From: Halorubrum xinjiangense
GTDB lineage: Archaea > Halobacteriota > Halobacteria > Halobacteriales > Haloferacaceae
Length of the DNA stretch: 64,000 bases
Direction of reading: 5' to 3'
NCBI RefSeq assembly: GCF_900102375.1
Contig: NZ_FNBO01000005.1
Location: 1 to 64,000 of the forward strand
This document shows positions 1 to 64,000 of this stretch, in pieces; position 1 is the stretch's first letter; each line of letters begins with the position of its first letter. The notes below the pieces were generated by a model. That model saw only the letters and a list, made by a program, of their open reading frames with translations, had not been told where the DNA came from and did not search any database. Both the position numbers and the translations under genes were made by a program.

Positions 1-214
1 GGGCGTTCTTGGGTGGACTTCCGATGAACAGGTGTACGTGATCGGGCATGACTTCGCACTCGACCAGTTCGAGGCCCTTGTCCTCACAGATTTCCGCGAA
101 GATGGTTTCGAGACGTTCCTTCGTCTCCCCCGTCAGGTGCGAACGCCGATATTTCGGTACAAACACTATGTGGTAGTAGAGTTCGTATTTCGCGTGACGG
201 GTACTCTTTACCAT
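1..214 (-). pseudogene. tnpA: IS200/IS605 TnpA transposase, N-terminal part, cut by window edge
   Basis: Reading the minus strand from an ATG at 212-214 gives the first 71 or so residues of a Y1/HUH transposase: [20 protein letters not shown] at the start and MPDHVHLF near the window edge, where H-x-H is the metal-binding HUH motif that nicks single-stranded transposon DNA. The catalytic tyrosine would lie beyond position 1. It is related to, but clearly different from, the complete tnpA at 16607-16996. Whether the gene is intact outside the window cannot be seen. No tnpB lies on the carB side, so any partner gene would be further left. Confidence 0.85.
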
Positions 215-345
215 CTATGTATACTATCACGGTTGGACGGCTTAAAGACTGCGTTGGAACCCCGTCTATGCCATTGACGGCGGTTGAATACTGTTGGTTG
301 GCTTCATCCCCGCGCTGAAGCGCGAGGCTTTCGCCTCGTATTTCC
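215..345 (-). mobile_element. IS200/IS605-type element end upstream of truncated tnpA
   Basis: Between tnpA and the carB promoter lies non-coding DNA with imperfect palindromes, notably GCGCTGAAGCGC near 313-324 followed by GCGAGGCTTTCGCC around 321-335. Subterminal hairpins of this type are what TnpA recognises in IS200/IS605 elements, which have no terminal inverted repeats. The exact boundary cannot be fixed from one copy; about 335-345 is a guess. Confidence 0.5.
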
Positions 346-432
346 CGTAACCGGGGTTTGTCACGGGGGCGTCGTGCGGCGCCCCACCAACCACCGTGGT
401 GTGTCGTATCACCGACCGTGGCACGCACTCAC

Positions 433-486
433 TTGCGAAAATCGCAAACTTGCTGCGAGATTCGTACTCTACCGCCGACCTTATTA
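433..486 (+). promoter_or_regulatory. carB promoter with upstream palindrome
   Basis: A TATA-like box TTATTA (481-486) is centred about 27 bp before the carB ATG, the spacing expected for a leaderless haloarchaeal transcript. Upstream, 433-447 holds a perfect palindrome TTGCGAAAATCGCAA (6-bp arms, 3-bp centre), a plausible operator for a helix-turn-helix regulator. Which protein binds it is not visible here. Confidence 0.5.
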
Positions 487-510
487 CGATGAGCGTATTC
501 CGTCCGCGTA

Positions 511-3500
511 ATGAGCGAGGACCGGACGATTCTCCTTATCGGCAGCGGACCGATCCAGATCGGACAGGCGGCCGAGTTCGACTACTCCGGGGCACAGGCG
601 TGTCGCGCCCTCCAAGAGGAGGGCGCCCGCGTCGTCCTGGTGAACTCGAACCCCGCGACGATCATGACCGACCCCGAGACGGCCGACCGGGTGTACATCG
701 AGCCGATCACGCCCGAGGCCATCGCGGAGGTCATCCGGATCGAGGAGCCGGACGGCGTCATCGCCGGGCTCGGCGGGCAGACCGGGCTCAACGTCACCGC
801 CGAGCTCGCCGAGGAGGGAATCCTAGAGGAACACGACGTCGAGGTGATGGGGACGCCGCTCGACACCATCTACGCGACGGAGGACCGCGACCTGTTCCGC
901 CAGCGGATGGAGGGCCTCGACCAGCCGGTCCCCAAGTCGACGACCATCTCCTTGGACGACGACGAGTCGGTCACCGACTTCGACGAGGAGTACTTCCGCG
1001 AGCGCGTTCAGGACGCGGTCGACGCGGTCGGCGGCCTCCCCGTCATCGCCCGGACGACGTACACCCTCGGCGGCTCCGGCTCGGGCGTCGTCGACGAGTT
1101 CGAGGAGCTCGTCGAGCGCGTCCGCAAGGGACTCCGCCTCTCGCGGAACAGCGAGGTGCTGATCACGGAGTCTATCGCCGGCTGGGTCGAGCTGGAGTAC
1201 GAGGTGATGCGGGACGCCGACGACTCCTGTATCATCATCTGCAACATGGAGAACATCGACCCGATGGGGATCCACACCGGCGAGTCGACGGTCGTCACCC
1301 CCTCGCAGGTGATCCCCGACGACGGTCACCAGGAGATGCGCGACGCGGCGCTCGAAGTTATCCGGGATCTGGGCATTCAAGGCGGCTGTAACATCCAGTT
1401 CGCGTGGCACGACGACGGCACCCCCGGCGGCGAGTACCGCGTCGTCGAGGTGAACCCGCGCGTCTCCCGCTCCTCCGCGCTCGCGTCGAAGGCGACCGGC
1501 TACCCGATCGCCCGCGTCACCGCGAAGGTCGCGCTCGGCAAGCGGCTCCACGAGATCGACAACGAGATCACCGGCGAGACGACCGCCGCGTTCGAGCCCG
1601 CCATCGACTACGTGGTGACGAAGGTGCCGCGCTGGCCCATCGACAAGTTCGACGACGTCGACTTCGAGCTCGGCACGGCGATGAAATCCACCGGCGAGGC
1701 GATGGCGATCGGCCGGAACTTCGAGGAGAGCCTCCTGAAGTCGCTCCGCTCGTCGGAGTACGACCCGGCGGTCGACTGGGAGACCGTCGACGACGACACC
1801 TTGGAGACCGAGTACCTCGAGCGCCCCTCGCCCGACCGCCCGTACGCGATGTTCGAGGCGTTCGACCGCGGCTACACCGTCGCGGACATCGAGGACCTGA
1901 CCGGGATCAAACCGTGGTACCTCGAGCGGTTCAAGCGCGTCAGCGACTCCGCGCAGGCGGCCCAGAACGGCGAGTTCGCGCAGGCGGCCACCGCGGGCCA
2001 CACGAACGCCGAGATCGCGGCGCTCGCCGGTGGCGGGACCGACGTAGAGGCGGTCGAGGAGGACGTCCCCGGTCGGACGTACAAGCAGGTCGACACCTGC
2101 GCCGGTGAGTTCGCCGCCGAGACCCCGTACTACTACTCCGCGCGTCAGTCGGAGTTCAACCGGGGACCGCTGAAGGGCGACGCCGCGGCTGGCGAGCTCG
2201 TCGTCGACAAGAGCGTCGACAGCGTGGTCGTCGTCGGGGGTGGCCCGATCCGGATCGGGCAGGGCGTCGAGTTCGACTACTGCTCGGTCCACGCGATCCA
2301 GGCGCTCCGCGAGCTCGGCATCGAGGCGCACGTCGTCAACAACAACCCCGAGACCGTCTCGACGGACTACGACACCTCCGACGGGCTGTTCTTCGACCCG
2401 ATCACCGCCGAGGAGGTCGCCGACGTGGCCGAGGCGACCGGCGCAGACGGCGTGATGGTCCAGTTCGGCGGGCAGACGTCGGTGAACATCGGCGAACCGC
2501 TCGAGGCGGAGCTCGACCGTCGCGGGCTCGACTGCTCGATCTTGGGGACGAGCGTCGAGGCGATGGACCTCGCGGAGGACCGCGACCGGTTCAACGTCTT
2601 AATGGACGAGATGGGGATCGCCCAACCGGAGGGCGGCACCGCGACGAGCGAGGCGGAGGCGCTCGAGCTCGCCCACGACATCGGCTACCCCGTCCTGGTG
2701 CGCCCCTCCTACGTGCTCGGCGGTCGCGCGATGCGGGTCGTCGAGGACGACGCGGAGTTAGAGGAGTACATCGAGGAGGCGGTCCGCGTCTCGCCCGACA
2801 AGCCCATCCTCGTCGACCAGTTCCTCGACGACGCGGTGGAACTGGACGTCGACGCGGTCGCGGACGGGGAGGACGTGCTGCTCGGCGGCGTGATGGAGCA
2901 CGTCGAGAGCGCGGGCGTCCACTCGGGCGACTCCGCGTGCATGATCCCGCCGCGCTCGCTCGGCGACGAGACGCTCGGGCGGGTCCGCGAGGTCACCGAG
3001 GACATCGCCCGCGCGCTCGACACCGTCGGCCTGCTCAACGTCCAGCTGGCGGTGACGGGCGTCGAGGGCGAGGCGGAAAGCGAGGTGTACGTGTTAGAGG
3101 CGAACCCGCGCTCCTCGCGCACCGTCCCGTTCGTCTCGAAGGCGACGGGCGTCCCCATCGCCAAGCTCGCGGCGAAAGTGATGACCGACGACCTGACGCT
3201 CGCCGACCTCGACGCCGACGAGCAGATCCCCGAACACCGCTCCGTGAAGGAGGTCGTCCTCCCGTTCGACCGCCTGCCGGGTTCGGACCCGCGGCTCGGT
3301 CCGGAGATGAAGTCGACCGGCGAGGTCATGGGTACCGCGACCTCCTTCGGCAAGGCGTACGACAAGGCGCAGGACTCGACCGGGAAGCCGATCCCCGAGT
3401 CCGGCACCGCCGTCGTCGACCTCTCGGCCGAGGAGTTCCCGGACCCGGGCACCGAGGCCGGCGAGGCGCTCGTCGAGGGGTACGCGGCGCACTTCGAGCT

Positions 3501-3732
3501 GAGCGAGGCGACGGACCTGATCGAGGCGGCCAAGCGCGGCGACCTCGACCTCATCGTCTCGCGCCAGCGGGACCTGCTTGAGGTCGCCGTCGAAGAGGAG
3601 ATCACCTACTTCTCGACGCACGCCTCCGCGACGGCCGCCCTGGAGGCGCTCGACCACGCGAGCGACGACCTCGACGTGATGGCGGTGTCTGACCGCCCGA
3701 AGCGCGTCGCGAAGTGGGGCGCCGCGGAGTAG
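511..3732 (+). CDS. carB: Carbamoyl-phosphate synthase large subunit
   Basis: The 1073-residue protein has the family's usual length and duplicated architecture. It makes carbamoyl phosphate from bicarbonate, ATP and glutamine-derived ammonia for pyrimidine and arginine synthesis, in complex with CarA. The first ATP-grasp half begins with LIGSGPIQIGQAAEFDYSG (about residues 8-26). The second half begins near residue 569 with VVGGGPIRIGQGVEFDYCS. The C-terminal 140 or so residues form the MGS-like allosteric domain. The ATG at 511 fits the TATA box at 481-486. No carA is in the window; the gene to the right is convergent and unrelated, so carB appears to be transcribed alone. Confidence 0.98.
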   Translation: MSEDRTILLIGSGPIQIGQAAEFDYSGAQACRALQEEGARVVLVNSNPATIMTDPETADRVYIEPITPEAIAEVIRIEEPDGVIAGLGGQTGLNVTAELAEEGILEEHDVEVMGTPLDTIYATEDRDLFRQRMEGLDQPVPKSTTISLDDDESVTDFDEEYFRERVQDAVDAVGGLPVIARTTYTLGGSGSGVVDEFEELVERVRKGLRLSRNSEVLITESIAGWVELEYEVMRDADDSCIIICNMENIDPMGIHTGESTVVTPSQVIPDDGHQEMRDAALEVIRDLGIQGGCNIQFAWHDDGTPGGEYRVVEVNPRVSRSSALASKATGYPIARVTAKVALGKRLHEIDNEITGETTAAFEPAIDYVVTKVPRWPIDKFDDVDFELGTAMKSTGEAMAIGRNFEESLLKSLRSSEYDPAVDWETVDDDTLETEYLERPSPDRPYAMFEAFDRGYTVADIEDLTGIKPWYLERFKRVSDSAQAAQNGEFAQAATAGHTNAEIAALAGGGTDVEAVEEDVPGRTYKQVDTCAGEFAAETPYYYSARQSEFNRGPLKGDAAAGELVVDKSVDSVVVVGGGPIRIGQGVEFDYCSVHAIQALRELGIEAHVVNNNPETVSTDYDTSDGLFFDPITAEEVADVAEATGADGVMVQFGGQTSVNIGEPLEAELDRRGLDCSILGTSVEAMDLAEDRDRFNVLMDEMGIAQPEGGTATSEAEALELAHDIGYPVLVRPSYVLGGRAMRVVEDDAELEEYIEEAVRVSPDKPILVDQFLDDAVELDVDAVADGEDVLLGGVMEHVESAGVHSGDSACMIPPRSLGDETLGRVREVTEDIARALDTVGLLNVQLAVTGVEGEAESEVYVLEANPRSSRTVPFVSKATGVPIAKLAAKVMTDDLTLADLDADEQIPEHRSVKEVVLPFDRLPGSDPRLGPEMKSTGEVMGTATSFGKAYDKAQDSTGKPIPESGTAVVDLSAEEFPDPGTEAGEALVEGYAAHFELSEATDLIEAAKRGDLDLIVSRQRDLLEVAVEEEITYFSTHASATAALEALDHASDDLDVMAVSDRPKRVAKWGAAE

Positions 3733-3744
3733 TCCGCCCGGGCG

Positions 3745-4359
3745 CTACAACGCCTCCAGCGTCGCGCGGTCCACCTCGGTCGCGGGCATCTCCTCGCCGC
3801 CGTACTCCGCGACGAAGTCGTCGACGTCGCCGTCGTCGGTGAACGGGATCAGGTCCGGCCCCATCGCCCCGATGACCTCGCTGCGAACGACGACCGTGAG
3901 AGCCGACTCGCGGGCGAACGCCTCGCTCTCGACGTGCGAGGAGAACATCGTGTCGTCGCCCTCCTCGAACACCTCCTGATCGACCGCCGAGTAGTCGGTG
4001 AGGAACGTCGCGACCGGGCTCCGCCCCTCGTCCTCGGCGTCGAAGCGGTAGGTGTACGCGCAGGTGCCGCTACAGAACTGCGCCGGGCGGCCCCCCTCCG
4101 GCTCGTCGTCCTCGAAGTGGACCTGTCCGACCGTCCCGGGATGGTCGGCGACGATCATCCCGCACTGGTCACAGGCCTGGTCGTCGTCGATGGAGACGGG
4201 CGAGATCGACGCCGACTCCTGACCGGAGCAGCCGGCGACGGTCGCGGCGCCGGCGGCGGCGAGTCCCGCGAGCAGCCGGCGCCGGGGGAGCGTCGCGCCG
4301 CTTTCGGATCGGCTCGTCGGCGGGTCGGAGACGGGTGTCGACCGGTCGGATAGCGCCAT
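3745..4359 (-). CDS. nosL: NosL-family copper chaperone lipoprotein
   Basis: This 204-residue protein has an N-terminal Tat-like motif (RRRLLAG, residues 26-32) and a lipobox ending in Cys44, so it is probably a membrane-anchored lipoprotein outside the cell. The mature part carries CDQCGMIV (63-70), the Cu(I)-binding signature of NosL, and a second pair FCSGTC (95-100). NosL delivers copper to nitrous oxide reductase and related centres. It is divergent from nosD, whose start is about 100 bp away, so the two probably share a regulatory region. The 43 residues ahead of the lipobox are long, but no internal Met keeps the twin arginines. Confidence 0.92.
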   Translation of the reverse strand: MALSDRSTPVSDPPTSRSESGATLPRRRLLAGLAAAGAATVAGCSGQESASISPVSIDDDQACDQCGMIVADHPGTVGQVHFEDDEPEGGRPAQFCSGTCAYTYRFDAEDEGRSPVATFLTDYSAVDQEVFEEGDDTMFSSHVESEAFARESALTVVVRSEVIGAMGPDLIPFTDDGDVDDFVAEYGGEEMPATEVDRATLEAL

Positions 4360-4464
4360 GTGTAGATCTTACTAAACGGCCCTCTTAGCCCCTCGGGACG
4401 CGTTCAACGGCGCGTTCGAGGAACGAACCAGACGCCCTAAGTCGCGGCCGTTCGAAGCTGTCGC

Positions 4465-6498
4465 GTGGCAGTTTTCGACCCCGATACCGCCCGGTCGCGT
4501 CGCGTCCGGATCGCGGCAGTCGGCTTCGTCGCGCTCGCCGCGGTCGCGACCGCCGGCGCGTTCGCCGCCGACCCGAGCGAGTCGGTCCCCGAGCCGGTGC
4601 GGTTCGACGACGCTGTCGAACTCGGGCTCTCCTCGGAGACGGACGCGCTGATGGCCGGGGACGCGACCCTTCCGCGGGTTCAGGTGTTCTACTCGCAGCT
4701 CCAGTACGTCGTCGGCTACAACGGAGTCGGCGCGTTCGTCGACTCGCGCTCGGACGGGCGGACGGAGCGGCAGTTCGGCTACCCGCTCGTCGCGTACGTC
4801 GAGACGTTCGATCACAGGGACCCGGGGAGGACCGACTCCGGGCTGTTCTCGGCGACCGGAGCAGGGGGGTGGACGCCGGTCGGGGAGGCCCGGTACGTCG
4901 TCGGGAGCGACGCGCGGACCCCGGCGGGCGAGGTCGTCGTCCCCTTCCGTGACCGCGAGGCCGCGGCGGCGTTCGCCGCCGACCACGGCGGGTCGGTCGT
5001 GGGCTGGGAGGCGGTCCGGACCCGGTCGTTCGACGTCGACTCCGCGGCGACCGTGCGCTCGCTCGCCCCGGAGCGCTGGCGGACGGCGACCGGGCGGCTC
5101 GCGGCGGCGGAGGAGCGGGCGGACCGGCCGGTCTCCGTCGTCGTCGGCGAGGACGCCCCCACCATCGACGCCGCCGTCGCAGCCGCGCCGCCGAACACGA
5201 CGGTCCGCGTCCCGCCCGGGACGTACAAAGAGAACGTGACGGTGAACCGGTCCGTGACGATCGCCGGGGCGGGCGCCGGCGGCGAGCGGGGCGACGCCGG
5301 CGCGACCCGCGTCGTCGGGAACGGGACCGGCTCGGTGATCACCGTCCGCGCGCCCGACGTGGCGCTCACGGGGATGCGGATCGCGGGCACCGGGAACGAG
5401 ACTCGCGACCCGGAGGCGGCCCGCGAGTCACGGGACCCCGAGGGCGAGGCGTGGGACACGAACATCCAGCTCGGCTACGGCCACGGCGACGCCGGGATCA
5501 AGGCGGTCGGCGCGCCGGGGCTCGTCGTCGACGACGTCGCCATCGACGCGGGCGCGAGCGGGCTCCTGCTGCGGGAGGGCTCGCACGCCACCGTCAGGGA
5601 GCTCTTCGTCGACGGGACCGACGAGTGGCAGGAGGGGTTCATGGGGATCACCGGAATGGAGTCGCGGGTCACCGTCACGGACAGCCGGTTCGAGGGCGGC
5701 CGCGACGGGATCTACCTCCACCGCGCGGACGGCTCGGTCGTGCGGAACTCGACGTTCGCCGACAACCGATACGGGACGCACCTCATGTACACCGGCGACG
5801 CGCTCGTCGCGGACAACGCTTTTCGGAACGAGCTGTTCGCCGGCGTCACCGTGATGACGCGTCCGGCCGGCAACGCGATCGTCGGCAACGACGTCCGCGG
5901 GTCCAGCGCGGGCATCCAGGCGTCTGGCACGCGGACGTACGTCGGCCACAACACCCTGGTCGGGAACGAGCTCGGCTTCTCCACGAGCGCCCGCGGGTCG
6001 CTCTACGAGCACAACGTCGTCGTCGACAACGAGCTCGGCGCACGCGCGACGACCGTCGTCCCGTCGAGCCGCGTCGTCGCGAACGACTTCGTCGGCAACG
6101 ACGACCACGCGGCCGCCGGCGCAGGCGCGCTACGCGTCTGGGCCGACGGCGACCGGGGGAACTACTGGGAGGGCGCGAACGTCGGCCCGCACGACCCCGG
6201 AAGCCGGGCGTACCGGCCGACGTCTCCGGTCGACGCGGCGCTCCACCGGGAGGCGGGCGCGGTCACGGTACGCGAGTCGCCCGCCGCGCGGCTCCTCGAC
6301 CGCCTCCGCGGGACCGTCCCCGGGGCCCGGTCCGGGAGCATCGTCGATCCGGCGCCCGCGACAGAGCCCTACCACCCGGACCGAGTCGACGCGGTCACCG
6401 GAGCGGACGCCGGCGCCGACGGGCCGGTTCGGACGGACTGGCGGGTCGCGAGCGATCCCGACGGAAACGCCACGGCGACCGCGGAGGGGTCGGCGTGA
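4465..6498 (+). CDS. nosD: NosD-type periplasmic right-handed beta-helix protein
   Basis: The 677-residue product has one N-terminal hydrophobic signal or anchor (about residues 14-34). A long run of parallel-beta-helix repeats (about 230-560) is rich in N, G and V, with motifs such as DGIYLHRADGSVVRNSTFAD typical of NosD/CASH domains. NosD works with the NosFY ABC transporter in maturing copper centres. The start is GTG at 4465, the first start in an open frame that gives a signal sequence. The stop overlaps the GTG of nosF, so nosD-nosF-nosY form one operon. The C-terminal 100 residues are low-complexity and poorly conserved. Confidence 0.9.
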   Translation: MAVFDPDTARSRRVRIAAVGFVALAAVATAGAFAADPSESVPEPVRFDDAVELGLSSETDALMAGDATLPRVQVFYSQLQYVVGYNGVGAFVDSRSDGRTERQFGYPLVAYVETFDHRDPGRTDSGLFSATGAGGWTPVGEARYVVGSDARTPAGEVVVPFRDREAAAAFAADHGGSVVGWEAVRTRSFDVDSAATVRSLAPERWRTATGRLAAAEERADRPVSVVVGEDAPTIDAAVAAAPPNTTVRVPPGTYKENVTVNRSVTIAGAGAGGERGDAGATRVVGNGTGSVITVRAPDVALTGMRIAGTGNETRDPEAARESRDPEGEAWDTNIQLGYGHGDAGIKAVGAPGLVVDDVAIDAGASGLLLREGSHATVRELFVDGTDEWQEGFMGITGMESRVTVTDSRFEGGRDGIYLHRADGSVVRNSTFADNRYGTHLMYTGDALVADNAFRNELFAGVTVMTRPAGNAIVGNDVRGSSAGIQASGTRTYVGHNTLVGNELGFSTSARGSLYEHNVVVDNELGARATTVVPSSRVVANDFVGNDDHAAAGAGALRVWADGDRGNYWEGANVGPHDPGSRAYRPTSPVDAALHREAGAVTVRESPAARLLDRLRGTVPGARSGSIVDPAPATEPYHPDRVDAVTGADAGADGPVRTDWRVASDPDGNATATAEGSA

Positions 6499-7292
6499 GC
6501 GATCGCCCGCTCGCGGCGGTCGACGGAGTCGCCCGTTCCTACGGCGGCGTCCGGGTCCTCGACGACGTCTCGCTGTCGGTCGAGACGGGCGTCACCGCCG
6601 TCGTCGGCCCGAACGGCTCCGGCAAGTCGACGCTTCTCGGCGTGCTCGCGGGCGCGGTCGAACCCACAGCGGGATCGGTCCGGTAACGACGCGGCGACCA
6701 CCGAGAGGAGACGGAGAGGCACGTCGGCTATCTCCCGCAGCGCGTGCCGTTCCGCGACGACTTCACCGCCCGCGAGACGCTCGGGTTCTACGCGGCGCTC
6801 GTCGACGGCGACCCGGACGAGGCGCTGGCGGCGGTGGGGCTCTCCGACGCGGCCGACAAGCGGGTGGCGGACCTCTCCGGCGGGATGCGACGGTTGCTCG
6901 GGATCGCGCAGGCGACGCTCGGCGACCCGGCCGTCGTCGTCCTCGACGAGCCGACCAGCGGGCTCGACCCCGAGATGCGAGAGCGGGCCTTCCGCGCGGC
7001 GGCCCGCGCCGGCGACGACGCGGCGGTCGTCGTCAGCTCGCACGACCTCGACCTCGTCGACGCGCACGCGGACGCCCTCGTCGTCCTCAGCCGCGGACGG
7101 GTCGCCGCGTCGGGACCCCGCGAGCGGCTCCTCGCCGAACACGGCGCCGCCGACGTTCGGGAGCTGTACCGCGCCGTCGCGAGCGGATCGTCCGACCGAC
7201 CGACGACTCCCGACGGCGAGGAGACTGGGGACGACGCCGACGGTGACGCGACCGGGGAGTCGGTCCACGTCACGGGGGTATCCGACCGATGA
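6495..7292 (+). pseudogene. nosF: NosF-type ABC transporter ATPase, interrupted by an in-frame stop
   Basis: The frame opens with GTG overlapping the nosD stop and shows Walker A GPNGSGKST (about residues 37-45). It meets TAA at 6684-6686 after 63 codons and then continues in the same frame with the Q-loop YLPQ, signature LSGGMRRLLGIAQ, Walker B VVVLDEPTSGLD and H-loop VVVSSHD to 7292. All ATPase motifs are therefore present but split. An ATG/GTG restart after the stop (for example 6744) would lack Walker A and could not hydrolyse ATP. The bases after the stop read more naturally (YDAATTE) one frame over, so paired small indels are possible, as is a sequencing error. nosY overlaps its end by 4 bp. 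Confidence 0.8.
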
Positions 7293-8152
7293 GGTCCTCG
7301 CTCGGCGGCGTCTGGGTCGTCTTCCGTCGGGAGCTGACGACGGTGGGGCGGACGCCAGGCTACGCGGTCCTCGCGGTCGGACTGCTCGTCGTGCTCGGCG
7401 GGCTCGTCGCGGTCGGCGGTGGCGGCGCCACCGGGTTCGTGCCCGCCGTCGTCGACCTACTCCTACCGACCGAGGTGCTGGTCCCGCTGCTCGCGGTCGT
7501 GCTCGGCTACCGCGCGCTGTACGCCGACGCCGCGAGCGGCGAGCTCGCCGTGATCCGGACCTACCCCGTGAGCGCGGTCGCGTACGTCCTCGGCGTGCTG
7601 CTGGCGCGGACGGTCGCGCTCTTCGCGCTCGTCGGCGGCCCGTTCGCGCTCGTCGGGGCGTACGTCTGGCTCACCGCCGCGCCGGACACCGGGATCTTCG
7701 CGACGCACGCGGGCGTCGACTCCCCCGTGCTCTTCGTCCGCTTCGTGGCGCTCGTCGTCCCGTTCGGCGCGGCGTACCTCTCGCTGTCGGCGGCGGTGTC
7801 CACGATCGCGACGAGCCGCCGGAGCGCGGTCGCGCTCGGCGTGCTCGCGCTGCTCGCCGGGATCCTCGGCGGCGACCTCGCGGTGCTCCGGTCGCTGTCG
7901 GCGGGGGCGTCGCCGAGCGGTATCGCCGAGTCGATCGCGTTCACCCCCAACGGGGCGTTCAGGGGGCTCGTCTTCGAACACGTGATCGGGGTCGCCTTCG
8001 CGCCGGAGGGCGGCTTCGTCGACACGGGCCGCGCGGTGGCTTCGCTCGTCGGCTGGTGCCTCCTCGGGGCCGCCGCGGCGGTCGCGGCGGTCGCCTTCGG
8101 CTCGCGCGTCGACGTCGCGGTCGAGCGCCTCCGCGGGCGGCTCGGCCGGTAG
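7289..8152 (+). CDS. nosY: NosY-type ABC transporter permease
   Basis: The 287-residue integral membrane protein has about six hydrophobic segments (near residues 28-48, 55-75, 100-125, 145-165, 180-200 and 245-270) and starts with a cytoplasmic stretch, WVVFRRELTTV, common to ABC-2 permeases. With NosF it forms the transporter in NosDFY. Its ATG overlaps the nosF stop (ATGA), which argues for translational coupling. If the nosF interruption is real, this permease has no partner ATPase in the window. The stop codon lies inside a 20-bp tandem repeat. Confidence 0.88.
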   Translation: MRSSLGGVWVVFRRELTTVGRTPGYAVLAVGLLVVLGGLVAVGGGGATGFVPAVVDLLLPTEVLVPLLAVVLGYRALYADAASGELAVIRTYPVSAVAYVLGVLLARTVALFALVGGPFALVGAYVWLTAAPDTGIFATHAGVDSPVLFVRFVALVVPFGAAYLSLSAAVSTIATSRRSAVALGVLALLAGILGGDLAVLRSLSAGASPSGIAESIAFTPNGAFRGLVFEHVIGVAFAPEGGFVDTGRAVASLVGWCLLGAAAAVAAVAFGSRVDVAVERLRGRLGR

Positions 8153-8200
8153 ACGGGACGGGCGGCCGGTAGACGGGACGGGCGGCCGGTAGACGGGACG
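8141..8200. repeat. Three 20-bp tandem repeats across the nosY stop
   Basis: Three near-identical 20-bp units containing GGCCGGTAGACGGGACG run through the nosY stop codon into the intergenic space. The first differs at its left edge because it is still coding. Probably replication slippage; it duplicates the stop region rather than adding protein sequence. Confidence 0.9.
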
Positions 8201-8206
8201 CCCGGC

Positions 8207-8557
8207 TCAGTCCGAGGCGGCGTCGTCGCCGACGGCCCCGGGCGCGTGGGCGTACACGGCGTAGAGGACGAGCGCGGCGATCAGGAAGTCCAGGCTGTGC
8301 GCGATGAGGTGGTGGGCCGGCATCGGCACGACGCCGAGGACCGTGCCGGCGCCCACGACCGACCGGGCGAGGAGCGCGCCGACCGCGAGGGAGATCAGTC
8401 GGTACTGCGCCCGCCGCCGGCGGCGGTACGCGGCGAGGCTGACGGCGAAGAGGAGGGTCGTCCCGAGGCCAGCGACGATCACGACCGCCAGGATCGGGAG
8501 CGACCCCTCTACCGACCACCCGGCGAGCGCCGGCACCGACGCGAGCGGCTGCGTCAC
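8207..8557 (-). CDS. Small haloarchaeal membrane protein
   Basis: The 116-residue product has about three hydrophobic segments (near residues 20-42, 53-73 and 83-103) and a basic loop YRRRRRAQYR between the first two, which by the positive-inside rule is cytoplasmic. I do not recognise a characterised family. Its place between nosY and the wHTH regulator suggests a role linked to copper or respiration, but the sequence has no obvious metal motif beyond PAHHLIAHS in the second loop. It is transcribed towards nosY. Confidence 0.7.
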   Translation of the reverse strand: MTQPLASVPALAGWSVEGSLPILAVVIVAGLGTTLLFAVSLAAYRRRRRAQYRLISLAVGALLARSVVGAGTVLGVVPMPAHHLIAHSLDFLIAALVLYAVYAHAPGAVGDDAASD

Positions 8558-8625
8558 ACTCCCCCTTCGACCGCGACGAATAAGAAGACGTTCCCCTCGC
8601 GGCGTTCCCAGACAGGGAGACAGCG

Positions 8626-8647
8626 CGCGCGGCTTTTATCCCGCGCG
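8626..8647 (+). promoter_or_regulatory. Palindrome around the TATA box of the wHTH regulator gene
   Basis: CGCGCGG (8626-8632) and CCGCGCG (8641-8647) form a perfect inverted repeat enclosing CTTTTATC, whose TTTTAT is the TATA-like box about 33 bp before the ATG at 8670. A repressor bound here would block TBP, so autoregulation by the wHTH protein is a reasonable guess. Confidence 0.45.
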
Positions 8648-8669
8648 AGGGAAGGTCGGATAGTCACGA

Positions 8670-9182
8670 ATGTCGGACACCAGATCCCGGATCCGGCGCC
8701 ACGTCCGCGACACCCCCGGCGTCCACTTCAACCGGATCGGCCGCGATCTCGACATCGCGACCGGGCAGGCGCAGTACCACCTCCGGCGGCTCGTCCGCGA
8801 CGGCGAGCTAGCGGTCGAGCGGATCGGCGGGCGCGCGCACTACTTCGATCCGGCCGTCGACGCGTGGGACCGCCGGACGCTCGCGTTCCTTAGGCGCGAG
8901 ACGGCGCGCGAGATCGTCGTCCGCCTCCACGCGGGCGGTCCGACCCGGCCGGCGGCGCTCGCGGACGACCTCGACCTCGCGAAGAGCACGGTGTCGTGGC
9001 ACGTCTCGACGCTCGCCGACCACGGGATCGTCGAGAAGTCGCCCGACAGGCCGATGACCGTCGCGCTGGCGCGTCCCGAGCGGACGGCGGCGCTCCTCGA
9101 CGAGGTGTCGCCGTCGCTGCCCGACCGGCTCGTCGACCGCTTCGTCCGCACGGTCGATTCCCTGTTCGACGCCGAGAGCTGA
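8670..9182 (+). CDS. Transcriptional regulator with two winged-helix domains
   Basis: The 170-residue protein holds two winged helix-turn-helix domains. The first (about residues 5-62) has HFNRIGRDLDIATGQAQYHL and the wing GRAHYFD. The second (about 78-140) has TRPAALADDLDLAKSTVSWH. Paired wHTH proteins like this are common in haloarchaea and are grouped with ArsR/MarR-like regulators. There is no ligand-binding domain and no cysteine metal site. Its position in the nos/SCO block and the palindrome over its own TATA box suggest local control, but its effector is unknown. Confidence 0.85.
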   Translation: MSDTRSRIRRHVRDTPGVHFNRIGRDLDIATGQAQYHLRRLVRDGELAVERIGGRAHYFDPAVDAWDRRTLAFLRRETAREIVVRLHAGGPTRPAALADDLDLAKSTVSWHVSTLADHGIVEKSPDRPMTVALARPERTAALLDEVSPSLPDRLVDRFVRTVDSLFDAES

Positions 9183-9294
9183 CGGCGTCGACGCCGACCG
9201 AGCGGCGACTCGCTCCGGACCGACGCCGCGCGCGGGCGCTCCCGTTCGCCATTCGCACCAGATCGGTTAGCGCCCTCCGGGCCGTTTCGCCGAC

Positions 9295-10149
9295 ATGTAC
9301 GTTGCCAGCGCCGGGACGCTCCGTTCGCTCCTCGCTACCGCCGACCCGGCGACCTGCGAGCCGAGCGGCTCCCTGTACGCGACCGACTCGCTCGGCCTCG
9401 GCGTCTTCCTCCTCGTCGGGCTGCTCGGCGGCGCCCACTGTCTCGGGATGTGCGGGCCGCTCGTCACCACCTACGCCGACCGGATGCGGTCCGAGGACCC
9501 CGGCGGACGCGGCGGGCGCGACGACCTCACCGTGCGGCAGGTCCGACAGCACGCGTTGTTCAACCTCGGGCGGACGGCGAGCTACGCGGTCCTCGGCGGC
9601 CTCTTCGGCCTCGCGGGGAGCCTCGCCTTCGTCACGGGACGGACGGTCACGACCCTCGCCGACGACGTCCACGCGCTCACCGGCATCGCGGTCGGCGGGG
9701 TGATCGTCGCCGTCGGCGCCCGCTACGCGCTCCGACTGGAGTTCCGCTCCGTCCCGATACCGGGGTTCGACCGGGCGGCGTCGGCGGTGAGCGACCGGAT
9801 CGTCGCCCGCGTCGACGCGTGGGTCGGCGACTGGCGCATTCTCGGGTTGGGTGCGGCCCACGGGCTCCTGCCGTGTCCGCTCCTCTACCCCGCGTTCCTG
9901 TACGCGTTCGTTCAGGGGAGCGCGCTCGGCGGCGCCGTCGCGCTGGGCATCCTCGGCCTCGGGACGGTGCCGGCGTTGCTGCTCTTCGGCACGGCCTTCC
10001 AGTCCGTGCGCCTCGAAACGCGGCTCCGGTTCCACCGCGTCCTCGGGGTCGCGTTCGTCGCGCTCGGGTACGTTCCGCTCCAGCACGGGCTCGCGACGCT
10101 CGGCGTCCCGCTGCCGCACCCGCCGATCCCGTACTACGCGCCGTTTTAA
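9295..10149 (+). CDS. SafE/DsbD-like heavy-metal membrane transport protein
   Basis: The 284-residue polytopic protein carries GGAHCLGMCGP, with Cys49 and Cys53 in the first membrane segment. This is the hallmark of the SafE/TauE-DsbD-like (UreH-type) membrane family, whose cysteines act in thiol or metal transfer. A matching second half has HGLLPCPLLYP near residue 187. Five to six membrane segments are visible. Homologues of this domain sit beside copper-oxidase assembly genes (the CcoH/CcoS/SenC context), which fits the flanking SCO1-like gene. The substrate is not determined; copper is the likely cargo by context. Confidence 0.82.
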   Translation: MYVASAGTLRSLLATADPATCEPSGSLYATDSLGLGVFLLVGLLGGAHCLGMCGPLVTTYADRMRSEDPGGRGGRDDLTVRQVRQHALFNLGRTASYAVLGGLFGLAGSLAFVTGRTVTTLADDVHALTGIAVGGVIVAVGARYALRLEFRSVPIPGFDRAASAVSDRIVARVDAWVGDWRILGLGAAHGLLPCPLLYPAFLYAFVQGSALGGAVALGILGLGTVPALLLFGTAFQSVRLETRLRFHRVLGVAFVALGYVPLQHGLATLGVPLPHPPIPYYAPF

Positions 10150-10256
10150 AAGGTGACTCGGCATGGTGAGTCGCCAGGTCGAATCACTGGGCCGGGCCGC
10201 TGCCCGATCGCCTTTGTAAGGCAGCGCCGCACGCGTTCGTCGATCGCACCAGACGC

Positions 10257-10262
10257 GTTATG
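10257..10262 (+). promoter_or_regulatory. TATA box of the SCO1-like gene
   Basis: GTTATG is centred about 27 bp before the ATG at 10287, as expected for a leaderless transcript. It overlaps the alternative in-frame ATG at 10260, which argues that translation starts at 10287 instead. Confidence 0.45.
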
Positions 10263-10286
10263 CGCCGCTCGGCCGTTTGCCCGGGT

Positions 10287-10976
10287 ATGAAGCGCCGAAC
10301 GCTGCTCGCCGGCGTCGGAACGGCCGCGGCCGGCTCCGTCGCGGGCTGTACCTCGCGCCTGTTCGGCGGGAGCCCGGACGGGGTCGCGCTCGACCCGCAG
10401 GAGGACCAGATCGCGGACAGCGAGGACCTCGCGTACCCCGCCTACGGGCAGCCGCTCCCGTCGTTCGAGCTGCCGGCCCCGCTCGCGGACGAGACGTTCG
10501 ACAGCGACGAGCTCGACCGGACCGCCCTCGTGACGGGCGTGTTCACCTTCTGCCCCGCGGAGTGTTCGATCCTGCTCCGACAGTGGGTGACGGTCCAGCG
10601 CCGCGTCGCGGACGCGGGACTGACCGACGACGTGTACTTCCTCCCGATCACGTTCGATCCGGAACGCGACGACGCGGCCGCGCTCCGCGACAACGCCGAG
10701 TCGATCGGCGCCGACCTCGACGCCGGCAACTGGATCTACCTCCGTCCCGAGACGCCCGAGCGCGCGAAGGCCGTGGTCGAAGACGAGCTGGGAATCGGGT
10801 TCGAGCGGACGACCGACAGCGACCGGCTCTCGGGATACGACTTCACGCATATCGTCGTGACCATGCTCGTCAACCCCGACGGCGTCGTCGAGCGGGCCTA
10901 CCGCGGCGAGCGGCTCGACCCGGAGCGCGTCGCCGCGGACGTCGAGCGGGTCGTGGCCGCCTTCGCCGACGAGTGA
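10287..10976 (+). CDS. SCO1/SenC-family copper lipoprotein
   Basis: Starting at 10287 the protein has 229 residues, a twin-arginine-like start (MKRRTLLAG) and a lipobox ending in Cys21. The thioredoxin-fold domain shows the Cu-binding CPAEC (Cys89, Cys93) and a conserved His near 188 (DFTHIV), the ligand set of SCO proteins that load the CuA site of cytochrome oxidase or act in thiol redox. An ATG at 10260 would add nine residues before the signal and fits the promoter less well. With nosLDFY and the SafE-like gene it completes a copper-handling block. Confidence 0.93.
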   Translation: MKRRTLLAGVGTAAAGSVAGCTSRLFGGSPDGVALDPQEDQIADSEDLAYPAYGQPLPSFELPAPLADETFDSDELDRTALVTGVFTFCPAECSILLRQWVTVQRRVADAGLTDDVYFLPITFDPERDDAAALRDNAESIGADLDAGNWIYLRPETPERAKAVVEDELGIGFERTTDSDRLSGYDFTHIVVTMLVNPDGVVERAYRGERLDPERVAADVERVVAAFADE

Positions 10977-11056
10977 CGGGAGGTGGGCTCGGCCGCGCGG
11001 CGCCACCCGCCGGCGGGAGGGGAACGCACAAGCCGTCCGCCGCCCTGCGGACCGGT

Positions 11057-11707
11057 ATGAACGTCGACATTCTGCTGTACGACGGGTTCGACGAGCTGGA
11101 CGGGATCGGCCCGTACGAGGTGTTCGACTACGCGCTCGGTTTCGCCGCCGAGGAGGCGGCCGACGACGAGACCGGCGACGGCGGGCGGTCCGGCCGCGTC
11201 CGATACGTCACGCTCGACGAGCGCGACCGGGTGACGGCGAGCCACGGAACGCGCGTCGGGGTGGACGGAACGCTCCCCGACGCGGACGCCGCCGACGCGC
11301 CCGATCTGTTGGTCGTGCCCGGGGGCGGGTGGAGCGCGCGCGACGAGGAGGCGAGCGCGTGGGCGGAGGCGCGGAAGGGCGACGTGCCGCGGGCGCTCGC
11401 GGCGCACCACGAGTCGGGCACGCGGATCGCCTCCGTGTGCACCGGTTCGATGCTGCTCGCGGAGGCGGGCGTCACCGACGGGCGCCGGGCGGTTACGCAC
11501 GCCTCGGCGATCGAAGAGCTCCGGGAGTCGGGCGCCGAGGTCGTGGACGCGCGCGTCGTCGACGACGGCGACCTCCTCTCCGCGGGCGGGGTCACCTCCG
11601 GGATCGACCTGGCGCTGTACGTCGTCGAGCGCGAGTTCGGCGAGGCGGTCGCCGACCGGGTGGCAACCGTCATCGAGTACGAGCGGAGATACGAGGTCGC
11701 AGAGTAG
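11057..11707 (+). CDS. DJ-1/PfpI-family protein
   Basis: The 216-residue protein has the class I glutamine-amidotransferase-like fold of DJ-1/PfpI. The N-terminal strand VDILLYDGFDELD leads into LLVVPGGGW and the nucleophile elbow IASVCTGSMLLAEAG, with the expected cysteine near residue 129. The tail TSGIDLALYVVEREFG is typical of the family's transcription-regulator-like or isonitrile-hydratase-like branch, here without an AraC domain. Family members act as proteases, glyoxalases or chaperones, so the substrate is not predictable. The ATG at 11057 begins the first strand; longer frames upstream overlap the SCO1 gene. Confidence 0.88.
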   Translation: MNVDILLYDGFDELDGIGPYEVFDYALGFAAEEAADDETGDGGRSGRVRYVTLDERDRVTASHGTRVGVDGTLPDADAADAPDLLVVPGGGWSARDEEASAWAEARKGDVPRALAAHHESGTRIASVCTGSMLLAEAGVTDGRRAVTHASAIEELRESGAEVVDARVVDDGDLLSAGGVTSGIDLALYVVEREFGEAVADRVATVIEYERRYEVAE

Positions 11708-11755
11708 GCCGGCGCGGCGGACGTCTCCGCAGATGGAACGGACCGAGGGGGACGG

Positions 11756-12232
11756 TCAGTCGCCGCCGTCGTTCGGGAGCGGCACGTCGCCCCCGTCGTC
11801 CGGGTCCGCTTCGTCGCCCGCGGTTTCGCCGTCGGCGTCAACGGTGATCACGGTGCAGTCGAGTTCGCCCCGGAGGAACGAGTCGATGTCGGGGTCGGAG
11901 AGCAGCTTCTGGACCATCCGGCGCCACCGGCCGGCCTGCTTCGAGCCGATGACGACGACGTCGGCGCCCTCGGCGACGATCTCTTCGAGGATCGTCTCCT
12001 CGACGAGGAAGCCGCGGCGGACGACGTAGCGCGCGCGGTCGACCCGGCCGATCCGCTCTTCGACCGCGCGCTTGAGGTCGCTGCGCGAGACGCCCCCCGA
12101 GCGCTGGTATAAGTCGACGTGGAGGACCGTGAGGTCGGCGCCGCGCTCCTCGGCGATGCGAGCCGCTTCTCGGAGCGTCGCCGCCGAGTGCGACGAGGGA
12201 GGGAATCGGACCGGGACCACGACGAGAGTCAT
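11756..12232 (-). CDS. Universal stress protein, UspA family
   Basis: The 158-residue protein begins with the UspA strand LVVVPVRFPPSSHSAATLRE and has ADVVVIGSK followed by a C-terminal acidic tail of about 25 residues rich in D and G. The usual ATP-binding G-x2-G-x9-G-S/T is not well formed here (SKQAGRWRRMVQKLL), so it may not bind ATP. It is one of four Usp-like genes in the window (also 47811, 53908 and 62595). Its function is unknown beyond stress association in the family. Confidence 0.8.
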   Translation of the reverse strand: MTLVVVPVRFPPSSHSAATLREAARIAEERGADLTVLHVDLYQRSGGVSRSDLKRAVEERIGRVDRARYVVRRGFLVEETILEEIVAEGADVVVIGSKQAGRWRRMVQKLLSDPDIDSFLRGELDCTVITVDADGETAGDEADPDDGGDVPLPNDGGD

Positions 12233-12296
12233 GTCAGGAAGATGGGTGCCGCGGCGTGAATACGCTGTCGATGTGGCGGCTCCCCCGGGGCCACGA

Positions 12297-13274
12297 TTAG
12301 CTGTGCCCGTCTATCGGCACCGGCTCGTACGGTTCGGCCAGCCAGTCGAGGTCGGAGTCGGAGAGGTCGACGTCGAGCGCCTCCACGGCGTCGACGACGT
12401 ACTCCGGTTTCCGGGCGCCGACGATCGGCGCGTCGACGGCATCCTGATGCAGGAGCCACGCCAGGGCGATCTGCGCCATCTTGACCCCCTTCTCCTCGGC
12501 GAGTTCCGCGACGCGCTCGTTGATCTCACGGCCGCCGTTCGCCGCGTACGTCGTCAGCCGCTCGTGGAGGTGCCGGTCCGTCTCGCCGCGGACGGTCGCC
12601 TCCAACTCGTCGTGCGGCCGCGTGAGGAACCCGCGGGCGAGCGGGCTCCACGGGATCAGCCCCACGCCCTTCCGCTCGCAGAAGGGGACCATCTCGCGCT
12701 CCTCCTCGCGGTACGCGAGGTTGTAGTGGTCCTGCATGGTGACGAACGGCTCGTACCCGTCCCGCTCGGCGACGTGAAGCGCCTCCGCGAACTGGTGGGC
12801 CCACATCGAGGAGGCGCCGACGTGCCGGACATCTCCGCGCCGGACGGCGTCGTCGAGCGTCCGCAGCGTCTCCGCGATCGGGGTCTCGTCGTCCCAGCGG
12901 TGGATCTGATAGAGGTCGATCGCGTCGGTGCCGAGCCGGTCGAGGGAGTTCCGGAGCTCCTGTTCGATCGCCTTCCGCGAGAGTCCGCCCGAGTTCGGGT
13001 CGTCGTCGTCCATCTGGAAGTACACCTTCGTCGCGATCACCTGCCGGTCGCGGTCGTACCCGTCGAGCGCCTCCCCGAGCACACGCTCGCTCTCGCCGGT
13101 GTTGTAGGCGTTCGCGGTGTCGAAGAAGTTGATCCCGTGGTCGATTGCGGTGTCGACGACGTCCTGCGCCTCCTCGGCCGAGAGGTGCCACTCCGCGTCT
13201 CCGCCGAAGGTGTTCGTCCCGATCCCGATCCGGCTCACCTTCGTCCCCGAGCTCCCGAGGGTGGTGTACTCCAT
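12297..13274 (-). CDS. Aldo/keto reductase
   Basis: The 325-residue (beta/alpha)8 enzyme starts MEYTTLGSSGTKVSRIGIGT and shows the active-site DTANAYNTGESE (the catalytic Tyr follows Asp in the family), a conserved Lys in VIATKVYF, His in YQIHRWD and the cofactor region near PIVGARKPEYV. It is expected to reduce aldehydes or ketones with NADPH in the cytosol, and resembles the YhdN/YajO-like branch. The ATG at 13274 opens the first beta-strand; upstream in-frame sequence is not protein-like. It faces the RNase H gene across a short divergent region with TTTTTG near 13343. Confidence 0.93.
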   Translation of the reverse strand: MEYTTLGSSGTKVSRIGIGTNTFGGDAEWHLSAEEAQDVVDTAIDHGINFFDTANAYNTGESERVLGEALDGYDRDRQVIATKVYFQMDDDDPNSGGLSRKAIEQELRNSLDRLGTDAIDLYQIHRWDDETPIAETLRTLDDAVRRGDVRHVGASSMWAHQFAEALHVAERDGYEPFVTMQDHYNLAYREEEREMVPFCERKGVGLIPWSPLARGFLTRPHDELEATVRGETDRHLHERLTTYAANGGREINERVAELAEEKGVKMAQIALAWLLHQDAVDAPIVGARKPEYVVDAVEALDVDLSDSDLDWLAEPYEPVPIDGHS

Positions 13275-13411
13275 ACGACGGCCACGCGCGGCGGGGAGGA
13301 ATTCGTTCGGGTTGCGCCGTGGCCCTCGCCGCGCCCGCGGCTTTTTGTTCTCGCCCTCGAACGTACCGGTGATGGATCGAGACGGAGCGCGCCGCGCGAC
13401 GGGCGGGTAAC

Positions 13412-14053
13412 ATGGAGCCACTCCCGACGGACAGGCTCTCGCCGCTCGCGAGCCGAGTCGACGACGTCCTGGCGCTGTACGGCTACGAGATCGGCCCCGC
13501 GATCGAGGCGATAGACGGGGCCGTGGCGGGCTACGGCGGCCTGTTCTCGCCGGGAACGAGCGACGGTGAGATCCGCGCCGCCGTCGAGGAGGTCCTCGCC
13601 GCCGGGCCGCCGTCCGGGGGCGATCCGTGGCGATCCGGCGACCTCGACGTGGTCCTCTACGTGGACGGGAGCTCCCGCGGCAACCCGGGACCGGCCGGAG
13701 CGGGCGCGGTCCTGCGGGCCGCGGAGGGACCGACCGTTCGGTTGGGTCGACCGGTCGGCGCCAGCGCCGAGAACAACACCGCGGAGTACGCGGCCCTCCA
13801 TCTCGGGCTGGAGGCGCTGGCCGCGCGCTGTGACCCGGCGACCGTCGAGGTCCGCATCGACTCGCGGACCGTCATCGACGACATCTGGGGCGACGGCGAG
13901 GGCGTCGCGGCGGCCGCGCCGTACAGGCCGGCGATCCGGGACCGCCTGGCGGCGCTGTCCGCCTGCGAGTGGACCCACCTCGTCGACAGCGACCCGAACC
14001 CGGCGGACGCGCGCGCCGCGGTCGGTGCCGACATCGCGGCGCTCGGTCCGTAA
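13412..14053 (+). CDS. rnhA: Ribonuclease HI
   Basis: The 213-residue protein has an N-terminal extension of about 78 residues and a C-terminal type 1 RNase H domain. The acidic catalytic residues are visible: Asp85 in YVDGSSRGNPGP, Glu125 in NNTAEYAAL, Asp150 in RIDSRTVID and a last Asp in SDPNPADARA near residue 193-198. It hydrolyses the RNA strand of RNA-DNA hybrids. The extension carries no zinc or hybrid-binding motif I can name; homologous extensions are common in haloarchaeal RnhA. The start lies only 22 bp after GATGGATCG (13369-13380), so the leader is short. Confidence 0.93.
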   Translation: MEPLPTDRLSPLASRVDDVLALYGYEIGPAIEAIDGAVAGYGGLFSPGTSDGEIRAAVEEVLAAGPPSGGDPWRSGDLDVVLYVDGSSRGNPGPAGAGAVLRAAEGPTVRLGRPVGASAENNTAEYAALHLGLEALAARCDPATVEVRIDSRTVIDDIWGDGEGVAAAAPYRPAIRDRLAALSACEWTHLVDSDPNPADARAAVGADIAALGP

Positions 14054-14072
14054 CGGACCCGCGAGAAGCGTT

Positions 14073-14426
14073 CTACGACCCGTCCGGCGTCTCCTCGACG
14101 GAGACGGTTTCGGCGGCGCCGGTCGGCGGGTCGAGCCGGACGCTGTGCCGGGTGTGTCGCGCGTGGGTCCGGGCCCAGCGTCGCGCGGGCCGCTCGGAGA
14201 GGAACCGCTCGCCGCCGGGACAGCGGTCACACCGGACGACCCACGGGGTCACGTCGTCCGGGTAGTGGCCGGTGTGGCGCTCGTGGTCGAGCGCGAACTG
14301 CTCGATCGCGTGGCCCCCCGGACCGAGGTCGTCGAGGTCGCTGTCGAGGGTCCACTCGCGGCCGCACCGCTCGCAGGAAACGGTCGGTGCCTCCCGCGTA
14401 TCGTCCGAAAGGGCGTCGTCGGTCAC
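14073..14426 (-). CDS. Haloarchaeal hypothetical protein with two CxxC pairs
   Basis: The 117-residue protein has two zinc-finger-like pairs, CERCGREW (about residues 18-25) and CDRCPGGE (about 66-73), with histidine-rich stretches HERHTGH and HARHTRH between and after them. This suggests one or two zinc sites. I do not recognise a named family, and no enzymatic motif is seen. It converges on rnhA and lies just downstream of the TrmB gene on the same strand (58 bp gap), so it might be co-transcribed with trmB. Confidence 0.7.
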   Translation of the reverse strand: MTDDALSDDTREAPTVSCERCGREWTLDSDLDDLGPGGHAIEQFALDHERHTGHYPDDVTPWVVRCDRCPGGERFLSERPARRWARTHARHTRHSVRLDPPTGAAETVSVEETPDGS

Positions 14427-14484
14427 GGGCCCGCTTGGGGGCGCGGCTACTTCAACGGCGACCTCTGGCTGTCTCGAACCCGCC

Positions 14485-15537
14485 TCAAAGCGCCGGCGGT
14501 TCGCCGCGGCCGATGACGATCTCTTGGCCCTCGACGTCCTCTAAGGCGGCGACGCGGCCGCCGATCTCGACGCGGCCGTTCTCGGTCTCGACGACGAGCG
14601 AGGCCACCTCCTCGGTGTCGACGAACGCGACGTCGACGACCCTCCCGCGGACCGTCACCTCCTCGCCGGTCTCGATGTCGCGACCCTCGACGCTCGCGTA
14701 GAACTCTTCGTCGTCGAACTCGCGGACGTCCTTGACGGCGCGGCGGATCGACGCGTAGCGGCGGGGGAAGGGGCGCTCCTCGCCGTCGGCGGCGAGCGTC
14801 TCCGCGGTCGTCCACAGGACCGTCCCGAAGAAGCCGGAGACGAGGAAGCCGAGCGCGGAGCGGTTGAAGATGACGCCGTAGCGCTCGCGGTCGTCGCGCA
14901 GCGCGTCCTGCGTGGCGTAGACGGAGTACTCGCCGTCGCCGACCGCGAGGACCGGCGTGGTGATCCCGCGGCGTGCCCGGGCGATGGTCGCGACCTCCAG
15001 ATAGTCGAACTCCGACGGGTCTGGCGCGTTCGACGCGGGCGTGACGAGCAGTTCGACGCTGACGCCCGCGGCGACCTTCGCGGCGAGCTCGTCGCGGAAC
15101 CGGCGGAGGAGCCCGGGGGTGAGCGACAGCGCGAGCTCGTACTCCGCGTTCGCGATCACCTCCTCGAGGTACCGGAGGATCGTCGAGCGCGACTTCACGA
15201 GCGACACCGCCTCGGTCTCGCGGGTCGGCGCCGTGTAGCGGGCCTCCAGCTCGTCGACCATCTCCGCGAACGACGAGCGCAGGTCGCCGAAGGCGTCGTC
15301 GGGATCGACCGCGACGATCTTCATCGGTCGCGACTCGCGGAGCTCGACGAGCCCGCGGTCCGAGAGGCTCCGGACGGTGTCGTACACCCGCGGCTGCGGG
15401 ATGTCGGTCCGATCGGCGATGTCGCTCGCCGTCAGTTCCCCGTGTTCCAACACCGCGAGGTACGCGTCGATCTCGTACTCGCCGAGGTTGAATCGGTCCC
15501 CGACGCGGTCGAGCGTGTCGCGGAGGTCGTCGGTCAT
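14485..15537 (-). CDS. trmB: TrmB-family sugar-sensing transcriptional regulator
   Basis: The 350-residue protein has the full TrmB layout. An N-terminal winged helix (about residues 18-80; [20 protein letters not shown] then the wing [14 protein letters not shown]) is followed by a short coiled coil (about 85-110) and a large effector-binding domain to the C-terminus. TrmB proteins control sugar uptake and gluconeogenic or glycolytic genes. The length matches haloarchaeal global-type TrmB. The effector cannot be deduced. An AT-rich stretch TTATAGCTTTTTACTATGAG (15561-15580) upstream is a likely promoter. Confidence 0.92.
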
Positions 15538-15625
15538 GGGCGGAAGAAGGAGGGCGGGGATTATAGCTTTTTACTATGAGTCGAGTTGTACGCGTTTTCA
15601 GAGTTCGGTCCTCCCGTTCGGCCGA

Positions 15626-16375
15626 CTACATGTACATCCGGTCGTACGTTCCCTCCGGCTCCCGCTCTTCGATCCGCTCGGCGAGGTCCTCGTAGCGGCG
15701 CCGGATCTCCTCGGCGAACGCCTCCAGCGGGGCCGCGTCGACGCCGACGTCGTAAATCGCGTTCGCCGTGTCGACCAGCCGCACCGCGGCGTCGACGTCG
15801 GGCGCCTGCGCGTGGACCGGCGTGACGAGCACCCCGACGCCGAGCGGCGAGTCGAGCCCGCGTTCGAGCAGCCCGGCGTTCGCCCCGTCGAGGAAGCCCG
15901 ACTCCATCGCCGGCACGTCGACCCCGTCGCCGAGGCGCTTGTCGCGGTAGTCCTCGGTGGCGACGTGGAAGGTCCGGTGCGCGTCCGGGCCGTGCGGCAC
16001 GGGGACGCCCGCCAACACGGCGATCTCTTCGACCCCGTTCGCTTCCGTCCAGTCGATGAGGGCGTCCGCGAGCAGTTCGCCCAGGAACGGCGGAACGAAC
16101 TGCTCGGCGACCAGGACGGTGACGTCGCGGGCCGGGTCGGTGTACAGCCGGATCGGGTGCCGCGGCGTCCCCTTCGTGAACGGCGTGATGGACGGCGCGC
16201 CGCCGATCCGGACGTGGCCCGTCTCCTCGAGGTCGAGGTCGTCGACGAGGTAGTCGACGGCGGTCAGCCCGGCGAGCCCGAACGAGGAGAACCCGGCGAT
16301 CAGCGTTTCGCCCGGCTTCGAGTCGTGTTCGACGCTGAACCTCGGTACCGTCGGATCCGCGGCCTGATGTGACAT
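15626..16375 (-). CDS. PAC2-family protein (proteasome assembly chaperone-like)
   Basis: The 249-residue protein shows PAC2-family features: TLIAGFSSFGLAGLTAVDYL near residue 24-43, then GVPVPHGPDAHRTFHV and LVTPVHAQAPDVDAA. Archaeal PAC2 homologues (PbaA/PbaB-like) are proposed to assist proteasome or other complex assembly. The C-terminus (EEIRRRYEDLAERIEEREPE) is a charged helix. Its ATG is followed upstream by 29-bp tandem repeats and then the IS element, so the native promoter may have been displaced. Confidence 0.85.
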   Translation of the reverse strand: MSHQAADPTVPRFSVEHDSKPGETLIAGFSSFGLAGLTAVDYLVDDLDLEETGHVRIGGAPSITPFTKGTPRHPIRLYTDPARDVTVLVAEQFVPPFLGELLADALIDWTEANGVEEIAVLAGVPVPHGPDAHRTFHVATEDYRDKRLGDGVDVPAMESGFLDGANAGLLERGLDSPLGVGVLVTPVHAQAPDVDAAVRLVDTANAIYDVGVDAAPLEAFAEEIRRRYEDLAERIEEREPEGTYDRMYM

Positions 16376-16385
16376 ACTCCCCGTT

Positions 16386-16469
16386 CGCTCAGCCGGGCCA
16401 TAGTGATTGTGCCGCGCTCAGCCGCGCCGTAGTGATTGTGCCGCGCTCAGCCGCGCCGTAGTGATAGAG
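16386..16469. repeat. Three 29-bp tandem repeats upstream of PAC2 gene
   Basis: Units beginning CGCTCAGCCG and containing TAGTGATTGTGCC start at 16386, 16415 and 16444. The last diverges at GATAGAG. They lie between the PAC2 start and the left end of the IS200/IS605 element. Confidence 0.85.
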
Positions 16470-16606
16470 TTACGAGCGCATACCCCCGTCTTTAGGCGGG
16501 GGTCGAGCGGACAATAGCGTACACTTCCACCGACGACGCTACGGCTGGATTTCCCACCGGTTCACCACCAGTATTAACACACCTTGATACATAGTGTGTA
16601 ACGCAG

Positions 16607-16996
16607 ATGAAGACCACACGGCACGCGACTTACAACCTCAACTACCACATAGTGTGGTTGCCGAAGTACCGCAACTCGGTACTCAAAGGCGATGTCGCTA
16701 ACCGTGTGCGAACCATCCTCCAGGAAATTGCCGACGACAAGGGCCTCGAAATTCTCGATCTCACCGTACAGCCCGACCACGTTCACCTGTTCGTCAGTAG
16801 TCCGCCTAAGAACGAACCGGCGCTCCTCGCCAACTGGTTCAAGGGTATCTCCTCGCGCAAGTACAACCACCGATACGCCGACCACGACGGCGAGAAAATC
16901 GGATGGGCGAGAGGCTACTACGCAGGGACCGCTGGGCACGTTTCGAGTGAGACTGTCCAGAACTACATCCAGCGTCACGAGGTGGATGAGTCGTGA
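16607..16996 (+). CDS. tnpA: IS200/IS605 TnpA transposase (Y1 HUH)
   Basis: The 129-residue protein is full length for TnpA. It has NLNYHIVWLPKYRN at the start, the HUH motif PDHVHLFV (about residues 48-55) and a C-terminal helix with the catalytic tyrosine in SETVQNYIQRH (about residue 122). It nicks and joins single-stranded element ends through a 5'-phosphotyrosine link. The stop TGA overlaps the GTG start of tnpB. A TATA-like run TATTAACACACC lies about 30 bp upstream at 16572. Confidence 0.95.
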   Translation: MKTTRHATYNLNYHIVWLPKYRNSVLKGDVANRVRTILQEIADDKGLEILDLTVQPDHVHLFVSSPPKNEPALLANWFKGISSRKYNHRYADHDGEKIGWARGYYAGTAGHVSSETVQNYIQRHEVDES

Positions 16997-18231
16997 CCGA
17001 ACTCACGAAGACGCTGGAACTCAAATTGGTAGAGCCGAACGCTCACAAGCGGAGAAAACTCCGAGAGACGCGAGAGGCGTACCGACAGGCCCTTGATCAC
17101 GCCTTCGACGCCCGATGTACCACGCAGACCGAAGCGAACGATGTGGTGGTCACCTACGACCTGAGTGGGTACGCGAAGAACGCGCTCAAACAATACGTTC
17201 CGCAACTCACGACGACATACAACGCGGGCGAACTTCACGACGACCACCCTGTTCGGTTCACCAACGAGGGGCTACGGCTCGACCACAAACCCGAGAATGA
17301 GATCGAGTGGTACGCCAAAATCCCGCACCACGAGGATTACCACCTCTGGATGCCAGCACAGCCGAACCCTGAGCAACGGGACTGGCTGGAAGCGTTGGAC
17401 GCTGGTGACGCGGAAATGGGCGAGAGTCGGCTGTTCGAGCGAGACGGAACGTGGTTCCTCCACGTCACCGCCACCCACGACGTCGAGGAACCCTCCGAGG
17501 TGTCCGCCGAAGAACGGACGCCCATCGGAGTGGACATCGGGGAATCATCACTCGTCACGGTGTGTCACCGCGACGATCACGGTTCCCCGACCGCACCTGA
17601 ACTGTGGGCCGACGAAGGGAAGACCGTTCGTCAGCTCCGCAAGACCTACTTCACCGTCAAGCGCCGACTCCAGACGCGGGGAAGCGAGCGTATCGCGGAG
17701 TCGTTCGGGGACGACCTGTGGAACCAGATAGACGATGTGTTCCACCGGGTCACCCGCGAAGTCGTGGAGTACGCCGAATCCGTCGAGAATCCCGTTCTCG
17801 TTCTGGAAGACCTGACGTATATCCGGGAGTCGATGGACTACGGCGAGTACATGAACCGGCGTCTCCACGGCTGGGGGTTCGCCAAACTCCACGCGCAGAT
17901 ACGCTACAAGGCCGTCGAGAAGGGAATCCCCGTTGAGACGGTACACCCGCGCAACACCTCGAAGGAGTGCCACGCTTGCGGTGAAGTGGGATACCGCCCA
18001 CGACAGGCGACGTTTACGTGTACGAACGACGACTGCTGGGTGGATGAGTATCAAGCGGACGTGAACGGAGCGATAAACATCGCAGACCGCTACCTCAGCG
18101 GAGAGAGCCATTCAAGAGAACACACGGATGGGGATGACTCGGCTGAGGATGGGGGGCGTTTGACCGCCCCACAAGACACCCACGCCGATGCTGAGACCCA
18201 GCAAGGGACGCGTGGAACGTACGCGTCTTGA
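16993..18231 (+). CDS. tnpB: TnpB RNA-guided endonuclease of IS200/IS605 element
   Basis: The 412-residue protein has an N-terminal helical/OrfB_IS605 region and a split RuvC nuclease: Asp in VDIGESSLVTV (about residue 179), Glu in VLEDLTYIRE (about 275) and Asp in YQADVNGAINIA (about 356). A zinc finger, CHACGE with CTNDDC, lies between the last two. TnpB proteins are omega-RNA-guided DNA nucleases that help keep the element at its donor site. All three acidic residues are present, so it is probably active. The C-terminal 45 residues (rich in T, D and G) overlap the expected omega-RNA region. Confidence 0.95.
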   Translation: MTELTKTLELKLVEPNAHKRRKLRETREAYRQALDHAFDARCTTQTEANDVVVTYDLSGYAKNALKQYVPQLTTTYNAGELHDDHPVRFTNEGLRLDHKPENEIEWYAKIPHHEDYHLWMPAQPNPEQRDWLEALDAGDAEMGESRLFERDGTWFLHVTATHDVEEPSEVSAEERTPIGVDIGESSLVTVCHRDDHGSPTAPELWADEGKTVRQLRKTYFTVKRRLQTRGSERIAESFGDDLWNQIDDVFHRVTREVVEYAESVENPVLVLEDLTYIRESMDYGEYMNRRLHGWGFAKLHAQIRYKAVEKGIPVETVHPRNTSKECHACGEVGYRPRQATFTCTNDDCWVDEYQADVNGAINIADRYLSGESHSREHTDGDDSAEDGGRLTAPQDTHADAETQQGTRGTYAS

Positions 18232-18302
18232 AACCGCCAGGCCACGCTCGGCCTGAAATCCCGTGGTGGGATTCCCGCGTCTTCAGGCGCGGGAGGAGGT
18301 CA
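18090..18302 (+). ncRNA. Probable omega-RNA at tnpB 3' end and element right end
   Basis: In characterised IS200/IS605 elements the TnpB guide RNA spans the 3' part of tnpB through the right end, with the guide beyond the element boundary. Here this interval contains the last tnpB codons, the palindromic pair AAATCCCGTGGTGGGATT (18256-18273) and the right-end hairpin. The boundary and expression are inferred from the family, not seen. Confidence 0.4.
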
Positions 18303-18393
18303 ATGTCCCGCTCGCTCGCCGTCGACGCGCCGCGCGTTCGGCCGACCAGCCGCGGGGAGAAACGCTTTTTCGGATGGCCGACGGCAGATTCCC

Positions 18394-19443
18394 ATGGGCT
18401 TCCCGGAGGGGGCGGCGGTCGCGGGGGTCGTCTCGCGGCTCGACGGGCTCGTCACGCGGCTCTCGGACCTCCCGGGAGCGGGCGTTCTGACCGTCGTCGC
18501 CGCCGTCGCGGTCGGCGTCGTCGTCGCCAACTTTCTCGTCCGGCTGATCGGTCGGCCGGTCGCGCGCCGCGTGTCGCGACAGAGCGTCGCGCAGACGATC
18601 GTTCGCGGGGTGCGGGCGGGAACGATCGGAATCGCGCTGCTCGTCGGGCTCAGCGCGGCCGGGTTCCGGTTCGCGGACCTCCTCCTCGGGACGGCGGTGT
18701 TCTCGGCCGTCATCGGTATCATCCTCGCGCCGCTGGTGGGGAACTTCATCAACGGCGTGTTCATCCTCGCCGACCAGCCGTTCGAGATCGGCGACATGAT
18801 CGAGCTAGAGGACGGGACGACGGGGTTCGTCGAGGATATCACGATCCGGTACACCAAGATATTCACCCTCGATAACACCTTCCTCGTCGTGCCGAACGGG
18901 ACGATGCGCGAGCGCGACGTGACGAACTTCTCCGCCGAAGACGAGCGCACGCGCCGCTCGATCGACGTCTTGGTCACCTACGAAAGCGACATCCCCGAAG
19001 CCCGGCGGCTCGTCGAGCGCGCGGCGCGCGACTGCGACGCCGTCGTCGACGGCGGGCCCGACATCCGCATCGGCGTGGCGCGGTACATGGCGGGCCCGGA
19101 CTGCCGGCTCCACGAGTTCGGCGACAACGGGGTCCTGCTCCGGCTCAGGTACTGGGTCAAAAAGCCCTACAAGCTGGCGAAGGTCCAGTCGGACGTGAAC
19201 ACCCGGATCCGGGAGCGGTTCGCGGATGCGGACGTCGAGATGGCGTACCCGCACCGGCACCTCGTCTTCGACGACACGTCCGGGGTCGCCCGCGTCGACG
19301 CCGACTCGGCGGCTGCGCACGGCGATGCGGACGCTGCCGCGGGCGCGAGCCGGTCGGCGGCCGCCGTGTCGGAGGGCGGAGCCACGGACGCCGAGACCTC
19401 CGACGGCTCCGCCGACCGCGACGCTGACAACGCCGACCGCTGA
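18394..19443 (+). CDS. mscS: MscS-type mechanosensitive channel
   Basis: The 349-residue protein has about three membrane helices (near residues 30-55, 65-90 and 92-112). The third contains the MscS pore signature with alternating G and A (LLLGTAVFSAVIGIILAPLV), then the beta-domain (FEIGDMIELEDGTTGFVEDI) and the alpha/beta C-terminal domain. It is expected to open under membrane tension and release solutes on hypo-osmotic shock. The last 60 residues are an Ala/Asp-rich acidic tail outside the fold. The ATG at 18394 is preceded by CTTTTTCGG (18364-18372). Confidence 0.92.
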   Translation: MGFPEGAAVAGVVSRLDGLVTRLSDLPGAGVLTVVAAVAVGVVVANFLVRLIGRPVARRVSRQSVAQTIVRGVRAGTIGIALLVGLSAAGFRFADLLLGTAVFSAVIGIILAPLVGNFINGVFILADQPFEIGDMIELEDGTTGFVEDITIRYTKIFTLDNTFLVVPNGTMRERDVTNFSAEDERTRRSIDVLVTYESDIPEARRLVERAARDCDAVVDGGPDIRIGVARYMAGPDCRLHEFGDNGVLLRLRYWVKKPYKLAKVQSDVNTRIRERFADADVEMAYPHRHLVFDDTSGVARVDADSAAAHGDADAAAGASRSAAAVSEGGATDAETSDGSADRDADNADR

Positions 19444-19487
19444 CCGGATCGGAAGCCTGATAGAGCGCGCGCGGCGTTTATATATCA

Positions 19488-21128
19488 GTGAGCGACGAGC
19501 CCGCTGCCGACCCCTCCGACCCGTCAGACCCCTCCGACGGAGCGAGCAACTCTCCCGGCGACGCCGCCGACGGGCGCCACGGGGCCGACGGCCCCGGAGA
19601 CGCGCTCGGGGACGGCGACGACGGCCCCCTCGACGACGAGTCGATCACCGAGGGGAGCCTCCTCCGGCCGCTGTTCCGCCTCGCGTGGCCGATCGTCGTC
19701 ATCCAGCTGTTACAGGTGACGTACAACATCGTCGACACGCTGTACCTCGGCCGCCTGTCGGCGGAGGCCGTCGGCGCGATCAGCCTCGCGTTCCCACTCA
19801 TCTTCCTCCTGATCGCGGTCGCCGGCGGGTTCACGACCGCGGGCGCGATCCTCGTCGCGCAGTACACCGGCGCCGACGGCGAGGGGTCCGCGGGGCTCGT
19901 GGCGGGACAGACGATATTCACCGTCTCGGTGCTGTCCGTGCTCATCGGAATCGGCGGCTACTTCTACACCCGGCCGGCGCTCGAGATCCTGCCGAGCGAC
20001 GCGGACACCGCGGCGACGGTGATCCCGCTCGCGGCTGACTACATGGAGGTCATCTTCGTCGGCATCCCCCTGATGTTCGGCTTCTTCGTCTTCTCGGCGC
20101 TGATGCGCGGCTACGGCGACACCCGAACGCCGATGGCGGTCATGTTCGTCTCCGTCCTCCTGAACGTCCTGTTGGACCCGTTCTTCATCTTCGGGTTCGA
20201 CGGGAACCCGCTGTTCGAGTGGCTCGCTGCGGTTCCGGGCCTCGCCGCGCTCGACCCGGTCGCGCTGGAGGCGACGCTCCTCTCGGCGACGGGGATCACC
20301 GGGATCGGGATCCAGGGCGCCGCGCTCGCGACGATCCTCTCGCGGGGCGTCGCGACCGCCATCGGGCTCTGGATCCTGTTCGGGACCGGCTACGGCCCCG
20401 ACGTGACGTTCGGCCACCTCGTGCCGGACCTCGATTTCATCCGGGACATCTTCCGGCTCGGGCTCCCTTCCAGCGTCGAACAGACGACGAGCGCGCTCGC
20501 GATGATCACGCTGACCGCGATGATCGTCACCTTCTCGCCGCCCGTCGTCGCCGCGTACGGGCTCGGCAACCGGCTCATCTCGCTCGTCTTCCTCCCCGCG
20601 ATGGGGCTCGGCCGCGCTATCGACACGATGGTTGGGCAGAACCTCGGCGCGAACCGTGCCGACCGCGCCGGCAAGGCGGTGAAGTTCGCCGCCACGACCG
20701 GCGCGGGCGTGATGTTCCTCGTCGCCGTCGTCGCCGTCGCGTTCACCGAGCCGATCGTCGGGGCGTTCCTCGGCGACGTGCCGGACGCGCCCGCGACCAT
20801 CTCCTACGCGGTCGAGTACGTCCGGATCCGGTCGGTCGAGTTCGCCTTCATCGGCGTCTCGCAGGTGATCTTAGGCGCGTTCCGCGGCGCCGGCAACACG
20901 AAGACTGCGATGGTCATCTCGATCCTCACCCTCTGGGTGGGTCGGGTCGCGAGCGTGGCGTACCTCGTCTTCGTCGCCAACTGGGGCGAGACCGGCGTCT
21001 GGGTCGGGATGGCGCTCGGCAACGTCCTCGGCGCCCTCGTCGGCGTCGCGTGGTTCTCGCGCGGCACGTGGACCGAGCGCTACATCGACGACCCGGAGCC
21101 GGGCGTCGACCCCGTGAGCGACGACTGA
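19488..21128 (+). CDS. MATE-family efflux transporter
   Basis: The 546-residue protein starts with an acidic, S/D/P-rich cytosolic segment of about 50 residues, then two homologous bundles of six helices typical of MATE (DinF/NorM-like): ITEGSLLRPLFRLAWPIVV at the first helix, and the second half from DIFRLGLPSSVEQTTSAL near residue 322. It should export cationic or other drugs with H+ or Na+. The start is GTG, and the TATA-like TTTATATATC ends only 2 bp before it, which is too close for a normal leaderless start. No better in-frame start is seen before the first helix. Confidence 0.9.
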   Translation: MSDEPAADPSDPSDPSDGASNSPGDAADGRHGADGPGDALGDGDDGPLDDESITEGSLLRPLFRLAWPIVVIQLLQVTYNIVDTLYLGRLSAEAVGAISLAFPLIFLLIAVAGGFTTAGAILVAQYTGADGEGSAGLVAGQTIFTVSVLSVLIGIGGYFYTRPALEILPSDADTAATVIPLAADYMEVIFVGIPLMFGFFVFSALMRGYGDTRTPMAVMFVSVLLNVLLDPFFIFGFDGNPLFEWLAAVPGLAALDPVALEATLLSATGITGIGIQGAALATILSRGVATAIGLWILFGTGYGPDVTFGHLVPDLDFIRDIFRLGLPSSVEQTTSALAMITLTAMIVTFSPPVVAAYGLGNRLISLVFLPAMGLGRAIDTMVGQNLGANRADRAGKAVKFAATTGAGVMFLVAVVAVAFTEPIVGAFLGDVPDAPATISYAVEYVRIRSVEFAFIGVSQVILGAFRGAGNTKTAMVISILTLWVGRVASVAYLVFVANWGETGVWVGMALGNVLGALVGVAWFSRGTWTERYIDDPEPGVDPVSDD

Positions 21129-21216
21129 GCCGCTCCGGATCCGTTGAAATCCGTAGCAAGTGAGATATTCCGACCCAATGGCGCTCAATATAGGGAGAGC
21201 AAAGACCGATCTGCGG

Positions 21217-21550
21217 TGCGGTGGCGCGCGCCTCCGAGTGGCCGCCGAAGGCGGCCGCGAGGTGCGCGTGCGAGGGAGTCGGTCGCCGGAGCAACGCGGA
21301 GCGACCGACGAGGCTGGGGAGGCGTGAGGTGCGGTGCTGTGCGGGGGCGGGACTCGAAGGGGCAGCCGCGAGGCGGGCGCAGGCGACGGAAGCACCGCAG
21401 CGAGGGAGCGAAGCGACTGAGCGAGGAGCGCACCGAGCATGCGCCCGCCTCGCGGCTGGGGCTTCGGTAGTGTTCGTGTCGATCGGGGGTTTATAAGTAG
21501 TGACAACATCGTACAACCTCGCTGCTGGGACTTCGGAAGTTTTCACCGCG
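21217..21550 (+). repeat. Structured intergenic repeat, copy A
   Basis: Sense strand is plus. Hairpin 1 has outer arms 21224-21231 and 21264-21271 (one G-U), with an inner 7-bp stem 21240-21246/21250-21256 closed by GAA. A conserved unpaired block follows (GAGGCTGGGGAGGCGTGAGG, then GGGACTCGAAGGGG). The long stem pairs 21363-21381 with 21440-21458, 19 of 19 Watson-Crick. After it come GGGGCTTCGG, a TTTATAAG (21490-21497) and a decayed tail unit to about 21550. Head AT box: GATATTCC near 21165-21172. Short ORFs here are arginine-rich artefacts. Confidence 0.85.
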
Positions 21551-21603
21551 CTCGCATCGTTCCCGTTTGGTGTTGGACTTCTGCCCAACGCCTATGCCGT
21601 TGG

Positions 21604-21945
21604 GTGGTGTCCCAACATGTAAGGGATGCCCTCAGAGCCGTTCTTCCAGTACACGCACACGTCGAAGCCGGCCTCGTCGAGAACGTCGTGCTTCGACCGA
21701 TCGACGACACCGAGACGTACCCCTCGGGCTGGAAGTACACGCTCCATCTGGGCACCCTCGACGATCTCACGCTCGTCCGGTACGACAACTCCCACGAGGA
21801 TACGAAGGGGCACGAGCATCACACCGCAGCTGGCGATCTCGACGGCGTCGGGTTCCCTGGGATAGAAGAGCTTCTCGTCGAGTTCTGGGCGAGTGCGGAT
21901 GAGTACTGGGACGCCGTCGGCGGCAACCCACCCCGACAGCACTGA
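21604..21945 (+). CDS. TumE-family (DUF6516) toxin
   Basis: From a GTG at 21604 (or 21607) the frame gives about 113 residues, including YPSGWKYTLHLGTLDDLTLV, RYDNSHEDTKGHEHH and the tail FPGIEELLVEFWASADEYW. The RYDN-H-x-GHEHH pattern fits the TumE/DUF6516 toxin family, whose partner is a small HTH antitoxin; such a gene follows 33 bp downstream. The open frame extends upstream into repeat A, but that part is not protein-like. The biochemical target is not known to me. Start-site confidence is low. Confidence 0.65.
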   Translation: MVSQHVRDALRAVLPVHAHVEAGLVENVVLRPIDDTETYPSGWKYTLHLGTLDDLTLVRYDNSHEDTKGHEHHTAAGDLDGVGFPGIEELLVEFWASADEYWDAVGGNPPRQH

Positions 21946-21978
21946 TCGAACACCACCAGACCCACCGCCACCCCAACC

Positions 21979-22386
21979 ATGACCACACTCCACATCACCG
22001 TCAGCGACCGAGAACAGCTCCGTGAGGACGCACTCCAGTTCGTCCATGACGTCGAGAACGACAACCAGGACGGAAAGGCGACGCTCCAGTTCGGAACCTA
22101 CGACGACTTCGTCGACAGTCTCACCCCCCTCCGCCTGCATCTCATCCGAGCGATCGCCGAGGAAGCTCCCGGAAGCATGCGCGAAGCGGCGCGGCTCGTC
22201 GAGAGAGACGTATCCGACGTCCACTCTGACCTGAAGCAGCTGGAAGTACTGGGTATCCTTACGCTCGAAGAGGGCGGCCCCGGCGGCGCGATACAACCGG
22301 TCGTCCCATTCGACCGCATCGAAGTCCACATCGACTACCCGCTCATCGATGACAGCGATGCCGACAGCGCCCCCGCGAGTGGGTAG
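21979..22386 (+). CDS. HTH antitoxin-like DNA-binding protein (TumA/HVO_A0114-like)
   Basis: The 135-residue protein has a C-terminal helix-turn-helix (about residues 52-95: LHLIRAIAEEAPGSMREAAR, then DVHSDLKQLEVLGIL) after an N-terminal region with TLQFGTYDDFVDSLTP, a layout seen in haloarchaeal HVO_A0114-type regulators that accompany TumE toxins. It should bind its own promoter and neutralise the toxin. Toxin-first order with a short gap is usual for this pair. Its acidic tail ends 32 bp before an inverted repeat that flanks the next two genes. Confidence 0.75.
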   Translation: MTTLHITVSDREQLREDALQFVHDVENDNQDGKATLQFGTYDDFVDSLTPLRLHLIRAIAEEAPGSMREAARLVERDVSDVHSDLKQLEVLGILTLEEGGPGGAIQPVVPFDRIEVHIDYPLIDDSDADSAPASG

Positions 22387-22417
22387 TCGGTTCGCCTCAA
22401 GCTGGGAGGATTCTCAG

Positions 22418-22494
22418 CGATCAATTCGCACTCTTCAGCGACCAGCCGTTTCAGGCGAATATGTGTCTGAAGAAGGGATTTCAACGGAGCCGAC
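22418..22494 (+). repeat. Left copy of 75-bp inverted repeat flanking the DUF418 locus
   Basis: This segment, read in reverse complement, matches 24126-24199: both contain GTTGAAATCCC, TTCTTCAGAC, CGCCTGAAACGG and TGAAGAGT, in that order. The pair brackets the two genes 22522-22749 and 22815-24011 in opposite orientation. A short similar piece (GTTGAAATCC) also occurs at 21144-21153 before repeat A. Confidence 0.8.
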
Positions 22495-22521
22495 GCTCCG
22501 TATAGCCGATCGCCGGTGCCC

Positions 22522-22749
22522 TCAGTGCCTAAACAGGTAGGCCGCGTCGCCGTCGCGCAGCAGGCAGAACCGCGCGCCGTCGTTCTCGGGGAACGTCGTC
22601 CCCGCCTGTCGCGTGACGAACAGCCGCGAGAAGGCGTCGTCGCACACCGGACACGCCATCCCCTCGCGGTTCTCCCAGAGGCTCGTTCGGCCCGAATCGC
22701 GGAGCTGTTTCAGCTCGTGGCGGTGGTCGTGGACGTCGAATCCGGTCAT
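22522..22749 (-). CDS. Small haloarchaeal zinc-finger-like protein
   Basis: The 75-residue protein has DVHDHRHELKQLRDSGRTSL, a CPVCDDAFSRLF zinc-knuckle-like pair and FPENDGARFCLLRDG. It resembles a small haloarchaeal family often labelled flagella cluster protein, a name with no demonstrated function here. With only one clear CxxC pair, a later Cys (RFC) and histidines could complete a metal site. It lies 66 bp downstream of the DUF418 gene on the same strand and may be co-transcribed with it. Confidence 0.7.
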   Translation of the reverse strand: MTGFDVHDHRHELKQLRDSGRTSLWENREGMACPVCDDAFSRLFVTRQAGTTFPENDGARFCLLRDGDAAYLFRH

Positions 22750-22814
22750 GGACGGGAGTTCGACGGGAGGGTGTTGAACGTGTCCTCGCGAGTCTCAGTT
22801 CGGAGAACGAGAGC

Positions 22815-24011
22815 TCACTCCGCCAGCCGCATCGGCTGTGCCTCCCCGTATGTGAGCGTCCGCCACACCCACTCGACGGGACCGAACCGGAAGTAGCGCA
22901 GCCATATCACCGAGAGCGGCACCTGGACCGCCCAGATGGCGAGGACGACGCCGTACTGTTCGACGCGGCTCACGGAGCCGAACAGCCCGAGGCCGTGGCC
23001 GTAGAAGACCGTCGTGGCGATGACCGTCTGGAGCAGGTAGTTCGTGAAGGCGGTCCGCCCGACGGCGGCGAACGCCCGCGTCACGGGACCGGCCGGGCGG
23101 CGCTCGGCGTACAGCATGACGAGCCCGAGGTACCCGCCTGCCACGAGGAAGCTCCCGACGAAGTTGAACTGGAGGAAGAACAGCGCGGCGTCGGCGCTCC
23201 AGTCGTTCGCCTGGATATACGCGACGCCCGCGACGACGATTCCGAGGCCGACGACGCCGACGGCGACGAGCCGCCGGTACAGCTTCCGCGACCGCTCGCC
23301 GGTCAGGACGCCCCACTTGTACAGCGCCATGCCGAGCAGCATCGTGCCGCCGATCTGCCAGAAGCTCTCGACGATCCCGATCTGCCGGTTGAACGCGGCC
23401 GACACGCGGTGGTCGAGCTGTTCGAGCCAGCCGCCGCGGTAGGCCGCCACCTCCTGTCGGATCGCGGCCTCCGAGGGCGCCCAGAACCCCCCGACCGCCT
23501 CGGCGCCGAGCGACACCGCGGCGAACAGCCGCAGGCCGACGAAAACCAGCAGGCAGGCGACGCCGAGCGCGGCCAGCTTCCGCGCTTCGAGGTCGCGAGC
23601 GAACACCAGGAACAGCCCCGAGAGGCCGTAGGCCACGAGGATGTCGCCGTACCACAGGACGTAGGCGTGCAGGAGGCCGATCGCGATGAGGACCGCGGTC
23701 CGGCGGTAGTGGAGCCGGACGGCGTCCTGCCCCTTCCGCTCCTTGCTCTCCGTGAACAGGACGATGCCGGCGCCGAACAGCGCCGAGAACAGCGTGATGA
23801 ACTTGTTCTGCGCGAACACGTGGCCGACGAACCACGCCCAGTAGTTCGCGCCCGTGAAATCGCCGTAGGAGGTGGGGTTCGTCAGGGTCGACTCCGGCAT
23901 CGCGAACACCCAGACGTTGATGACGAGGATGCCGAGCAGCGCGAACCCCCGGAGCGCGTCGAGGCTGGTGATGCGTTCGGAGGGCGGCGTGGGGCCGGGA
24001 TCGCGGGTCAC
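22815..24011 (-). CDS. DUF418-family (YeiB-like) membrane protein
   Basis: The 398-residue protein has about ten membrane segments. The N-terminal signature ITSLDALRGFALLGILVINV and the C-terminal DUF418 region (TNYLLQTVIATTVFYGHGLGLFG, here split by loops) resemble the acyltransferase-3/heparan-acetyltransferase-like superfamily. Its role is unknown; acyl transfer to an exported substrate is an inference from fold. The gene lies inside the 75-bp inverted-repeat pair, and repeat copy B begins about 225 bp beyond its start codon. Confidence 0.88.
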   Translation of the reverse strand: MTRDPGPTPPSERITSLDALRGFALLGILVINVWVFAMPESTLTNPTSYGDFTGANYWAWFVGHVFAQNKFITLFSALFGAGIVLFTESKERKGQDAVRLHYRRTAVLIAIGLLHAYVLWYGDILVAYGLSGLFLVFARDLEARKLAALGVACLLVFVGLRLFAAVSLGAEAVGGFWAPSEAAIRQEVAAYRGGWLEQLDHRVSAAFNRQIGIVESFWQIGGTMLLGMALYKWGVLTGERSRKLYRRLVAVGVVGLGIVVAGVAYIQANDWSADAALFFLQFNFVGSFLVAGGYLGLVMLYAERRPAGPVTRAFAAVGRTAFTNYLLQTVIATTVFYGHGLGLFGSVSRVEQYGVVLAIWAVQVPLSVIWLRYFRFGPVEWVWRTLTYGEAQPMRLAE

Positions 24012-24125
24012 GAGTTATCCGCGGAAACGACCCGCAGCACCGAATAGGTTCCCATCGCGGAGGGCGCGACTGGCGGCCGGGACGGGCGCCGTCGTCGGCC
24101 GGGCCCGCCGACTTCGTCCGTCTCG

Positions 24126-24199
24126 GTCGGCGCTGTTGAAATCCCATTCTTCAGACGGATTCTCGCCTGAAACGGTCGGTGAAGAGTACATCTTGATCG
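24126..24199 (-). repeat. Right copy of 75-bp inverted repeat flanking the DUF418 locus
   Basis: Inverted partner of 22418-22494 (see there). It sits between the DUF418 start codon and repeat copy B. The two copies show scattered substitutions, so the duplication is not recent. Confidence 0.8.
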
Positions 24200-24236
24200 G
24201 CGGCGGGAGAAGATGCGTCGGATCGCTCGGTAGTTG

Positions 24237-24546
24237 TTTATAAGTAATTCGCGACTGCGCGGAGAACGCCTCCAAAGCCCCAGTCGCGAGGCGGGCGCAC
24301 GCTCGCTGCGGTCCTCAGTCAGTCGCTGTCGCTCCGTCCTTGCGGTCCTTGCTTCGCCTGCGCCCGCCTCGCGACTGCCCCTTTGAGTCCCACCCCGCAC
24401 CGCTCCGCACAGCACCTCACGCCTCCCCAACCTCGTCGGTGGTTCTCCGCTTCGCTCCGAACCACCGACTCCCTCGCGCGTGCTGCCTCGCGGCCGCCTT
24501 CGGCGGCCACTTGGAGGCACGCGCCACCGTATCGGTTATTTATAAG
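24237..24546 (-). repeat. Structured intergenic repeat, copy B
   Basis: Sense strand is minus. Hairpin 1: outer arms 24517-24524 and 24476-24483 (8 of 8), inner stem 24502-24508/24492-24498. The long stem pairs 24359-24377 with 24281-24299, 19 of 19, with CAGTCGC/GCGACTG where other copies have CAGCCGC/GCGGCTG. The sense head is GCTTATAAAT (24537-24546) and the tail end is ACTTATAAAC (24237-24246). Only one tail unit is present. The rest of 24012-24609 holds the inverted repeat and no gene. Confidence 0.87.
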
Positions 24547-24609
24547 CAATTTGTATTGAACAAAACCAAGTGCGAATAGATCACTCGTAGCGAATGTCAA
24601 CAGGGCCGC

Positions 24610-25674
24610 TCAGTCCAGCTGGACCGCCGCGCCCGTCTCCGAGGACCGATAGATGGCGTCGATAACGCGCTGGACGCGTAACCCCTCCTCGACGGTGTTT
24701 ATCGCGGGCGCCTCGCCCGCGGCGACCGCTTCGAGGAACGTCACCTGCTCGGCGGCGTGGCCGTCGCCCTCGCGCGTCTCGACCGTCGCGTCCGCGAGGT
24801 GGTGGCCGCCGCCGACGCCCGCCTCGTGGATCGTGAGGTCGTCGCTCCCGCGGTCGAACGTCGCCCCTGCCTCGGTGCCCCGGACCACGAACTCGTCCGT
24901 CGCGGCCCGGTTCGTCGCCCACGCGACCTCCAGCGAGACCGTGGAGCCGTCTTCGGCCCGGATGAACGCCGACGCGGAGTCCTCGACGTCGAACCCCTCC
25001 GGACCGGCGTCGTCGCCCCACATGTGGACGTACGCGTAGTCGTCGCGGCCGCCGAACTCCGAGCGCGTCTTCCCCGAGACCTCCACGACCTCGGGGTGAT
25101 CGAGGAAGTAGAGCGCGAGGTCGATGGCGTGAACGCCGATGTCGATGAGCGCGCCGCCGCCGGCGACGTCCGCGGACGTGAACCACGACCCGCGGCCGGG
25201 GACGCCGCGGCGGCGAACGTAGTTCGCCTCGACGTGAGTTGTCTCGCCGAACCGCCCCTCGTCTTGGTAGTGTTTGATCACCCGGACCGGCTCCGCGAAC
25301 CGGTTGTTGAACCCGACCATACAGAACCCCTCGGCGGCGCGGGCGGCCTCCGCGATGCGCTCGGCGCTCTCGAGCGTGTGCGCCAGCGGCTTCTCTAAGA
25401 GGACATCGAGCCCGGCCGACAGCGCCGAGACCGCGTACTCCTCGTGGAAGCGGTTCGGCGTAGTGACCAACACGGCGTCGCAGTCGTCGTAGAGGGCCGC
25501 CTCGTCCTCGTAGGCGGGCAGGTCGAACTCCTCGTGGAACCGGGCGCGGGCGTCGGCGTCGATGTCCATCCCGCCGACGAGGTTCATGCCGCGCTCGACC
25601 AACTTCGTCGCGTGGTGGGACCCGATACCGCCGAGGCCGACGATCCCGACGGCGACATCGTTCGGATGCGTCAT
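24610..25674 (-). CDS. Gfo/Idh/MocA-family oxidoreductase
   Basis: The 354-residue NAD(P)-dependent dehydrogenase has the Rossmann start VGIVGLGGIGSHHATKLVER, the conserved EKPLA (about residue 95) and a C-terminal beta-sheet domain with GGALIDIGVHAIDLALYFL, where the D-x3-H pair is part of the active site. Members oxidise or epimerise sugars, inositols and sugar acids. The substrate cannot be named. Downstream it ends close to repeat B; upstream, 88 bp separate it from the next gene on the same strand, so it may have its own promoter. Confidence 0.93.
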   Translation of the reverse strand: MTHPNDVAVGIVGLGGIGSHHATKLVERGMNLVGGMDIDADARARFHEEFDLPAYEDEAALYDDCDAVLVTTPNRFHEEYAVSALSAGLDVLLEKPLAHTLESAERIAEAARAAEGFCMVGFNNRFAEPVRVIKHYQDEGRFGETTHVEANYVRRRGVPGRGSWFTSADVAGGGALIDIGVHAIDLALYFLDHPEVVEVSGKTRSEFGGRDDYAYVHMWGDDAGPEGFDVEDSASAFIRAEDGSTVSLEVAWATNRAATDEFVVRGTEAGATFDRGSDDLTIHEAGVGGGHHLADATVETREGDGHAAEQVTFLEAVAAGEAPAINTVEEGLRVQRVIDAIYRSSETGAAVQLD

Positions 25675-25762
25675 GTGCGGGATTCACAACGAGTGCGGTT
25701 AAGACTCACGTCCGCCCGAACACGGGAGAAAGGAGCGGCGAACGCGACACCGCAGGCCCCGG

Positions 25763-26254
25763 TCACGCGACCGGGACAGCGACGGCCGCTGCCGTCACGA
25801 CGTCGATTCCCGCCGTCGCGCCGTCGACCACCGCGGGCGACATCGAGTCGACGAAATCGAAGAGGCCGCCGAGCGAGTCCGCGTTTTCGACGAGCTGGTC
25901 GCGCGCGTCGAGCAGGGCTCGGAACCGCTCCGGCTCGCGAGCGAGGACGAACCGACCGACCGTCGCGCCAGTCGCGAGGAACGCGAGGAGGGCAAGCGCC
26001 CGCGAGATCGCGAGCAGCTTCAACAAAAGCGGGAGCGCCAGCGCGAGCGCGAGCGCGGCGACGACCCCCGTGACAACCTCGCCGAGCGACCCCCCATCGG
26101 CGAGGTCGACGACGCCCGCGCCGGAGAGCAGGACGAACCCGCCGACGAGCAGGGCGAGCGACCCCCACATGAACGCCGCGAGGAGCCGGACCGGGCCGTC
26201 GTACCCGTTCCCGGTGTCGTCCGGCACGTCGTCGTGGACCCACGGGTTTCGCAT
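25763..26254 (-). CDS. Haloarchaeal membrane protein of unknown function
   Basis: The 163-residue product has about three hydrophobic segments (near residues 24-47, 60-80 and 84-104), followed by a helical soluble part with LDARDQLVENADSLGGLFDF and a hydrophobic C-terminus. The N-terminus MRNPWVHDDVPDDTGNG is a style shared by several haloarchaeal membrane proteins. No motif suggests a function. It is preceded on its upstream side by TATATAGATC-like sequence (26279-26288), a possible promoter. Confidence 0.7.
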   Translation of the reverse strand: MRNPWVHDDVPDDTGNGYDGPVRLLAAFMWGSLALLVGGFVLLSGAGVVDLADGGSLGEVVTGVVAALALALALPLLLKLLAISRALALLAFLATGATVGRFVLAREPERFRALLDARDQLVENADSLGGLFDFVDSMSPAVVDGATAGIDVVTAAAVAVPVA

Positions 26255-26326
26255 ACGCGCAGTCGAGCGTCGACCCTGATATAGATCGCTTCAGATCTCG
26301 GAAACGCGCGGCGTGAAACCGAGCGG

Positions 26327-28114
26327 CTACTCTCCGGGACGCCGTCCGGTCATCCACTCGCTTGCCTGCGGTTCGGCCGGGTCGGTGACGACCTCGACGA
26401 GCGCCGGGCCCTCCCGGGCGCGGGCGCGCTCAACGGCGTCGCCGACGGCGTCGCGCTCGCGGACGCGCTCAGCGGGCAGGCCCATCCCGGACGCGACCGC
26501 GACGAGGTCGAGCCCGGCCTCGGCCCAGCCGTAGGCGCCCTCGGGGAACGCGTAGGATCGCGACGCCTCCTCGCTGATGATCGCGTAGTCGTCGTTGTTA
26601 AGCGCGACAACGGTGACGTCGACTCCCTCGCTCGCCAGCGTGTGGAGCTCGTGGACGCACATCATGAGCCCGCCGTCGCCGGTGAGGGCGACGACGTCGC
26701 GGTCCGGGTTCGCCAGCTTGGCGCCGATCGCTGAGGGGAGACCGGTGCCCATCGTCGCCCACGAGCCCGGATTGACGTACGACCGCGGGCCCGCCGCGGG
26801 GAACGAGACGAGGGTCCACAGCCTGAATCCGCCCGCGTCGGCGGTGACAATCGCGTCCTCCGGCGCCGCGTCGCGCACCGCAGAGAGGACCTCGACCGAG
26901 CGGAGAGGGCGGTTGTCGCCGCCGCCGTCGTGGCCCTCGTCGCCGCCGCCGTCGCGCCCCTCGTCGCCGCTCGACCCCGACAGCGCCGCGAACCGCTTGC
27001 GGTCGGCGGCGCGGACCGATTCGGCGCGCTCGGCGCCAGCGCGGTCGGGAGCCGCCGCCCGTTCGTCGTCGGCCGAAGCGGCGTCGAGCCGCTCGTCAAG
27101 CGCGCGCAGGAAGCGGTCGGCGTCGGCGACGACGCCGAGATCGGTCTCGTAGCCGAACCCCACGTCGTCGCCGTCCAGCGTGACGTGGACCAGTGTTTCG
27201 GGCATGGAGACGGACCACGAGGCGGTCGCGACCGCGTCGAGGTCGGATCCGACGACGAGGCCGACGTCGGCGTCCGCGAGGAGGTCACGGAGCTCAGTGC
27301 TGGCGCCGCCACAGAGGACCCCTGCGGATAGCGGGTGTGTCTCCGGAAGCGTCCCCTTCCCCTTGTACGTCGTCACGACCGGCGCGTCCAGCCGTTCGGC
27401 GACCGACCGGAGGGCACCGCTCGCGCCCGAGCGCCTGACGCCGCCGCCGGCGAGGACGACGGGCGAGGCCGCGTCGGCGAGCAGGTCCGCGGCCTCCGCG
27501 ACAGCCTCTGCGGGCGGCGCCGGCGGCGGCGACGGGTCTCGGTCGCCGACCGCCGGCTGCGGGGTCCGGCCCGCGAGGACGTCCTTCGGGATACCGACGC
27601 GAACCGGTCCCTGTGGGTGTTCGCGGGCGGTCCGGATCGCCTCGAGGACGGCCGGGACCGCGCCCGCGGGCGAGTCGACAAGGACGTTCTCCTTGACCAC
27701 GGTGTCGTACGTCTCCGGCGGCGTCTCGTGGATGCCGTCGCCGCCGCGGACCGACCGCTCCGTCTCGACAGCGAGGTGGAGCAGGGGGACGCAGTCGTTC
27801 AGGGCGTTTTTTAACCCGTTCATCGCGTTCGTATCGCCCGGGCCGGGGACGACGCAGGTGGCGGCCATCGCTCCCGGGTCGCTCGTCTCGGCGTACCCCC
27901 ACGCCTGGTGCGGGACGGCGGTCTCGTGGCGGGCGACGACGAACCGCGCGTCGCGGTCGGCGAGCGCTCGGTTCAGCGGGAGGGTCTGCTTCCCGGGGAT
28001 CCCGAAGACGGTGTCGACGCCGCGGTCGAGCATAGCGTCGACGACCGCCTCGGCGACTGTCGGGCACAGGTCGGCGTCCCCGTCCGCGGCGTGCGAGGGC
28101 TCGTCAGCGTCCAT
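26327..28114 (-). CDS. Thiamine-diphosphate enzyme, acetolactate synthase-like
   Basis: From ATG 28114 the protein has 595 residues and three domains. The N-terminal PYR domain has the catalytic Glu in ARHETAVPHQAWGYAE; a central nucleotide-binding-like domain follows; the C-terminal PP domain has the ThDP/Mg motif GDGGLMMCVHELHTLASEG ending in NND. It belongs to the decarboxylase/acetolactate-synthase superfamily; substrate unknown (2-oxo acid). A low-complexity G/D insert (about residue 395-412) sits between domains. An upstream ATG (28249) would add 45 residues unlike the family, so I prefer 28114. No small regulatory subunit is nearby. Confidence 0.88.
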   Translation of the reverse strand: MDADEPSHAADGDADLCPTVAEAVVDAMLDRGVDTVFGIPGKQTLPLNRALADRDARFVVARHETAVPHQAWGYAETSDPGAMAATCVVPGPGDTNAMNGLKNALNDCVPLLHLAVETERSVRGGDGIHETPPETYDTVVKENVLVDSPAGAVPAVLEAIRTAREHPQGPVRVGIPKDVLAGRTPQPAVGDRDPSPPPAPPAEAVAEAADLLADAASPVVLAGGGVRRSGASGALRSVAERLDAPVVTTYKGKGTLPETHPLSAGVLCGGASTELRDLLADADVGLVVGSDLDAVATASWSVSMPETLVHVTLDGDDVGFGYETDLGVVADADRFLRALDERLDAASADDERAAAPDRAGAERAESVRAADRKRFAALSGSSGDEGRDGGGDEGHDGGGDNRPLRSVEVLSAVRDAAPEDAIVTADAGGFRLWTLVSFPAAGPRSYVNPGSWATMGTGLPSAIGAKLANPDRDVVALTGDGGLMMCVHELHTLASEGVDVTVVALNNDDYAIISEEASRSYAFPEGAYGWAEAGLDLVAVASGMGLPAERVRERDAVGDAVERARAREGPALVEVVTDPAEPQASEWMTGRRPGE

Positions 28115-28226
28115 GTCGCGAAGTCGCCGGAGTGCGTGTTGAAAGCTTCGCCCGCCGCCGGTCCGCGAGCGGTACCCGGTGACCGGCGCGGGAGGCGCGA
28201 CGGCGAGGCCCCGCGGTACATGCACA

Positions 28227-28232
28227 CTTATC
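28227..28232 (+). promoter_or_regulatory. TATA box of the DUF5789/adenylate-kinase-like operon
   Basis: CTTATC is centred about 29 bp before ATG 28259 and about 20 bp before the earlier ATG 28250, which favours 28259 as the translation start. Confidence 0.4.
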
Positions 28233-28258
28233 TTCACGTGCGCTGTCATATGGTATGT

Positions 28259-28543
28259 ATGCGCTTACCAGAAACTCGTGACCTGTTCGCGAGGAAGCTA
28301 CAGTTTCCGGCGCCCCGAGAGGAGGTGCTGGAGACGGTCGGCGACACGGAGCTGTCGCCGCCGGACGGAGAGCCGACGACGATCAGGGCGGTCATCGACC
28401 GCTCAGACGTCGAGTCGTTCGACTCGGCGGACGACCTCTACGACACGCTGATGATGCTCGTCGGCGCCCAGTTCATCGGCCGCCGGTACTACGACGACCG
28501 CGGCGGAATGCCGGGGGACGAGGAGAACGAGGTGAGTTTCTGA
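28259..28543 (+). CDS. DUF5789-family protein
   Basis: The 94-residue protein MRLPETRDLFARKLQFPAPR continues with a DUF5789-like domain of small haloarchaeal proteins (TIRAVIDRSDVESFDSADDL, then DTLMMLVGAQFIGRRYYDDR). Function unknown. Its stop TGA shares one base with the ATG of the adenylate-kinase-like gene, so the two are translationally coupled. An in-frame ATG nine bases earlier (28250) would add MVC and is less likely given the TATA position. Confidence 0.8.
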   Translation: MRLPETRDLFARKLQFPAPREEVLETVGDTELSPPDGEPTTIRAVIDRSDVESFDSADDLYDTLMMLVGAQFIGRRYYDDRGGMPGDEENEVSF

Positions 28544-29097
28544 TGTCCGTCACGCTCGTGTCGGGGGTCAACGGCGTCGGCCTCTCAAGCGTCTGTCAGG
28601 CGGTCCGACGCGGACTCGGAGACGGGTACAAGCTGATCAACTTCGGGGACGTGATGCTCGAACAGGCGGCGGCGATGGGTATCACGACCGAGCGGGCCAA
28701 ACTCGGCACGCTCTCGCAAACCGAGACGCGTCGCCTCCAGCGTCGCGCGGGCGAGTTCGTCGCCGAGGAGGCGAAGACGACGAACGTGATCCTCTCGACG
28801 CACCTCGCGGTCGAAACGCGGACCGGCTACGTTCAGGGGCTCCCGGTCGAAGTGCTTCAAGACGTCTCCCCGGACGCGTTCGTCCTCGTGGAGGCGGAGC
28901 CGGCGACGATCCTCGAACGGAGGCTGGAGAGCGACCGCGACCTCGGCGGGGTCACGGAACGCCAGATCGACTTCGAGCAGGACCTCAACCGGTCCGCGGC
29001 GCTCCAGTACGCGAGAGACCAGAACGCGCCCGTCCGGTTCGTCCAGAATGAGGGGGAGATCGAAGAGGCGGCCGAGCGCCTGGCAGACTCGCTGTAA
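28543..29097 (+). CDS. Archaeal-type adenylate-kinase-like protein with altered P-loop
   Basis: The 184-residue protein has the length and order of archaeal adenylate kinase (AdkA): N-terminal strand and P-loop, INFGDVMLEQA, STHLAVETRTGYVQGLP, and a C-terminal ATILERRLESDRDLGG lid-like region. The P-loop reads GVNGVGLSS (residues 8-16), where the family has a GVPGVGKTT-type loop. The invariant lysine is Leu. It may thus bind nucleotide poorly or act as a non-catalytic paralogue. It is coupled to the DUF5789 gene; the downstream gene is convergent. Confidence 0.82.
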   Translation: MSVTLVSGVNGVGLSSVCQAVRRGLGDGYKLINFGDVMLEQAAAMGITTERAKLGTLSQTETRRLQRRAGEFVAEEAKTTNVILSTHLAVETRTGYVQGLPVEVLQDVSPDAFVLVEAEPATILERRLESDRDLGGVTERQIDFEQDLNRSAALQYARDQNAPVRFVQNEGEIEEAAERLADSL

Positions 29098-29170
29098 CCG
29101 GCCAACACGGGTTGGTCAGCGCCCCGAACCGAGGGGCTAGCGCCGGGTGGCGGGGGGACCGCGTCCCAAG

Positions 29171-31084
29171 TCACTCCGCGACGTTCGTCTCGCGGACGCG
29201 AACGCCCTTCCGACCGAGGTGCCGCATCTGCCGCTGGGCGAACTCCTCCTCGCTCGACCCGCGCGTCGCGAGGACGTAGACGAGCGCGGAGCCGGTCGGT
29301 CGCATCGTGCGGCCGGCGCGCTGTGACCCCTGTCGCCGGGAGCCGCCGAGGCCGCTCGCGACGACCGCGAGCTCCGCGTTCGGGAGGTCGATCCCCTCGT
29401 CGCCGACCCGGGAGACGACGAGGACGTCGAGGTCGTCGGCGTCGGTAGCCTCGGTGTCGCTTTTCTCCGCCCGGAACCGCCGGAACAGCTCCGCGCGCTC
29501 GTGGTGGGGGGTCTCGCCGCTGATGAAGGGGGCGCCAAGCGCGTCCGCGATCGCCTCGCCATGGTCGAGGTACTCGACGAAGACGAGCGCCTTCTTCTCG
29601 CGGTGCGCGGCGAGCAGGTAGCGGACCTCTTCGACCTTCGCGGGGTTCTCGGCCGCGAGCCGCCTGCGATCCCGGCCGTCCGCGGCGGCGTACTCGTTGC
29701 GGGCCGTCTCGTCGCGCCACGGGACGTACCGGATCTCGACCTCGGGCTCCTGGACGAAGCCGGCCTCGAAAAGAGAGTCCCAGTCGGCGCCGATCGGCTG
29801 GCCGATCAGGGTGTAGATCTCCTCCTCGCTGCCGGTCTCGCTGACGGGAGTCGCCGAGAGCCCGAGGCGGTGTTTGCTCTGGAGTTCGGCGGTCCGGGAG
29901 TAGACGGGGGCGCTGACGTGGTGTGCCTCGTCGAAGCAGATCAGCCCCCACTCGCGGGAGTCGAAGAGGCTCCGGTGGCGGTCCATCCCGGCGATCTGGT
30001 AGGTCGCGATCGTGACCGGGCGGATGTCCTTGGTGCCCCCGTGGTAGAGCCCAATGTCCGCGGGGTCTATCGTCGAGTGGTCGAGCAGCTCCTCGCGCCA
30101 CTGGTCTGCGAGTTCGCGCGAAGGGACCAGGATGAGCGTCTCGCCGCCCACGGCCGCGATCGTCGCGATCGCGGCGACGGTCTTGCCGGACCCGGGCGGG
30201 CCGACGTACACGCCGGACTTGCGGTCGAGGAACTCATCGACCCACGTCGCTTGGTAGTCGCGGAGGTCGGTCGTGAGCTCGATATCCACGGGATCGCCCG
30301 TCTCCAGGTCGCGGTCGTCCTCGACGGGGTAGCCAGCGTCGTAGAGCGCGCGCTTCACGGCGGCGACGGCGTCCTCGTTGACCCACGCTTCGGTGTCCGA
30401 GATGGGCGCGCGGAGGTGGTCGTCGGCGAGGTGCTGGTCGGCGACGTTCCCCATCAGGGACTCCGAGGCGGCTTCGAGGACGACGTAGTCGTCGGCGTGA
30501 GTGTACAAGCGAAAGCGGTGCGCGCGGCGCCACTGATCGCGGACCCAGTCTTCGAGGTGGTCGTAACGCCGCGGGAGGACGGAGCGGAGCGCCCCCACGA
30601 GCGCCTCGGCGTCGTCGAACGGCGCGGCCCACACGTCCTCCTGCCGGATCCGATAGAGGTACCCGCGGGTTCCCGGCTCGGTGCCAGTGGTGTCGACGAG
30701 GTTCGCGAACTGCGAGAGCCGCGCCCGGGTGTACTGCGTGGGCCGGTCGACGACGATCTCGCGGCGCTTCGGGAAGACCACGACGCGCTCGCGGCTCGCT
30801 AACGCGCCCCAGTCGCGCGGGTAGAAGACGACGGGGTCGGCCTCGACGTCGAGCCGGTCCACGTCGCCGCGGTCGACGAGCGCGGCGAGCGCGTCGCGGG
30901 CCGCGGCCTGCGTCGTCCCGAGTCGGCGGGCGACCTCGCTCGCGGTCGCGACCGGGCGCTCCTCGGCTTCGAGCGCCTCGTGGAAGCGATCTAAGGAGAG
31001 GTCGTCCTCGGGGGTGTCGGAGTCGGTAGGCGCGTCGTCGGTGGGAGCGTCGCCGGCGTCGTCGCCGGTGTCGTCGGTCATCAC
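29171..31084 (-). CDS. XPB/SSL2-like superfamily 2 helicase with N-terminal winged helix
   Basis: The 637-residue protein starts with an acidic tail (about 1-28) and a wHTH-like region (about 30-80: TASEVARRLGTTQAAARDAL). The SF2 core has motif I VGPPGSGKT, motif II CFDEAHH, motif III LSATP and motif VI QRAGRTMRP. It resembles the XPB/Rad25 group, which opens DNA in repair or transcription. The N-terminal wHTH sets it apart from the shorter paralogue at 49306. MTDD at the second Met (31081) is equally possible as a start. The ATG lies about 85 bp from the outermost tail unit of repeat copy C. Confidence 0.9.
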   Translation of the reverse strand: MMTDDTGDDAGDAPTDDAPTDSDTPEDDLSLDRFHEALEAEERPVATASEVARRLGTTQAAARDALAALVDRGDVDRLDVEADPVVFYPRDWGALASRERVVVFPKRREIVVDRPTQYTRARLSQFANLVDTTGTEPGTRGYLYRIRQEDVWAAPFDDAEALVGALRSVLPRRYDHLEDWVRDQWRRAHRFRLYTHADDYVVLEAASESLMGNVADQHLADDHLRAPISDTEAWVNEDAVAAVKRALYDAGYPVEDDRDLETGDPVDIELTTDLRDYQATWVDEFLDRKSGVYVGPPGSGKTVAAIATIAAVGGETLILVPSRELADQWREELLDHSTIDPADIGLYHGGTKDIRPVTIATYQIAGMDRHRSLFDSREWGLICFDEAHHVSAPVYSRTAELQSKHRLGLSATPVSETGSEEEIYTLIGQPIGADWDSLFEAGFVQEPEVEIRYVPWRDETARNEYAAADGRDRRRLAAENPAKVEEVRYLLAAHREKKALVFVEYLDHGEAIADALGAPFISGETPHHERAELFRRFRAEKSDTEATDADDLDVLVVSRVGDEGIDLPNAELAVVASGLGGSRRQGSQRAGRTMRPTGSALVYVLATRGSSEEEFAQRQMRHLGRKGVRVRETNVAE

Positions 31085-31168
31085 CGCCGCTTCGGCCGCG
31101 ACGCGGAAATGGATAGCGTCACCGGGCGAGCGGAATTGGTGACAGTCGGTAGATCGTGACGGGTGGCT

Positions 31169-31684
31169 ACCGCGGTGAACACCGCCAAATCCCCAGCCAC
31201 TCGCTTATAAATGGTCGATGACGGCTCGAGGGCGAACACCGCCAAAGCCCTAGCCGCTTGCTTATAAATCGTTGACTGCGGATCGGTACCGAACGCCTCC
31301 GAAGCCCCAGCCGCTCGGTGTTACGTGTTCGGTTACGCTCCGGAGAACATCTTCAAAGCCCCAGCCGCTCGGTGTTACGTGTTCGGTTACGCTCCGGAGA
31401 ACATCTTCAAAGCCCCAGCCGCGAGGGCGCCGTACGCTCGCTGCGGTCCTCGGTTGGTCGCTCGCTTCGCTCGCTCCCGCCCTGTGGTCCTTGCGTCGCC
31501 TACGGCGCCCTCGCGACTGCCCCTTTGAGTCCCACCCGCGACCGCACCGCAGCCTCGCGCCTCCCCAGCCTCGTCGGGCGCGTCTTCGGGCTTCCTTCGG
31601 TCGCCCTCGTCGCGCCCGACTCCCTCGCGCGTGCTGACTCGCGGCCTGTCGGCCGCTCGCAGGCACGCGCCACCGCATCGCGTA
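31169..31684 (-). repeat. Structured intergenic repeat, copy C, with long tail array
   Basis: Sense strand is minus. Hairpin 1: outer arms 31663-31670 and 31627-31634 (8 of 8), inner stem 31651-31656/31641-31646 with a 4-nt loop, different in sequence from A, B and D. The long stem pairs 31501-31519 with 31416-31434, 18 Watson-Crick plus one G-U in the sense strand. Beyond it are several further tail units, each with the GGCTGGGG-type core: two perfect 54-bp copies (31303-31410) and then units carrying TTTATAAGC near 31260-31269 and 31203-31211. No gene is seen in 31085-31738. Confidence 0.87.
31303..31410 (-). repeat. Two identical 54-bp tandem units inside copy C tail
   Basis: 31303-31356 and 31357-31410 are identical. 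A third unit begins at 31411 and runs into the long stem. Each holds the tail core and a 12-bp near-palindrome region CGTGTTCGGTTACG. The identity implies a recent duplication. Confidence 0.95.
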
Positions 31685-31738
31685 GCCACTGGCAAAGAGC
31701 GTGACCACTCGGGTGCCTCTCATAAATAGCGGCGCCGA

Positions 31739-32497
31739 CTACCGGCCCGGCGACCGCTGCCGACACCGCCGCGAGGTGATCCCCTCTTTCGAACGGAACC
31801 GGCAGCCGCAGTCGGTACAGCGCACGAACGGCTCGCCCGGCTCGGTTTCGAGGCGATGTTCGCCCACCTCGAAGGGGCGAGTCACGGTCCGGGGCCGGAT
31901 CCGGTCAGGTATGGGGGTCGACGCTGACTCGCTCAGGGCGGCCCGCACGGCGATGGTGTCGACGTCGACGCCGTCCCACCGCGAGGCTTCGAGGGCGGCC
32001 TCGCGGTTCGCGACCTCGGTCCACCCCGTGACGACGACCGGGGAGTTCGTCTCCGTGTCGCTCACGACCACGACGAAGCGGACGCCCCCTTCGACGAGGG
32101 CGAACCGCCAGCCGTCGGTGCTGTTCCACCGCAGTTGCCCCTCCCGGATCGCGTCGCTCACGGTGCGCGTCGAGACGTACCGACCCGGCTGTTCGAGCCG
32201 CTCGCGGAAGTGGTCGGTGAGCGCGTACAGGGAGGGGTCGCGCACGGGGGGATCCTCCGGCGTCCGGGCCGCGGCCTCCCCGCCGTGCGGCGAGTCGACC
32301 GACCGATACTCCCCGCTTCGGCCGGTCCGGCCGGATCGGCCGGCCCGTTCGCGGCGGCGCGCTGGCGACTCCGGCGGCGACCGGGGGCGCGCGTCCGGCT
32401 GCCGGGTCGCGGCGGCGGTCGTGGAAGCGGTCCGACGCTCCGTCGATCCGGGCCCGAGGGGCTCCGCGTCCCCCGACCCGCCCTGTCGGGATGCCAC
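31739..32497 (-). CDS. Haloarchaeal hypothetical protein with C-terminal Cys cluster
   Basis: The 252-residue protein has a low-complexity R/S/P-rich first 90 residues, then a folded part: a helix with YALTDHFRERLEQPGRYVST, a sheet-rich core GWRFALVEGGVRFVVVVSD and VVVTGWTEVANREAALE. It ends in RCTDCGCRFRSKEG, with C-x2-C-x-C plus a later Cys that could bind zinc. I recognise no named family. Expression may come from the divergent interval near 32510-32530, where ACACTTAAG occurs. Confidence 0.65.
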   Translation of the reverse strand: MASRQGGSGDAEPLGPGSTERRTASTTAAATRQPDARPRSPPESPARRRERAGRSGRTGRSGEYRSVDSPHGGEAAARTPEDPPVRDPSLYALTDHFRERLEQPGRYVSTRTVSDAIREGQLRWNSTDGWRFALVEGGVRFVVVVSDTETNSPVVVTGWTEVANREAALEASRWDGVDVDTIAVRAALSESASTPIPDRIRPRTVTRPFEVGEHRLETEPGEPFVRCTDCGCRFRSKEGITSRRCRQRSPGR

Positions 32498-32530
32498 TAC
32501 GACACCGTACCGAGCGCGCTCTTAAGTGTG

Positions 32531-33364
32531 TTACGGCGACACAGGGAGCGCGGCCGCGCCGACCTCGTACCGCGGGAGCGACTCGCACGCCTCGCCGTCG
32601 CCGTCGGCGTCGAGGTCGTGCGGATCGTCCGGAGACCGATCGAGGACCGCGTTCGCCTGCGCCTGCGTGTCGAAGTCGCCGCAGTCGTAGTCGCCGTCGT
32701 CGGGGAGCGGCGGGAGGTCCTCGTCGTCGACCTCGCTCGCCTCGGTGGGGTAGTCTGACTCGTTGAATTTCCAGAGGCCCACCCCGCGCTCCCTCGCGTC
32801 CGCCTCGGCCGCGGCGTACGCGTCCCGCTTCGCGAACTCGGTGTCGTACAGCCGCGCGTACCCCTCGGTCAGCAGGCGCTCGTTGAAGTCCTCGCCGTCG
32901 ACGTACAGCACCGCGAGCAGGCGCCCGTAGCCCCCGCGGCGGTCGCCGCCGGTCACGACCGTGACCTCCTCACCGGCGAGCTCCGACTCCGCGAACGCCG
33001 ACGCCTCGGCGCCCCACGCCCGGAGGTGCGCCCGGCCGGCGTCCGTCTCCGGAATCCCCTCGAACTCGTCGGGGGAGGTCGACTCCGCGCTCGTCTCGGG
33101 CGTGTCCACGCCGAGGAGCCTGACGGTGTCGACCTCGCCGTTCGGGAACTCGACCTCCATCGTGTCGCCGTCGACGACCCGTACGACCGTGCCCGTCCAG
33201 GCTGTGTCGTCCGGATCGTTCGGGTCGATGCCCGTCGGGTCGGCCGGCGGCGAGTCGAGGTCGGCGGTGGGGGAGTCCCCATCGGTTACAGGAACGGGAG
33301 CCCCGGCACAGCCGGCTAACGCGAGTACTGCGACGAGCCCAACCAGTCCTCGACGAACACGCAT
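32531..33364 (-). CDS. Secreted SNase-like nuclease with excalibur domain
   Basis: The 277-residue lipoprotein has a signal MRVRRGLVGLVAVLALAGC with lipobox Cys19. The thermonuclease domain (about residues 57-205) has VVDGDTMEV, the active-site stretch VRLLGVDTPE and YGRLLAVLYVDG. A C-terminal excalibur calcium-binding domain has YDCGDFDTQAQA and DLDADGDGEACESLP. It would degrade nucleic acids outside the cell while anchored to the membrane. Catalytic Arg (RLLG) and Glu/Arg equivalents appear present. The ATG is followed upstream by ACACGGGTT and TATAAGT (33390-33396), a good promoter. Confidence 0.92.
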   Translation of the reverse strand: MRVRRGLVGLVAVLALAGCAGAPVPVTDGDSPTADLDSPPADPTGIDPNDPDDTAWTGTVVRVVDGDTMEVEFPNGEVDTVRLLGVDTPETSAESTSPDEFEGIPETDAGRAHLRAWGAEASAFAESELAGEEVTVVTGGDRRGGYGRLLAVLYVDGEDFNERLLTEGYARLYDTEFAKRDAYAAAEADARERGVGLWKFNESDYPTEASEVDDEDLPPLPDDGDYDCGDFDTQAQANAVLDRSPDDPHDLDADGDGEACESLPRYEVGAAALPVSP

Positions 33365-33435
33365 GGAACCCGTGTTATGTCGGTTTCAGTATAAGTGGGT
33401 AGGGTAGCCATCCAGTCCACCTGCGTGTTATTACT

Positions 33436-33648
33436 GAACCAATCCCTCGCCGAAAAGAAAGCCCATACCCGATCGCTGTCGCTCACGAGTCGAAAATCCA
33501 GTCCGCACTCCTCGAATTGAACGGTGACTACGGCGCGATATCAGGAAGCGATCGGACCATCTACTTGACGCTCCCGACCGACGTTGTGGGTTCGCAGGGA
33601 ACCCTACACTCGCTTGAATCCAAGGACTTCCGCTCGGAAGAGCAGTAG
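33436..33648 (+). pseudogene. C-terminal gene fragment, unknown family
   Basis: An open frame of about 70 codons reads EPIPRRKESPYPIAVAHESK and ends SLESKDFRSEEQ, with no start codon upstream before a stop at 33400. Composition looks protein-like, but I do not recognise the family. It overlaps the tRNA-Tyr-like segment at 33501-33522, which codes SALLELN here. Probably the 3' end of a gene brought in or cut by an integrated element. Confidence 0.35.
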
Positions 33649-33791
33649 CCCCAGACGTTTGGCTGGACGCACCGGAAGGGAGGCAACTGTCCGAGAGATC
33701 TGACCACCAATACTCCCCCTCACGAGCGGCGACTGAGACCGGCGTATTGTGGAACGGTAATATTTTTGTCCATTGCTGAATGTAACACCGT

Positions 33792-33953
33792 ATGCGAATC
33801 TTCGACACGTTTGGGCACGCTTTTGCCGATATGAAGTCACCACCCGATAAGGAGACGTATTTTCCGACCGATAATCAACCGGTGGTCGATGACCGAATTT
33901 TGACATTTTATAGAGAATCAAGGAGAATACCTGACCCTTTAGGGTCAGGATGA
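33792..33953 (+). CDS. Short ORF ending at the transposon's left hairpin
   Basis: The 53-codon ORF begins MRIFDTFGHAFADMKSPPDK and runs into the left-end hairpin of the lone-tnpB element, stopping 5 bp after it. The last residues are therefore transposon-encoded, which suggests a gene truncated by insertion. The codon use is AT-rich compared with the core genome. No family is recognised. Confidence 0.35.
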   Translation: MRIFDTFGHAFADMKSPPDKETYFPTDNQPVVDDRILTFYRESRRIPDPLGSG

Positions 33954-34046
33954 ATCCGCCAACTCCTACGCAATCAACCGTCGATAGCAGGGCCGGATAT
34001 TCCACGCCAACCGCCACTATTAACAAAACAGCACGCATAACCAGTT

Positions 34047-35333
34047 ATGAAGCTAGAGATGAGTCGGACCGTCCGAACCTTCGAGGCCACCATCACGAAC
34101 CAGCAACAGGTTCGTGACGACCTTGATCAACTCGGATGGGCCGCCTCAAAACTCTGGAACGTCGGTCGCTACTACGCACAAGAACAGTGGGACGAAACGG
34201 GCGAGATTCCCGATGACGGGGAACTCAAAGCCGAACTCAAACGCCACGAACGCTACACGGACTTACATTCCCAGTCCAGTCAGCGCGTTCTCGAAGAACT
34301 CGCTGAAGCGTTCAACGGCTGGTTCGGTAAGCGTCGGAACGGTGATGACCGTGCCAGACCGCCCGGCTACCGCAAAAATGGAGACTCCCACCCGCGTTCA
34401 ACCGTGTCGTTCAAAGCGGCTGGCTTCAAGCACGACGCACAGTTCACCCGTGTCCGCCTCTCGAAAGGCCGCAACCTCAAAGAACACCGTTCGGACTTCA
34501 TCCTGTGTGAGTACCAGACTCGCCCGGATGTTGACCTAGCCGAGTGGGACATTCAACAAGTTCGCGCGATCTACAAGCGTGACGAGTGGCGGCTTCAATT
34601 CGTCTGTCGCACCGTCATCGACCCGGAACCACCGGGCGACGAGGTGGCCGGTGTTGACCTCGGGATTTGTAACTTCGCCGCCGTCTCGTTCGGCGGTGAA
34701 TCGGTGTTGTATCCCGGTGGCGCACTCAAAGAGGACGAATACTACTTCACGAAAAAGAAGGCTAAGTGCGACGATTCCTCGTCTCGTGAGGCCGCCCGAC
34801 TTGACCGCAAGCGGAGGGGTCGTCGGACACACTTCTTGCACGCACTCTCGAAAGCGATTGTCGAGGAGTGCGTCGAACGAGGTGTTGGAACGCTTGTCGT
34901 TGGCGACCTCGGCGGCATCCGAGAGGATAATGAGAACGGCGAGTCTCGGAATTGGGGCGATCACGGCAATCTCGACTTGCACGGGTGGGCGTTCGACCGC
35001 TTCACGACGCTGCTCGACTACAAGGCGGAAGCCGAAGGCATCGACGTGGAGTTGGTGTCGGAACGCGATACGTCGAAGTCGTGTTCAGCATGTGGTCACA
35101 CGGATGACAATCAGCGTGTGGAACGTGGGTTGTACGTCTGTGAGGTGTGCGATACGGTTGCGAACGCGGACGTGAACGGTGCGGAGAACATTCGACAAAA
35201 GGTACTCCCGAGTCTCGCCACGGATGGCGGCGATAGGGATAACGGCTGGTTGGCACAGCCGGCGGTTCACCTGTTCGACCGCAGCGAGGGCAGTTTCGCC
35301 CCGCGAGAACAGGTCGTGAACCGCGAACCGTAA
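34047..35333 (+). CDS. tnpB: TnpB nuclease of lone-tnpB element, RuvC Glu position is Asp
   Basis: The 428-residue protein has an N-terminal OrfB region (MKLEMSRTVRTFEATITNQQ) and a RuvC fold with Asp in GVDLGICNFAAV, the second site VVGDLGGIRED, a zinc finger CSACGH with CEVC, and Asp in NADVNGAENI. In the second RuvC motif the usual Glu (compare VLEDL in the TnpB at 16993) is replaced by Asp or lies one position away, so nuclease activity is uncertain. The C-terminal 50 residues diverge from the other TnpB. No tnpA accompanies it. Confidence 0.9.
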   Translation: MKLEMSRTVRTFEATITNQQQVRDDLDQLGWAASKLWNVGRYYAQEQWDETGEIPDDGELKAELKRHERYTDLHSQSSQRVLEELAEAFNGWFGKRRNGDDRARPPGYRKNGDSHPRSTVSFKAAGFKHDAQFTRVRLSKGRNLKEHRSDFILCEYQTRPDVDLAEWDIQQVRAIYKRDEWRLQFVCRTVIDPEPPGDEVAGVDLGICNFAAVSFGGESVLYPGGALKEDEYYFTKKKAKCDDSSSREAARLDRKRRGRRTHFLHALSKAIVEECVERGVGTLVVGDLGGIREDNENGESRNWGDHGNLDLHGWAFDRFTTLLDYKAEAEGIDVELVSERDTSKSCSACGHTDDNQRVERGLYVCEVCDTVANADVNGAENIRQKVLPSLATDGGDRDNGWLAQPAVHLFDRSEGSFAPREQVVNREP

Positions 35334-35395
35334 TATCCCAACTCAGCGGTGCGGTGCCGTGGGATTCCCGCGTCTTCAGGCGCGGGAGGATGTCA
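35190..35395 (+). ncRNA. Possible omega-RNA of lone-tnpB element
   Basis: By analogy with characterised TnpB elements, the guide RNA would span the tnpB 3' end and the right-end hairpin at 35367-35386. The shared right end with the other element implies a shared RNA scaffold. Expression is inferred only. Confidence 0.35.
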
Positions 35396-35433
35396 ACACT
35401 ACAGAAGACTGTACGTGAGAGCGCTGTGAGGAA

Positions 35434-35718
35434 GTCCGCCCTCCCCGAATTGAACTCGCCGAGACAGTCCGGGCGTGCGGCTCGCTTCGCTCGCCGTTCC
35501 GGGCTGTGACTCGTCTGCTCAATTCGGGTCGGTCGTCCCTCTCAATCAGCAACCGTTCGCTGTCGCTCACGGTTGCTGAGGTTCAGTCCGCCCTCCCCGA
35601 ATTGAACGCCGGAAGACGCGCTCGCTTCGCTTCGCGCGACTTCCGAGCCCTCGTTCGCTCCGCTCACGAGGACGGGGGACAAGTCGATCTACAGTCGGCT
35701 ACGAATCGGCTGGAAAGG
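35434..35718 (-). repeat. Tandem partial copies of tRNA-Tyr 3' half (integration scars)
   Basis: The last 22 nt of tRNA-Tyr (35721-35742) recur exactly at 35434-35455 and 35586-35607, and a 26-nt anticodon-arm part (35741-35766) recurs at 35672-35697. Between them are short unrelated stretches with GCTTCGCTTCGCGC-type palindromes. Haloarchaeal integrases commonly use tRNA 3' ends as attachment sites, so these look like att remnants of two or more insertions. An ORF at 35506-35784 that reads through them is an artefact. Confidence 0.75.
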
Positions 35719-35721
35719 AAG

Positions 35722-35795
35722 TCCGCCCTCCCCGAATTGAACGGGGGACAAGTCGATCTACAGTCGACTGCTCTACCAGGCTGAGCTAAGGGCGG
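35722..35795 (-). tRNA. tRNA-Tyr (GUA)
   Basis: The minus strand folds as a full cloverleaf of 74 nt. The acceptor is CCGCCCT/AGGGCGG with discriminator A. The anticodon stem GTCGA/TCGAC encloses loop CTGTAGA, giving anticodon GUA. The T-loop is TTCAATT in GGGG-type stems. CCA is not encoded. The 3' end points left into the scar array and the lone-tnpB region, the side where an integrated island would lie. Confidence 0.95.
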
Positions 35796-35957
35796 TTACC
35801 GAAACATAGCCACCGGATTCGACTTAAGGGTTCCCTTTCAGAGCAGGTGTGATCCGCCGTGCCGCGGCCCCGATCGCCGGACCTGAACGCCGTTCTCGTC
35901 GCGTCCGGACCGCCCTCAGCGCGCGGCAATTAAGTCGCTCGCGGCGGGAGCGGGGAC

Positions 35958-36842
35958 ATGGCCGACGGTGACGACAGACAGGCGACGTTCGGGTCGGACG
36001 GGAGCCTCGAAACCGAGACGACGCCGGACGCGACGGGCGAGAACGACTTCGGCGAGGAGAAGGCGGCCAACGAGACCGACGGCGGGTACAGCCGCTACGT
36101 CGTCTCCAGCCTCCTCCAGAAGGCGGTCCGGCGCTCCGACGAGGAGGTGGCCGCGTGGGCGGCCTGGGAGCTGGCCCGTTCGGGGTACGCGTGGAACCTC
36201 TGGGACCGGCTCAACCTCTACGTCGTCGAGGACCTCCGCGCCGGCGACGAGGTCGCGCTCCTGATCGAGCGCTACGAGGCGCTCGCCACCGAGCGCTGGG
36301 AGCCCGACGCGTGGAAGGGTCGCCTCTGTGCGATCCACGCCGCGCTCGCGGCCGCCCGCGCCCGCTCGACGCGAGAGGCGTCGAACGCGGACGCCTACTT
36401 CTCCGCCGTCGCCGACGTTCGGGCCGAGGCCCGCGAGCGCGGCGAGGCGCCCGCCCACGACTTCCCCGTCGGCGACCTCGAACCGGAGGGGAGATTCGAC
36501 GCCGTCTTCGACGGCCACACGGGCGAGGGATCGAAGCGCGGGCGCGGCACCCGGTTCTTCAAGACCCACGGCGCCCGCGTCGGCCCGGAGGGCGAAGATG
36601 ACCAGAGCGCGCGCTGGCAGCGCCTCGCGATGCTGCTCGACGGGGAAATCGAGTACGACGCCGACGAGCTCGACCGAGCCGTCGAGCCCGTCGACCCCGA
36701 CGACCCGTGGGGCGAGTCGAATTTGGAGGCCGAGAGATCGAACGGGAGCGACGCGACCGGATCGAGCGCGAGTGACGACGACGAGGATACAGACGACGAC
36801 CGCGGCGACGACGACGGTTCGCTCAGCGACTTCGCGGAGTGA
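35958..36842 (+). CDS. Hypothetical protein, weakly like RarA/MgsA C-terminal domain
   Basis: The 294-residue protein has an acidic N-terminus (about 1-45), a helical core with YVVSSLLQKAVRRSDEEVAA, WELARSGYAWNLWDRLNLYV and LCAIHAALAAARARSTREAS, then RFFKTHGARV and a long D/S-rich acidic tail (about 235-294). The core resembles the tetramerisation-side helical domain of RarA/MgsA-type clamp-loader-like ATPases, but no P-loop is present, so any link to replication is inference. It stands alone just after tRNA-Tyr. Confidence 0.7.
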   Translation: MADGDDRQATFGSDGSLETETTPDATGENDFGEEKAANETDGGYSRYVVSSLLQKAVRRSDEEVAAWAAWELARSGYAWNLWDRLNLYVVEDLRAGDEVALLIERYEALATERWEPDAWKGRLCAIHAALAAARARSTREASNADAYFSAVADVRAEARERGEAPAHDFPVGDLEPEGRFDAVFDGHTGEGSKRGRGTRFFKTHGARVGPEGEDDQSARWQRLAMLLDGEIEYDADELDRAVEPVDPDDPWGESNLEAERSNGSDATGSSASDDDEDTDDDRGDDDGSLSDFAE

Positions 36843-36881
36843 CCGGGAACCGGTTCGTCGACGCCGTCGAGGATTTCGGCC

Positions 36882-38612
36882 TCACGCCTTCCCGGAGCGA
36901 GCGACCGCGGTCAGGGTCGCGAGCGCGACGGCGATCGCCCCGGCAGCCGCGCCGAACCCGGGCGCTCCATCGTCGGTGGCCTCGCTCGTCCCCTCGGCCT
37001 TGTCCGTCTCGAGGTCGCTCGTCTCGGTCCCGTTCGCGCCGCTCGCTTCCGACTCCGGTGGCGTCTCATCGACGGCGGCCCCCACGGCGGCGGGCGCGTC
37101 GACGACGCCGTGCCCGTACCGGTGGTCGGGCGCCGTCTCGTTCTCGGGGTGGACGGCGGTGTCGACGAGCGCCGACTCGATCGCGGGAGCCGCGACGCGA
37201 CCGTCGGTCGCCGCCACCGCGAGCGCCGCGACCCCGCTCACGTGCGGCGCCGCCATGCTCGTCCCCTGCCGGAAGACGTAACTACCGCGCGTGCCGGCAG
37301 CGGCGCTCGCGATCCGGACGCCCGGCGCGGTCGCGTCGGGGACGACGTACGTCGCCGGCCAGTCGTCCGGATGCTCGCCGAACGCGGCGCTCGCGTTGAT
37401 CCGCTGCCCGCCCGAGAACGGCGGGACCCGTCCGTCCTCGTCGACCGCGCCGACGGCGACCGCGTCGTACGCGTTGGCGGGCGACGAGGACGTGTTGGCG
37501 CCCTGGTTGCCGACCGCCGCGACGACGACGGTCCCTGTCGCGCGGGCGTTCCTGACCGGCCCGACGAACCCGCGGAACGTGCCGTTCGCGCCGAGGCTCA
37601 GTTGGAGCACGTCGGCGTCGGCCGCGACCGTCGCGTGTTCCATCGACGCGACGACGCCGGCAAACGTCGCCGTCCCGTTCTCCTCGAACGCGTCGATCCC
37701 GTAGAGCGTCGCCTCGGGCGCGACGCCGATGTATGTCCCCGAGGCGTTCCCGCCCGTCGCCGTCCCCGCGACGTGGGTCCCGTGGCCGTCCGGGTCGCTC
37801 GCGTCCGCGACGTCGTCGCTCACGAGCGTCCCGTTCCCGTCGAACGACGCCCAGCCCGCGAGGTCGACGTCCCGGTGTCCCGGGTCGACGCCGGTGTCGA
37901 CGACCGCGACAGTCGCGCCCGCGCCCCGAGTGTCGAACCGCTCCCACGCGGTCGGCGCGCCGATCCGCCGCACCCCGGCAACGGCTCGGCCGCTCGGGTC
38001 GGCGCCGATCTGCGGGTTCGCGGTGGGCTGGGCCCCATACTCGGCATCGGCCTTGATCGGCTCGATGGCGACGTTCTCGTGGATCCGGGTGACGTTCTCG
38101 ACCGCGCGAAGGTCGGCCGCCGTCACGTTCTCCGCGTCGACGGAGACGAGCAGCGCGTTCGCCAGCCAGAACTCGCGTTCGACCGCGATCCCGGGACGCG
38201 AGGCCGCGAACGACTCGAAGGCCGCCCGCTCGGCGGCGGCGTGGTCGCGCAGGTCGGCGACGGTCGCGCTCGCGTTCGCGCCGGGGGCGGGGACGCCCTC
38301 CGTCGCGCCGAGCGCCGCGGGGTCGTCGACCGGGTCGAACCGCACCACGAGTTCGACCGTCCCGTTCTCGCCGTCGAGCGGCGACCCGGTCCGCTCGGTC
38401 GTCGAGGGTGGCCCGTCGAGCGTCGACGCGGCGGGGTCGGCGGCCGCGACGCCGGTGGCCCCGGCCGCGAGCGCGACGGCCCCGGCCGCGAGCGCGACGA
38501 CGCCGACCGCGAGCGCGAGCGCGACTGCGACGCGGACCCGGGGAGTGCGGAACCGGGACCGGCCCTGCCCGAGTGACCCCCGCGTCGGCTCCTCTCGCGA
38601 CGGACGCTCCAT
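36882..38612 (-). CDS. Subtilisin-like serine protease with PGF-CTERM-like anchor
   Basis: The 576-residue protease has an N-terminal hydrophobic signal or anchor (about 27-57), an I9-like propeptide (about 80-190), and an S8 domain with the triad Asp239 (VVDTGVD), His277 (DGHGTHVAG) and Ser452 (GTSMAAPH). After the domain comes a T/E/D/S-rich stretch and a C-terminal APGFGAAAG followed by a hydrophobic helix and RSGKA, the layout of PGF-CTERM proteins processed by archaeosortase A. It should therefore be lipid-anchored at the surface after sorting. The signal has no twin arginine near its start, though RFRTPRVRV precedes the helix. Confidence 0.93.
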   Translation of the reverse strand: MERPSREEPTRGSLGQGRSRFRTPRVRVAVALALAVGVVALAAGAVALAAGATGVAAADPAASTLDGPPSTTERTGSPLDGENGTVELVVRFDPVDDPAALGATEGVPAPGANASATVADLRDHAAAERAAFESFAASRPGIAVEREFWLANALLVSVDAENVTAADLRAVENVTRIHENVAIEPIKADAEYGAQPTANPQIGADPSGRAVAGVRRIGAPTAWERFDTRGAGATVAVVDTGVDPGHRDVDLAGWASFDGNGTLVSDDVADASDPDGHGTHVAGTATGGNASGTYIGVAPEATLYGIDAFEENGTATFAGVVASMEHATVAADADVLQLSLGANGTFRGFVGPVRNARATGTVVVAAVGNQGANTSSSPANAYDAVAVGAVDEDGRVPPFSGGQRINASAAFGEHPDDWPATYVVPDATAPGVRIASAAAGTRGSYVFRQGTSMAAPHVSGVAALAVAATDGRVAAPAIESALVDTAVHPENETAPDHRYGHGVVDAPAAVGAAVDETPPESEASGANGTETSDLETDKAEGTSEATDDGAPGFGAAAGAIAVALATLTAVARSGKA

Positions 38613-38702
38613 TACCCGTGTCCTTCGAGGGTCGGCGCAAATACCTTCTGCTCAGGCGGGCGGAGAGCGCCGCGCGTTCGCCGATCCCCGCTTCCGCCAA
38701 CC

Positions 38703-38708
38703 CTTATC
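38703..38708 (+). promoter_or_regulatory. TATA box of thioredoxin-reductase-like gene
   Basis: CTTATC is centred about 27 bp before the ATG at 38732 and only 18 bp before the ATG at 38723, favouring 38732 as a leaderless start. Confidence 0.45.
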
Positions 38709-38731
38709 TGTCGGGCCGCGTTATGTCGAGT

Positions 38732-39319
38732 ATGACAAACGTCGTAATCGTCGGCGGTGGACCCGCCGGGCTGAGCGCCGGACTGTTCGCGGGCAAGAAC
38801 GGCCTCGACGCCACCCTCTTCGACACGGACGGGACGTGGATGCACAAGGCGCACCTGTTCAACTACCTCGGCGTGGGCTCCGTCGGCGGCAGCGAGTTCA
38901 TGGCGACCGCGCGCCAGCAGGCCGACGACTTCGGCGTCGACCGCCACCAGGGCGAGGAGGTCACCGGCGTCGAGGACGCCGGCGACGGCTTCACGGTCTC
39001 GACCGAGGACGGCGAGTACGACGCCGACTACGTCGTCCTCGCGACGGGCGCGAACCGCGACCTCGCGGAGGCGCTCGGTTGCGAGTTCGACGACGACGAC
39101 ACCGTCAGCGTCGGCGTCTCGATGGAGACCAGCGTCGAAGGCGTCTACGCGACCGGCGCGATGGCCCGCGCCGAGGAGTGGCAGGCGGTCATCTCCGCGG
39201 GCGACGGCGCCGCCGCCGCGCTCAACATCCTCTCGAACGAGAAGGGCGAGCACTACCACGACTTCGACGTCCCCGACACCGCGGCGTCGGTGTTCGGCGA
39301 CCTGATCGACGACGAGTAA
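38732..39319 (+). CDS. Thioredoxin-reductase-like FAD/NAD-binding protein, short form
   Basis: The 195-residue protein MTNVVIVGGGPAGLSAGLFA has the FAD dinucleotide-binding motif at the start, VVLATGAN in the middle and GVYATGAMARAEEWQAVISAGDGA at the end, which are the FAD-domain parts of thioredoxin reductase-like proteins. The central NAD(P)-binding domain and the redox CxxC are missing, so it cannot be a classical reductase by itself. Such short forms are common in haloarchaea and may use other electron donors. Function unproven. Confidence 0.85.
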   Translation: MTNVVIVGGGPAGLSAGLFAGKNGLDATLFDTDGTWMHKAHLFNYLGVGSVGGSEFMATARQQADDFGVDRHQGEEVTGVEDAGDGFTVSTEDGEYDADYVVLATGANRDLAEALGCEFDDDDTVSVGVSMETSVEGVYATGAMARAEEWQAVISAGDGAAAALNILSNEKGEHYHDFDVPDTAASVFGDLIDDE

Positions 39320-39371
39320 TACGGCTCTTTTCGGGCGCGTCTTCCCACACTGGCGGTCCTTCCCCCTCCGC

Positions 39372-41030
39372 TCAGCGGCGCGACAGGCGACGACGGAGCG
39401 CTCCCGCCGCGCGTCGAACCCCCTGGCCGACCCGCATCGCACCGAACGCGCCGCGCACGAACCAGTCTGTCGGGATCCGCTCGGGGAACGTCAGCGGGCC
39501 GACCCGCGAGACACCGACGGTCCGCGTCTCAGTGTATCGCCGGATCCCCTCCGGACCGTGCCGGCGCCCGAGCCCGGAGTCGCCGAACCCGCCCATCGGC
39601 GCGTCGTTTGCGCCCCACGTCGCGAGGAACGCGTCGTTGACGTTCACCGTGCCGCAGTCGATATCGCGAGCGAGCGCGGCGCCGCGCTCGCGGTCGCCGG
39701 TCCAGACGCTCGCGTTGAGGCCGTAGGGGGAGTCATTCGCGGCCGCGACCGCGGCCTCGGCGTCCGGGACCGGTGTCACCGCGGCGACCGGGCCGAACGT
39801 CTCCTCACAGGCGAGCGTCGCGTCCGGGTCGACGCCGGTCAGGACCGTCGGCTCGTAGCAGTACGGCGCCACGTCGGGTCGAGCGCGACCCCCGGTCTCG
39901 ACGGTCGCACCGCGCTCGCGGGCGTCCTCGACGTGCGACTCGACGCGCGCCAACTGGTCGCCGTCGACGAGCGAGCCGAGGTGGGCGTCGTAGTCGTAGC
40001 CGATCCCGAGGGTCAGCGCCTCGGTCTCGCGGACGAACGCGTCGAGGAAGGCGTCGTAGGCGGACTCGACGACGTAGATCCGCTCTGCGGAGAGACAGAG
40101 CTGGCCCGCGTTCGAGAAGCAGGCCTGGACCGCGCCGCGGGCGACCTCGTCGACGTCGGCGTCCCCGAGCACGACGAGGGGGTTGTTGCCGCCGAGCTCC
40201 AGCGAGCAGCCGATCAGGTTCCGGCCCGCGCGCTCGGCGATCGTCCGCCCGACCGCCGTGCTGCCGGTGAACGCGACGTAGTCGACCGCGTCGATCAGCG
40301 GCGGCCCGACGGTCTCCCCCTCGCCGGTGACGACCTGGAAGAGGTCGTCGGGGAGGCCGGCGAGCTCCAGCAGCTCGGAGAGGAGCAGCGCCCCATAGGG
40401 GGTCTTCTCGTCCGGTTTCAGCACGACCGCGTTGCCCGCGGCCAGCGCGGGGATCGCGTCGGCCATCGACAGGGTGAGCGGGTAGTTCCACGGCGAGATC
40501 ACCCCGACGACGCCGACCGGCTCGCGCGTGACCGTCGCGGTCGTGATCCCGGGCGCGACTCCGCGCCGACGCTCCTCGGCGAGCGCGTCCGGCGCCTCGC
40601 TCGCGACGTACGCGCAGCCGCTCGGCACGTCGAAGAGCTCCTCGACCGCGGTGCGCCGGGACTTCCCGGTCTCCAGCTGGAGGACGTCGAGCAGCTCCTC
40701 GCGGCGGTTCGCCACGAGGTCGCCGAACCGGTCGACGATCCGCGCGCGCTCGGCGGCCGGTACCTCGGCCCACGCCGACTGCGCCTCGCGGGCGCGCTCG
40801 ACCGCGGCGTCGACGTCGCTCGCGTCGCAGGCCGGGACGCTCCCGATCCGCTCGTCGGTCGCCGGGGCGAACACGTCGAGCGCGTCGGGGTCGCCCGCCG
40901 GGTCGTCGGCCCGGTCGTCGGCGTCGGCTGCGGGACGTGAGCGCGCCACGCGCTCGGCGAGACCGTCGAGCCGCCGCGCCGCGAGCGTCGGGGCGTCACC
41001 GACCGCGGTTGGGGGATCCGTCGAGGACAT
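39372..41030 (-). CDS. Aldehyde dehydrogenase, succinate-semialdehyde-like
   Basis: The 552-residue enzyme has an N-terminal extension of about 55 acidic residues, then the ALDH fold. The NAD site is ISPWNYPL with VLKPDEKTPYGA; FTGSTAVGR follows; the general base is in LELGGNNP (Glu) and the nucleophile Cys in NAGQLCLSAERI. It oxidises an aldehyde with NAD(P)+. It is closest in motifs to succinate-semialdehyde and related dehydrogenases, but the substrate is unproven. The C-terminus carries an unusual basic end (RRAAGALRRRLSRR). ATG 41030 is chosen because sequence upstream loses protein character. Confidence 0.9.
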   Translation of the reverse strand: MSSTDPPTAVGDAPTLAARRLDGLAERVARSRPAADADDRADDPAGDPDALDVFAPATDERIGSVPACDASDVDAAVERAREAQSAWAEVPAAERARIVDRFGDLVANRREELLDVLQLETGKSRRTAVEELFDVPSGCAYVASEAPDALAEERRRGVAPGITTATVTREPVGVVGVISPWNYPLTLSMADAIPALAAGNAVVLKPDEKTPYGALLLSELLELAGLPDDLFQVVTGEGETVGPPLIDAVDYVAFTGSTAVGRTIAERAGRNLIGCSLELGGNNPLVVLGDADVDEVARGAVQACFSNAGQLCLSAERIYVVESAYDAFLDAFVRETEALTLGIGYDYDAHLGSLVDGDQLARVESHVEDARERGATVETGGRARPDVAPYCYEPTVLTGVDPDATLACEETFGPVAAVTPVPDAEAAVAAANDSPYGLNASVWTGDRERGAALARDIDCGTVNVNDAFLATWGANDAPMGGFGDSGLGRRHGPEGIRRYTETRTVGVSRVGPLTFPERIPTDWFVRGAFGAMRVGQGVRRAAGALRRRLSRR

Positions 41031-41152
41031 CAGATACCGATCGAACGGTCGGCGGAGGGAAAGCCGTACCGGCGGTTGATGGAAAGCCGTACCGGCGATC
41101 GAGGAGAAATCCGATCTGCCGTCGAGAGGGGGCGGACGTGGCGGCCTGTCGG

Positions 41153-42193
41153 TCAGTCCGTCGACGTTCCGGTTTCGTCGACGGATTCGACGTCCGCCGC
41201 GACGGCGTCCGGCGACGCGCCGTGTTCGGAGAGCATGTCTGTCACTTCGAGCAGCAGGGACACGACGAGGGGGCCGACGATGACGCCGACGGCGCCCACC
41301 GTGAGGATGCCGCCGACGAACCCGACGAAGTAGAGCCCGGGGGATATCTTCCCGGTCCAGCCGGCGAGTCGGGTTCGGATCACCGCGTCGGGGACGAAGG
41401 CGACGACGACGAGCCCGATCACCAGCACGGCGACGGCCCGCACGGTCTCGCCGACGAGGAAGTCGCCGGCGCCGAGCGCCACGACGAGGACGCTCGGGCC
41501 GACGACGGGGATGAACTGGAGGATGCCGGCGATGACGGCCAGCAGGACCGGCGAGCCGTACCCGAGGAGCCGGAACACCGCGAACGCGAGGACGAAGGTC
41601 CCGGCCGCGGTCGCGGCCTGGAGCACGTAGATCGAGTACAGCGTCCGTCGCGTCCGCTCGTGGAGCCGAGACGGGATATCGTGGTACTCTTCGGGGACGA
41701 TGCCGAAGACCGCCGTTTCGACGGCCGTCGGCCGGTAGAGGATCCCGTACACGAGGAACGTGAACACGACGAGCTCCAAGACGAGCACCGGCGCCGCGCC
41801 CGCGACCGCGAACGCGACTCCCCTGACCCACGTCTCGGCGGCCGCGGCGAACGGCGCGATCTCGACGACCGTCTCGAACCCGCCGACGCTGATCGGGACG
41901 ACGTCGGGGATCGCTTCGAGGATGTCGATCAGCTGCGACCGCCGCCGGTAGAGCGCGTACAGCAGCGGCGCCACGAGGAGCGTGGCGCCGACGAACGCAA
42001 CGGCGGTGGCGGCCGCGCACGCGATCCGGCGCGAGAGGCCGCGTGCGACGAGCCGTTGACGGAGGGGGTAGAGGACGTACGCGACGGTGACCGCGAACAC
42101 GACGGTCCGCAGCACCTCCGCCAGCACGACCGCCGCGAGCGCCGCAAGGGCGAGGAGCAGCACGCCCAACAGCCGTTGCCGGTTGAGAACCAT
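41153..42193 (-). CDS. AI-2E-family (YdiK/PerM-like) membrane protein
   Basis: The 346-residue protein has about eight membrane helices. It starts MVLNRQRLLGVLLLALAALA and shows VFAVTVAYVLYPLRQRLV, GILQFIPVVGPSVLVVAL and GGILTVGAVGVIVGPLVVSL, the core of the AI-2 exporter superfamily. Members export small molecules, or act as Na+/H+ antiporters in haloalkaliphiles, so the substrate is open. Its promoter region contains ATTTAAAT (42256-42263), which also lies 23 bp ahead of repeat copy D on the other strand, so a bidirectional promoter is possible. Confidence 0.88.
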   Translation of the reverse strand: MVLNRQRLLGVLLLALAALAAVVLAEVLRTVVFAVTVAYVLYPLRQRLVARGLSRRIACAAATAVAFVGATLLVAPLLYALYRRRSQLIDILEAIPDVVPISVGGFETVVEIAPFAAAAETWVRGVAFAVAGAAPVLVLELVVFTFLVYGILYRPTAVETAVFGIVPEEYHDIPSRLHERTRRTLYSIYVLQAATAAGTFVLAFAVFRLLGYGSPVLLAVIAGILQFIPVVGPSVLVVALGAGDFLVGETVRAVAVLVIGLVVVAFVPDAVIRTRLAGWTGKISPGLYFVGFVGGILTVGAVGVIVGPLVVSLLLEVTDMLSEHGASPDAVAADVESVDETGTSTD

Positions 42194-42255
42194 GCCGTCG
42201 TGTCGCGATCGGCGAGGAAAGTCGTTGCGGTGGGGGCCCGCGACCGCGAGCCGCA

Positions 42256-42263
42256 ATTTAAAT
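42256..42263. promoter_or_regulatory. ATTTAAAT box upstream of repeat copy D
   Basis: The palindromic octamer ATTTAAAT ends exactly 23 nt before GCTTATA of copy D. The same octamer and spacing precede copy E (50711-50718). Its distance to the element start fits a TATA box with a transcription start at the element edge. On the other strand it could serve the AI-2E gene. Confidence 0.5.
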
Positions 42264-42286
42264 ATCCGCGACCGGCAGCGACGATA

Positions 42287-42731
42287 GCTTATAAACAACA
42301 ATGCGGTGGCGCGTGCCTCCGAGTGGCCGCCAAAGGCGGCCGCGAGGAGCACGCGCGAGGGACGTGGTGAGTGAGGGGCGACCGCAGAGAGCCCCGAGCG
42401 AACCGCGAGGCTGGGGAGGCGTGAGGTGCTGTGCGGTTGCGGTCGGGTGGGACTCAAAGGGGCAGCCGCAAGGCGGGCGCAGGGGAAGCAAGCACTGGAG
42501 CGAGGGAGCGAACGGAGTGAGCGACCGAGTGAAGCGCGCAGCGAGCGTGCGCCCGCCTTGCGGCTGGGGCTTTGGCGGTGTTCACCGTCGATCCACGGCC
42601 AACAATTTATAAGCGAGCGGCTGGGGCTTCGGCGGTGTTCACCGTCGATCCACAGCCAACGATTTATAAGCGAGCGGCTGGGGATTTGGCGGTGTTCACC
42701 GCCGATCCACTATCAGCTGTTTATAAGCAAT
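42287..42731 (+). repeat. Structured intergenic repeat, copy D, three tail units
   Basis: Sense strand is plus. Head GCTTATAAAC (42287). Hairpin 1: outer arms 42309-42316/42349-42356, inner 42325-42331/42335-42341 with loop AAA. The long stem 42463-42481/42548-42566 is 19 of 19, with A-T where other copies have G-C. Three tail units follow with TTTATAAGCGAGCGGCTGGG between them (TTTATAAG at 42606-42613 and 42663-42670, then 42720-42727). The last TTTATAAGC mirrors the head. The gap 42194-42854 has no gene; an ORF at 42301-42612 is an artefact. Confidence 0.88.
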
Positions 42732-42854
42732 CCACGAAGGTTTGGAAGCGTTCCTTGTCAAATCAATGAAGCACCAATACCGAACACGCCGGCCCGCACC
42801 TCGATTACCACCGGCAACCACAGCACCTAACCTCGCGCCCGCCCGATACCGGGT

Positions 42855-44009
42855 ATGCGCATCGACCCGTTCGGCCTCGAACGCTGGTTCGCGGAGTACG
42901 AACACGAGGCTGACATCATGCTGGCCGAGAGCGGCATCCGGTCGCTCGACGCGAGTCGGTTCGACCTCGACCCGGGGAAGCTCGGCTACGTCATCCCGAC
43001 GAACGGCGACCCCGAGTTCCGGGCATCCGTCGGCGACCGCTATGAGCGATCCGCCGACGAGGTGCTGTTCACCTGCGGCACGCAGGAGGCGAACTTCCTG
43101 ACGTTCCTCTCGCTTTTAGCCGACGAGGGCGCCGTCGACGGTGGAAATGGAGAATCCGGCGTCGGCTCCGGCACCCACGCCGTCGTCGTCACCCCCACCT
43201 ATCAGGCGCTCCACGCCGTCCCGGACGCGTTCGGTGACGTGACCCGCGTCGAGCTAGAGCCGCCGGCGTGGGAGCTGGACCCCGAGGCGGTCGCCGACGC
43301 CGCCCGCGACGACACCGCCGTGATCGTCGTCAACAACCCGAACAATCCAACCGGGCAGTACCACGACGAGGCCGCGATGCGGGCGGTGTACGACGTCGCC
43401 GTCGAGCGCGACGCCTACCTGCTCTGCGACGAGGTGTACCGCCTGCTCGCCGAGGATCCGCAGCCGCCGGTCGCGAGCTACGGCGCGCACGGCATCTCCA
43501 CCACCAGCCTCACGAAGGCGTACGGGCTCGCCGGGCTCCGCTTCGGCTGGATCGCCGGCCCGGAGCCCGTCGTCGAGCGCGCGTGGCGCTGGAAGGACTA
43601 CACGACCATCTCGCCGAGCCTGTTCGGGCAGCACGTCGCCAAGCAGGCCATGGGGCGGCGCGAGGACCGCATCCTCTCGGAGAACCGCGAGCTGGCGGCC
43701 GCACACCGCGATCGGGTCGCGGACTGGGTCGACGACCACGACCTCGACTGGCTCGACCCGGTCGGTGTCAACGCGTTCGTGACGGTTCCAGACGGCTTCG
43801 CGGACGCGGAAGAGTTCTGTCGAACCGTCGTCGAGGAGGCCAGCGTCGTCCTCGCGCCCGGGCACTTGTTCGGCTTCCCGGACCGGTTCCGGATCGGGTT
43901 CGGACTGCCGACCGAGGAGCTGGAGGACGGCCTCGACCGCGTGAGCCGCGTGATCGAGGCGCACGCGACGGAGGCCGACTCGGCCGCGGCGTCCGGGGGT
44001 GACGCCTGA
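42855..44009 (+). CDS. PLP-dependent aminotransferase, class I/II
   Basis: The 384-residue enzyme is fold type I. It has NNPNNPTGQYHD in the substrate-binding loop, the aspartate that holds the pyridine nitrogen in LLCDEVYR, and the Schiff-base lysine in TTSLTKAYGLAGLRFGW, with the conserved Arg near FRIGFGLP. It exchanges an amino group between an amino acid and a 2-oxo acid; the substrate is not clear. Its stop shares one base with the following membrane-protein gene. Three TTTATAAG boxes lie 130-250 bp upstream in copy D's tail, possibly affecting its expression. Confidence 0.92.
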   Translation: MRIDPFGLERWFAEYEHEADIMLAESGIRSLDASRFDLDPGKLGYVIPTNGDPEFRASVGDRYERSADEVLFTCGTQEANFLTFLSLLADEGAVDGGNGESGVGSGTHAVVVTPTYQALHAVPDAFGDVTRVELEPPAWELDPEAVADAARDDTAVIVVNNPNNPTGQYHDEAAMRAVYDVAVERDAYLLCDEVYRLLAEDPQPPVASYGAHGISTTSLTKAYGLAGLRFGWIAGPEPVVERAWRWKDYTTISPSLFGQHVAKQAMGRREDRILSENRELAAAHRDRVADWVDDHDLDWLDPVGVNAFVTVPDGFADAEEFCRTVVEEASVVLAPGHLFGFPDRFRIGFGLPTEELEDGLDRVSRVIEAHATEADSAAASGGDA

Positions 44010-44293
44010 TGGGGTTCTTCGGCGACCTCAAAGACGACGTGGTCGAGTTCGTCCGCGACCCCACCGACGAGCAGAAGATACTGCTGACGGCGGCGCTCGC
44101 CATCGCGGTCGCTGACCGGTTCCTCTACTTCAACGACATCCCGTTCGTCGTCCGGACGACGGCCGCCGTCGGGGTCGGCTTCATCGTCATGTTCCTCGTC
44201 AGCTACCTGTACACGGGCCAGCTCGTCCCGCCGGACGGCAACGTCGGCGACGACGAGGAGCCGGAGGAGTACGTCGACGAACTCGATCCCTGA
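44009..44293 (+). CDS. Small haloarchaeal membrane protein
   Basis: The 94-residue protein has [20 protein letters not shown], two hydrophobic helices (about residues 26-40 and 47-68) and an acidic tail [12 protein letters not shown]. No function can be assigned. The ATG overlaps the aminotransferase stop by one base (TGATG), so it is translated with it. It is followed by a 142-bp gap to the eIF-5A gene, which has its own promoter. Confidence 0.72.
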
Positions 44294-44405
44294 CCGGCGC
44301 GGGCACCGTCCGACGAGCCCTCGACCGTTGCGAGCAGCGCCCGGCCAACGCACGACCACTCCCGGCGCTGACCGGCGAGCGCCCGCCCGACGGCGTTCCA
44401 AACCG

Positions 44406-44411
44406 TTTATA
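44406..44411 (+). promoter_or_regulatory. TATA box of the eIF-5A/agmatinase operon
   Basis: TTTATA is centred about 27 bp before the eIF-5A ATG at 44436, giving a leaderless start. The ATG at 44427 lies only 18 bp from the box and is less likely. Confidence 0.55.
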
Positions 44412-44435
44412 CCCGCCCCGCGGGAAATGGCGTTT

Positions 44436-44813
44436 ATGCCGCGAGAGCAGAAGCAGGTTCGCGAACTCCAGGAGGGCAGCTACGTGATGATGGACGACGC
44501 GCCCTGTAAGATCAATCACTACAGCACCGCCAAACCCGGCAAACACGGCAGCGCGAAGGCCCGCGTCGAGGGGAAGGGCGTCTTCGACGATAAGAAGCGC
44601 TCGCTCTCGCAGCCGGTCGACGCGAAGGTGTGGGTCCCGATCATCGAGCGCAAGCAGGGCCAGGTCGTCAACGTCAGCGGCGACGAGGTCCAGGTGATGG
44701 ATCTGGACACCTACGATACGTTCACCATGCGCATCCCCGAGGGCGAGGACTTCACCTCGGACGACAACATCGAGTACCTCGACTACGAGGGCCAACGGAA
44801 GATCATCGGGTAG
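44436..44813 (+). CDS. eif5A: Translation factor eIF-5A/aIF5A
   Basis: The 125-residue protein is full length. The N-terminal SH3-like domain carries the hypusination loop [12 protein letters not shown], with Lys36 as the modified residue. The C-terminal OB-fold ends [10 protein letters not shown]. It rescues ribosomes stalled on proline-rich stretches. Archaea modify this Lys to deoxyhypusine or hypusine from spermidine or agmatine. The next gene, agmatinase, starts 6 bp after the stop, so modification supply and factor are co-expressed. Confidence 0.97.
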
Positions 44814-44818
44814 TCGGC

Positions 44819-45679
44819 ATGTTCCCCGGGGCGACGACCGACCGCGAAGCTGCTTCCTACGTGGTCGTCGGCGCTCCGCTCGACGCCACGACCACTTTTC
44901 AGCCTGGCACCCGGTTCGGACCGGACCGAGTCCGGCGATTCGCCGAGAGCTACGACGACTACGACCGCCGCACCGACAGCCGCTTCTCCGCACTGGGCGT
45001 CCACGACGCCGGCGACGTGCGCCCGTGGGACGACGTGCCGGCGTACCTCGACCACCTCGCCGCCGAGCTGCGGAGCGTCGTCTACGACGACGCCGTCCCG
45101 CTCCTCCTCGGCGGCGAGCACACCGTCACGTACGCGGGTGTCGACGCCGTCGACCCCGATGTCCTCGTCGTCGCCGACGCGCACCTCGACCTCCGCGACG
45201 CGTACGACGGAAATCCGTGGAATCACGCCTGCGTCACGCGCCGGTGTCTCGACGACCTCGGCGTCGACCGCGCCGTGATCGTCGGCGCCCGGACCGGCTC
45301 GGAGGCGGAGTGGGACCGCGCGGCCGACGCCGACGTCGAGGTCGTCGCGCCCGAGGACGCCCGCGAATGGGTTGACGGGCTCGACCGCGAGGACGAGTTC
45401 GGGGAGGACTCCGTCTACTGTTCGGTCGACATCGACGCCCTCGACCCCGCCTACGCCCCCGGAACGGGGACCATGGAGCCGTTCGGGCTCGAACCCCGTG
45501 AGGTCCGCGACCTCGTTCGGGCCGTCGCGCCCCGAGCCGAGGGGTTCGACGTCGTCGAGGTGAACGACCGCGACGGCGGGCAGGCGGCGGCGCTGGCCGC
45601 CAAGCTGCTGCGGGAGTTCGCGTTCGCGCACGCGACCGCGGCCGCGACCAACGACGGCCGCCCGGACGACGCGAGATAG
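44819..45679 (+). CDS. speB: Agmatinase (arginase/ureohydrolase family)
   Basis: The 286-residue protein has the two-Mn ureohydrolase ligands: His in GGEHTV, then DAHLDLRD, and Asp residues in CSVDIDALDPAYAPGTGTME. It is expected to split agmatine into putrescine and urea. Family members with other guanidino substrates exist. The operon with eIF-5A is conserved in haloarchaea and fits the deoxyhypusine route, so agmatinase is the best call. ATG 44819 lies 6 bp after the eIF-5A stop. Confidence 0.92.
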   Translation: MFPGATTDREAASYVVVGAPLDATTTFQPGTRFGPDRVRRFAESYDDYDRRTDSRFSALGVHDAGDVRPWDDVPAYLDHLAAELRSVVYDDAVPLLLGGEHTVTYAGVDAVDPDVLVVADAHLDLRDAYDGNPWNHACVTRRCLDDLGVDRAVIVGARTGSEAEWDRAADADVEVVAPEDAREWVDGLDREDEFGEDSVYCSVDIDALDPAYAPGTGTMEPFGLEPREVRDLVRAVAPRAEGFDVVEVNDRDGGQAAALAAKLLREFAFAHATAAATNDGRPDDAR

Positions 45680-45734
45680 CGGACGGCCTGACCGACGCGG
45701 GGCTGACAACGGGACGCGCCCGCGGTTCCGAGTC

Positions 45735-45986
45735 CTACGACAGCTCCGAGAGCCGTCGGCGCGCGGCGGTCACCGCCTCCATCGCGTCGATCCACTCGCG
45801 AGGGTCGGTACACCAGATACGGTCGCCCTCGACGCTGACACAGAAGACGGAGTCGCCGGAGGGCGACAGCGTGACGCGGTCGACGTCCGGGCGGTCGCCG
45901 AGGTACGCGTCGATGAGCCGTCGGGCGGTCTCCGCCTCCGACCGGAGGCGGTTCCCCGCGGCGTACTCGATGGCTATCTCTGCCAT
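45735..45986 (-). CDS. Small haloarchaeal protein, perhaps Rdx-like without CxxC
   Basis: The 83-residue protein begins MAEIAIEYAAGNRLRSEAET and has VTLSPSGDSVFCVSVEGDRI, a layout reminiscent of SelT/W/H (Rdx) thioredoxin-fold proteins, but the redox CxxC after the first strand is absent. Two lone cysteines (FC, WC) remain. The resemblance is weak, so I treat it as hypothetical. It is flanked upstream by ACACGATTAATAACCATTG (46003-46021), an AT-rich promoter-like run. Confidence 0.65.
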   Translation of the reverse strand: MAEIAIEYAAGNRLRSEAETARRLIDAYLGDRPDVDRVTLSPSGDSVFCVSVEGDRIWCTDPREWIDAMEAVTAARRRLSELS

Positions 45987-46086
45987 GGGCGAGCGTTAGT
46001 CCTACACGATTAATAACCATTGTTTTCTGGCAGCGATTGCGGCTACCTCCTAGGCCCGTCGCTCAGCGCCGCGTGCGGCAGCGTCG

Positions 46087-47730
46087 CTACCGTCCGTCAA
46101 ACACGATCTCGCCGTCGACGACCGTCAGCGCGACGTCGATCTCGTCGATCGCGCCGTCGCGCTCCCACGGCGAGGCGTCGAGCGCGACGAAGTCGGCCCG
46201 CTTCCCGGCCTCGACCGTCCCGAGTCGGTCCTCGTCGAAGCCGGCGTACGCGGCGCCGCTCGTGTACGCGCGCAGCGCCTCGGTGACGGTGAGCCGCTGC
46301 GCCGCAGCGGGGGCGGTGACAGCTTGGTGGACGCCGAAGAGCGGGTCCATCGGCATCCCGTCGGAGCCGAACGCGAGCTCGACGCCCGCGTCGAGCATCT
46401 CGCGGTAGCGGTTCGTCCGGGCCGTCCGCTCTTCCCCCAGTCGCTCCTCGTAGAGGCCGCCCTCTCGGGCCCACTTCAGGAAGTTCGGCTGGACGCTCGC
46501 GACGATGCCCGTCTCCGCGAGCCGCTCGATCGCGTCGTCGTCGGCCAGTTCGACGTGCTCGACGCGGTGGCGCGCCTCGCCCGCGTCGGTCCGCGATGCC
46601 TCCTCGTAAGCGTCCAACACGGCGTCGACCGCCTCGTCGCCGATAGCGTGGGCGGTGAACTGGAAACCCGCCTCGGTCGCGTCCGCCACCGTCTCGTTCA
46701 GCTCCTCGGGAGCGACGACCCACTGGCCGGTCTCATCGGGCGCGTCCGCGTACGGTTCCGAGAGGCGCGCGGTCCGACCGCCGAGGCTCCCGTCCGTGTA
46801 TGACTTGATCGCGCCGGTCTGGACCATCTCGCTCCCGGCGTTCGTCGCGAGGCCGACCTCCCGGGCCGCGTCGAGGTGGTCGCTCCAGTAGTTGATCCGG
46901 ACGCGGGCGGTGAGCTCCCCCGCCGCGTCGAGGTCGCGGTATACTCGCGGGGCGTGCGAGTCCCGGACCATGTCGTGGAAGCCGGTAATCCCGCGTTCGG
47001 CGCAGTGTTCGAGCGCGGCCTCGACGACCGCGCGCGTTTCGGCCGGCCCCGGCTCGACGGCCCGGTAGATCGGGTCGATGGCGGCCTCGAGGAGGACGCC
47101 GCTCGGCTCGCCGTCGCCGTCGGTCGGCACCGTCTCGTCGGGCGCGTCGGCGAGGGCATCCGCGAACCGGTCGAGCGCGACGCCGTTGACGGCCGCGACG
47201 TGCATGTCCTCGCGGAACGCCGCGACCGGGCGCTCGGTCGAGACCCGGTCGAGGTCCGCGCGGGTCAGGTAGCGCGACTCGTCCCACGTCGACTCGTCGT
47301 AGCCGTAGCCCAGCACCCAGTCCCCGGTTTCGTCGCTCTCCCCTCCGCTCCCCTCCGATTTCACTTCCGCCGCGCGCTCGGCGAGCACGTCGACGGCGTC
47401 GTCCGGGGAGTCGGCCGCGGAGAGGTCGGCGTGGACGAGGTAGCGGCCGACGGTGGTCAGGTGGGTGTGGGCGTCAACGAACCCGGGGAGGAGGACGCGC
47501 CCGTCGAGGTCGACCACGTCGGTGTCGACGCCCGCGAGCAGCTCCACGTCGTGGGTCCGCCCGGTCCGAACGACCTCGCCGTCGCGTACGGCGACGGCCT
47601 CGCGGACCGCGTCGCCGCCGTCCGCGTCGCCGCCGTCCGCGTCGTCGCCGTCCGCGTCGCCGCCGTCATCCGGGTCCGCGAGCGTGTGTACCTCCCCGTT
47701 CACGAAGATCCGGTCCGCGGCCTCGGTCAT
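46087..47730 (-). CDS. YtcJ-type amidohydrolase
   Basis: From ATG 47730 the protein has 547 residues with the amidohydrolase metal motif VDAHTHLTTVG, later ITGFHDMVRDSHAP and FTAHAIGDEAVDAVLDAYEE, HRVEHVELA and FGSDGMPMDP, as in the YtcJ/AtzA-like branch. It should hydrolyse an amide or exocyclic group; the substrate is unknown. Residues about 14-34 are a D/G repeat encoded by 47632-47680 tandem triplets. An earlier in-frame Met (47748) would add MCPRIP and no domain. Confidence 0.9.
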   Translation of the reverse strand: MTEAADRIFVNGEVHTLADPDDGGDADGDDADGGDADGGDAVREAVAVRDGEVVRTGRTHDVELLAGVDTDVVDLDGRVLLPGFVDAHTHLTTVGRYLVHADLSAADSPDDAVDVLAERAAEVKSEGSGGESDETGDWVLGYGYDESTWDESRYLTRADLDRVSTERPVAAFREDMHVAAVNGVALDRFADALADAPDETVPTDGDGEPSGVLLEAAIDPIYRAVEPGPAETRAVVEAALEHCAERGITGFHDMVRDSHAPRVYRDLDAAGELTARVRINYWSDHLDAAREVGLATNAGSEMVQTGAIKSYTDGSLGGRTARLSEPYADAPDETGQWVVAPEELNETVADATEAGFQFTAHAIGDEAVDAVLDAYEEASRTDAGEARHRVEHVELADDDAIERLAETGIVASVQPNFLKWAREGGLYEERLGEERTARTNRYREMLDAGVELAFGSDGMPMDPLFGVHQAVTAPAAAQRLTVTEALRAYTSGAAYAGFDEDRLGTVEAGKRADFVALDASPWERDGAIDEIDVALTVVDGEIVFDGR

Positions 47731-47773
47731 GGGAATTCGGGGACACACAGCGTGTTAACCGTTCGGGAAACGG

Positions 47774-47792
47774 CGACCGATTTATTCGGTCG
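47774..47792 (+). promoter_or_regulatory. Perfect palindrome over the TATA box of a uspA gene
   Basis: CGACCGA and TCGGTCG (7-bp arms) flank TTTAT at 47781-47785. TTTATT is centred 27 bp before ATG 47811, so the palindrome covers the promoter and would block it when bound. Confidence 0.5.
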
Positions 47793-47810
47793 CCCGGCGA
47801 ACCCCCGCGT

Positions 47811-48260
47811 ATGTACGACAACGTCCTCTTACCCACCGACGGCAGCGTCGGCGTCGACCGCGCGATCGACCACGCGATCGACGCCGCCGACCGCTACGAC
47901 GCGACGCTCCACGTCCTCTACGTCGTCGACAGCGACGTGGTGAACGCCTACTCGGGCGACGAGTTCGTCGACGGCGCCGAGGGCGCCGAGGAGACGCTCG
48001 AGGAGACCGGACGGGAGGCGCTCGACGCCGTGGCCGAGCGCGCCCGCGACGCGGGCGTGGAGACCGCCACCGCCCTGCGGTACGGCGTCCCCCACGAGGA
48101 GATCCTCCGGTACGCCGACGAGGAAGACGTCGACCTCACGGTGATGGGATCGAAGACGCGCTCCGGTGACTACCGCCGGATGCTCGGCTCCGTCACCGAG
48201 CGCGTCTCCCGGCAGTCCCCCGCGCCGGTGAGCATCGTGAAGACGACCGTCGACGCCTGA
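47811..48260 (+). CDS. Universal stress protein, UspA family
   Basis: The 149-residue protein has the canonical Usp start YDNVLLPTDGSVGVDRAIDH and the ATP-binding stretch VMGSKTRSGDYRRMLGSVTE (G-x2-G-x8-G-S-like). It ends in PAPVSIVKTTVDA. This is the most typical Usp of the four in the window. The promoter has a perfect palindrome across the TATA box, implying control by a dimeric regulator. Confidence 0.93.
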   Translation: MYDNVLLPTDGSVGVDRAIDHAIDAADRYDATLHVLYVVDSDVVNAYSGDEFVDGAEGAEETLEETGREALDAVAERARDAGVETATALRYGVPHEEILRYADEEDVDLTVMGSKTRSGDYRRMLGSVTERVSRQSPAPVSIVKTTVDA

Positions 48261-48308
48261 GCGGCGTCGACACCCGAGGCGCACGGGCGACGCCAGCCCC
48301 CGCGTCGT

Positions 48309-49256
48309 TTATAAATAGTTCCGCACGTCGCTCGCGACCGCCGAGAGCGCCGCCTCCGCGGCGTCCACCCGGTCCGCGAGGCTACAGAACCCGTGCGCCA
48401 TCGCCGGATAGTGCCGGTGTTCCACCGGGGTCCCCTCGCGCTCGAACCGCTCCGCGAGCGCGGCGCCGTCGTCGCGCAGGGGGTCGAACCCGGCGGTGAC
48501 GACCGTCGCGGGCGGCAGGTCGCCCAGATCGCGCGCTCGAAGCGGGACCGCGTAGGGGTTCGCGGCGTCGACCGGACTCCGGAGATACCGCTCGTAGAAC
48601 CACCGCATGTCGTCGCGGGTGAGCAGCGGGCCGTCGGCGTTCTCCCGGTAGGAGTCCGTCTCGAAGTCGTAGCCGGCGATCGGGTAGAGGAGGAACTGGC
48701 CCGAGGGCCGGGGGAGGTCGCCGAACTCCCGGGCGCGGAGCGACGCCGCGACCGCGAGCGCGCCGCCGGCGCTGGTACCCGACACCCCGATCCGGTCGGG
48801 GTCGACGCCGAGCGCGGCCGTAGCCTCCGTTACCCACTCGACCGCCGCGGCCGCCTCGTCGACCGCGACCGGGAACGGGTGTTCCGGAGCGAGCCGGTAG
48901 TCGACGGAGACGACGACGGCGTCGGCGCGGACCGCGAGCTCGCGGCAGATCCCGTCGACGGAGTCGAGCGTCCCGAGCGTCCACCCGCCGCCGTGGAAGT
49001 GGACGAGTGCGCGAGGGTCCGCTGAGTGTTCAACGGTGCTTTCGGGGCGATACACTCGAACCGGCACCTCGCCGTGGGGCCCGTCGAACGCGAAATCCCT
49101 CACCTCGGCGACTGGCGGTTCGGGGGGCCCGGAAAACAGGTCGTCTTCCAGGCGGCGGGCGGCGTCGACGGAGAGGTCGCTCCACGCGGGGAGCCCCAGC
49201 GACTCGATCTCGGCGACCGCCGCGGCGAGGTCCGGGTCGAGTTCGGCCGCGCGCAT
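48309..49256 (-). CDS. Alpha/beta hydrolase, HSL-type esterase
   Basis: The 315-residue enzyme has the oxyanion-hole motif HFHGGGWTLGTL and nucleophile motif GTSAGGALAV (Ser near residue 159), then catalytic Asp in TAGFDPLRDDG and His in AMAHGFCSL. This is the hormone-sensitive-lipase (family IV) esterase arrangement. It should hydrolyse short-chain esters. The substrate is unknown. A CTTTGTAAG run (49277-49285) upstream is a plausible promoter shared with the divergent helicase gene. Confidence 0.92.
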   Translation of the reverse strand: MRAAELDPDLAAAVAEIESLGLPAWSDLSVDAARRLEDDLFSGPPEPPVAEVRDFAFDGPHGEVPVRVYRPESTVEHSADPRALVHFHGGGWTLGTLDSVDGICRELAVRADAVVVSVDYRLAPEHPFPVAVDEAAAAVEWVTEATAALGVDPDRIGVSGTSAGGALAVAASLRAREFGDLPRPSGQFLLYPIAGYDFETDSYRENADGPLLTRDDMRWFYERYLRSPVDAANPYAVPLRARDLGDLPPATVVTAGFDPLRDDGAALAERFEREGTPVEHRHYPAMAHGFCSLADRVDAAEAALSAVASDVRNYL

Positions 49257-49305
49257 ACCGGTGCGAGGCGGTGGGCCTTTGTAAGTCGGTCGGCAACTGC
49301 GGGCG

Positions 49306-50688
49306 ATGGACGTTCGCGTGACCTACGAGGACGGGACGATCCGGGTCGACGCGGACGCCGACCTCGCGCCCGACGCGCTCCCGCCGCTGCCCGGGGTCGA
49401 AACCGATCCCCGCACCGGGACCGGTCGCGCGCCGGCGCACCGCTACGCCGAGCTCCGGCGCGCGCTTCAGGTGGCCGGCGTCTCCGTCGAGGACCGTGTC
49501 CTCGCCGCGAGCGACCGCGCCGCCGAGGCGGCCGGGCTGCCGGACGCGCTCGTCACGGACTACGAGCTCCGCGAGTACCAGCGGGAGGCGTTGGACGCGT
49601 GGCGCGACGCGGGCGACCGGGGCGTGATCGAGCTCCCGACCGGCGCCGGCAAGACCGTGATCGCGATCCGCGCGATGGTCGAGCTCGGCGTCCCGACGCT
49701 CGTCGTCGTCCCCACGGTCGACCTGCTCGACCAGTGGCAGCGCGAGTTAGCGCGCGAGTTCGACGTGCCGATCGGCCGCTTTGGCGGCGGCGAGCAGCGC
49801 CGCGAGGCGGTCACGGTGTCGACGTACGACTCCGCGTACCTGAAGGCGGACGGCGTCGGCGACGCCTTCGAGCTCGTCGTCTTCGACGAGGTCCACCACC
49901 TCGGCGGCGAGGGGTACCGCGACGCCGCCCGCCTCCTCGCGGCGCCCGCGCGGCTCGGGCTCACCGCCACCTTCGAACGCCCGGACGGCGCCCACGAGGT
50001 CGTCGCCGACCTGGTGGGCGACCGCGTCTACGCGCTCGACGTCGACGACCTCGCGGGCGACCACCTCGCGCCCTACGACATCCGGCGGATCGAGGTGGAA
50101 CTCACCGACGTGGAGCGTGAGCGCTACGACGAGAAGCAGGGCACCTTCGTCGAGTACGTCCGCGACGCGGGGATCACGTTCACGAGCGGGAGCGACTACC
50201 AGGAGCTCGTCAAGCGCTCGGGCAACGACCCGGCCGCCCGCGAGGCGCTCCTCGCGAAGCAGGATGCCCGCGAGATCATGATGAACGCCGACCGCAAGGT
50301 CGACCGGCTCGCGGAGATCCTCGACCGGCACCGCGACGACCGCGTGATCGTGTTCACGGCCCACACCGACCTCGTCTACCGCCTCTCCGACCGCTTCCTG
50401 TTGCCCGCGATCACCGCCGAAACGGGCGCGAAAGAGCGCCGCGAGATCCTCGAACGCTTCCGCGACGGCACCTACGGGCGAGTCGTCGCCGCGAACGTCT
50501 TAGACGAGGGGGTCGACGTGCCCGACGCCAACGTCGCGGTCCTGCTCTCCGGGTCGGGCAGCGAGCGCGAGTTCACCCAGCGGCTCGGCCGCGTGCTCCG
50601 CCCGAAGGAAGACGGCGGTCGCGCGACGCTGTACGAACTCGTCAGCGCCGAGACCGCCGAGGAGCGGGTGGCGAGTCGGCGACGATAA
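49306..50688 (+). CDS. XPB/Rad25-family DNA helicase
   Basis: The 460-residue protein is close to archaeal XPB: an N-terminal damage-recognition-like domain (about 1-80), motif I ELPTGAGKT (about residue 109-117), motif II VFDEVHH, motif III LTATFERPDG, a thumb-like insertion, and motif VI QRLGRVLRPKEDGG. XPB unwinds DNA in nucleotide excision repair and partners with nuclease Bax1, which is not next to it here. Unlike the protein at 29171 it has no N-terminal wHTH. Repeat copy E begins about 53 bp after its stop. Confidence 0.93.
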   Translation: MDVRVTYEDGTIRVDADADLAPDALPPLPGVETDPRTGTGRAPAHRYAELRRALQVAGVSVEDRVLAASDRAAEAAGLPDALVTDYELREYQREALDAWRDAGDRGVIELPTGAGKTVIAIRAMVELGVPTLVVVPTVDLLDQWQRELAREFDVPIGRFGGGEQRREAVTVSTYDSAYLKADGVGDAFELVVFDEVHHLGGEGYRDAARLLAAPARLGLTATFERPDGAHEVVADLVGDRVYALDVDDLAGDHLAPYDIRRIEVELTDVERERYDEKQGTFVEYVRDAGITFTSGSDYQELVKRSGNDPAAREALLAKQDAREIMMNADRKVDRLAEILDRHRDDRVIVFTAHTDLVYRLSDRFLLPAITAETGAKERREILERFRDGTYGRVVAANVLDEGVDVPDANVAVLLSGSGSEREFTQRLGRVLRPKEDGGRATLYELVSAETAEERVASRRR

Positions 50689-50710
50689 ACCGGAACGGTC
50701 GAGATGCGAC

Positions 50711-50718
50711 ATTTAAAT
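50711..50718 (+). promoter_or_regulatory. ATTTAAAT box upstream of repeat copy E
   Basis: ATTTAAAT lies exactly 23 nt before GCTTATA of copy E, as in copy D, although the intervening 23 nt differ. It sits in the gap after the helicase stop and is the candidate TATA box for the element. Confidence 0.5.
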
Positions 50719-50741
50719 GACTGTGAGCGATGCCGACAATT

Positions 50742-51135
50742 GCTTATAGATGACGATGCGGTGGCGCGTGCCTGTGAGGCCGCTTTGCGGCCGAGCAGCA
50801 CGCGCGAGGGACGCGGCGACCGGAGCGAAGCGGAGGGAGCCGCGAGGCTGGGGAGGCGTGAGGTGCGGTTGCGGTGTGGGGCGGGACTCAAAGGGGCAGC
50901 CGCGAGGGCGGCGCAGGCGACGCAAGCACCGCAGGGAACGAGCGCAGCGAGTGACCGAGGAGCGCAGCGAGCGTGCGCCGTCCTCGCGGCTGGGGCTTTG
51001 GAGGTGTTCGCCGTCGATTCAGCAGCGACGATTTATAAGCGATCGGCTGGGGATCTGAAGGCGTTCGCTGTCGATCTACAGTCAGACATTTATAAGCGAG
51101 CGACTGCGGTTGTGGCGATGGTTACCGTAGTTCCG
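50742..51135 (+). repeat. Structured intergenic repeat, copy E
   Basis: Sense strand is plus. Hairpin 1: outer arms 50764-50771/50798-50805 (8 of 8), inner stem 50778-50783/50787-50792 with loop TTT and a sequence unlike the other copies. The long stem 50897-50915/50974-50992 has 18 Watson-Crick pairs and one G-U. Tail units follow with TTTATAAGCGATCGGCTGGG (51032-51051) and TTTATAAGCGAGCGACTGCG (51089-51108), the last decayed. No gene is seen in 50689-51170. Confidence 0.88.
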
Positions 51136-51170
51136 ACATCAATTATCATATATTCGACGTATCGAACTGA

Positions 51171-51869
51171 TTAATCGTCGCCGTCGACGTCGAGCGAGCG
51201 CTTCTCGCCGAGCTCCTGTTCGAGGCTGCCGCGCTCCCAGCTCCGGACCGCGTCGCCCTCGACCTCGGCGCGGAGCTTCTCCTCTAAGAGGTTCACCGCG
51301 ACGCTGTTCGCGCCCTCCGGGATGATCACGTCGGCGTGCTTCTTCGAGGGCTCGATGAACTGCTCGTGCATCGGCTTCACCGTCGAGAGGTACTGGTCGA
51401 TGACGCCTTCGAGGTCGCGGCCGCGCTCGATGACGTCCCGACGAATGCGCCGAAGAATGCGCACGTCCGCATCAGTCTCGACGAACAGCCGGAGATCCAT
51501 CATGTCGTTTATTTCCTCGTCGTACAGCGCCAGGATTCCCTCCAACACGATGACGTCGGTCGGCTCGACGGTGATGCGCTCGTCTTTCCGGTTGTGGATC
51601 TCGAAGTCGTACTGGGGCATCTCGACGGACTGCCCTTCGAGCAGCGCCTCCAAGTGCTCGCGGAGCAGCTCCCACTCGAACGCCGAGGGGTGGTCGTAGT
51701 TGACCTCCTGGCGTTCCTCGAAGTCGAGATGCGAGAGGTCCTGGTAGTAGTTGTCCAGCGGGATCCGGGTGACGCTGTCGCCGAGGTCGCGGGTGACGAG
51801 TCGAGAGACCGTCGTCTTCCCGGCGCCCGTCCCCCCCGCGATCCCGATCACGAACGAGGGAATTGCCAT
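51171..51869 (-). CDS. udk: Uridine kinase
   Basis: The 232-residue protein has the P-loop GIAGGTGAGKTT (residues 9-20) and the uridine-binding region PLDNYYQDLSHLDFEERQEV, then YDHPSAFEW, VIVLEGILAL and RILRRIRRDVIERGR, all typical of Udk in the P-loop kinase superfamily. It phosphorylates uridine or cytidine for nucleotide salvage. ATG 51869 begins directly before the P-loop. The C-terminus has an acidic tail. It ends just after repeat copy E, with a divergent CBS gene upstream. Confidence 0.95.
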   Translation of the reverse strand: MAIPSFVIGIAGGTGAGKTTVSRLVTRDLGDSVTRIPLDNYYQDLSHLDFEERQEVNYDHPSAFEWELLREHLEALLEGQSVEMPQYDFEIHNRKDERITVEPTDVIVLEGILALYDEEINDMMDLRLFVETDADVRILRRIRRDVIERGRDLEGVIDQYLSTVKPMHEQFIEPSKKHADVIIPEGANSVAVNLLEEKLRAEVEGDAVRSWERGSLEQELGEKRSLDVDGDD

Positions 51870-52052
51870 ATCGACGTTCGAACGTCGGAGGGTTTGAACG
51901 CTCCCTTTTGCGCTTCGCGCGCGGTCGCCGTGTCCGCGCCGTAGACGCGCCACTTCTCCCGTCGGCATGCGAACCGATCGCAAGGATAGGACCGGCGCGG
52001 ATAAAACGCTACCGGGGGCACCTTTTAGCCGGTCGGAGCGGATCCGACTCGT

Positions 52053-52787
52053 ATGCGAACAGACACCACGGTCCGTGACGTGATGCACCGCGAGTTCCTC
52101 GGCGTCAGCGAGTCGGACTCGCTCTCGGACGCGGCCGCGCTGCTGGTCGAGGAGGGAACGAACTGCCTGGTCGTCGTGCGCGGCGGCGAACCGGTCGGGC
52201 GTCTGGAGTCCCGCGACGCGCTCGACGCGCTGCTCTCCGCGACGGGCGTCGCCGGCGGTTCGGAGACGGAGACGGCCCCGACCGATCTCACCGTCGGCGA
52301 GGCGATGGGGCCGCCGCTGCCGACGGTCTCGCCGGACGACTCGCTCGCGGCGCTCGAAGAGCGACTCGTCGCGGAGGGGACCGACCGCGTGGTCGCCGTC
52401 GACGACGGCGAGGCGGTCGGCGTCGTCACGGACGGCGACGCGCTCGCGGCGGGCGCCCCGCGGAGCGGTGCCGGCGCCGACGGCTTTGGCGATGAGGGGG
52501 CGGCCAGCGACCCCCGATCGGACGGGACGGTGCTGTCGACCGCGGCCGCCGCGGACTCCGACGCGGAGCGGGGCGCCGAGGCGACGATGGACCCGGAGGC
52601 GACGGCGGAGCGCGTCGCGGGCGAGTCGCGGGACGAGCCGGCGGGGACAGACGGCGGCGCCGACCCGGTCGCGGAGGCGGCGAGCGGGGCCTCGACGCAG
52701 GGCGTCTGCGAGAACTGCGGCGCGCTCGTCCCCGACCTCGTCACCGCGAACGGGCAGGCCGTCTGCCCGAACTGCCGCGATATCTGA
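52053..52787 (+). CDS. CBS-domain protein with C-terminal zinc ribbon
   Basis: The 244-residue protein has two CBS repeats (about residues 5-62 and 80-135; VRDVMHREFLGVSESDSLSD, then PLPTVSPDDSLAALEERLV). A low-complexity acidic linker (about 140-215) leads to a C-terminal CENCGALVPDL and CPNCRDI zinc ribbon. CBS pairs bind adenine nucleotides and sense energy state. The ribbon may bind nucleic acid or protein. The TATA-like TTTTAG at 52022-52027 lies about 28 bp before the ATG. Confidence 0.9.
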   Translation: MRTDTTVRDVMHREFLGVSESDSLSDAAALLVEEGTNCLVVVRGGEPVGRLESRDALDALLSATGVAGGSETETAPTDLTVGEAMGPPLPTVSPDDSLAALEERLVAEGTDRVVAVDDGEAVGVVTDGDALAAGAPRSGAGADGFGDEGAASDPRSDGTVLSTAAAADSDAERGAEATMDPEATAERVAGESRDEPAGTDGGADPVAEAASGASTQGVCENCGALVPDLVTANGQAVCPNCRDI

Positions 52788-52853
52788 ACCGGCTTCGAAG
52801 CGGGCAACGCGCCGGCCGGCAGCCTCAACACGCCGCCGGCCGAAGGCGATCGC

Positions 52854-53444
52854 ATGGGCGAGACGGACGCGCGGATCGAGCCCGCGACGACCGACGACGT
52901 CGACGCGGTCACCGACACGTGGGTGGCGCTCGCGGCCGGCCAGCGCGAGCACGGGTCCACGCTCCGCGCCGAGGCGAACCGCGAGACCGTCCGCGAGTGG
53001 GTCGCGCAGTCGGTCGTCACCGGGGACCTGCTCGTCGCTCGCGATCCGGACACCCCGGCGGAGACCGACGGAGAAGCGAACGGCGACGAGACAGACGTCG
53101 TCGGCTTCGTCGGCTTCTCGCTCGAACGCGGCGACTACGAGCGCGACGCCGTCCGCGGCACCGTCAGCAACCTCTACGTGGCGCCTGACCGGCGCGGCGA
53201 GGGGATCGGCGCGGCGCTGCTCGACGCGGCCGAGCGCGCGCTTGCCGAGGCGGGCGCCGACCGCGTCGCGCTGGAGGCGCTCGCCGACAACGACCGCGCG
53301 AGAGCGTTCTACGCCGACCGCGGCTACGGTCGCCACCGCGTCGAACTGACGAAGTCGCTGCGCGACGAGGCTGACGACGGCCGCAACGATGAGAGCGACG
53401 GACCGACCGACGAAAGCGACGGACCGACCGACGAAAGCGACTGA
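52854..53444 (+). CDS. GNAT-family N-acetyltransferase
   Basis: The 196-residue protein has a GNAT domain (about residues 5-165) with the acetyl-CoA pyrophosphate loop NLYVAPDRRGEGIGAALLDA (R/Q-x-x-G-x-G/A type) and a C-terminal strand ARAFYADRGYG. The substrate is unknown. A short glutamate-rich insert sits near residue 65-80. The protein ends in ESDGPTDESDGPTDESD, encoded by a 21-bp tandem repeat in which a single G-to-T change creates the stop. Confidence 0.88.
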   Translation: MGETDARIEPATTDDVDAVTDTWVALAAGQREHGSTLRAEANRETVREWVAQSVVTGDLLVARDPDTPAETDGEANGDETDVVGFVGFSLERGDYERDAVRGTVSNLYVAPDRRGEGIGAALLDAAERALAEAGADRVALEALADNDRARAFYADRGYGRHRVELTKSLRDEADDGRNDESDGPTDESDGPTDESD

Positions 53445-53465
53445 CCGACCGACGAAAGCGACTGA
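53391..53465. repeat. 21-bp tandem repeats at the GNAT gene end
   Basis: Three to four units of ACCGACCGACGAAAGCGAC-type sequence run from the last codons into the intergenic space. The third unit carries T in place of G, forming the TGA stop, so the array also exists after the gene. Confidence 0.85.
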
Positions 53466-53526
53466 CTTCGGCCGGGTTCGCGGAAAGCGACACGCACACA
53501 TAGGAGGACCGAGTACGGCCGCACGC

Positions 53527-53600
53527 GCCAGGGGAGCATGGGTGGTTCATGCACTCGACTTGTAATCGAGACTTCCGGGGTTCAAATCCCTGCCCTGGCT
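53527..53600 (+). tRNA. tRNA-Thr (UGU)
   Basis: The 74-nt cloverleaf has acceptor GCCAGGG/CCCTGGC with discriminator U, D-arm GCAT/ATGC, anticodon stem CTCGA/TCGAG around CTTGTAA (anticodon UGU) and T-arm CGGGG/CCCTG around TTCAAAT. No intron or encoded CCA is seen. It follows the GNAT tandem repeats. No att-like duplication of its 3' end is seen nearby, unlike tRNA-Tyr. Confidence 0.95.
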
Positions 53601-53665
53601 CTGTGCCGCTCCGCGGTCACGGTTTCGCGGGTATTTCTTAAGTATCCCCGACGCCCACGCTAGGT

Positions 53666-53869
53666 ATGGACTCGTCGGACCGCGCGCTGCTCGGCGTCGC
53701 CGGAATCGTCGGGGCGCTCGTGCTGGCGATCGCGTTCGCCGCCGGCGCGCTCTTCGGCCTCGACGAGTCGGTCGCGCGGCCGCTCCGCCTCCTCGCGGTC
53801 GAACCACTCACGTGGATCGTGATCGCCGCGCTCGTCGTCGCGGTCGTGGGGAACGCCTACATCGAGTGA
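53666..53869 (+). CDS. Small two-helix membrane protein
   Basis: The 67-residue product has two hydrophobic helices (about residues 8-30 and 46-63): LLGVAGIVGALVLAIAFAAG and TWIVIAALVVAVVGNAYIE. It has no signal peptidase site or motif. Unknown function. CTTAAGTATCC (53637-53647) upstream gives a plausible promoter. It is short, but composition and start fit a real gene. Confidence 0.65.
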   Translation: MDSSDRALLGVAGIVGALVLAIAFAAGALFGLDESVARPLRLLAVEPLTWIVIAALVVAVVGNAYIE

Positions 53870-53907
53870 CGACGGTGGCGCGGGCACTGCTCCGGGAAGA
53901 GCCCCGC

Positions 53908-54327
53908 TCACCGCACGACCGTCACCGGTACCGGCGACCGCTGGAACACCGTCTTGGCCACGTTGCCCACGAACAGGCGGTCCGCGAGCGACCCGCTGTG
54001 AGTGCCCAACACGACGACGTCGAACCCCTCGGCGTGATCGATGATCTGCCGCGCGGGCCGACCGACCTCGACGATCGTCTCGATCGTCGCGTCGTACTCG
54101 GCGGCGATCTCGCGTGCCCGTTCGAGCACCGGCTCGGCGGCCTCGGGGATACCGCCCTCCCCGGTGTCCGACAGGGCGACCCCCGTGGCCTGTCCCATCA
54201 TCGGCGACGCGCCGCCGACGACGTGTAACACAGTCATCTCGGCGTCGGGGTGGCCGTCGAGCGCGTACCGGAGCGCGCGCTCGGAGAGGTCTGAGCCGTC
54301 CATCGCGACGAGTACGCGCTCTATCAT
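53908..54327 (-). CDS. Universal stress protein, UspA family
   Basis: The 139-residue protein has the Usp fold: IERVLVAMDGSDLSERALRY at the start, TVLHVV, and VVVLGTHSGSLADRLFVGNV, then AKTVFQRSPVPVTVVR with the ATP-binding G-x2-G and serine positions partly present. The central insert (about 45-65) is rich in G and M. ATG 54327 starts the first strand; longer frames lead into a non-protein-like stretch. Confidence 0.92.
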   Translation of the reverse strand: MIERVLVAMDGSDLSERALRYALDGHPDAEMTVLHVVGGASPMMGQATGVALSDTGEGGIPEAAEPVLERAREIAAEYDATIETIVEVGRPARQIIDHAEGFDVVVLGTHSGSLADRLFVGNVAKTVFQRSPVPVTVVR

Positions 54328-54398
54328 AGTGGCTGTAGGCGCCGTCACCTGATAAACGCCCGTGGTGTCCGGGGCGAACTGGTCGATCTCTCCCGCTC

Positions 54399-54911
54399 TC
54401 AGCCGTCGACGTCCTCGATCGCTCGCACGAGCGCCTCGAGCGCGCGGTCGGCCGCCCCGCGCTTGACCCCGTCGCGGTCGCCGTCGAGGACCGCGCACTC
54501 GGCCCGCACGAACGACTCCCCGGTGCCCCACGGTGCGGCGTGCGCGACGCCGAACCAGACGAGCCCGACCGGCTTCTCGTCGGTGCCGCCGGTCGGCCCC
54601 GCGATGCCCGTCGTCGCGACCGCCCAGTCCGCGTCCGCCCGGTCGCGCGCGCCCGCCGCCATCTCGCGGACCACCGGCTCGCTCACGGCGCCGTGCGCGT
54701 CGAGCGACTCTCGGGAGACGCCGAGCAGCTCGCGCTTAGCGTCGTACGTGTACGTCACGAACCCGCGGTCGAAGTAGGCGCTCGCGCCGGGCACGTCCGT
54801 CACCCGCGACCCGACAAGCCCGCCCGTGAGCGACTCCGCGGTCGCGAGCGTCTCGTCGCGGTCGCCGAGGAGCTCGTTCAGGCGCTCCGCGGGGTCCGTC
54901 GCGTCTTCCAT
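54399..54911 (-). CDS. pncC: Nicotinamide-nucleotide amidase (CinA C-terminal type)
   Basis: The 170-residue protein is the stand-alone CinA C-terminal domain: TLATAESLTGGLVGSRVTDV near residue 20-39, then GFVTYTYDAKRELLGVSRES and VATTGIAGPTGGTDEKPVGL, with the conserved Ser/Thr-Gly patterns. It deamidates NMN to NaMN in NAD salvage. The length matches single-domain PncC proteins. The divergent methyltransferase gene starts about 60 bp away. Confidence 0.92.
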   Translation of the reverse strand: MEDATDPAERLNELLGDRDETLATAESLTGGLVGSRVTDVPGASAYFDRGFVTYTYDAKRELLGVSRESLDAHGAVSEPVVREMAAGARDRADADWAVATTGIAGPTGGTDEKPVGLVWFGVAHAAPWGTGESFVRAECAVLDGDRDGVKRGAADRALEALVRAIEDVDG

Positions 54912-54971
54912 GCTTCGCACTCCGAGCGGTGCGCCCCTGAGGTTTACGCCCGGCCGCGCCGAAAGGCGACC

Positions 54972-55643
54972 GTGACCGACACCGACTGGGACGAGCGCTT
55001 CGCGTCGGGCGAGTACCCGCGAGCGCCGGCGCCGTCCCCCGTGCTTCGCGCCTACGAGCCGTCGCTGCCCGACGGCCGCGCGCTCGACGTCGCCGCGGGC
55101 ACCGGCCGCAACGCGGTGTTCCTCGCGGACCGCGGCTACGACGTCGACGCGCTCGACGCCTCGGCGGAGGGCCTCCGGATCGTCCGCGAGCGCGCCGCGG
55201 AGCGCGGGATCGGCGACCGGATCGAGACGGTTCAGGGGGACGCCTCGACGTACGGGTTCCCGACGGAGGCGTACGACCTCGTCACGATGAGCTACTTCCA
55301 CACGCTGGACCGGTTCGCGGACCTCGTCGAGTCGCTCGCGCCGGGCGGGTACCTGTTCGTGGAGGGCCACCTGCGGTCGGCCGAGCCGTCGCCGTCGGGG
55401 CCGAGCGACGACCGGTACCGCTTCGCAGCGAACGAACTGCTCCGCGCCGGACTGGGGCTGAGCGTGCGCTACTACGACGAGACGACGGCGGAACGCCCGG
55501 GCGACCGCCGGCGCGCCACCGCGCGGCTGCTCGCGCGGAAGTCGACCGGCGGCCGCCAGTCGTATCCGGAACGCCCCGACGCCCCGGACCGGTGGCCGAG
55601 CGACGAGAGCGAACCCGCCGCGGCGAGCGACCGGAACGCGTGA
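54972..55643 (+). CDS. Class I SAM-dependent methyltransferase (TehB-like)
   Basis: The 223-residue protein starts at GTG 54972 with TDTDWDERFASGEYPRAPAP, like TehB-type methyltransferases. It has the SAM motif I LDVAAGTGRNAVFLADRGYD, acidic motif II (VDALDAS) and YDLVTMSYFHTLDR. The C-terminus is a low-complexity acidic tail. The methyl acceptor is unknown. Its TGA overlaps the GTG of the next gene by 4 bp, so the two form an operon. Confidence 0.85.
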   Translation: MTDTDWDERFASGEYPRAPAPSPVLRAYEPSLPDGRALDVAAGTGRNAVFLADRGYDVDALDASAEGLRIVRERAAERGIGDRIETVQGDASTYGFPTEAYDLVTMSYFHTLDRFADLVESLAPGGYLFVEGHLRSAEPSPSGPSDDRYRFAANELLRAGLGLSVRYYDETTAERPGDRRRATARLLARKSTGGRQSYPERPDAPDRWPSDESEPAAASDRNA

Positions 55644-56272
55644 CCGACGACGGCTCCGCGTCGCCCGCGGCGGTCCTCCGGTCGCTCGTGGCGCGCGCCG
55701 TCGACGCCGACCCAGCGACCCTCGCCGGACGCGTCGAAGTCGTCGAACGGGGGAGCGAGTCGGCGGGCGACGGCGCGGCCGGGAGCGACGCCGCGACCCC
55801 CGCGGGACGCCTCGCGGAACTCGTCGGCGCGGCCGACAGCGTCGTCGCCGTCGTCCCGCGGTTCGACGCCGACCTCGCCCGGCGACTGAACGCGACGCTG
55901 GCGGGAGACGACCCGGCGGACGAGGAGAGCGACGCAGAACTCGATGCGGACGAGGAAAGCGACGCCGAACCCGACCCGAACGCCCCGCGAGAGGTCCGCG
56001 TCGTGTTCACCGACTCCGCGGCCGACCGCCTCTCCAGACCGACGGGGCCGGTCGTCAGGCGCGCGCTCGCCGACCGCGGCGTCGACGCCTACCGCCACGC
56101 AGGCGAGTCGCCGGTGGCGCTGGCCCTCGCGGACGACCGCGCGGTCGTCGGACTGACCGACGAGGGCGGGGTCGCCGCGCTGCTGTGGACGGACGACCCG
56201 GCGGTCCGCGAGTGGGCGGCCGCGACCTGTCGGCGCTACCTCGAGGGCGCCGAGTCCGTGGGCGACGGCTGA
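55640..56272 (+). CDS. Protein with FilR1-like sensor domain, no DNA-binding domain seen
   Basis: The 210-residue protein starts with GTG overlapping the previous stop. Its C-terminal part (about residues 115-200: VVFTDSAADRLSRPTG, then ALADDRAVVGLTDEGGVAAL and LWTDDPAVREWAAAT) resembles the effector-sensing middle domain found in FilR1-like haloarchaeal regulators. The N-terminus lacks a clear winged helix and contains a D/E-rich low-complexity part (about 93-112). It may act as a regulator partner, but this is inference. Confidence 0.7.
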   Translation: MTDDGSASPAAVLRSLVARAVDADPATLAGRVEVVERGSESAGDGAAGSDAATPAGRLAELVGAADSVVAVVPRFDADLARRLNATLAGDDPADEESDAELDADEESDAEPDPNAPREVRVVFTDSAADRLSRPTGPVVRRALADRGVDAYRHAGESPVALALADDRAVVGLTDEGGVAALLWTDDPAVREWAAATCRRYLEGAESVGDG

Positions 56273-56339
56273 CCGGAACTCTTTCCGACCGACTGCCTGT
56301 CCCCCGTCCGCTTTTGAGGGTCGGCGTCGAAGGGCGCGT

Positions 56340-56621
56340 ATGAAAGCGTTACTGCTGTTGGTGGCCGGAATCGGCGGACTGCTCGAAGCCGTCGCGCCGC
56401 GGCGCGCCGTCGCCCTCTGGACGCGCGCGCTCTACCGGAACGCCGGCGAGGCCGAGCCGCGCGAGTGGGTGTACACGGCCGCGAAGGCCGAAGGCGCGCT
56501 GGTGGCGGTGGGCGCGCTCGTGGGCCTGTTCCGCCTCGCGACCGCTGAAGACGAGACCGCGGACGCTGAGGCCACGGCCGTCGAGGAGACCACCGCGAAC
56601 GGGCGCGACGGCGGGGAGTGA
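56340..56621 (+). CDS. Small membrane-associated haloarchaeal protein
   Basis: The 93-residue protein has MKALLLLVAGIGGLLEAVAP (hydrophobic start), a basic centre and a second hydrophobic segment GALVAVGALVGLFRLAT (about residues 51-67), then a T/E-rich acidic tail. It has no known family. Its ATG follows a 67-bp gap after the previous gene. Confidence 0.7.
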   Translation: MKALLLLVAGIGGLLEAVAPRRAVALWTRALYRNAGEAEPREWVYTAAKAEGALVAVGALVGLFRLATAEDETADAEATAVEETTANGRDGGE

Positions 56622-56689
56622 TCCGGTGCCCCGCCCGCGAGGGCGGGCCGACCCGAACGTATATCTGACGGCTCTCGGTACGACATCGT

Positions 56690-57871
56690 ATGACGGGGCC
56701 TCACGCGGACCCCACGTCGGCGGACGCGTCGACGGTTCGCGTCCTCCACGTCGACGACGATCAGGCCTTCCTCGATCTCACCGCGACCTTCCTCGAACGG
56801 ATCGACGAGTCGCTGGCGGTGCGGTCCGAGACGGACGTCGACGCGGCGCTCGAAACGCTGGAGTCGGCACCGATCGACTGTGTCGTCTCCGACTACGACA
56901 TGCCCGGGACGAACGGACTGACGCTCCTCCAGCGGGTCCGCGACCGCGGCGTCGAGGTCCCCTTCGTGCTGTTCACGGGCAAGGGGAGCGAGGAGATCGC
57001 GAGCGAGGCCATCTCGGCGGGCGCCACCGATTACATCCAGAAGCGCGCCGGCAACAACCAGTACGAGGTGCTGGCCAACCGGGTGCGCAACGCGGTCGAC
57101 CAGCACCGGTCGCGGGTCGCGCTCGCCGCAAGCGAGGAGCGGCTCTCGCGGTTCATCGACCAGTCGCCGCTGGGGACGATCGAGTACGACGACGAGTTCC
57201 GGATCGTCGGGGTGAACCCCGCCGCCGAAGAGATCCTCGGCTACGAGGAGTCGGAACTGACCGGCGGGACGTGGCTCCCGTTCGTGCCCGAACAGGAACA
57301 CCAGCACGTGGCGGCGCTCGAACGCGACCTCCTCTCGAACAAGGGCGGGTTCCAGAGCGTCAACGAGAACGTCCGCAGCGACGGCGAGCGGATCCGCTGC
57401 GCGTGGCACAATCAGGTGGTGACCGGCGACGACGGAACGGTCATCGGCGTCTTCTCGCAGTTCGAAGACGTCACCGAGGCGGAGGCCCGGAAACGCGAGA
57501 TAGAGCGGACGAACGCCGTGCTGTCGACCGCGCTCGACGCGCTGCCCGTCGGAATGCTCGTCGAGGACGCCGACCGTGAGGTCATCCGGGTGAACGAGCG
57601 GTTGTACGACCTGTTCGACCTCGATGGCGACCCGGAGACCGCCGCCGGCCGCGACTGCGAGGCGCTCGCCCTCGAACTGAGCGAGGAGTTCGCCGACCCG
57701 CAGGGGTTCGTCGAGCGGATCGAGACGATAGTCGCGGCGCGACGTCCGGTGGAGGACGAGCGGCTCGCGCTCGCGGACGGGACCACGCTGGTTCGGACCT
57801 ACCGGCCGATCGACCTGCCGGACGGGGACGGTCACCTGTGGGCGTACCGGCGGACGCGCCGACCGAACTGA
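56690..57871 (+). CDS. Response-regulator/PAS-PAS signalling protein without kinase domain
   Basis: The 393-residue protein has a receiver domain (about residues 16-130) with the phospho-acceptor Asp in VVSDYDMPG and the acidic pocket VDDD. A PAS domain (about 145-270: LSRFIDQSPLGTIEYDDEFR) and a second PAS (about 275-390: LSTALDALPVGMLVEDADRE) follow. There is no HATPase domain, so it would need another protein for output. Haloarchaea have many such REC-PAS proteins. The region before ATG has ACGTATATCTG (56657-56667), promoter-like. Confidence 0.88.
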   Translation: MTGPHADPTSADASTVRVLHVDDDQAFLDLTATFLERIDESLAVRSETDVDAALETLESAPIDCVVSDYDMPGTNGLTLLQRVRDRGVEVPFVLFTGKGSEEIASEAISAGATDYIQKRAGNNQYEVLANRVRNAVDQHRSRVALAASEERLSRFIDQSPLGTIEYDDEFRIVGVNPAAEEILGYEESELTGGTWLPFVPEQEHQHVAALERDLLSNKGGFQSVNENVRSDGERIRCAWHNQVVTGDDGTVIGVFSQFEDVTEAEARKREIERTNAVLSTALDALPVGMLVEDADREVIRVNERLYDLFDLDGDPETAAGRDCEALALELSEEFADPQGFVERIETIVAARRPVEDERLALADGTTLVRTYRPIDLPDGDGHLWAYRRTRRPN

Positions 57872-57936
57872 GGCGACGCCGCGCGGCGGGGGACGACGGA
57901 GCGCGGGTGTCACGGTCGGCTCAGTCGTTCGCGGAG

Positions 57937-58575
57937 TCAGTCGTTCGCGGAGTCGGCCTCGGCGCTCTCGAACGACCGCTTCTCGGGCCGGTCGCCGGTC
58001 AACAGGACGTGGCAGTCGCGACAGCGGGCCTCGTAGGACTCCTCGGCGCCGACGAGGATCGTCGGGTCGTCGACGTGGGCGGGCTCGCCCTCGATGAGCC
58101 GCTGGTTCCGGGAGGCGGGCTCGCCGCAGACCGAGCAGATGGCCTGTAGCTTGTCGACGTACTCGGCGGTCGCCATGAGCTGCGGGAGCGGATCGAATGG
58201 CTCGCCGCGGAACGTCTGGTCGGTGCCCGAGACGATCACGCGGCTGCCGCGGTCCGCGAGGGCGTTACAGACCTCGATGAGCGCGTTAGAGAAGAAGTTC
58301 GCCTCGTCGATCGCGACGACCTCGGCGGGGTCGTCGTCGAGGATTTCGAGCGGGCCGTCGCCCTCGTTGTCGACGACGGTCGCCTCCCACTGGCGGCCCG
58401 TGTGGCTCCCGATCGTCGCCTCGCCGTAGCGGTCGTCGATGGCGGGCGTGTAGACGGCGACCGACTGGCCCGCGATCTCGGACCGCCGGAGGCGGCGGAG
58501 CAGCTCCTCGGTTTTCCCAGAGAACATCGACCCCGAAATGACCTCGATCCACCCGGATCGAGTGATGGCGTGCAT
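57937..58575 (-). CDS. tdk: Thymidine kinase, type II
   Basis: The 212-residue enzyme has the P-loop GSMFSGKTEE (residues 15-24), Walker B-like VVAIDEANFF, the lasso region and a zinc site CSVCGE with CRDCH. This is the family II, tetrameric thymidine kinase. It phosphorylates thymidine in pyrimidine salvage, complementing uridine kinase at 51171. The C-terminal tail is acidic. ATG 58575 leads directly into a typical MHAITRSGWIEVISGSMFSG start. Confidence 0.95.
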   Translation of the reverse strand: MHAITRSGWIEVISGSMFSGKTEELLRRLRRSEIAGQSVAVYTPAIDDRYGEATIGSHTGRQWEATVVDNEGDGPLEILDDDPAEVVAIDEANFFSNALIEVCNALADRGSRVIVSGTDQTFRGEPFDPLPQLMATAEYVDKLQAICSVCGEPASRNQRLIEGEPAHVDDPTILVGAEESYEARCRDCHVLLTGDRPEKRSFESAEADSAND

Positions 58576-58655
58576 ACCCGATCGGGCCGGAGCCAGCGAC
58601 TAAACCGTTTCTCTCCCGGCGGACGGTCGACGGCGCGACGCCCACCGACGCGGAG

Positions 58656-59111
58656 TCAGATCCCGGTCGCGACCGCGACCGCGACGGCGGCGACGAGGAC
58701 GTACGTCGCCGCGGAGACCGCCCAGTCGCGCCGGATCGGACCGAGCCGCTGGCGCGGGAGCCCGGACGCACGCGGCAGCGGGACGAGCGCGAAGAAGCCG
58801 ACCATCAGCGCGACCATCGCGTGGCCCGCGACCACCAGCGCGACGGCGGTCCCGACGCCGAGTACCGCCTGGATCCCCGAAAAGAGGCCGACGAACAACA
58901 GCCCCGAGCCGCCGCCGGCGACGTAGTGGACCCACGTCGCCAGCCGCTCGGACGCGTCGTCGACCGGGGCGTCCGTGAGCACGCTCGCGGCGACCTTCGG
59001 CGCCGTCTCTCCCTCGGGGAGCCGCGCCATCACCGGGTCCATCGCCAGCGTCGCGACGAGTCCGACGACCGGGCCCAGCGCGAGCCCGGCGAGCAGCGAG
59101 AGCGTCGTCAT
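58656..59111 (-). CDS. Haloarchaeal membrane protein
   Basis: From ATG 59111 the protein has 151 residues and about four membrane helices (near residues 3-24, 63-83, 88-109 and 126-148). It carries MDPVMARLPEGETAPKVAAS and WVHYVAGGGSGLLFVGLFSG between helices 1 and 2-3. A longer start (59141) adds ten residues. No characterised family is recognised. It converges with thymidine kinase and lies downstream of the amidohydrolase on the same strand. Confidence 0.7.
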   Translation of the reverse strand: MTTLSLLAGLALGPVVGLVATLAMDPVMARLPEGETAPKVAASVLTDAPVDDASERLATWVHYVAGGGSGLLFVGLFSGIQAVLGVGTAVALVVAGHAMVALMVGFFALVPLPRASGLPRQRLGPIRRDWAVSAATYVLVAAVAVAVATGI

Positions 59112-59188
59112 GAGAGAGGAGAAGAGCGGGAGCGGTTTCACTCCGTCGACGGGGGAAATCGGTCGGGAGGTCCCGGACTCGCGACGAC

Positions 59189-60253
59189 TCAGTCGTCGCG
59201 CGGGACGACGGGCTTGCCGCCGATCACGACCCGCGAGACGTCCGCGTGGCCGGCGCGCCTCACGACGGCGCGGACGAGGTCGCGCGCGCCGGCGAGGTTG
59301 TCGGAGTCGCCGTCGAGGACGAGCAGGTCCGCGTCCGCGCCCGGCTCGATAACGCCGCGGTTCAGCCCGGCGATCGCGGCGCCGTTGACCGTCGCCATCC
59401 GCAGGATCTCCTGGGCGGGGAGGTCCGAGAGCTTCGCCGCGAACTCCATTTCACGGAACATCGACGGCGAGTCGGTCATCACGTTGTCGGTGCCGAGCGC
59501 GACGGTCGTCCGCTCGGTCAGCTCGCGGATCGGCGGCACGCCGACGTTCGTCACGAGGTTCGACCGCGGGCAGACGACGACCGGCGTGCGGCGGTCGTCG
59601 AGCCGTTCGAGGTGGATCCCCTCGGCGTGGACCATGTGAACGAGGAAGTCGGGATCGAGGTCCATCGCGGCGTTGACGTCGTCGGCGTCGCGCTCGCCGG
59701 CGTGGATCCCGAACAGCTTGCCGGCGTCGCGCGTCTCCGCCCGGACCGCGTCGAAGTCGGCGTCGCGGGCGCCGGAGGCCCCGTACCCGTCCGCGACCGA
59801 GAGCACGTCGGGGTCGTCGCGGCCGAAGACGACTGCCTCGATCGCGCGCTCGCCGAACGCGACCCCATCGCCCGCGAGCGCGTCGCGGAGCGCGGCGACG
59901 CCGTCGACGCCGCCCTCGCGGAACTCGAGGAACGTGCCCGTCCCCGTTGACTCCATGTACCGCAGGGTGCGGGCCATCGCGGCCACCTTCTCCTCGCGGT
60001 CGGCCGCCCGGAGGAGCCGGTGTTTCAGGCCGTCCGGCGGCGCGACGAGCTCGTCGAGCGAGAGCCCCTCGCCCGCCTCCTTGGCGATCGAGTCGCCGAT
60101 GTGGGTGTGCGCGTTGACGAACGCCGGGAGGATCACCTCGTTGCTCTCGACGGACGCCTCCTCGATCCGGACGATCTCGCCGTCCGCGACGACGACCCGG
60201 CCCTCGATCGGGTCGAAGTCGGGACCGACCAGAATCGTCCCCTCCAGATGCAT
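59189..60253 (-). CDS. Amidohydrolase-superfamily deaminase-like protein
   Basis: The 354-residue protein has the amidohydrolase metal site NAHTHIGDS (about residue 48-56), IHAGERDADDV, HMVHAEGIHL and a late TDNVMTDSPS that provides the last Asp. The motif order is like the cytosine deaminase/TRZ-like branch that removes amino groups from purine- or pyrimidine-like rings. The substrate is unknown. The initiation ATG is 60253, with ACTTTAAAACG (60268-60278) upstream as promoter. Confidence 0.88.
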   Translation of the reverse strand: MHLEGTILVGPDFDPIEGRVVVADGEIVRIEEASVESNEVILPAFVNAHTHIGDSIAKEAGEGLSLDELVAPPDGLKHRLLRAADREEKVAAMARTLRYMESTGTGTFLEFREGGVDGVAALRDALAGDGVAFGERAIEAVVFGRDDPDVLSVADGYGASGARDADFDAVRAETRDAGKLFGIHAGERDADDVNAAMDLDPDFLVHMVHAEGIHLERLDDRRTPVVVCPRSNLVTNVGVPPIRELTERTTVALGTDNVMTDSPSMFREMEFAAKLSDLPAQEILRMATVNGAAIAGLNRGVIEPGADADLLVLDGDSDNLAGARDLVRAVVRRAGHADVSRVVIGGKPVVPRDD

Positions 60254-60312
60254 ACCGGAGGCTCGCCAGCCGACTTTAAAACGTCACGGGAAGCGGCCCT
60301 AGATTGGCGGCG

Positions 60313-61092
60313 TCAGCGCCCGTCGAGCCGGGCCCAGAACCCGAGCGTCTGGGGGAGGAGCGCTCGCGGGTCGGCCGCCGCCGCGGCGTCGCCCTCGCTC
60401 GTCGTCTCGCCGTCCTCGGGGATCGGTTCGACGACGCGCTCGACGACGAACCCCGCGTCCACGAGGGCGCGGTGGAGGTCGGAGACGCTGCGGTCGAACG
60501 CAACCAGGTCCGCGCCGTACGTCTCGTCGATCTCGATCTCGCGCCGCGGCGGCGCGTGGTACCCCCGCCGCGGCCCGCCGGCGTCCGGGTCGATAAGCTC
60601 CCGGAACGGGTGCATCACCGACAGGTAGAACGCGCCGCCCGGCCGGAGGAGGCGGCGGGCCTCGCGCACGGCGGCGTCGAGGTCCGCCACCATTTGAAAC
60701 GCCGCCTCCGAGAACGCCGCGTCGAAGGCGTCGGCTGCGAGGGGGACGCGGGTCACGTCGGCCTGAACGAACTCGGCGTCGACGCCGTAGTGGTCCCGGA
60801 GGCGCCGCGCGTGTCGGAGCTGCTCCTCCGAGATGTCGACGCCGACCGCGCGCTCGGCGTCCGCCAGCGCGGTTCCCACGCTCCCCTGCCCGCCGCCGCA
60901 GCCGAGCTCGACGACCTCCTGTCCCTCCACCGACGGCGGGAACTCGGGACCGGTCGCCGCGTGACCGTCCGGGTCGAACGGCGTCGGGACCGGCGGCGCG
61001 CCCCCATCGTCGGTGTCGGCGTTCCACAGCGCCTGGAACGCGTCGCTCCACTCGTTCCAGAGTCGTCGGTTCTCGCGGTGGGCGTCGGTCAC
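60313..61092 (-). CDS. Class I SAM-dependent methyltransferase
   Basis: The 259-residue protein has SAM motif I VELGCGGGQGSVGTALADAE, motif II VGVDISEEQL, an AFDAAFSEAAFQMV motif and a C-terminal methyltransferase extension with GYHAPPRREIEIDE. It is similar in layout to UbiE/COQ5-like or arsenite-type enzymes but has no arsenic-binding cysteines. The acceptor is unknown. It ends 60 bp before the amidohydrolase start, and its own start is 32 bp after the HD gene stop on the same strand. Confidence 0.85.
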   Translation of the reverse strand: MTDAHRENRRLWNEWSDAFQALWNADTDDGGAPPVPTPFDPDGHAATGPEFPPSVEGQEVVELGCGGGQGSVGTALADAERAVGVDISEEQLRHARRLRDHYGVDAEFVQADVTRVPLAADAFDAAFSEAAFQMVADLDAAVREARRLLRPGGAFYLSVMHPFRELIDPDAGGPRRGYHAPPRREIEIDETYGADLVAFDRSVSDLHRALVDAGFVVERVVEPIPEDGETTSEGDAAAAADPRALLPQTLGFWARLDGR

Positions 61093-61123
61093 GGCGGTGC
61101 GTCGGTCGGAAGTGACATAAACC

Positions 61124-62446
61124 TCACTCGAACTCGTCGAGCGTCGTCGGCATCGCCCCGCGCACCTCGGTCACGAGCGCGTCGGGGTCGAGCCCGAGCA
61201 CGTCCGCGGCCGCGCGGCCGACGCGGTCGGTCGCCGGCTCGGGCGCGTACACGCCGAGCCGCCACTGGTTGCGCTGCGCGGTTCGGAGCGCGGAGACCAG
61301 CGGCGACTGGCGTTCCAGCCGCCGGATCTCGCCGTTGACGGTGACGCGCGCGGTCGACTCGCGCATCGTCGGCTCGGGCGGCACGTCTAAGATTACGTGG
61401 TCGCGGGCGACGCCCACCTCGGCGGCGATCTCGCGTTCGAAGGCGGTCTCGGCTGCGTGGTCCGCCTCGTGGACTCGGTCGGGGACGTCGTCGTACTCCG
61501 CCCACACCGCCAGCTTGTAGAGGTCGCGCTCGTCGTAGCGCCGGGAAAGCTCGGCGGTCGCCCGGCAGTCGCGGATGGCGGCGAGGAAGTCGTGGTCGTC
61601 CATCCGGCGGAGCTCGGCGGCCGTCGTCGCGGTCGCGTCGAGCAACTCGCTCGCGGCCCGGCGAAGCATTGCCTTCGAGATACGCGCGACGTGGTGGGTG
61701 TAGACGACCGGGTTCATCAGCGCGCGGGCAACGAGCAGGCTCTCCGCGGTCTGGACGTTCCCCTCGTCCAAGACGAGTTCCGGGCCGTCGCCGGCCGTCC
61801 TGTCGCCGGCCGACCCGTCCCCGGCCGACCCGTCTCCGGCCGACCCGTCTCCGGTTGCTCCCTCGCCGTCCGCGACAGCGCCGCGTTCGACGAACGTCAG
61901 CTCGCGGACGAACCGCTCGGTGTCGATGGTGCCGTACGGGACGCCCGTGTGGTAGGCGTCGCGAACGAGGTAGTCCATCCGGTCGACGTCGAGCTCCCCC
62001 GAGACGAGCCCGGCGTAACGCCCCTCGCCGGCGACGATGTCGGCGATCCGGGCCGGGTCGAGGTCGTGGTCGCGCAACACCTCGCCGACCGCGCCGGCGG
62101 CGAGCAGCCCCTCGACGTCGTCGTGGTACTTCCCGGTCCGGCGGTGGGTGAGCGATTCGAGGTTGTGGCTGAACGGGCCGTGGCCGACGTCGTGGAGCAT
62201 CGCCGCCGCCTCGATGCGGTCGGCGCGTTTCCCGGAGATTCCGAGGTGGTCGAGCGCGCGGCTCGCGAGGTGGTAGACGCCGAGGCTGTGCTCGAACCGC
62301 GTGTGGTTCGCGGAGGGGTAGACGAGCCGGACCGTGCCGAGCTGTTTGACGTGGCGGAGCCGCTGGACGGCGGGCGTGTCGACGAGGTCCGCGGCGACAC
62401 CGTCGATCTCGATGTGGTCGTGGACGGTGTCCTTGACCGTTATCAT
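61124..62446 (-). CDS. HD-domain phosphohydrolase (dGTPase-like)
   Basis: The 440-residue protein has the HD metal motif FEHSLGVYHLASRALDHL, then MLHDVGHGPFSH (H...HD) and a later Asp in LDVDRMDYLVRDA. This is the SAMHD1/dGTPase-related group in bacteria and archaea. It probably removes triphosphate from dNTPs or hydrolyses related nucleotides. A GDGSA repeat (five-residue units encoded at 61790-61860) is inserted in the middle. A paralogue of about the same length begins to the right at 63067. Confidence 0.9.
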   Translation of the reverse strand: MITVKDTVHDHIEIDGVAADLVDTPAVQRLRHVKQLGTVRLVYPSANHTRFEHSLGVYHLASRALDHLGISGKRADRIEAAAMLHDVGHGPFSHNLESLTHRRTGKYHDDVEGLLAAGAVGEVLRDHDLDPARIADIVAGEGRYAGLVSGELDVDRMDYLVRDAYHTGVPYGTIDTERFVRELTFVERGAVADGEGATGDGSAGDGSAGDGSAGDRTAGDGPELVLDEGNVQTAESLLVARALMNPVVYTHHVARISKAMLRRAASELLDATATTAAELRRMDDHDFLAAIRDCRATAELSRRYDERDLYKLAVWAEYDDVPDRVHEADHAAETAFEREIAAEVGVARDHVILDVPPEPTMRESTARVTVNGEIRRLERQSPLVSALRTAQRNQWRLGVYAPEPATDRVGRAAADVLGLDPDALVTEVRGAMPTTLDEFE

Positions 62447-62564
62447 GGGGTCTCCTTCGGCGGCAACGGATAAAAGGGTGGGAGTGAGACGCGCCCGCTC
62501 CCGGACCGGAAGCGACCGACTGAGACCGGACCGCGTCGACGGCGTGTGCGAATCTGCGGTACGA

Positions 62565-62570
62565 TTTATA
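62565..62570 (+). promoter_or_regulatory. TATA box of the uspA gene at 62595
   Basis: TTTATA is centred about 27 bp before ATG 62595, a standard leaderless-promoter spacing. It shares no palindrome with the other uspA promoter. Confidence 0.5.
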
Positions 62571-62594
62571 TCCCGCCTGTCCGAACACCGGTGT

Positions 62595-62999
62595 ATGTAC
62601 CACGTGTTGCTCGGCGTTGCGCTCGATGACGAGTCGCGGGCGATCGCACAGGCGAACGCGGTCGCCGACCTTCCGGGCGACCCGAGTGACGTGACCGCGC
62701 ACCTCTGTCACGTCTTCCAAGACAACCCGGAGGGCGCCTCGGTCCACCAGCTCGGAACCGTGCGACGGGCCCGAGAGGTGCTGGAGGCGGCCGGCGTGAC
62801 CTGCGCCCACTACGAGGCCAGCGGGGACCCCGGCGAGGAGCTCATCTCGGCCGCCGAGGACGTCGACGCCGATCTCATCTGCGTGTCGGGCCGCAAGCGG
62901 AGCCCGGCCGGGAAGGCCGTCTTCGGCAGCACCACGCAGACGGTCGTGTTGAACGCGGACCGCCCCGTGCTGGCGGTCCCGGGACCGGACGAGGAGTGA
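62595..62999 (+). CDS. Universal stress protein, UspA family
   Basis: The 134-residue protein has MYHVLLGVALDDESRAIAQA, GDPGEELISAAEDVDADLIC, and SGRKRSPAGKAVFGSTTQTV, where the G-x2-G-like nucleotide loop is present. It ends PVLAVPGPDEE. It lies between the two HD-domain genes, which are on the other strand. Confidence 0.9.
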   Translation: MYHVLLGVALDDESRAIAQANAVADLPGDPSDVTAHLCHVFQDNPEGASVHQLGTVRRAREVLEAAGVTCAHYEASGDPGEELISAAEDVDADLICVSGRKRSPAGKAVFGSTTQTVVLNADRPVLAVPGPDEE

Positions 63000-63066
63000 G
63001 GGAGGGCGTCGCCACGGGGCCGGCTGGCCGGTTGCGAGATTCGGCTCGCACGGGCGATCGCGGCGC

Positions 63067-64000
63067 TCACGCCGAGGGGTGCCCCGTCGCGCGCAGCCCG
63101 AGAACCTCCCGCGCCGCGGCCCCGACCGCGTCGACGTGTTCCGCGGGACAGTAGACCCCGAGCCGCCAGCGGCGGCGCTCGGCGGCCCGGAGCCCGGTCA
63201 CGAGCTCCGAGGCGTCCTCCAACCGCTGCGGGACGCCGTCGACGACGACGGCGGAGCCGGACTCCTTGAGCGCCGGGCGCGAGGGGATGTCCACGAGGAC
63301 CGCGTCGCGGTCGACCCCGACGGCGTCCGCGATCTCGCGTTCGGCGGCCCGCTCCTCCGCGCGGCCAGCGTCGACCGTCCCCGCCGGCACCTCGTCGAGT
63401 TCGGCCCAGACGGCGCGCTTGTAGAGGTCGCGCCGCTCGATGCGCTCGCCGAGCGCGGGGACGCGGTCGCGGAGCTCGACGAGGAGGTCGTGGTCGGCCA
63501 TCCGGCGGAAGGCAGCCGCGTCGGTCTCCGTGCGGTCGAGGTAGCGCTCGCAGGCGCGCTCCAGCATCGCGCCCGCGACCCGGGAGACGTGGTGGCGGTA
63601 GACGACGGCGTTCATCAGCGAGCGTGCGACGAGCAGGCTCTCGGCGGTGGCGACGTTCCCCTCGTCTAAGACGAGGTCGGCGTCGTCCCCCGTCCCGTCG
63701 CCGCCGAGCAGCCTAAGTTCGGTGACGAGCCGGCCGGTGTCGACGGTGCCATACGGGACGCCGGTGTGATGGGCGTCGCGCACGAGGTAGTCCATGCGGT
63801 CGACGTCGAGCTCCCCCGAGACGAGGGGGCCGAGCGCGCCCTCGCCGTCGATCAGACCGGCGACGCGCTCCGGGTCGAGCTCGTTGCGTTCGAGGACCCG
63901 ACAGACCTCGCGGTCCGCGTCGGTGAGGAGCCACCGCACGTCGTCGTGGTCGCGCCCGGTCGCGCGCCGGATGATCCCCTCGGTCTGGTGACCGTACGGG
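63067..64000 (-). CDS. HD-domain phosphohydrolase paralogue, 5' part outside window
   Basis: The visible 311 codons match the C-terminal three quarters of the protein at 61124: DVDRMDYLVRDAHHTGVPYG, LVLDEGNVATAESLLVARSL and HHVSRVAGAMLERACER correspond. The HD metal motif and start codon lie beyond position 64000. The paralogues are clearly diverged, so the duplication is old. Confidence 0.85.
   Translation of the reverse strand, partial: PYGHQTEGIIRRATGRDHDDVRWLLTDADREVCRVLERNELDPERVAGLIDGEGALGPLVSGELDVDRMDYLVRDAHHTGVPYGTVDTGRLVTELRLLGGDGTGDDADLVLDEGNVATAESLLVARSLMNAVVYRHHVSRVAGAMLERACERYLDRTETDAAAFRRMADHDLLVELRDRVPALGERIERRDLYKRAVWAELDEVPAGTVDAGRAEERAAEREIADAVGVDRDAVLVDIPSRPALKESGSAVVVDGVPQRLEDASELVTGLRAAERRRWRLGVYCPAEHVDAVGAAAREVLGLRATGHPSA

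Follow-up and report, generated by a model that had tools for sequence, protein, structure and literature searches.

A haloarchaeal clade of AdkA-derived proteins, paired with DUF5789, that may be pseudo-adenylate kinases

We analysed a window of 64,000 nucleotides from Halorubrum xinjiangense (contig NZ_FNBO01000005.1, positions 1 to 64,000), in which a gene for an AdkA-like protein directly follows a DUF5789 gene on the same strand (Table 1). The stop codon of the DUF5789 gene and the start codon of the AdkA-like gene overlap by one nucleotide, as TGATG. The 184-residue AdkA-like protein begins MSVTLVSGVNGVGLSSVCQ, and the open reading frame bears out an earlier note on this DNA, which had remarked that the P-loop lacks its Walker A lysine; a leucine occupies the site. 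The window genome has one AdkA-like gene. A second, canonical adk, whose existence the earlier note had raised, was located as a single bacterial-type copy (C2:225941-226471) with the loop GAPGAGKGT and a lid, and a separate, Fap7-like protein carries the loop GTPGTGKST.

Table 1. Genes and residues at the AdkA-like locus of the window.
Feature	Position	Strand	Remarks
Thiamine pyrophosphate enzyme gene	26327-28114	-	Domains TPP_enzyme N, M and C; transcribed away from the DUF5789 gene
DUF5789 gene, 94 aa	28259..28543	+	PF19102, 50.5 bits; cut-off 21.7
AdkA-derived protein, halo-type clade	28543..29097	+	184 aa; profile name 'adenylate kinase'; probable pseudo-adenylate kinase
P-loop GVNGVGLSS	28564..28590	+	Residues 8-16; glycines retained, Leu14 at the Lys site
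Leu14 codon CTC	28582-28584	+	Walker A Lys position
Gly55	28705..28707	+	Equivalent of AdkA Arg60 (M. igneus numbering)
Ser85	28795..28797	+	Replaces Walker B Asp90; STH versus DTH
Arg132	28936-28938	+	M. igneus LID Arg138, retained
Leu134	28942..28944	+	Replaces LID Arg140 (M. igneus numbering)
XPB/ERCC3-like helicase gene	29171-31084	-	Downstream, opposite strand; adjacent to the gene pair in Halorubrum-type loci alone

The protein matches the NCBIfam profile PRK04040, 'adenylate kinase' (165.8 bits; cut-off 155), and Pfam AAA_17, and is homologous over its full length to archaeal AdkA (PRK04040/NF003122; for example Methanotorris igneus 6PJW, M. voltae 1KHT, Sulfolobus 1NKS). Its AlphaFold2 model (pLDDT 90.4, pTM 0.86) has the AdkA fold, with a TM-score of 0.92/0.89 against M. 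igneus AdkA 6PJW, and the closest solved structures are those of methanococcal AdkA. The likeness to bacterial-type Adk (PF00406 with ADK_lid) is one of name only: the latter has GAPGAGKGT and a full lid, whereas PF00406 is not among the Pfam matches of the AdkA-like protein at E up to 1. The earlier note had also suggested an RNA-related role by resemblance to Fap7. Fap7/AK6 proteins likewise have a P-loop nucleoside monophosphate kinase fold, and Foldseek with the AlphaFold2 model retrieved Fap7 (Fap7-Rps14) at an E-value near 1e-6; however, archaeal AdkA chains were retrieved at 9e-19 to 9e-14, the match to AAA_18 (Fap7/AK6) reaches 22.2 bits, below the cut-off of 29.4, and this genome encodes its Fap7-like protein, whose P-loop is intact, in a different gene. 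It is thus highly improbable that the AdkA-like protein is a Fap7-like factor acting on RNA or in ribosome assembly. Haloferax volcanii gave no match when used as a control in the AdkA profile scans; PMC8305020 assigns its adk1 to HVO_2496 and, with an unclear status and a relationship to Pyrococcus Fap7, its adk2 to HVO_1296.

Relatives were drawn from 195 genomes of the order (19 with a match), from genome contigs (40 loci), from 292 genomes of the class, where matches of at least 25 bits were examined together with locus L087, and from 392 genomes of the phylum (149 with a match at 1e-20), to which 20 picked regions were added. The final alignment has 115 rows, leaving out L062 (truncated), L087 (a false hit with no AdkA alignment) and identical sequences. 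In a maximum-likelihood tree of these rows, 55 haloarchaeal rows including the window form one clade with support of 100/100, which we call halo-type; its stem is 0.79 changes per column long, and some of its rows, such as L014, lie on long branches. The remaining 60 rows comprise the 30 loci with the highest scores among the 149 phylum genomes with a match, 20 chosen from as many additional genera of that set, 4 intact haloarchaeal AdkA rows, 3 distant loci, and 3 chains from the PDB; M. voltae 1KHT is absent from the tree.

Lysine occupies the Walker A site in none of the 55 halo-type rows, which have Leu (41), Ala (5), Ser (4), Thr (2), Val (2) or Met (1); the Met, in L077, carries a reservation, as the start of that gene was placed too late. 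Leu14 is therefore not a strain mutation or sequencing error, which the earlier note would have concluded from orthologues with lysine. The 60 other AdkA rows have Lys (39), Ser (12), Ala (5) or Gly (4), shares that do not represent a random sample because of how the rows were selected. Because 21 of these rows lack lysine, it is no defining or diagnostic feature of the AdkA family, and the earlier contrast with a GVPGVGKTT-type loop, correct as to the absent lysine, was too simple. Absence of lysine is already visible in existing AdkA structures, and so known in substance: the site is Gly in M. igneus, M. maripaludis and M. thermolithotrophicus, and Ser in M. voltae 1KHT. Methanococcal AdkA enzymes are active despite this absence.

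PF00406 Adk (E up to 1e-20) was found in 0/13 genomes with intact AdkA (completeness 88-100%) and in 7/7 genomes with neither AdkA type. Eight of those 13 genomes carry an AdkA without lysine, and none of the eight shows PF00406 Adk; their AdkA is thus very probably functional as an adenylate kinase, and the Walker A lysine would seem dispensable in AdkA; Fap7-type enzymes may contribute adenylate kinase activity in these genomes as well. Both these eight genomes and the methanococcal Gly- and Ser-bearing proteins, solved as adenylate kinases, rule out lysine absence as proof of inactivity. Twelve intact AdkA rows with Ser at the site, spread over five families within the phylum of the window genome, group together at 93/91 (L089, L091, L109, L110, L120, L123, L127, L130 and L133-L136); four of these genomes were tested and show no PF00406 Adk, so that the Ser-type protein is apparently their adenylate kinase.

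The clade also differs from other AdkA at further sites. The earlier note held the remaining AdkA landmarks to be retained; this is wrong, as window Gly55, Ser85 and Leu134 stand in for Arg60, the Walker B Asp and LID Arg140. In the numbering of M. igneus, used here for all residues not assigned to the window, Arg60 is present in 60/60 other AdkA rows versus 0/55 halo-type rows, Asp90 in 60/60 versus 5/55, and Arg140 in 60/60 versus 1/55, the single Arg lying in the scrambled LID of L035 and the 54 rows without it including one gap row. Asp135 and His151 are mostly replaced in halo-type rows as well. Arg60, Asp90 and Arg140 are all kept in each of the 21 rows outside the clade that lack lysine. 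The five halo-type rows with Asp90 (L011, L012, L013, L015 and L054) have lost Lys, Arg60 and Arg140 already, a sign that the Walker B Asp may have been the last to go.

Much of the nucleotide site persists. Retained in all 55 halo-type rows, gap rows aside, are Gly10, Gly13, Gly15, Ser/Thr17, Gly40, Met43, Arg56, Gln71, Arg131 and Arg132; Arg56, Arg131 and Arg132 are also present in 60/60 other AdkA rows, position 17 is Ser or Thr throughout, and LID Arg138 is retained in 50/55 halo-type rows. Passages of PMC10883716 treat M. igneus AdkA as a working kinase, name R138 and R140 as critical arginines around the phosphates of Ap5A, and assign to R131 a cation-pi contact with the adenine of ATP. 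The overall pattern is one in which several residues of the phosphoryl-transfer site are gone and the nucleotide cradle is kept. The clade has also gained near-invariant residues, including window Arg22, Asp36, Arg67, Arg68, Glu71 and Phe144.

Two readings would keep the protein an enzyme. It might be an ordinary, perhaps slow, second adenylate kinase whose substitutions are tolerated like the methanococcal loss of lysine, as its PRK04040 score above the cut-off would suggest, along with a fold shared with methanococcal AdkA proteins, in which Gly or Ser takes the place of the Lys. We find this distinctly unlikely: rows outside the clade that lack lysine keep the three residues that halo-type rows do not, and PF00406 Adk (E up to 1e-20) is present in 14/16 halo-type genomes, the exceptions being G121 (79% complete) and G025, so that nothing forces the AdkA-like protein to stay active. 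Alternatively, it could still be a phosphotransferase, for another substrate or through a rearranged active site in which window Arg22, Arg67 and Arg68 replace the lost charges. These three arginines occur in 96-98% of halo-type rows versus under half of other AdkA rows, the P-loop glycines and window Arg126-Arg127 and Arg132 are retained, and other AdkA proteins manage without lysine; but the near-complete loss of the Walker B Asp, Arg60 and Arg140 counts against catalysis, and the varied residues at the Arg140 and Lys sites look like released constraint, not a new fixed mechanism. We regard such an activity, too, as unlikely.

The DUF5789 gene is a constant neighbour. It lies directly upstream of the halo-type gene in 55/55 distinct loci, with a 1-nt overlap in 46 and spacings of -14 to +38 in the others (the +38, in L077, being subject to the reservation about its start), and all 27 halo-type genomes of the class sample have an adjacent DUF5789 match. 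Other archaeal AdkA differs in this respect: no DUF5789 was found within the 3.5-kb loci of the four intact Ala-type haloarchaeal AdkA genes. The earlier note had called the two genes coupled; translational coupling as such would be a plausible consequence of the overlap. Among 18 loci with 5-kb flanks and mechanically called ORFs, no other neighbour is common to more than four; a larger operon was ruled out, as the widest other cluster occurs in four loci (L040, L043, L049 and L050) at scattered positions, and the next ten neighbour clusters listed are common to three Halorubrum loci only.

Distances across 14 genomes are correlated between AdkA and DUF5789 (r 0.70; partial 0.64 given Adk), with r 0.53 for AdkA and Adk and r 0.37 for DUF5789 and Adk. 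An AlphaFold model of a DUF5789-AdkA read-through as a single chain has well-folded domains joined by a disordered linker, with a pTM of 0.65, and so lends no support to a contact between the two. Eight genomes without a strong AdkA match hold close DUF5789 paralogues (L148-L155), most with a YDDRG motif; no AdkA was seen among the ORFs downstream of them, so that DUF5789 does not need AdkA. Searches at E up to 10 linked DUF5789 to no other Pfam family, and the name was not found in the openly licensed literature searched.

The earlier note judged the gene not obviously decaying, and its conservation among relatives agrees: dN/dS among 14 Halorubrum-type genes (91 pairs) has a median of 0.20 and a maximum of 0.41, indicating purifying selection, and 22 columns are invariant among 38 rows. 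These results, together with the DUF5789 neighbour in 55/55 loci, leave very little room for a decaying remnant that was superseded by bacterial-type Adk, a reading that would account for the patchy distribution (27/292 class genomes, counted from strong matches) and for a halo-type remnant broken by an in-frame stop in one Halorubrum genome (L161, G253). Because it is patchy and broken in G253, yet under low dN/dS, the gene is dispensable but maintained where present. Genome G025 carries both an intact Ala-type AdkA and a halo-type gene with DUF5789 (L014, L020), on contigs similar in composition, and PF00406 Adk was not found in it at E up to 1e-20; this combination suggests that the halo-type gene is a paralogue rather than a leftover. 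If this metagenome-assembled genome is clean, the paralogue is older than the arrival of bacterial Adk. A viral module was also considered and rejected, as viral contigs yielded no relative; one plasmid match was found, to pHrrPV6.

We suggest, with moderate confidence, that the protein is an AdkA-derived haloarchaeal pseudo-adenylate kinase without useful catalysis, and that it probably binds nucleotides as the partner of a translationally coupled DUF5789 protein. With its fold, P-loop glycine cradle and Ser/Thr, pocket residues Gly40, Met43 and Arg56, and Arg131-Arg132 retained, it would probably still bind adenine nucleotides; with Arg60, the Walker A Lys, the Walker B Asp and one arginine of the LID pair gone, any interconversion of ATP, ADP and AMP would probably be too slow to be of use. 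Overlapping genes would couple its translation to that of DUF5789, of which it would most likely be a nucleotide-responsive partner, as energy-state sensor or assembly subunit. Given the residues lost, the pocket retained and the constancy of DUF5789, the protein could serve as a sensor and not as an enzyme. A fuller and less likely version is an energy-state sensor module in which a catalytically dead AdkA paralogue reads AMP, ADP or ATP and, through opening and closing movements, relays the state to a DUF5789 effector translated along with it, having been disarmed stepwise, with Lys, Arg60 and LID Arg140 lost first and the Walker B Asp last.

Several observations weigh against a pseudo-adenylate kinase. 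The AdkA family tolerates active-site change, since an AdkA without lysine can be a working enzyme; window Arg22, Arg67 and Arg68 could compensate for the lost residues; and Arg138 in most halo-type rows and the Walker B Asp in a few are still in place. As an analogy, human AK4 is reportedly enzymatically inactive and binds the ADP/ATP translocase (Liu et al. 2009, cited in PMC10056885), which sets a precedent for a catalytically silent adenylate kinase that works by way of another protein. AK4 belongs to an adenylate kinase family different from AdkA, its partner is another one, and the contact of the AdkA-like protein with DUF5789 is putative; the suggested likeness is in acting through a protein partner and not through catalysis. 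The repurposed role proposed in the earlier note thus gains support from the three further residue losses, the retained pocket, purifying selection and the DUF5789 pairing, and not from the absent lysine or the Fap7 idea.

A disarmed haloarchaeal AdkA clade paired with DUF5789 was not found in our literature searches, which covered openly licensed papers. If the interpretation is right, DUF5789 gains a constant candidate partner, and the clade, having lost Arg60, Asp90 and Arg140 where all other rows keep them, becomes a natural experiment on the residues that adenylate kinase chemistry needs. It would also correct automatic annotation. A DUF5789 and AdkA-like pair lies near HicA/HicB genes on the 300-kb Halorubrum plasmid pHrrPV6 (L163), where the two genes are recorded as 'hypothetical protein' and 'adenylate kinase'.
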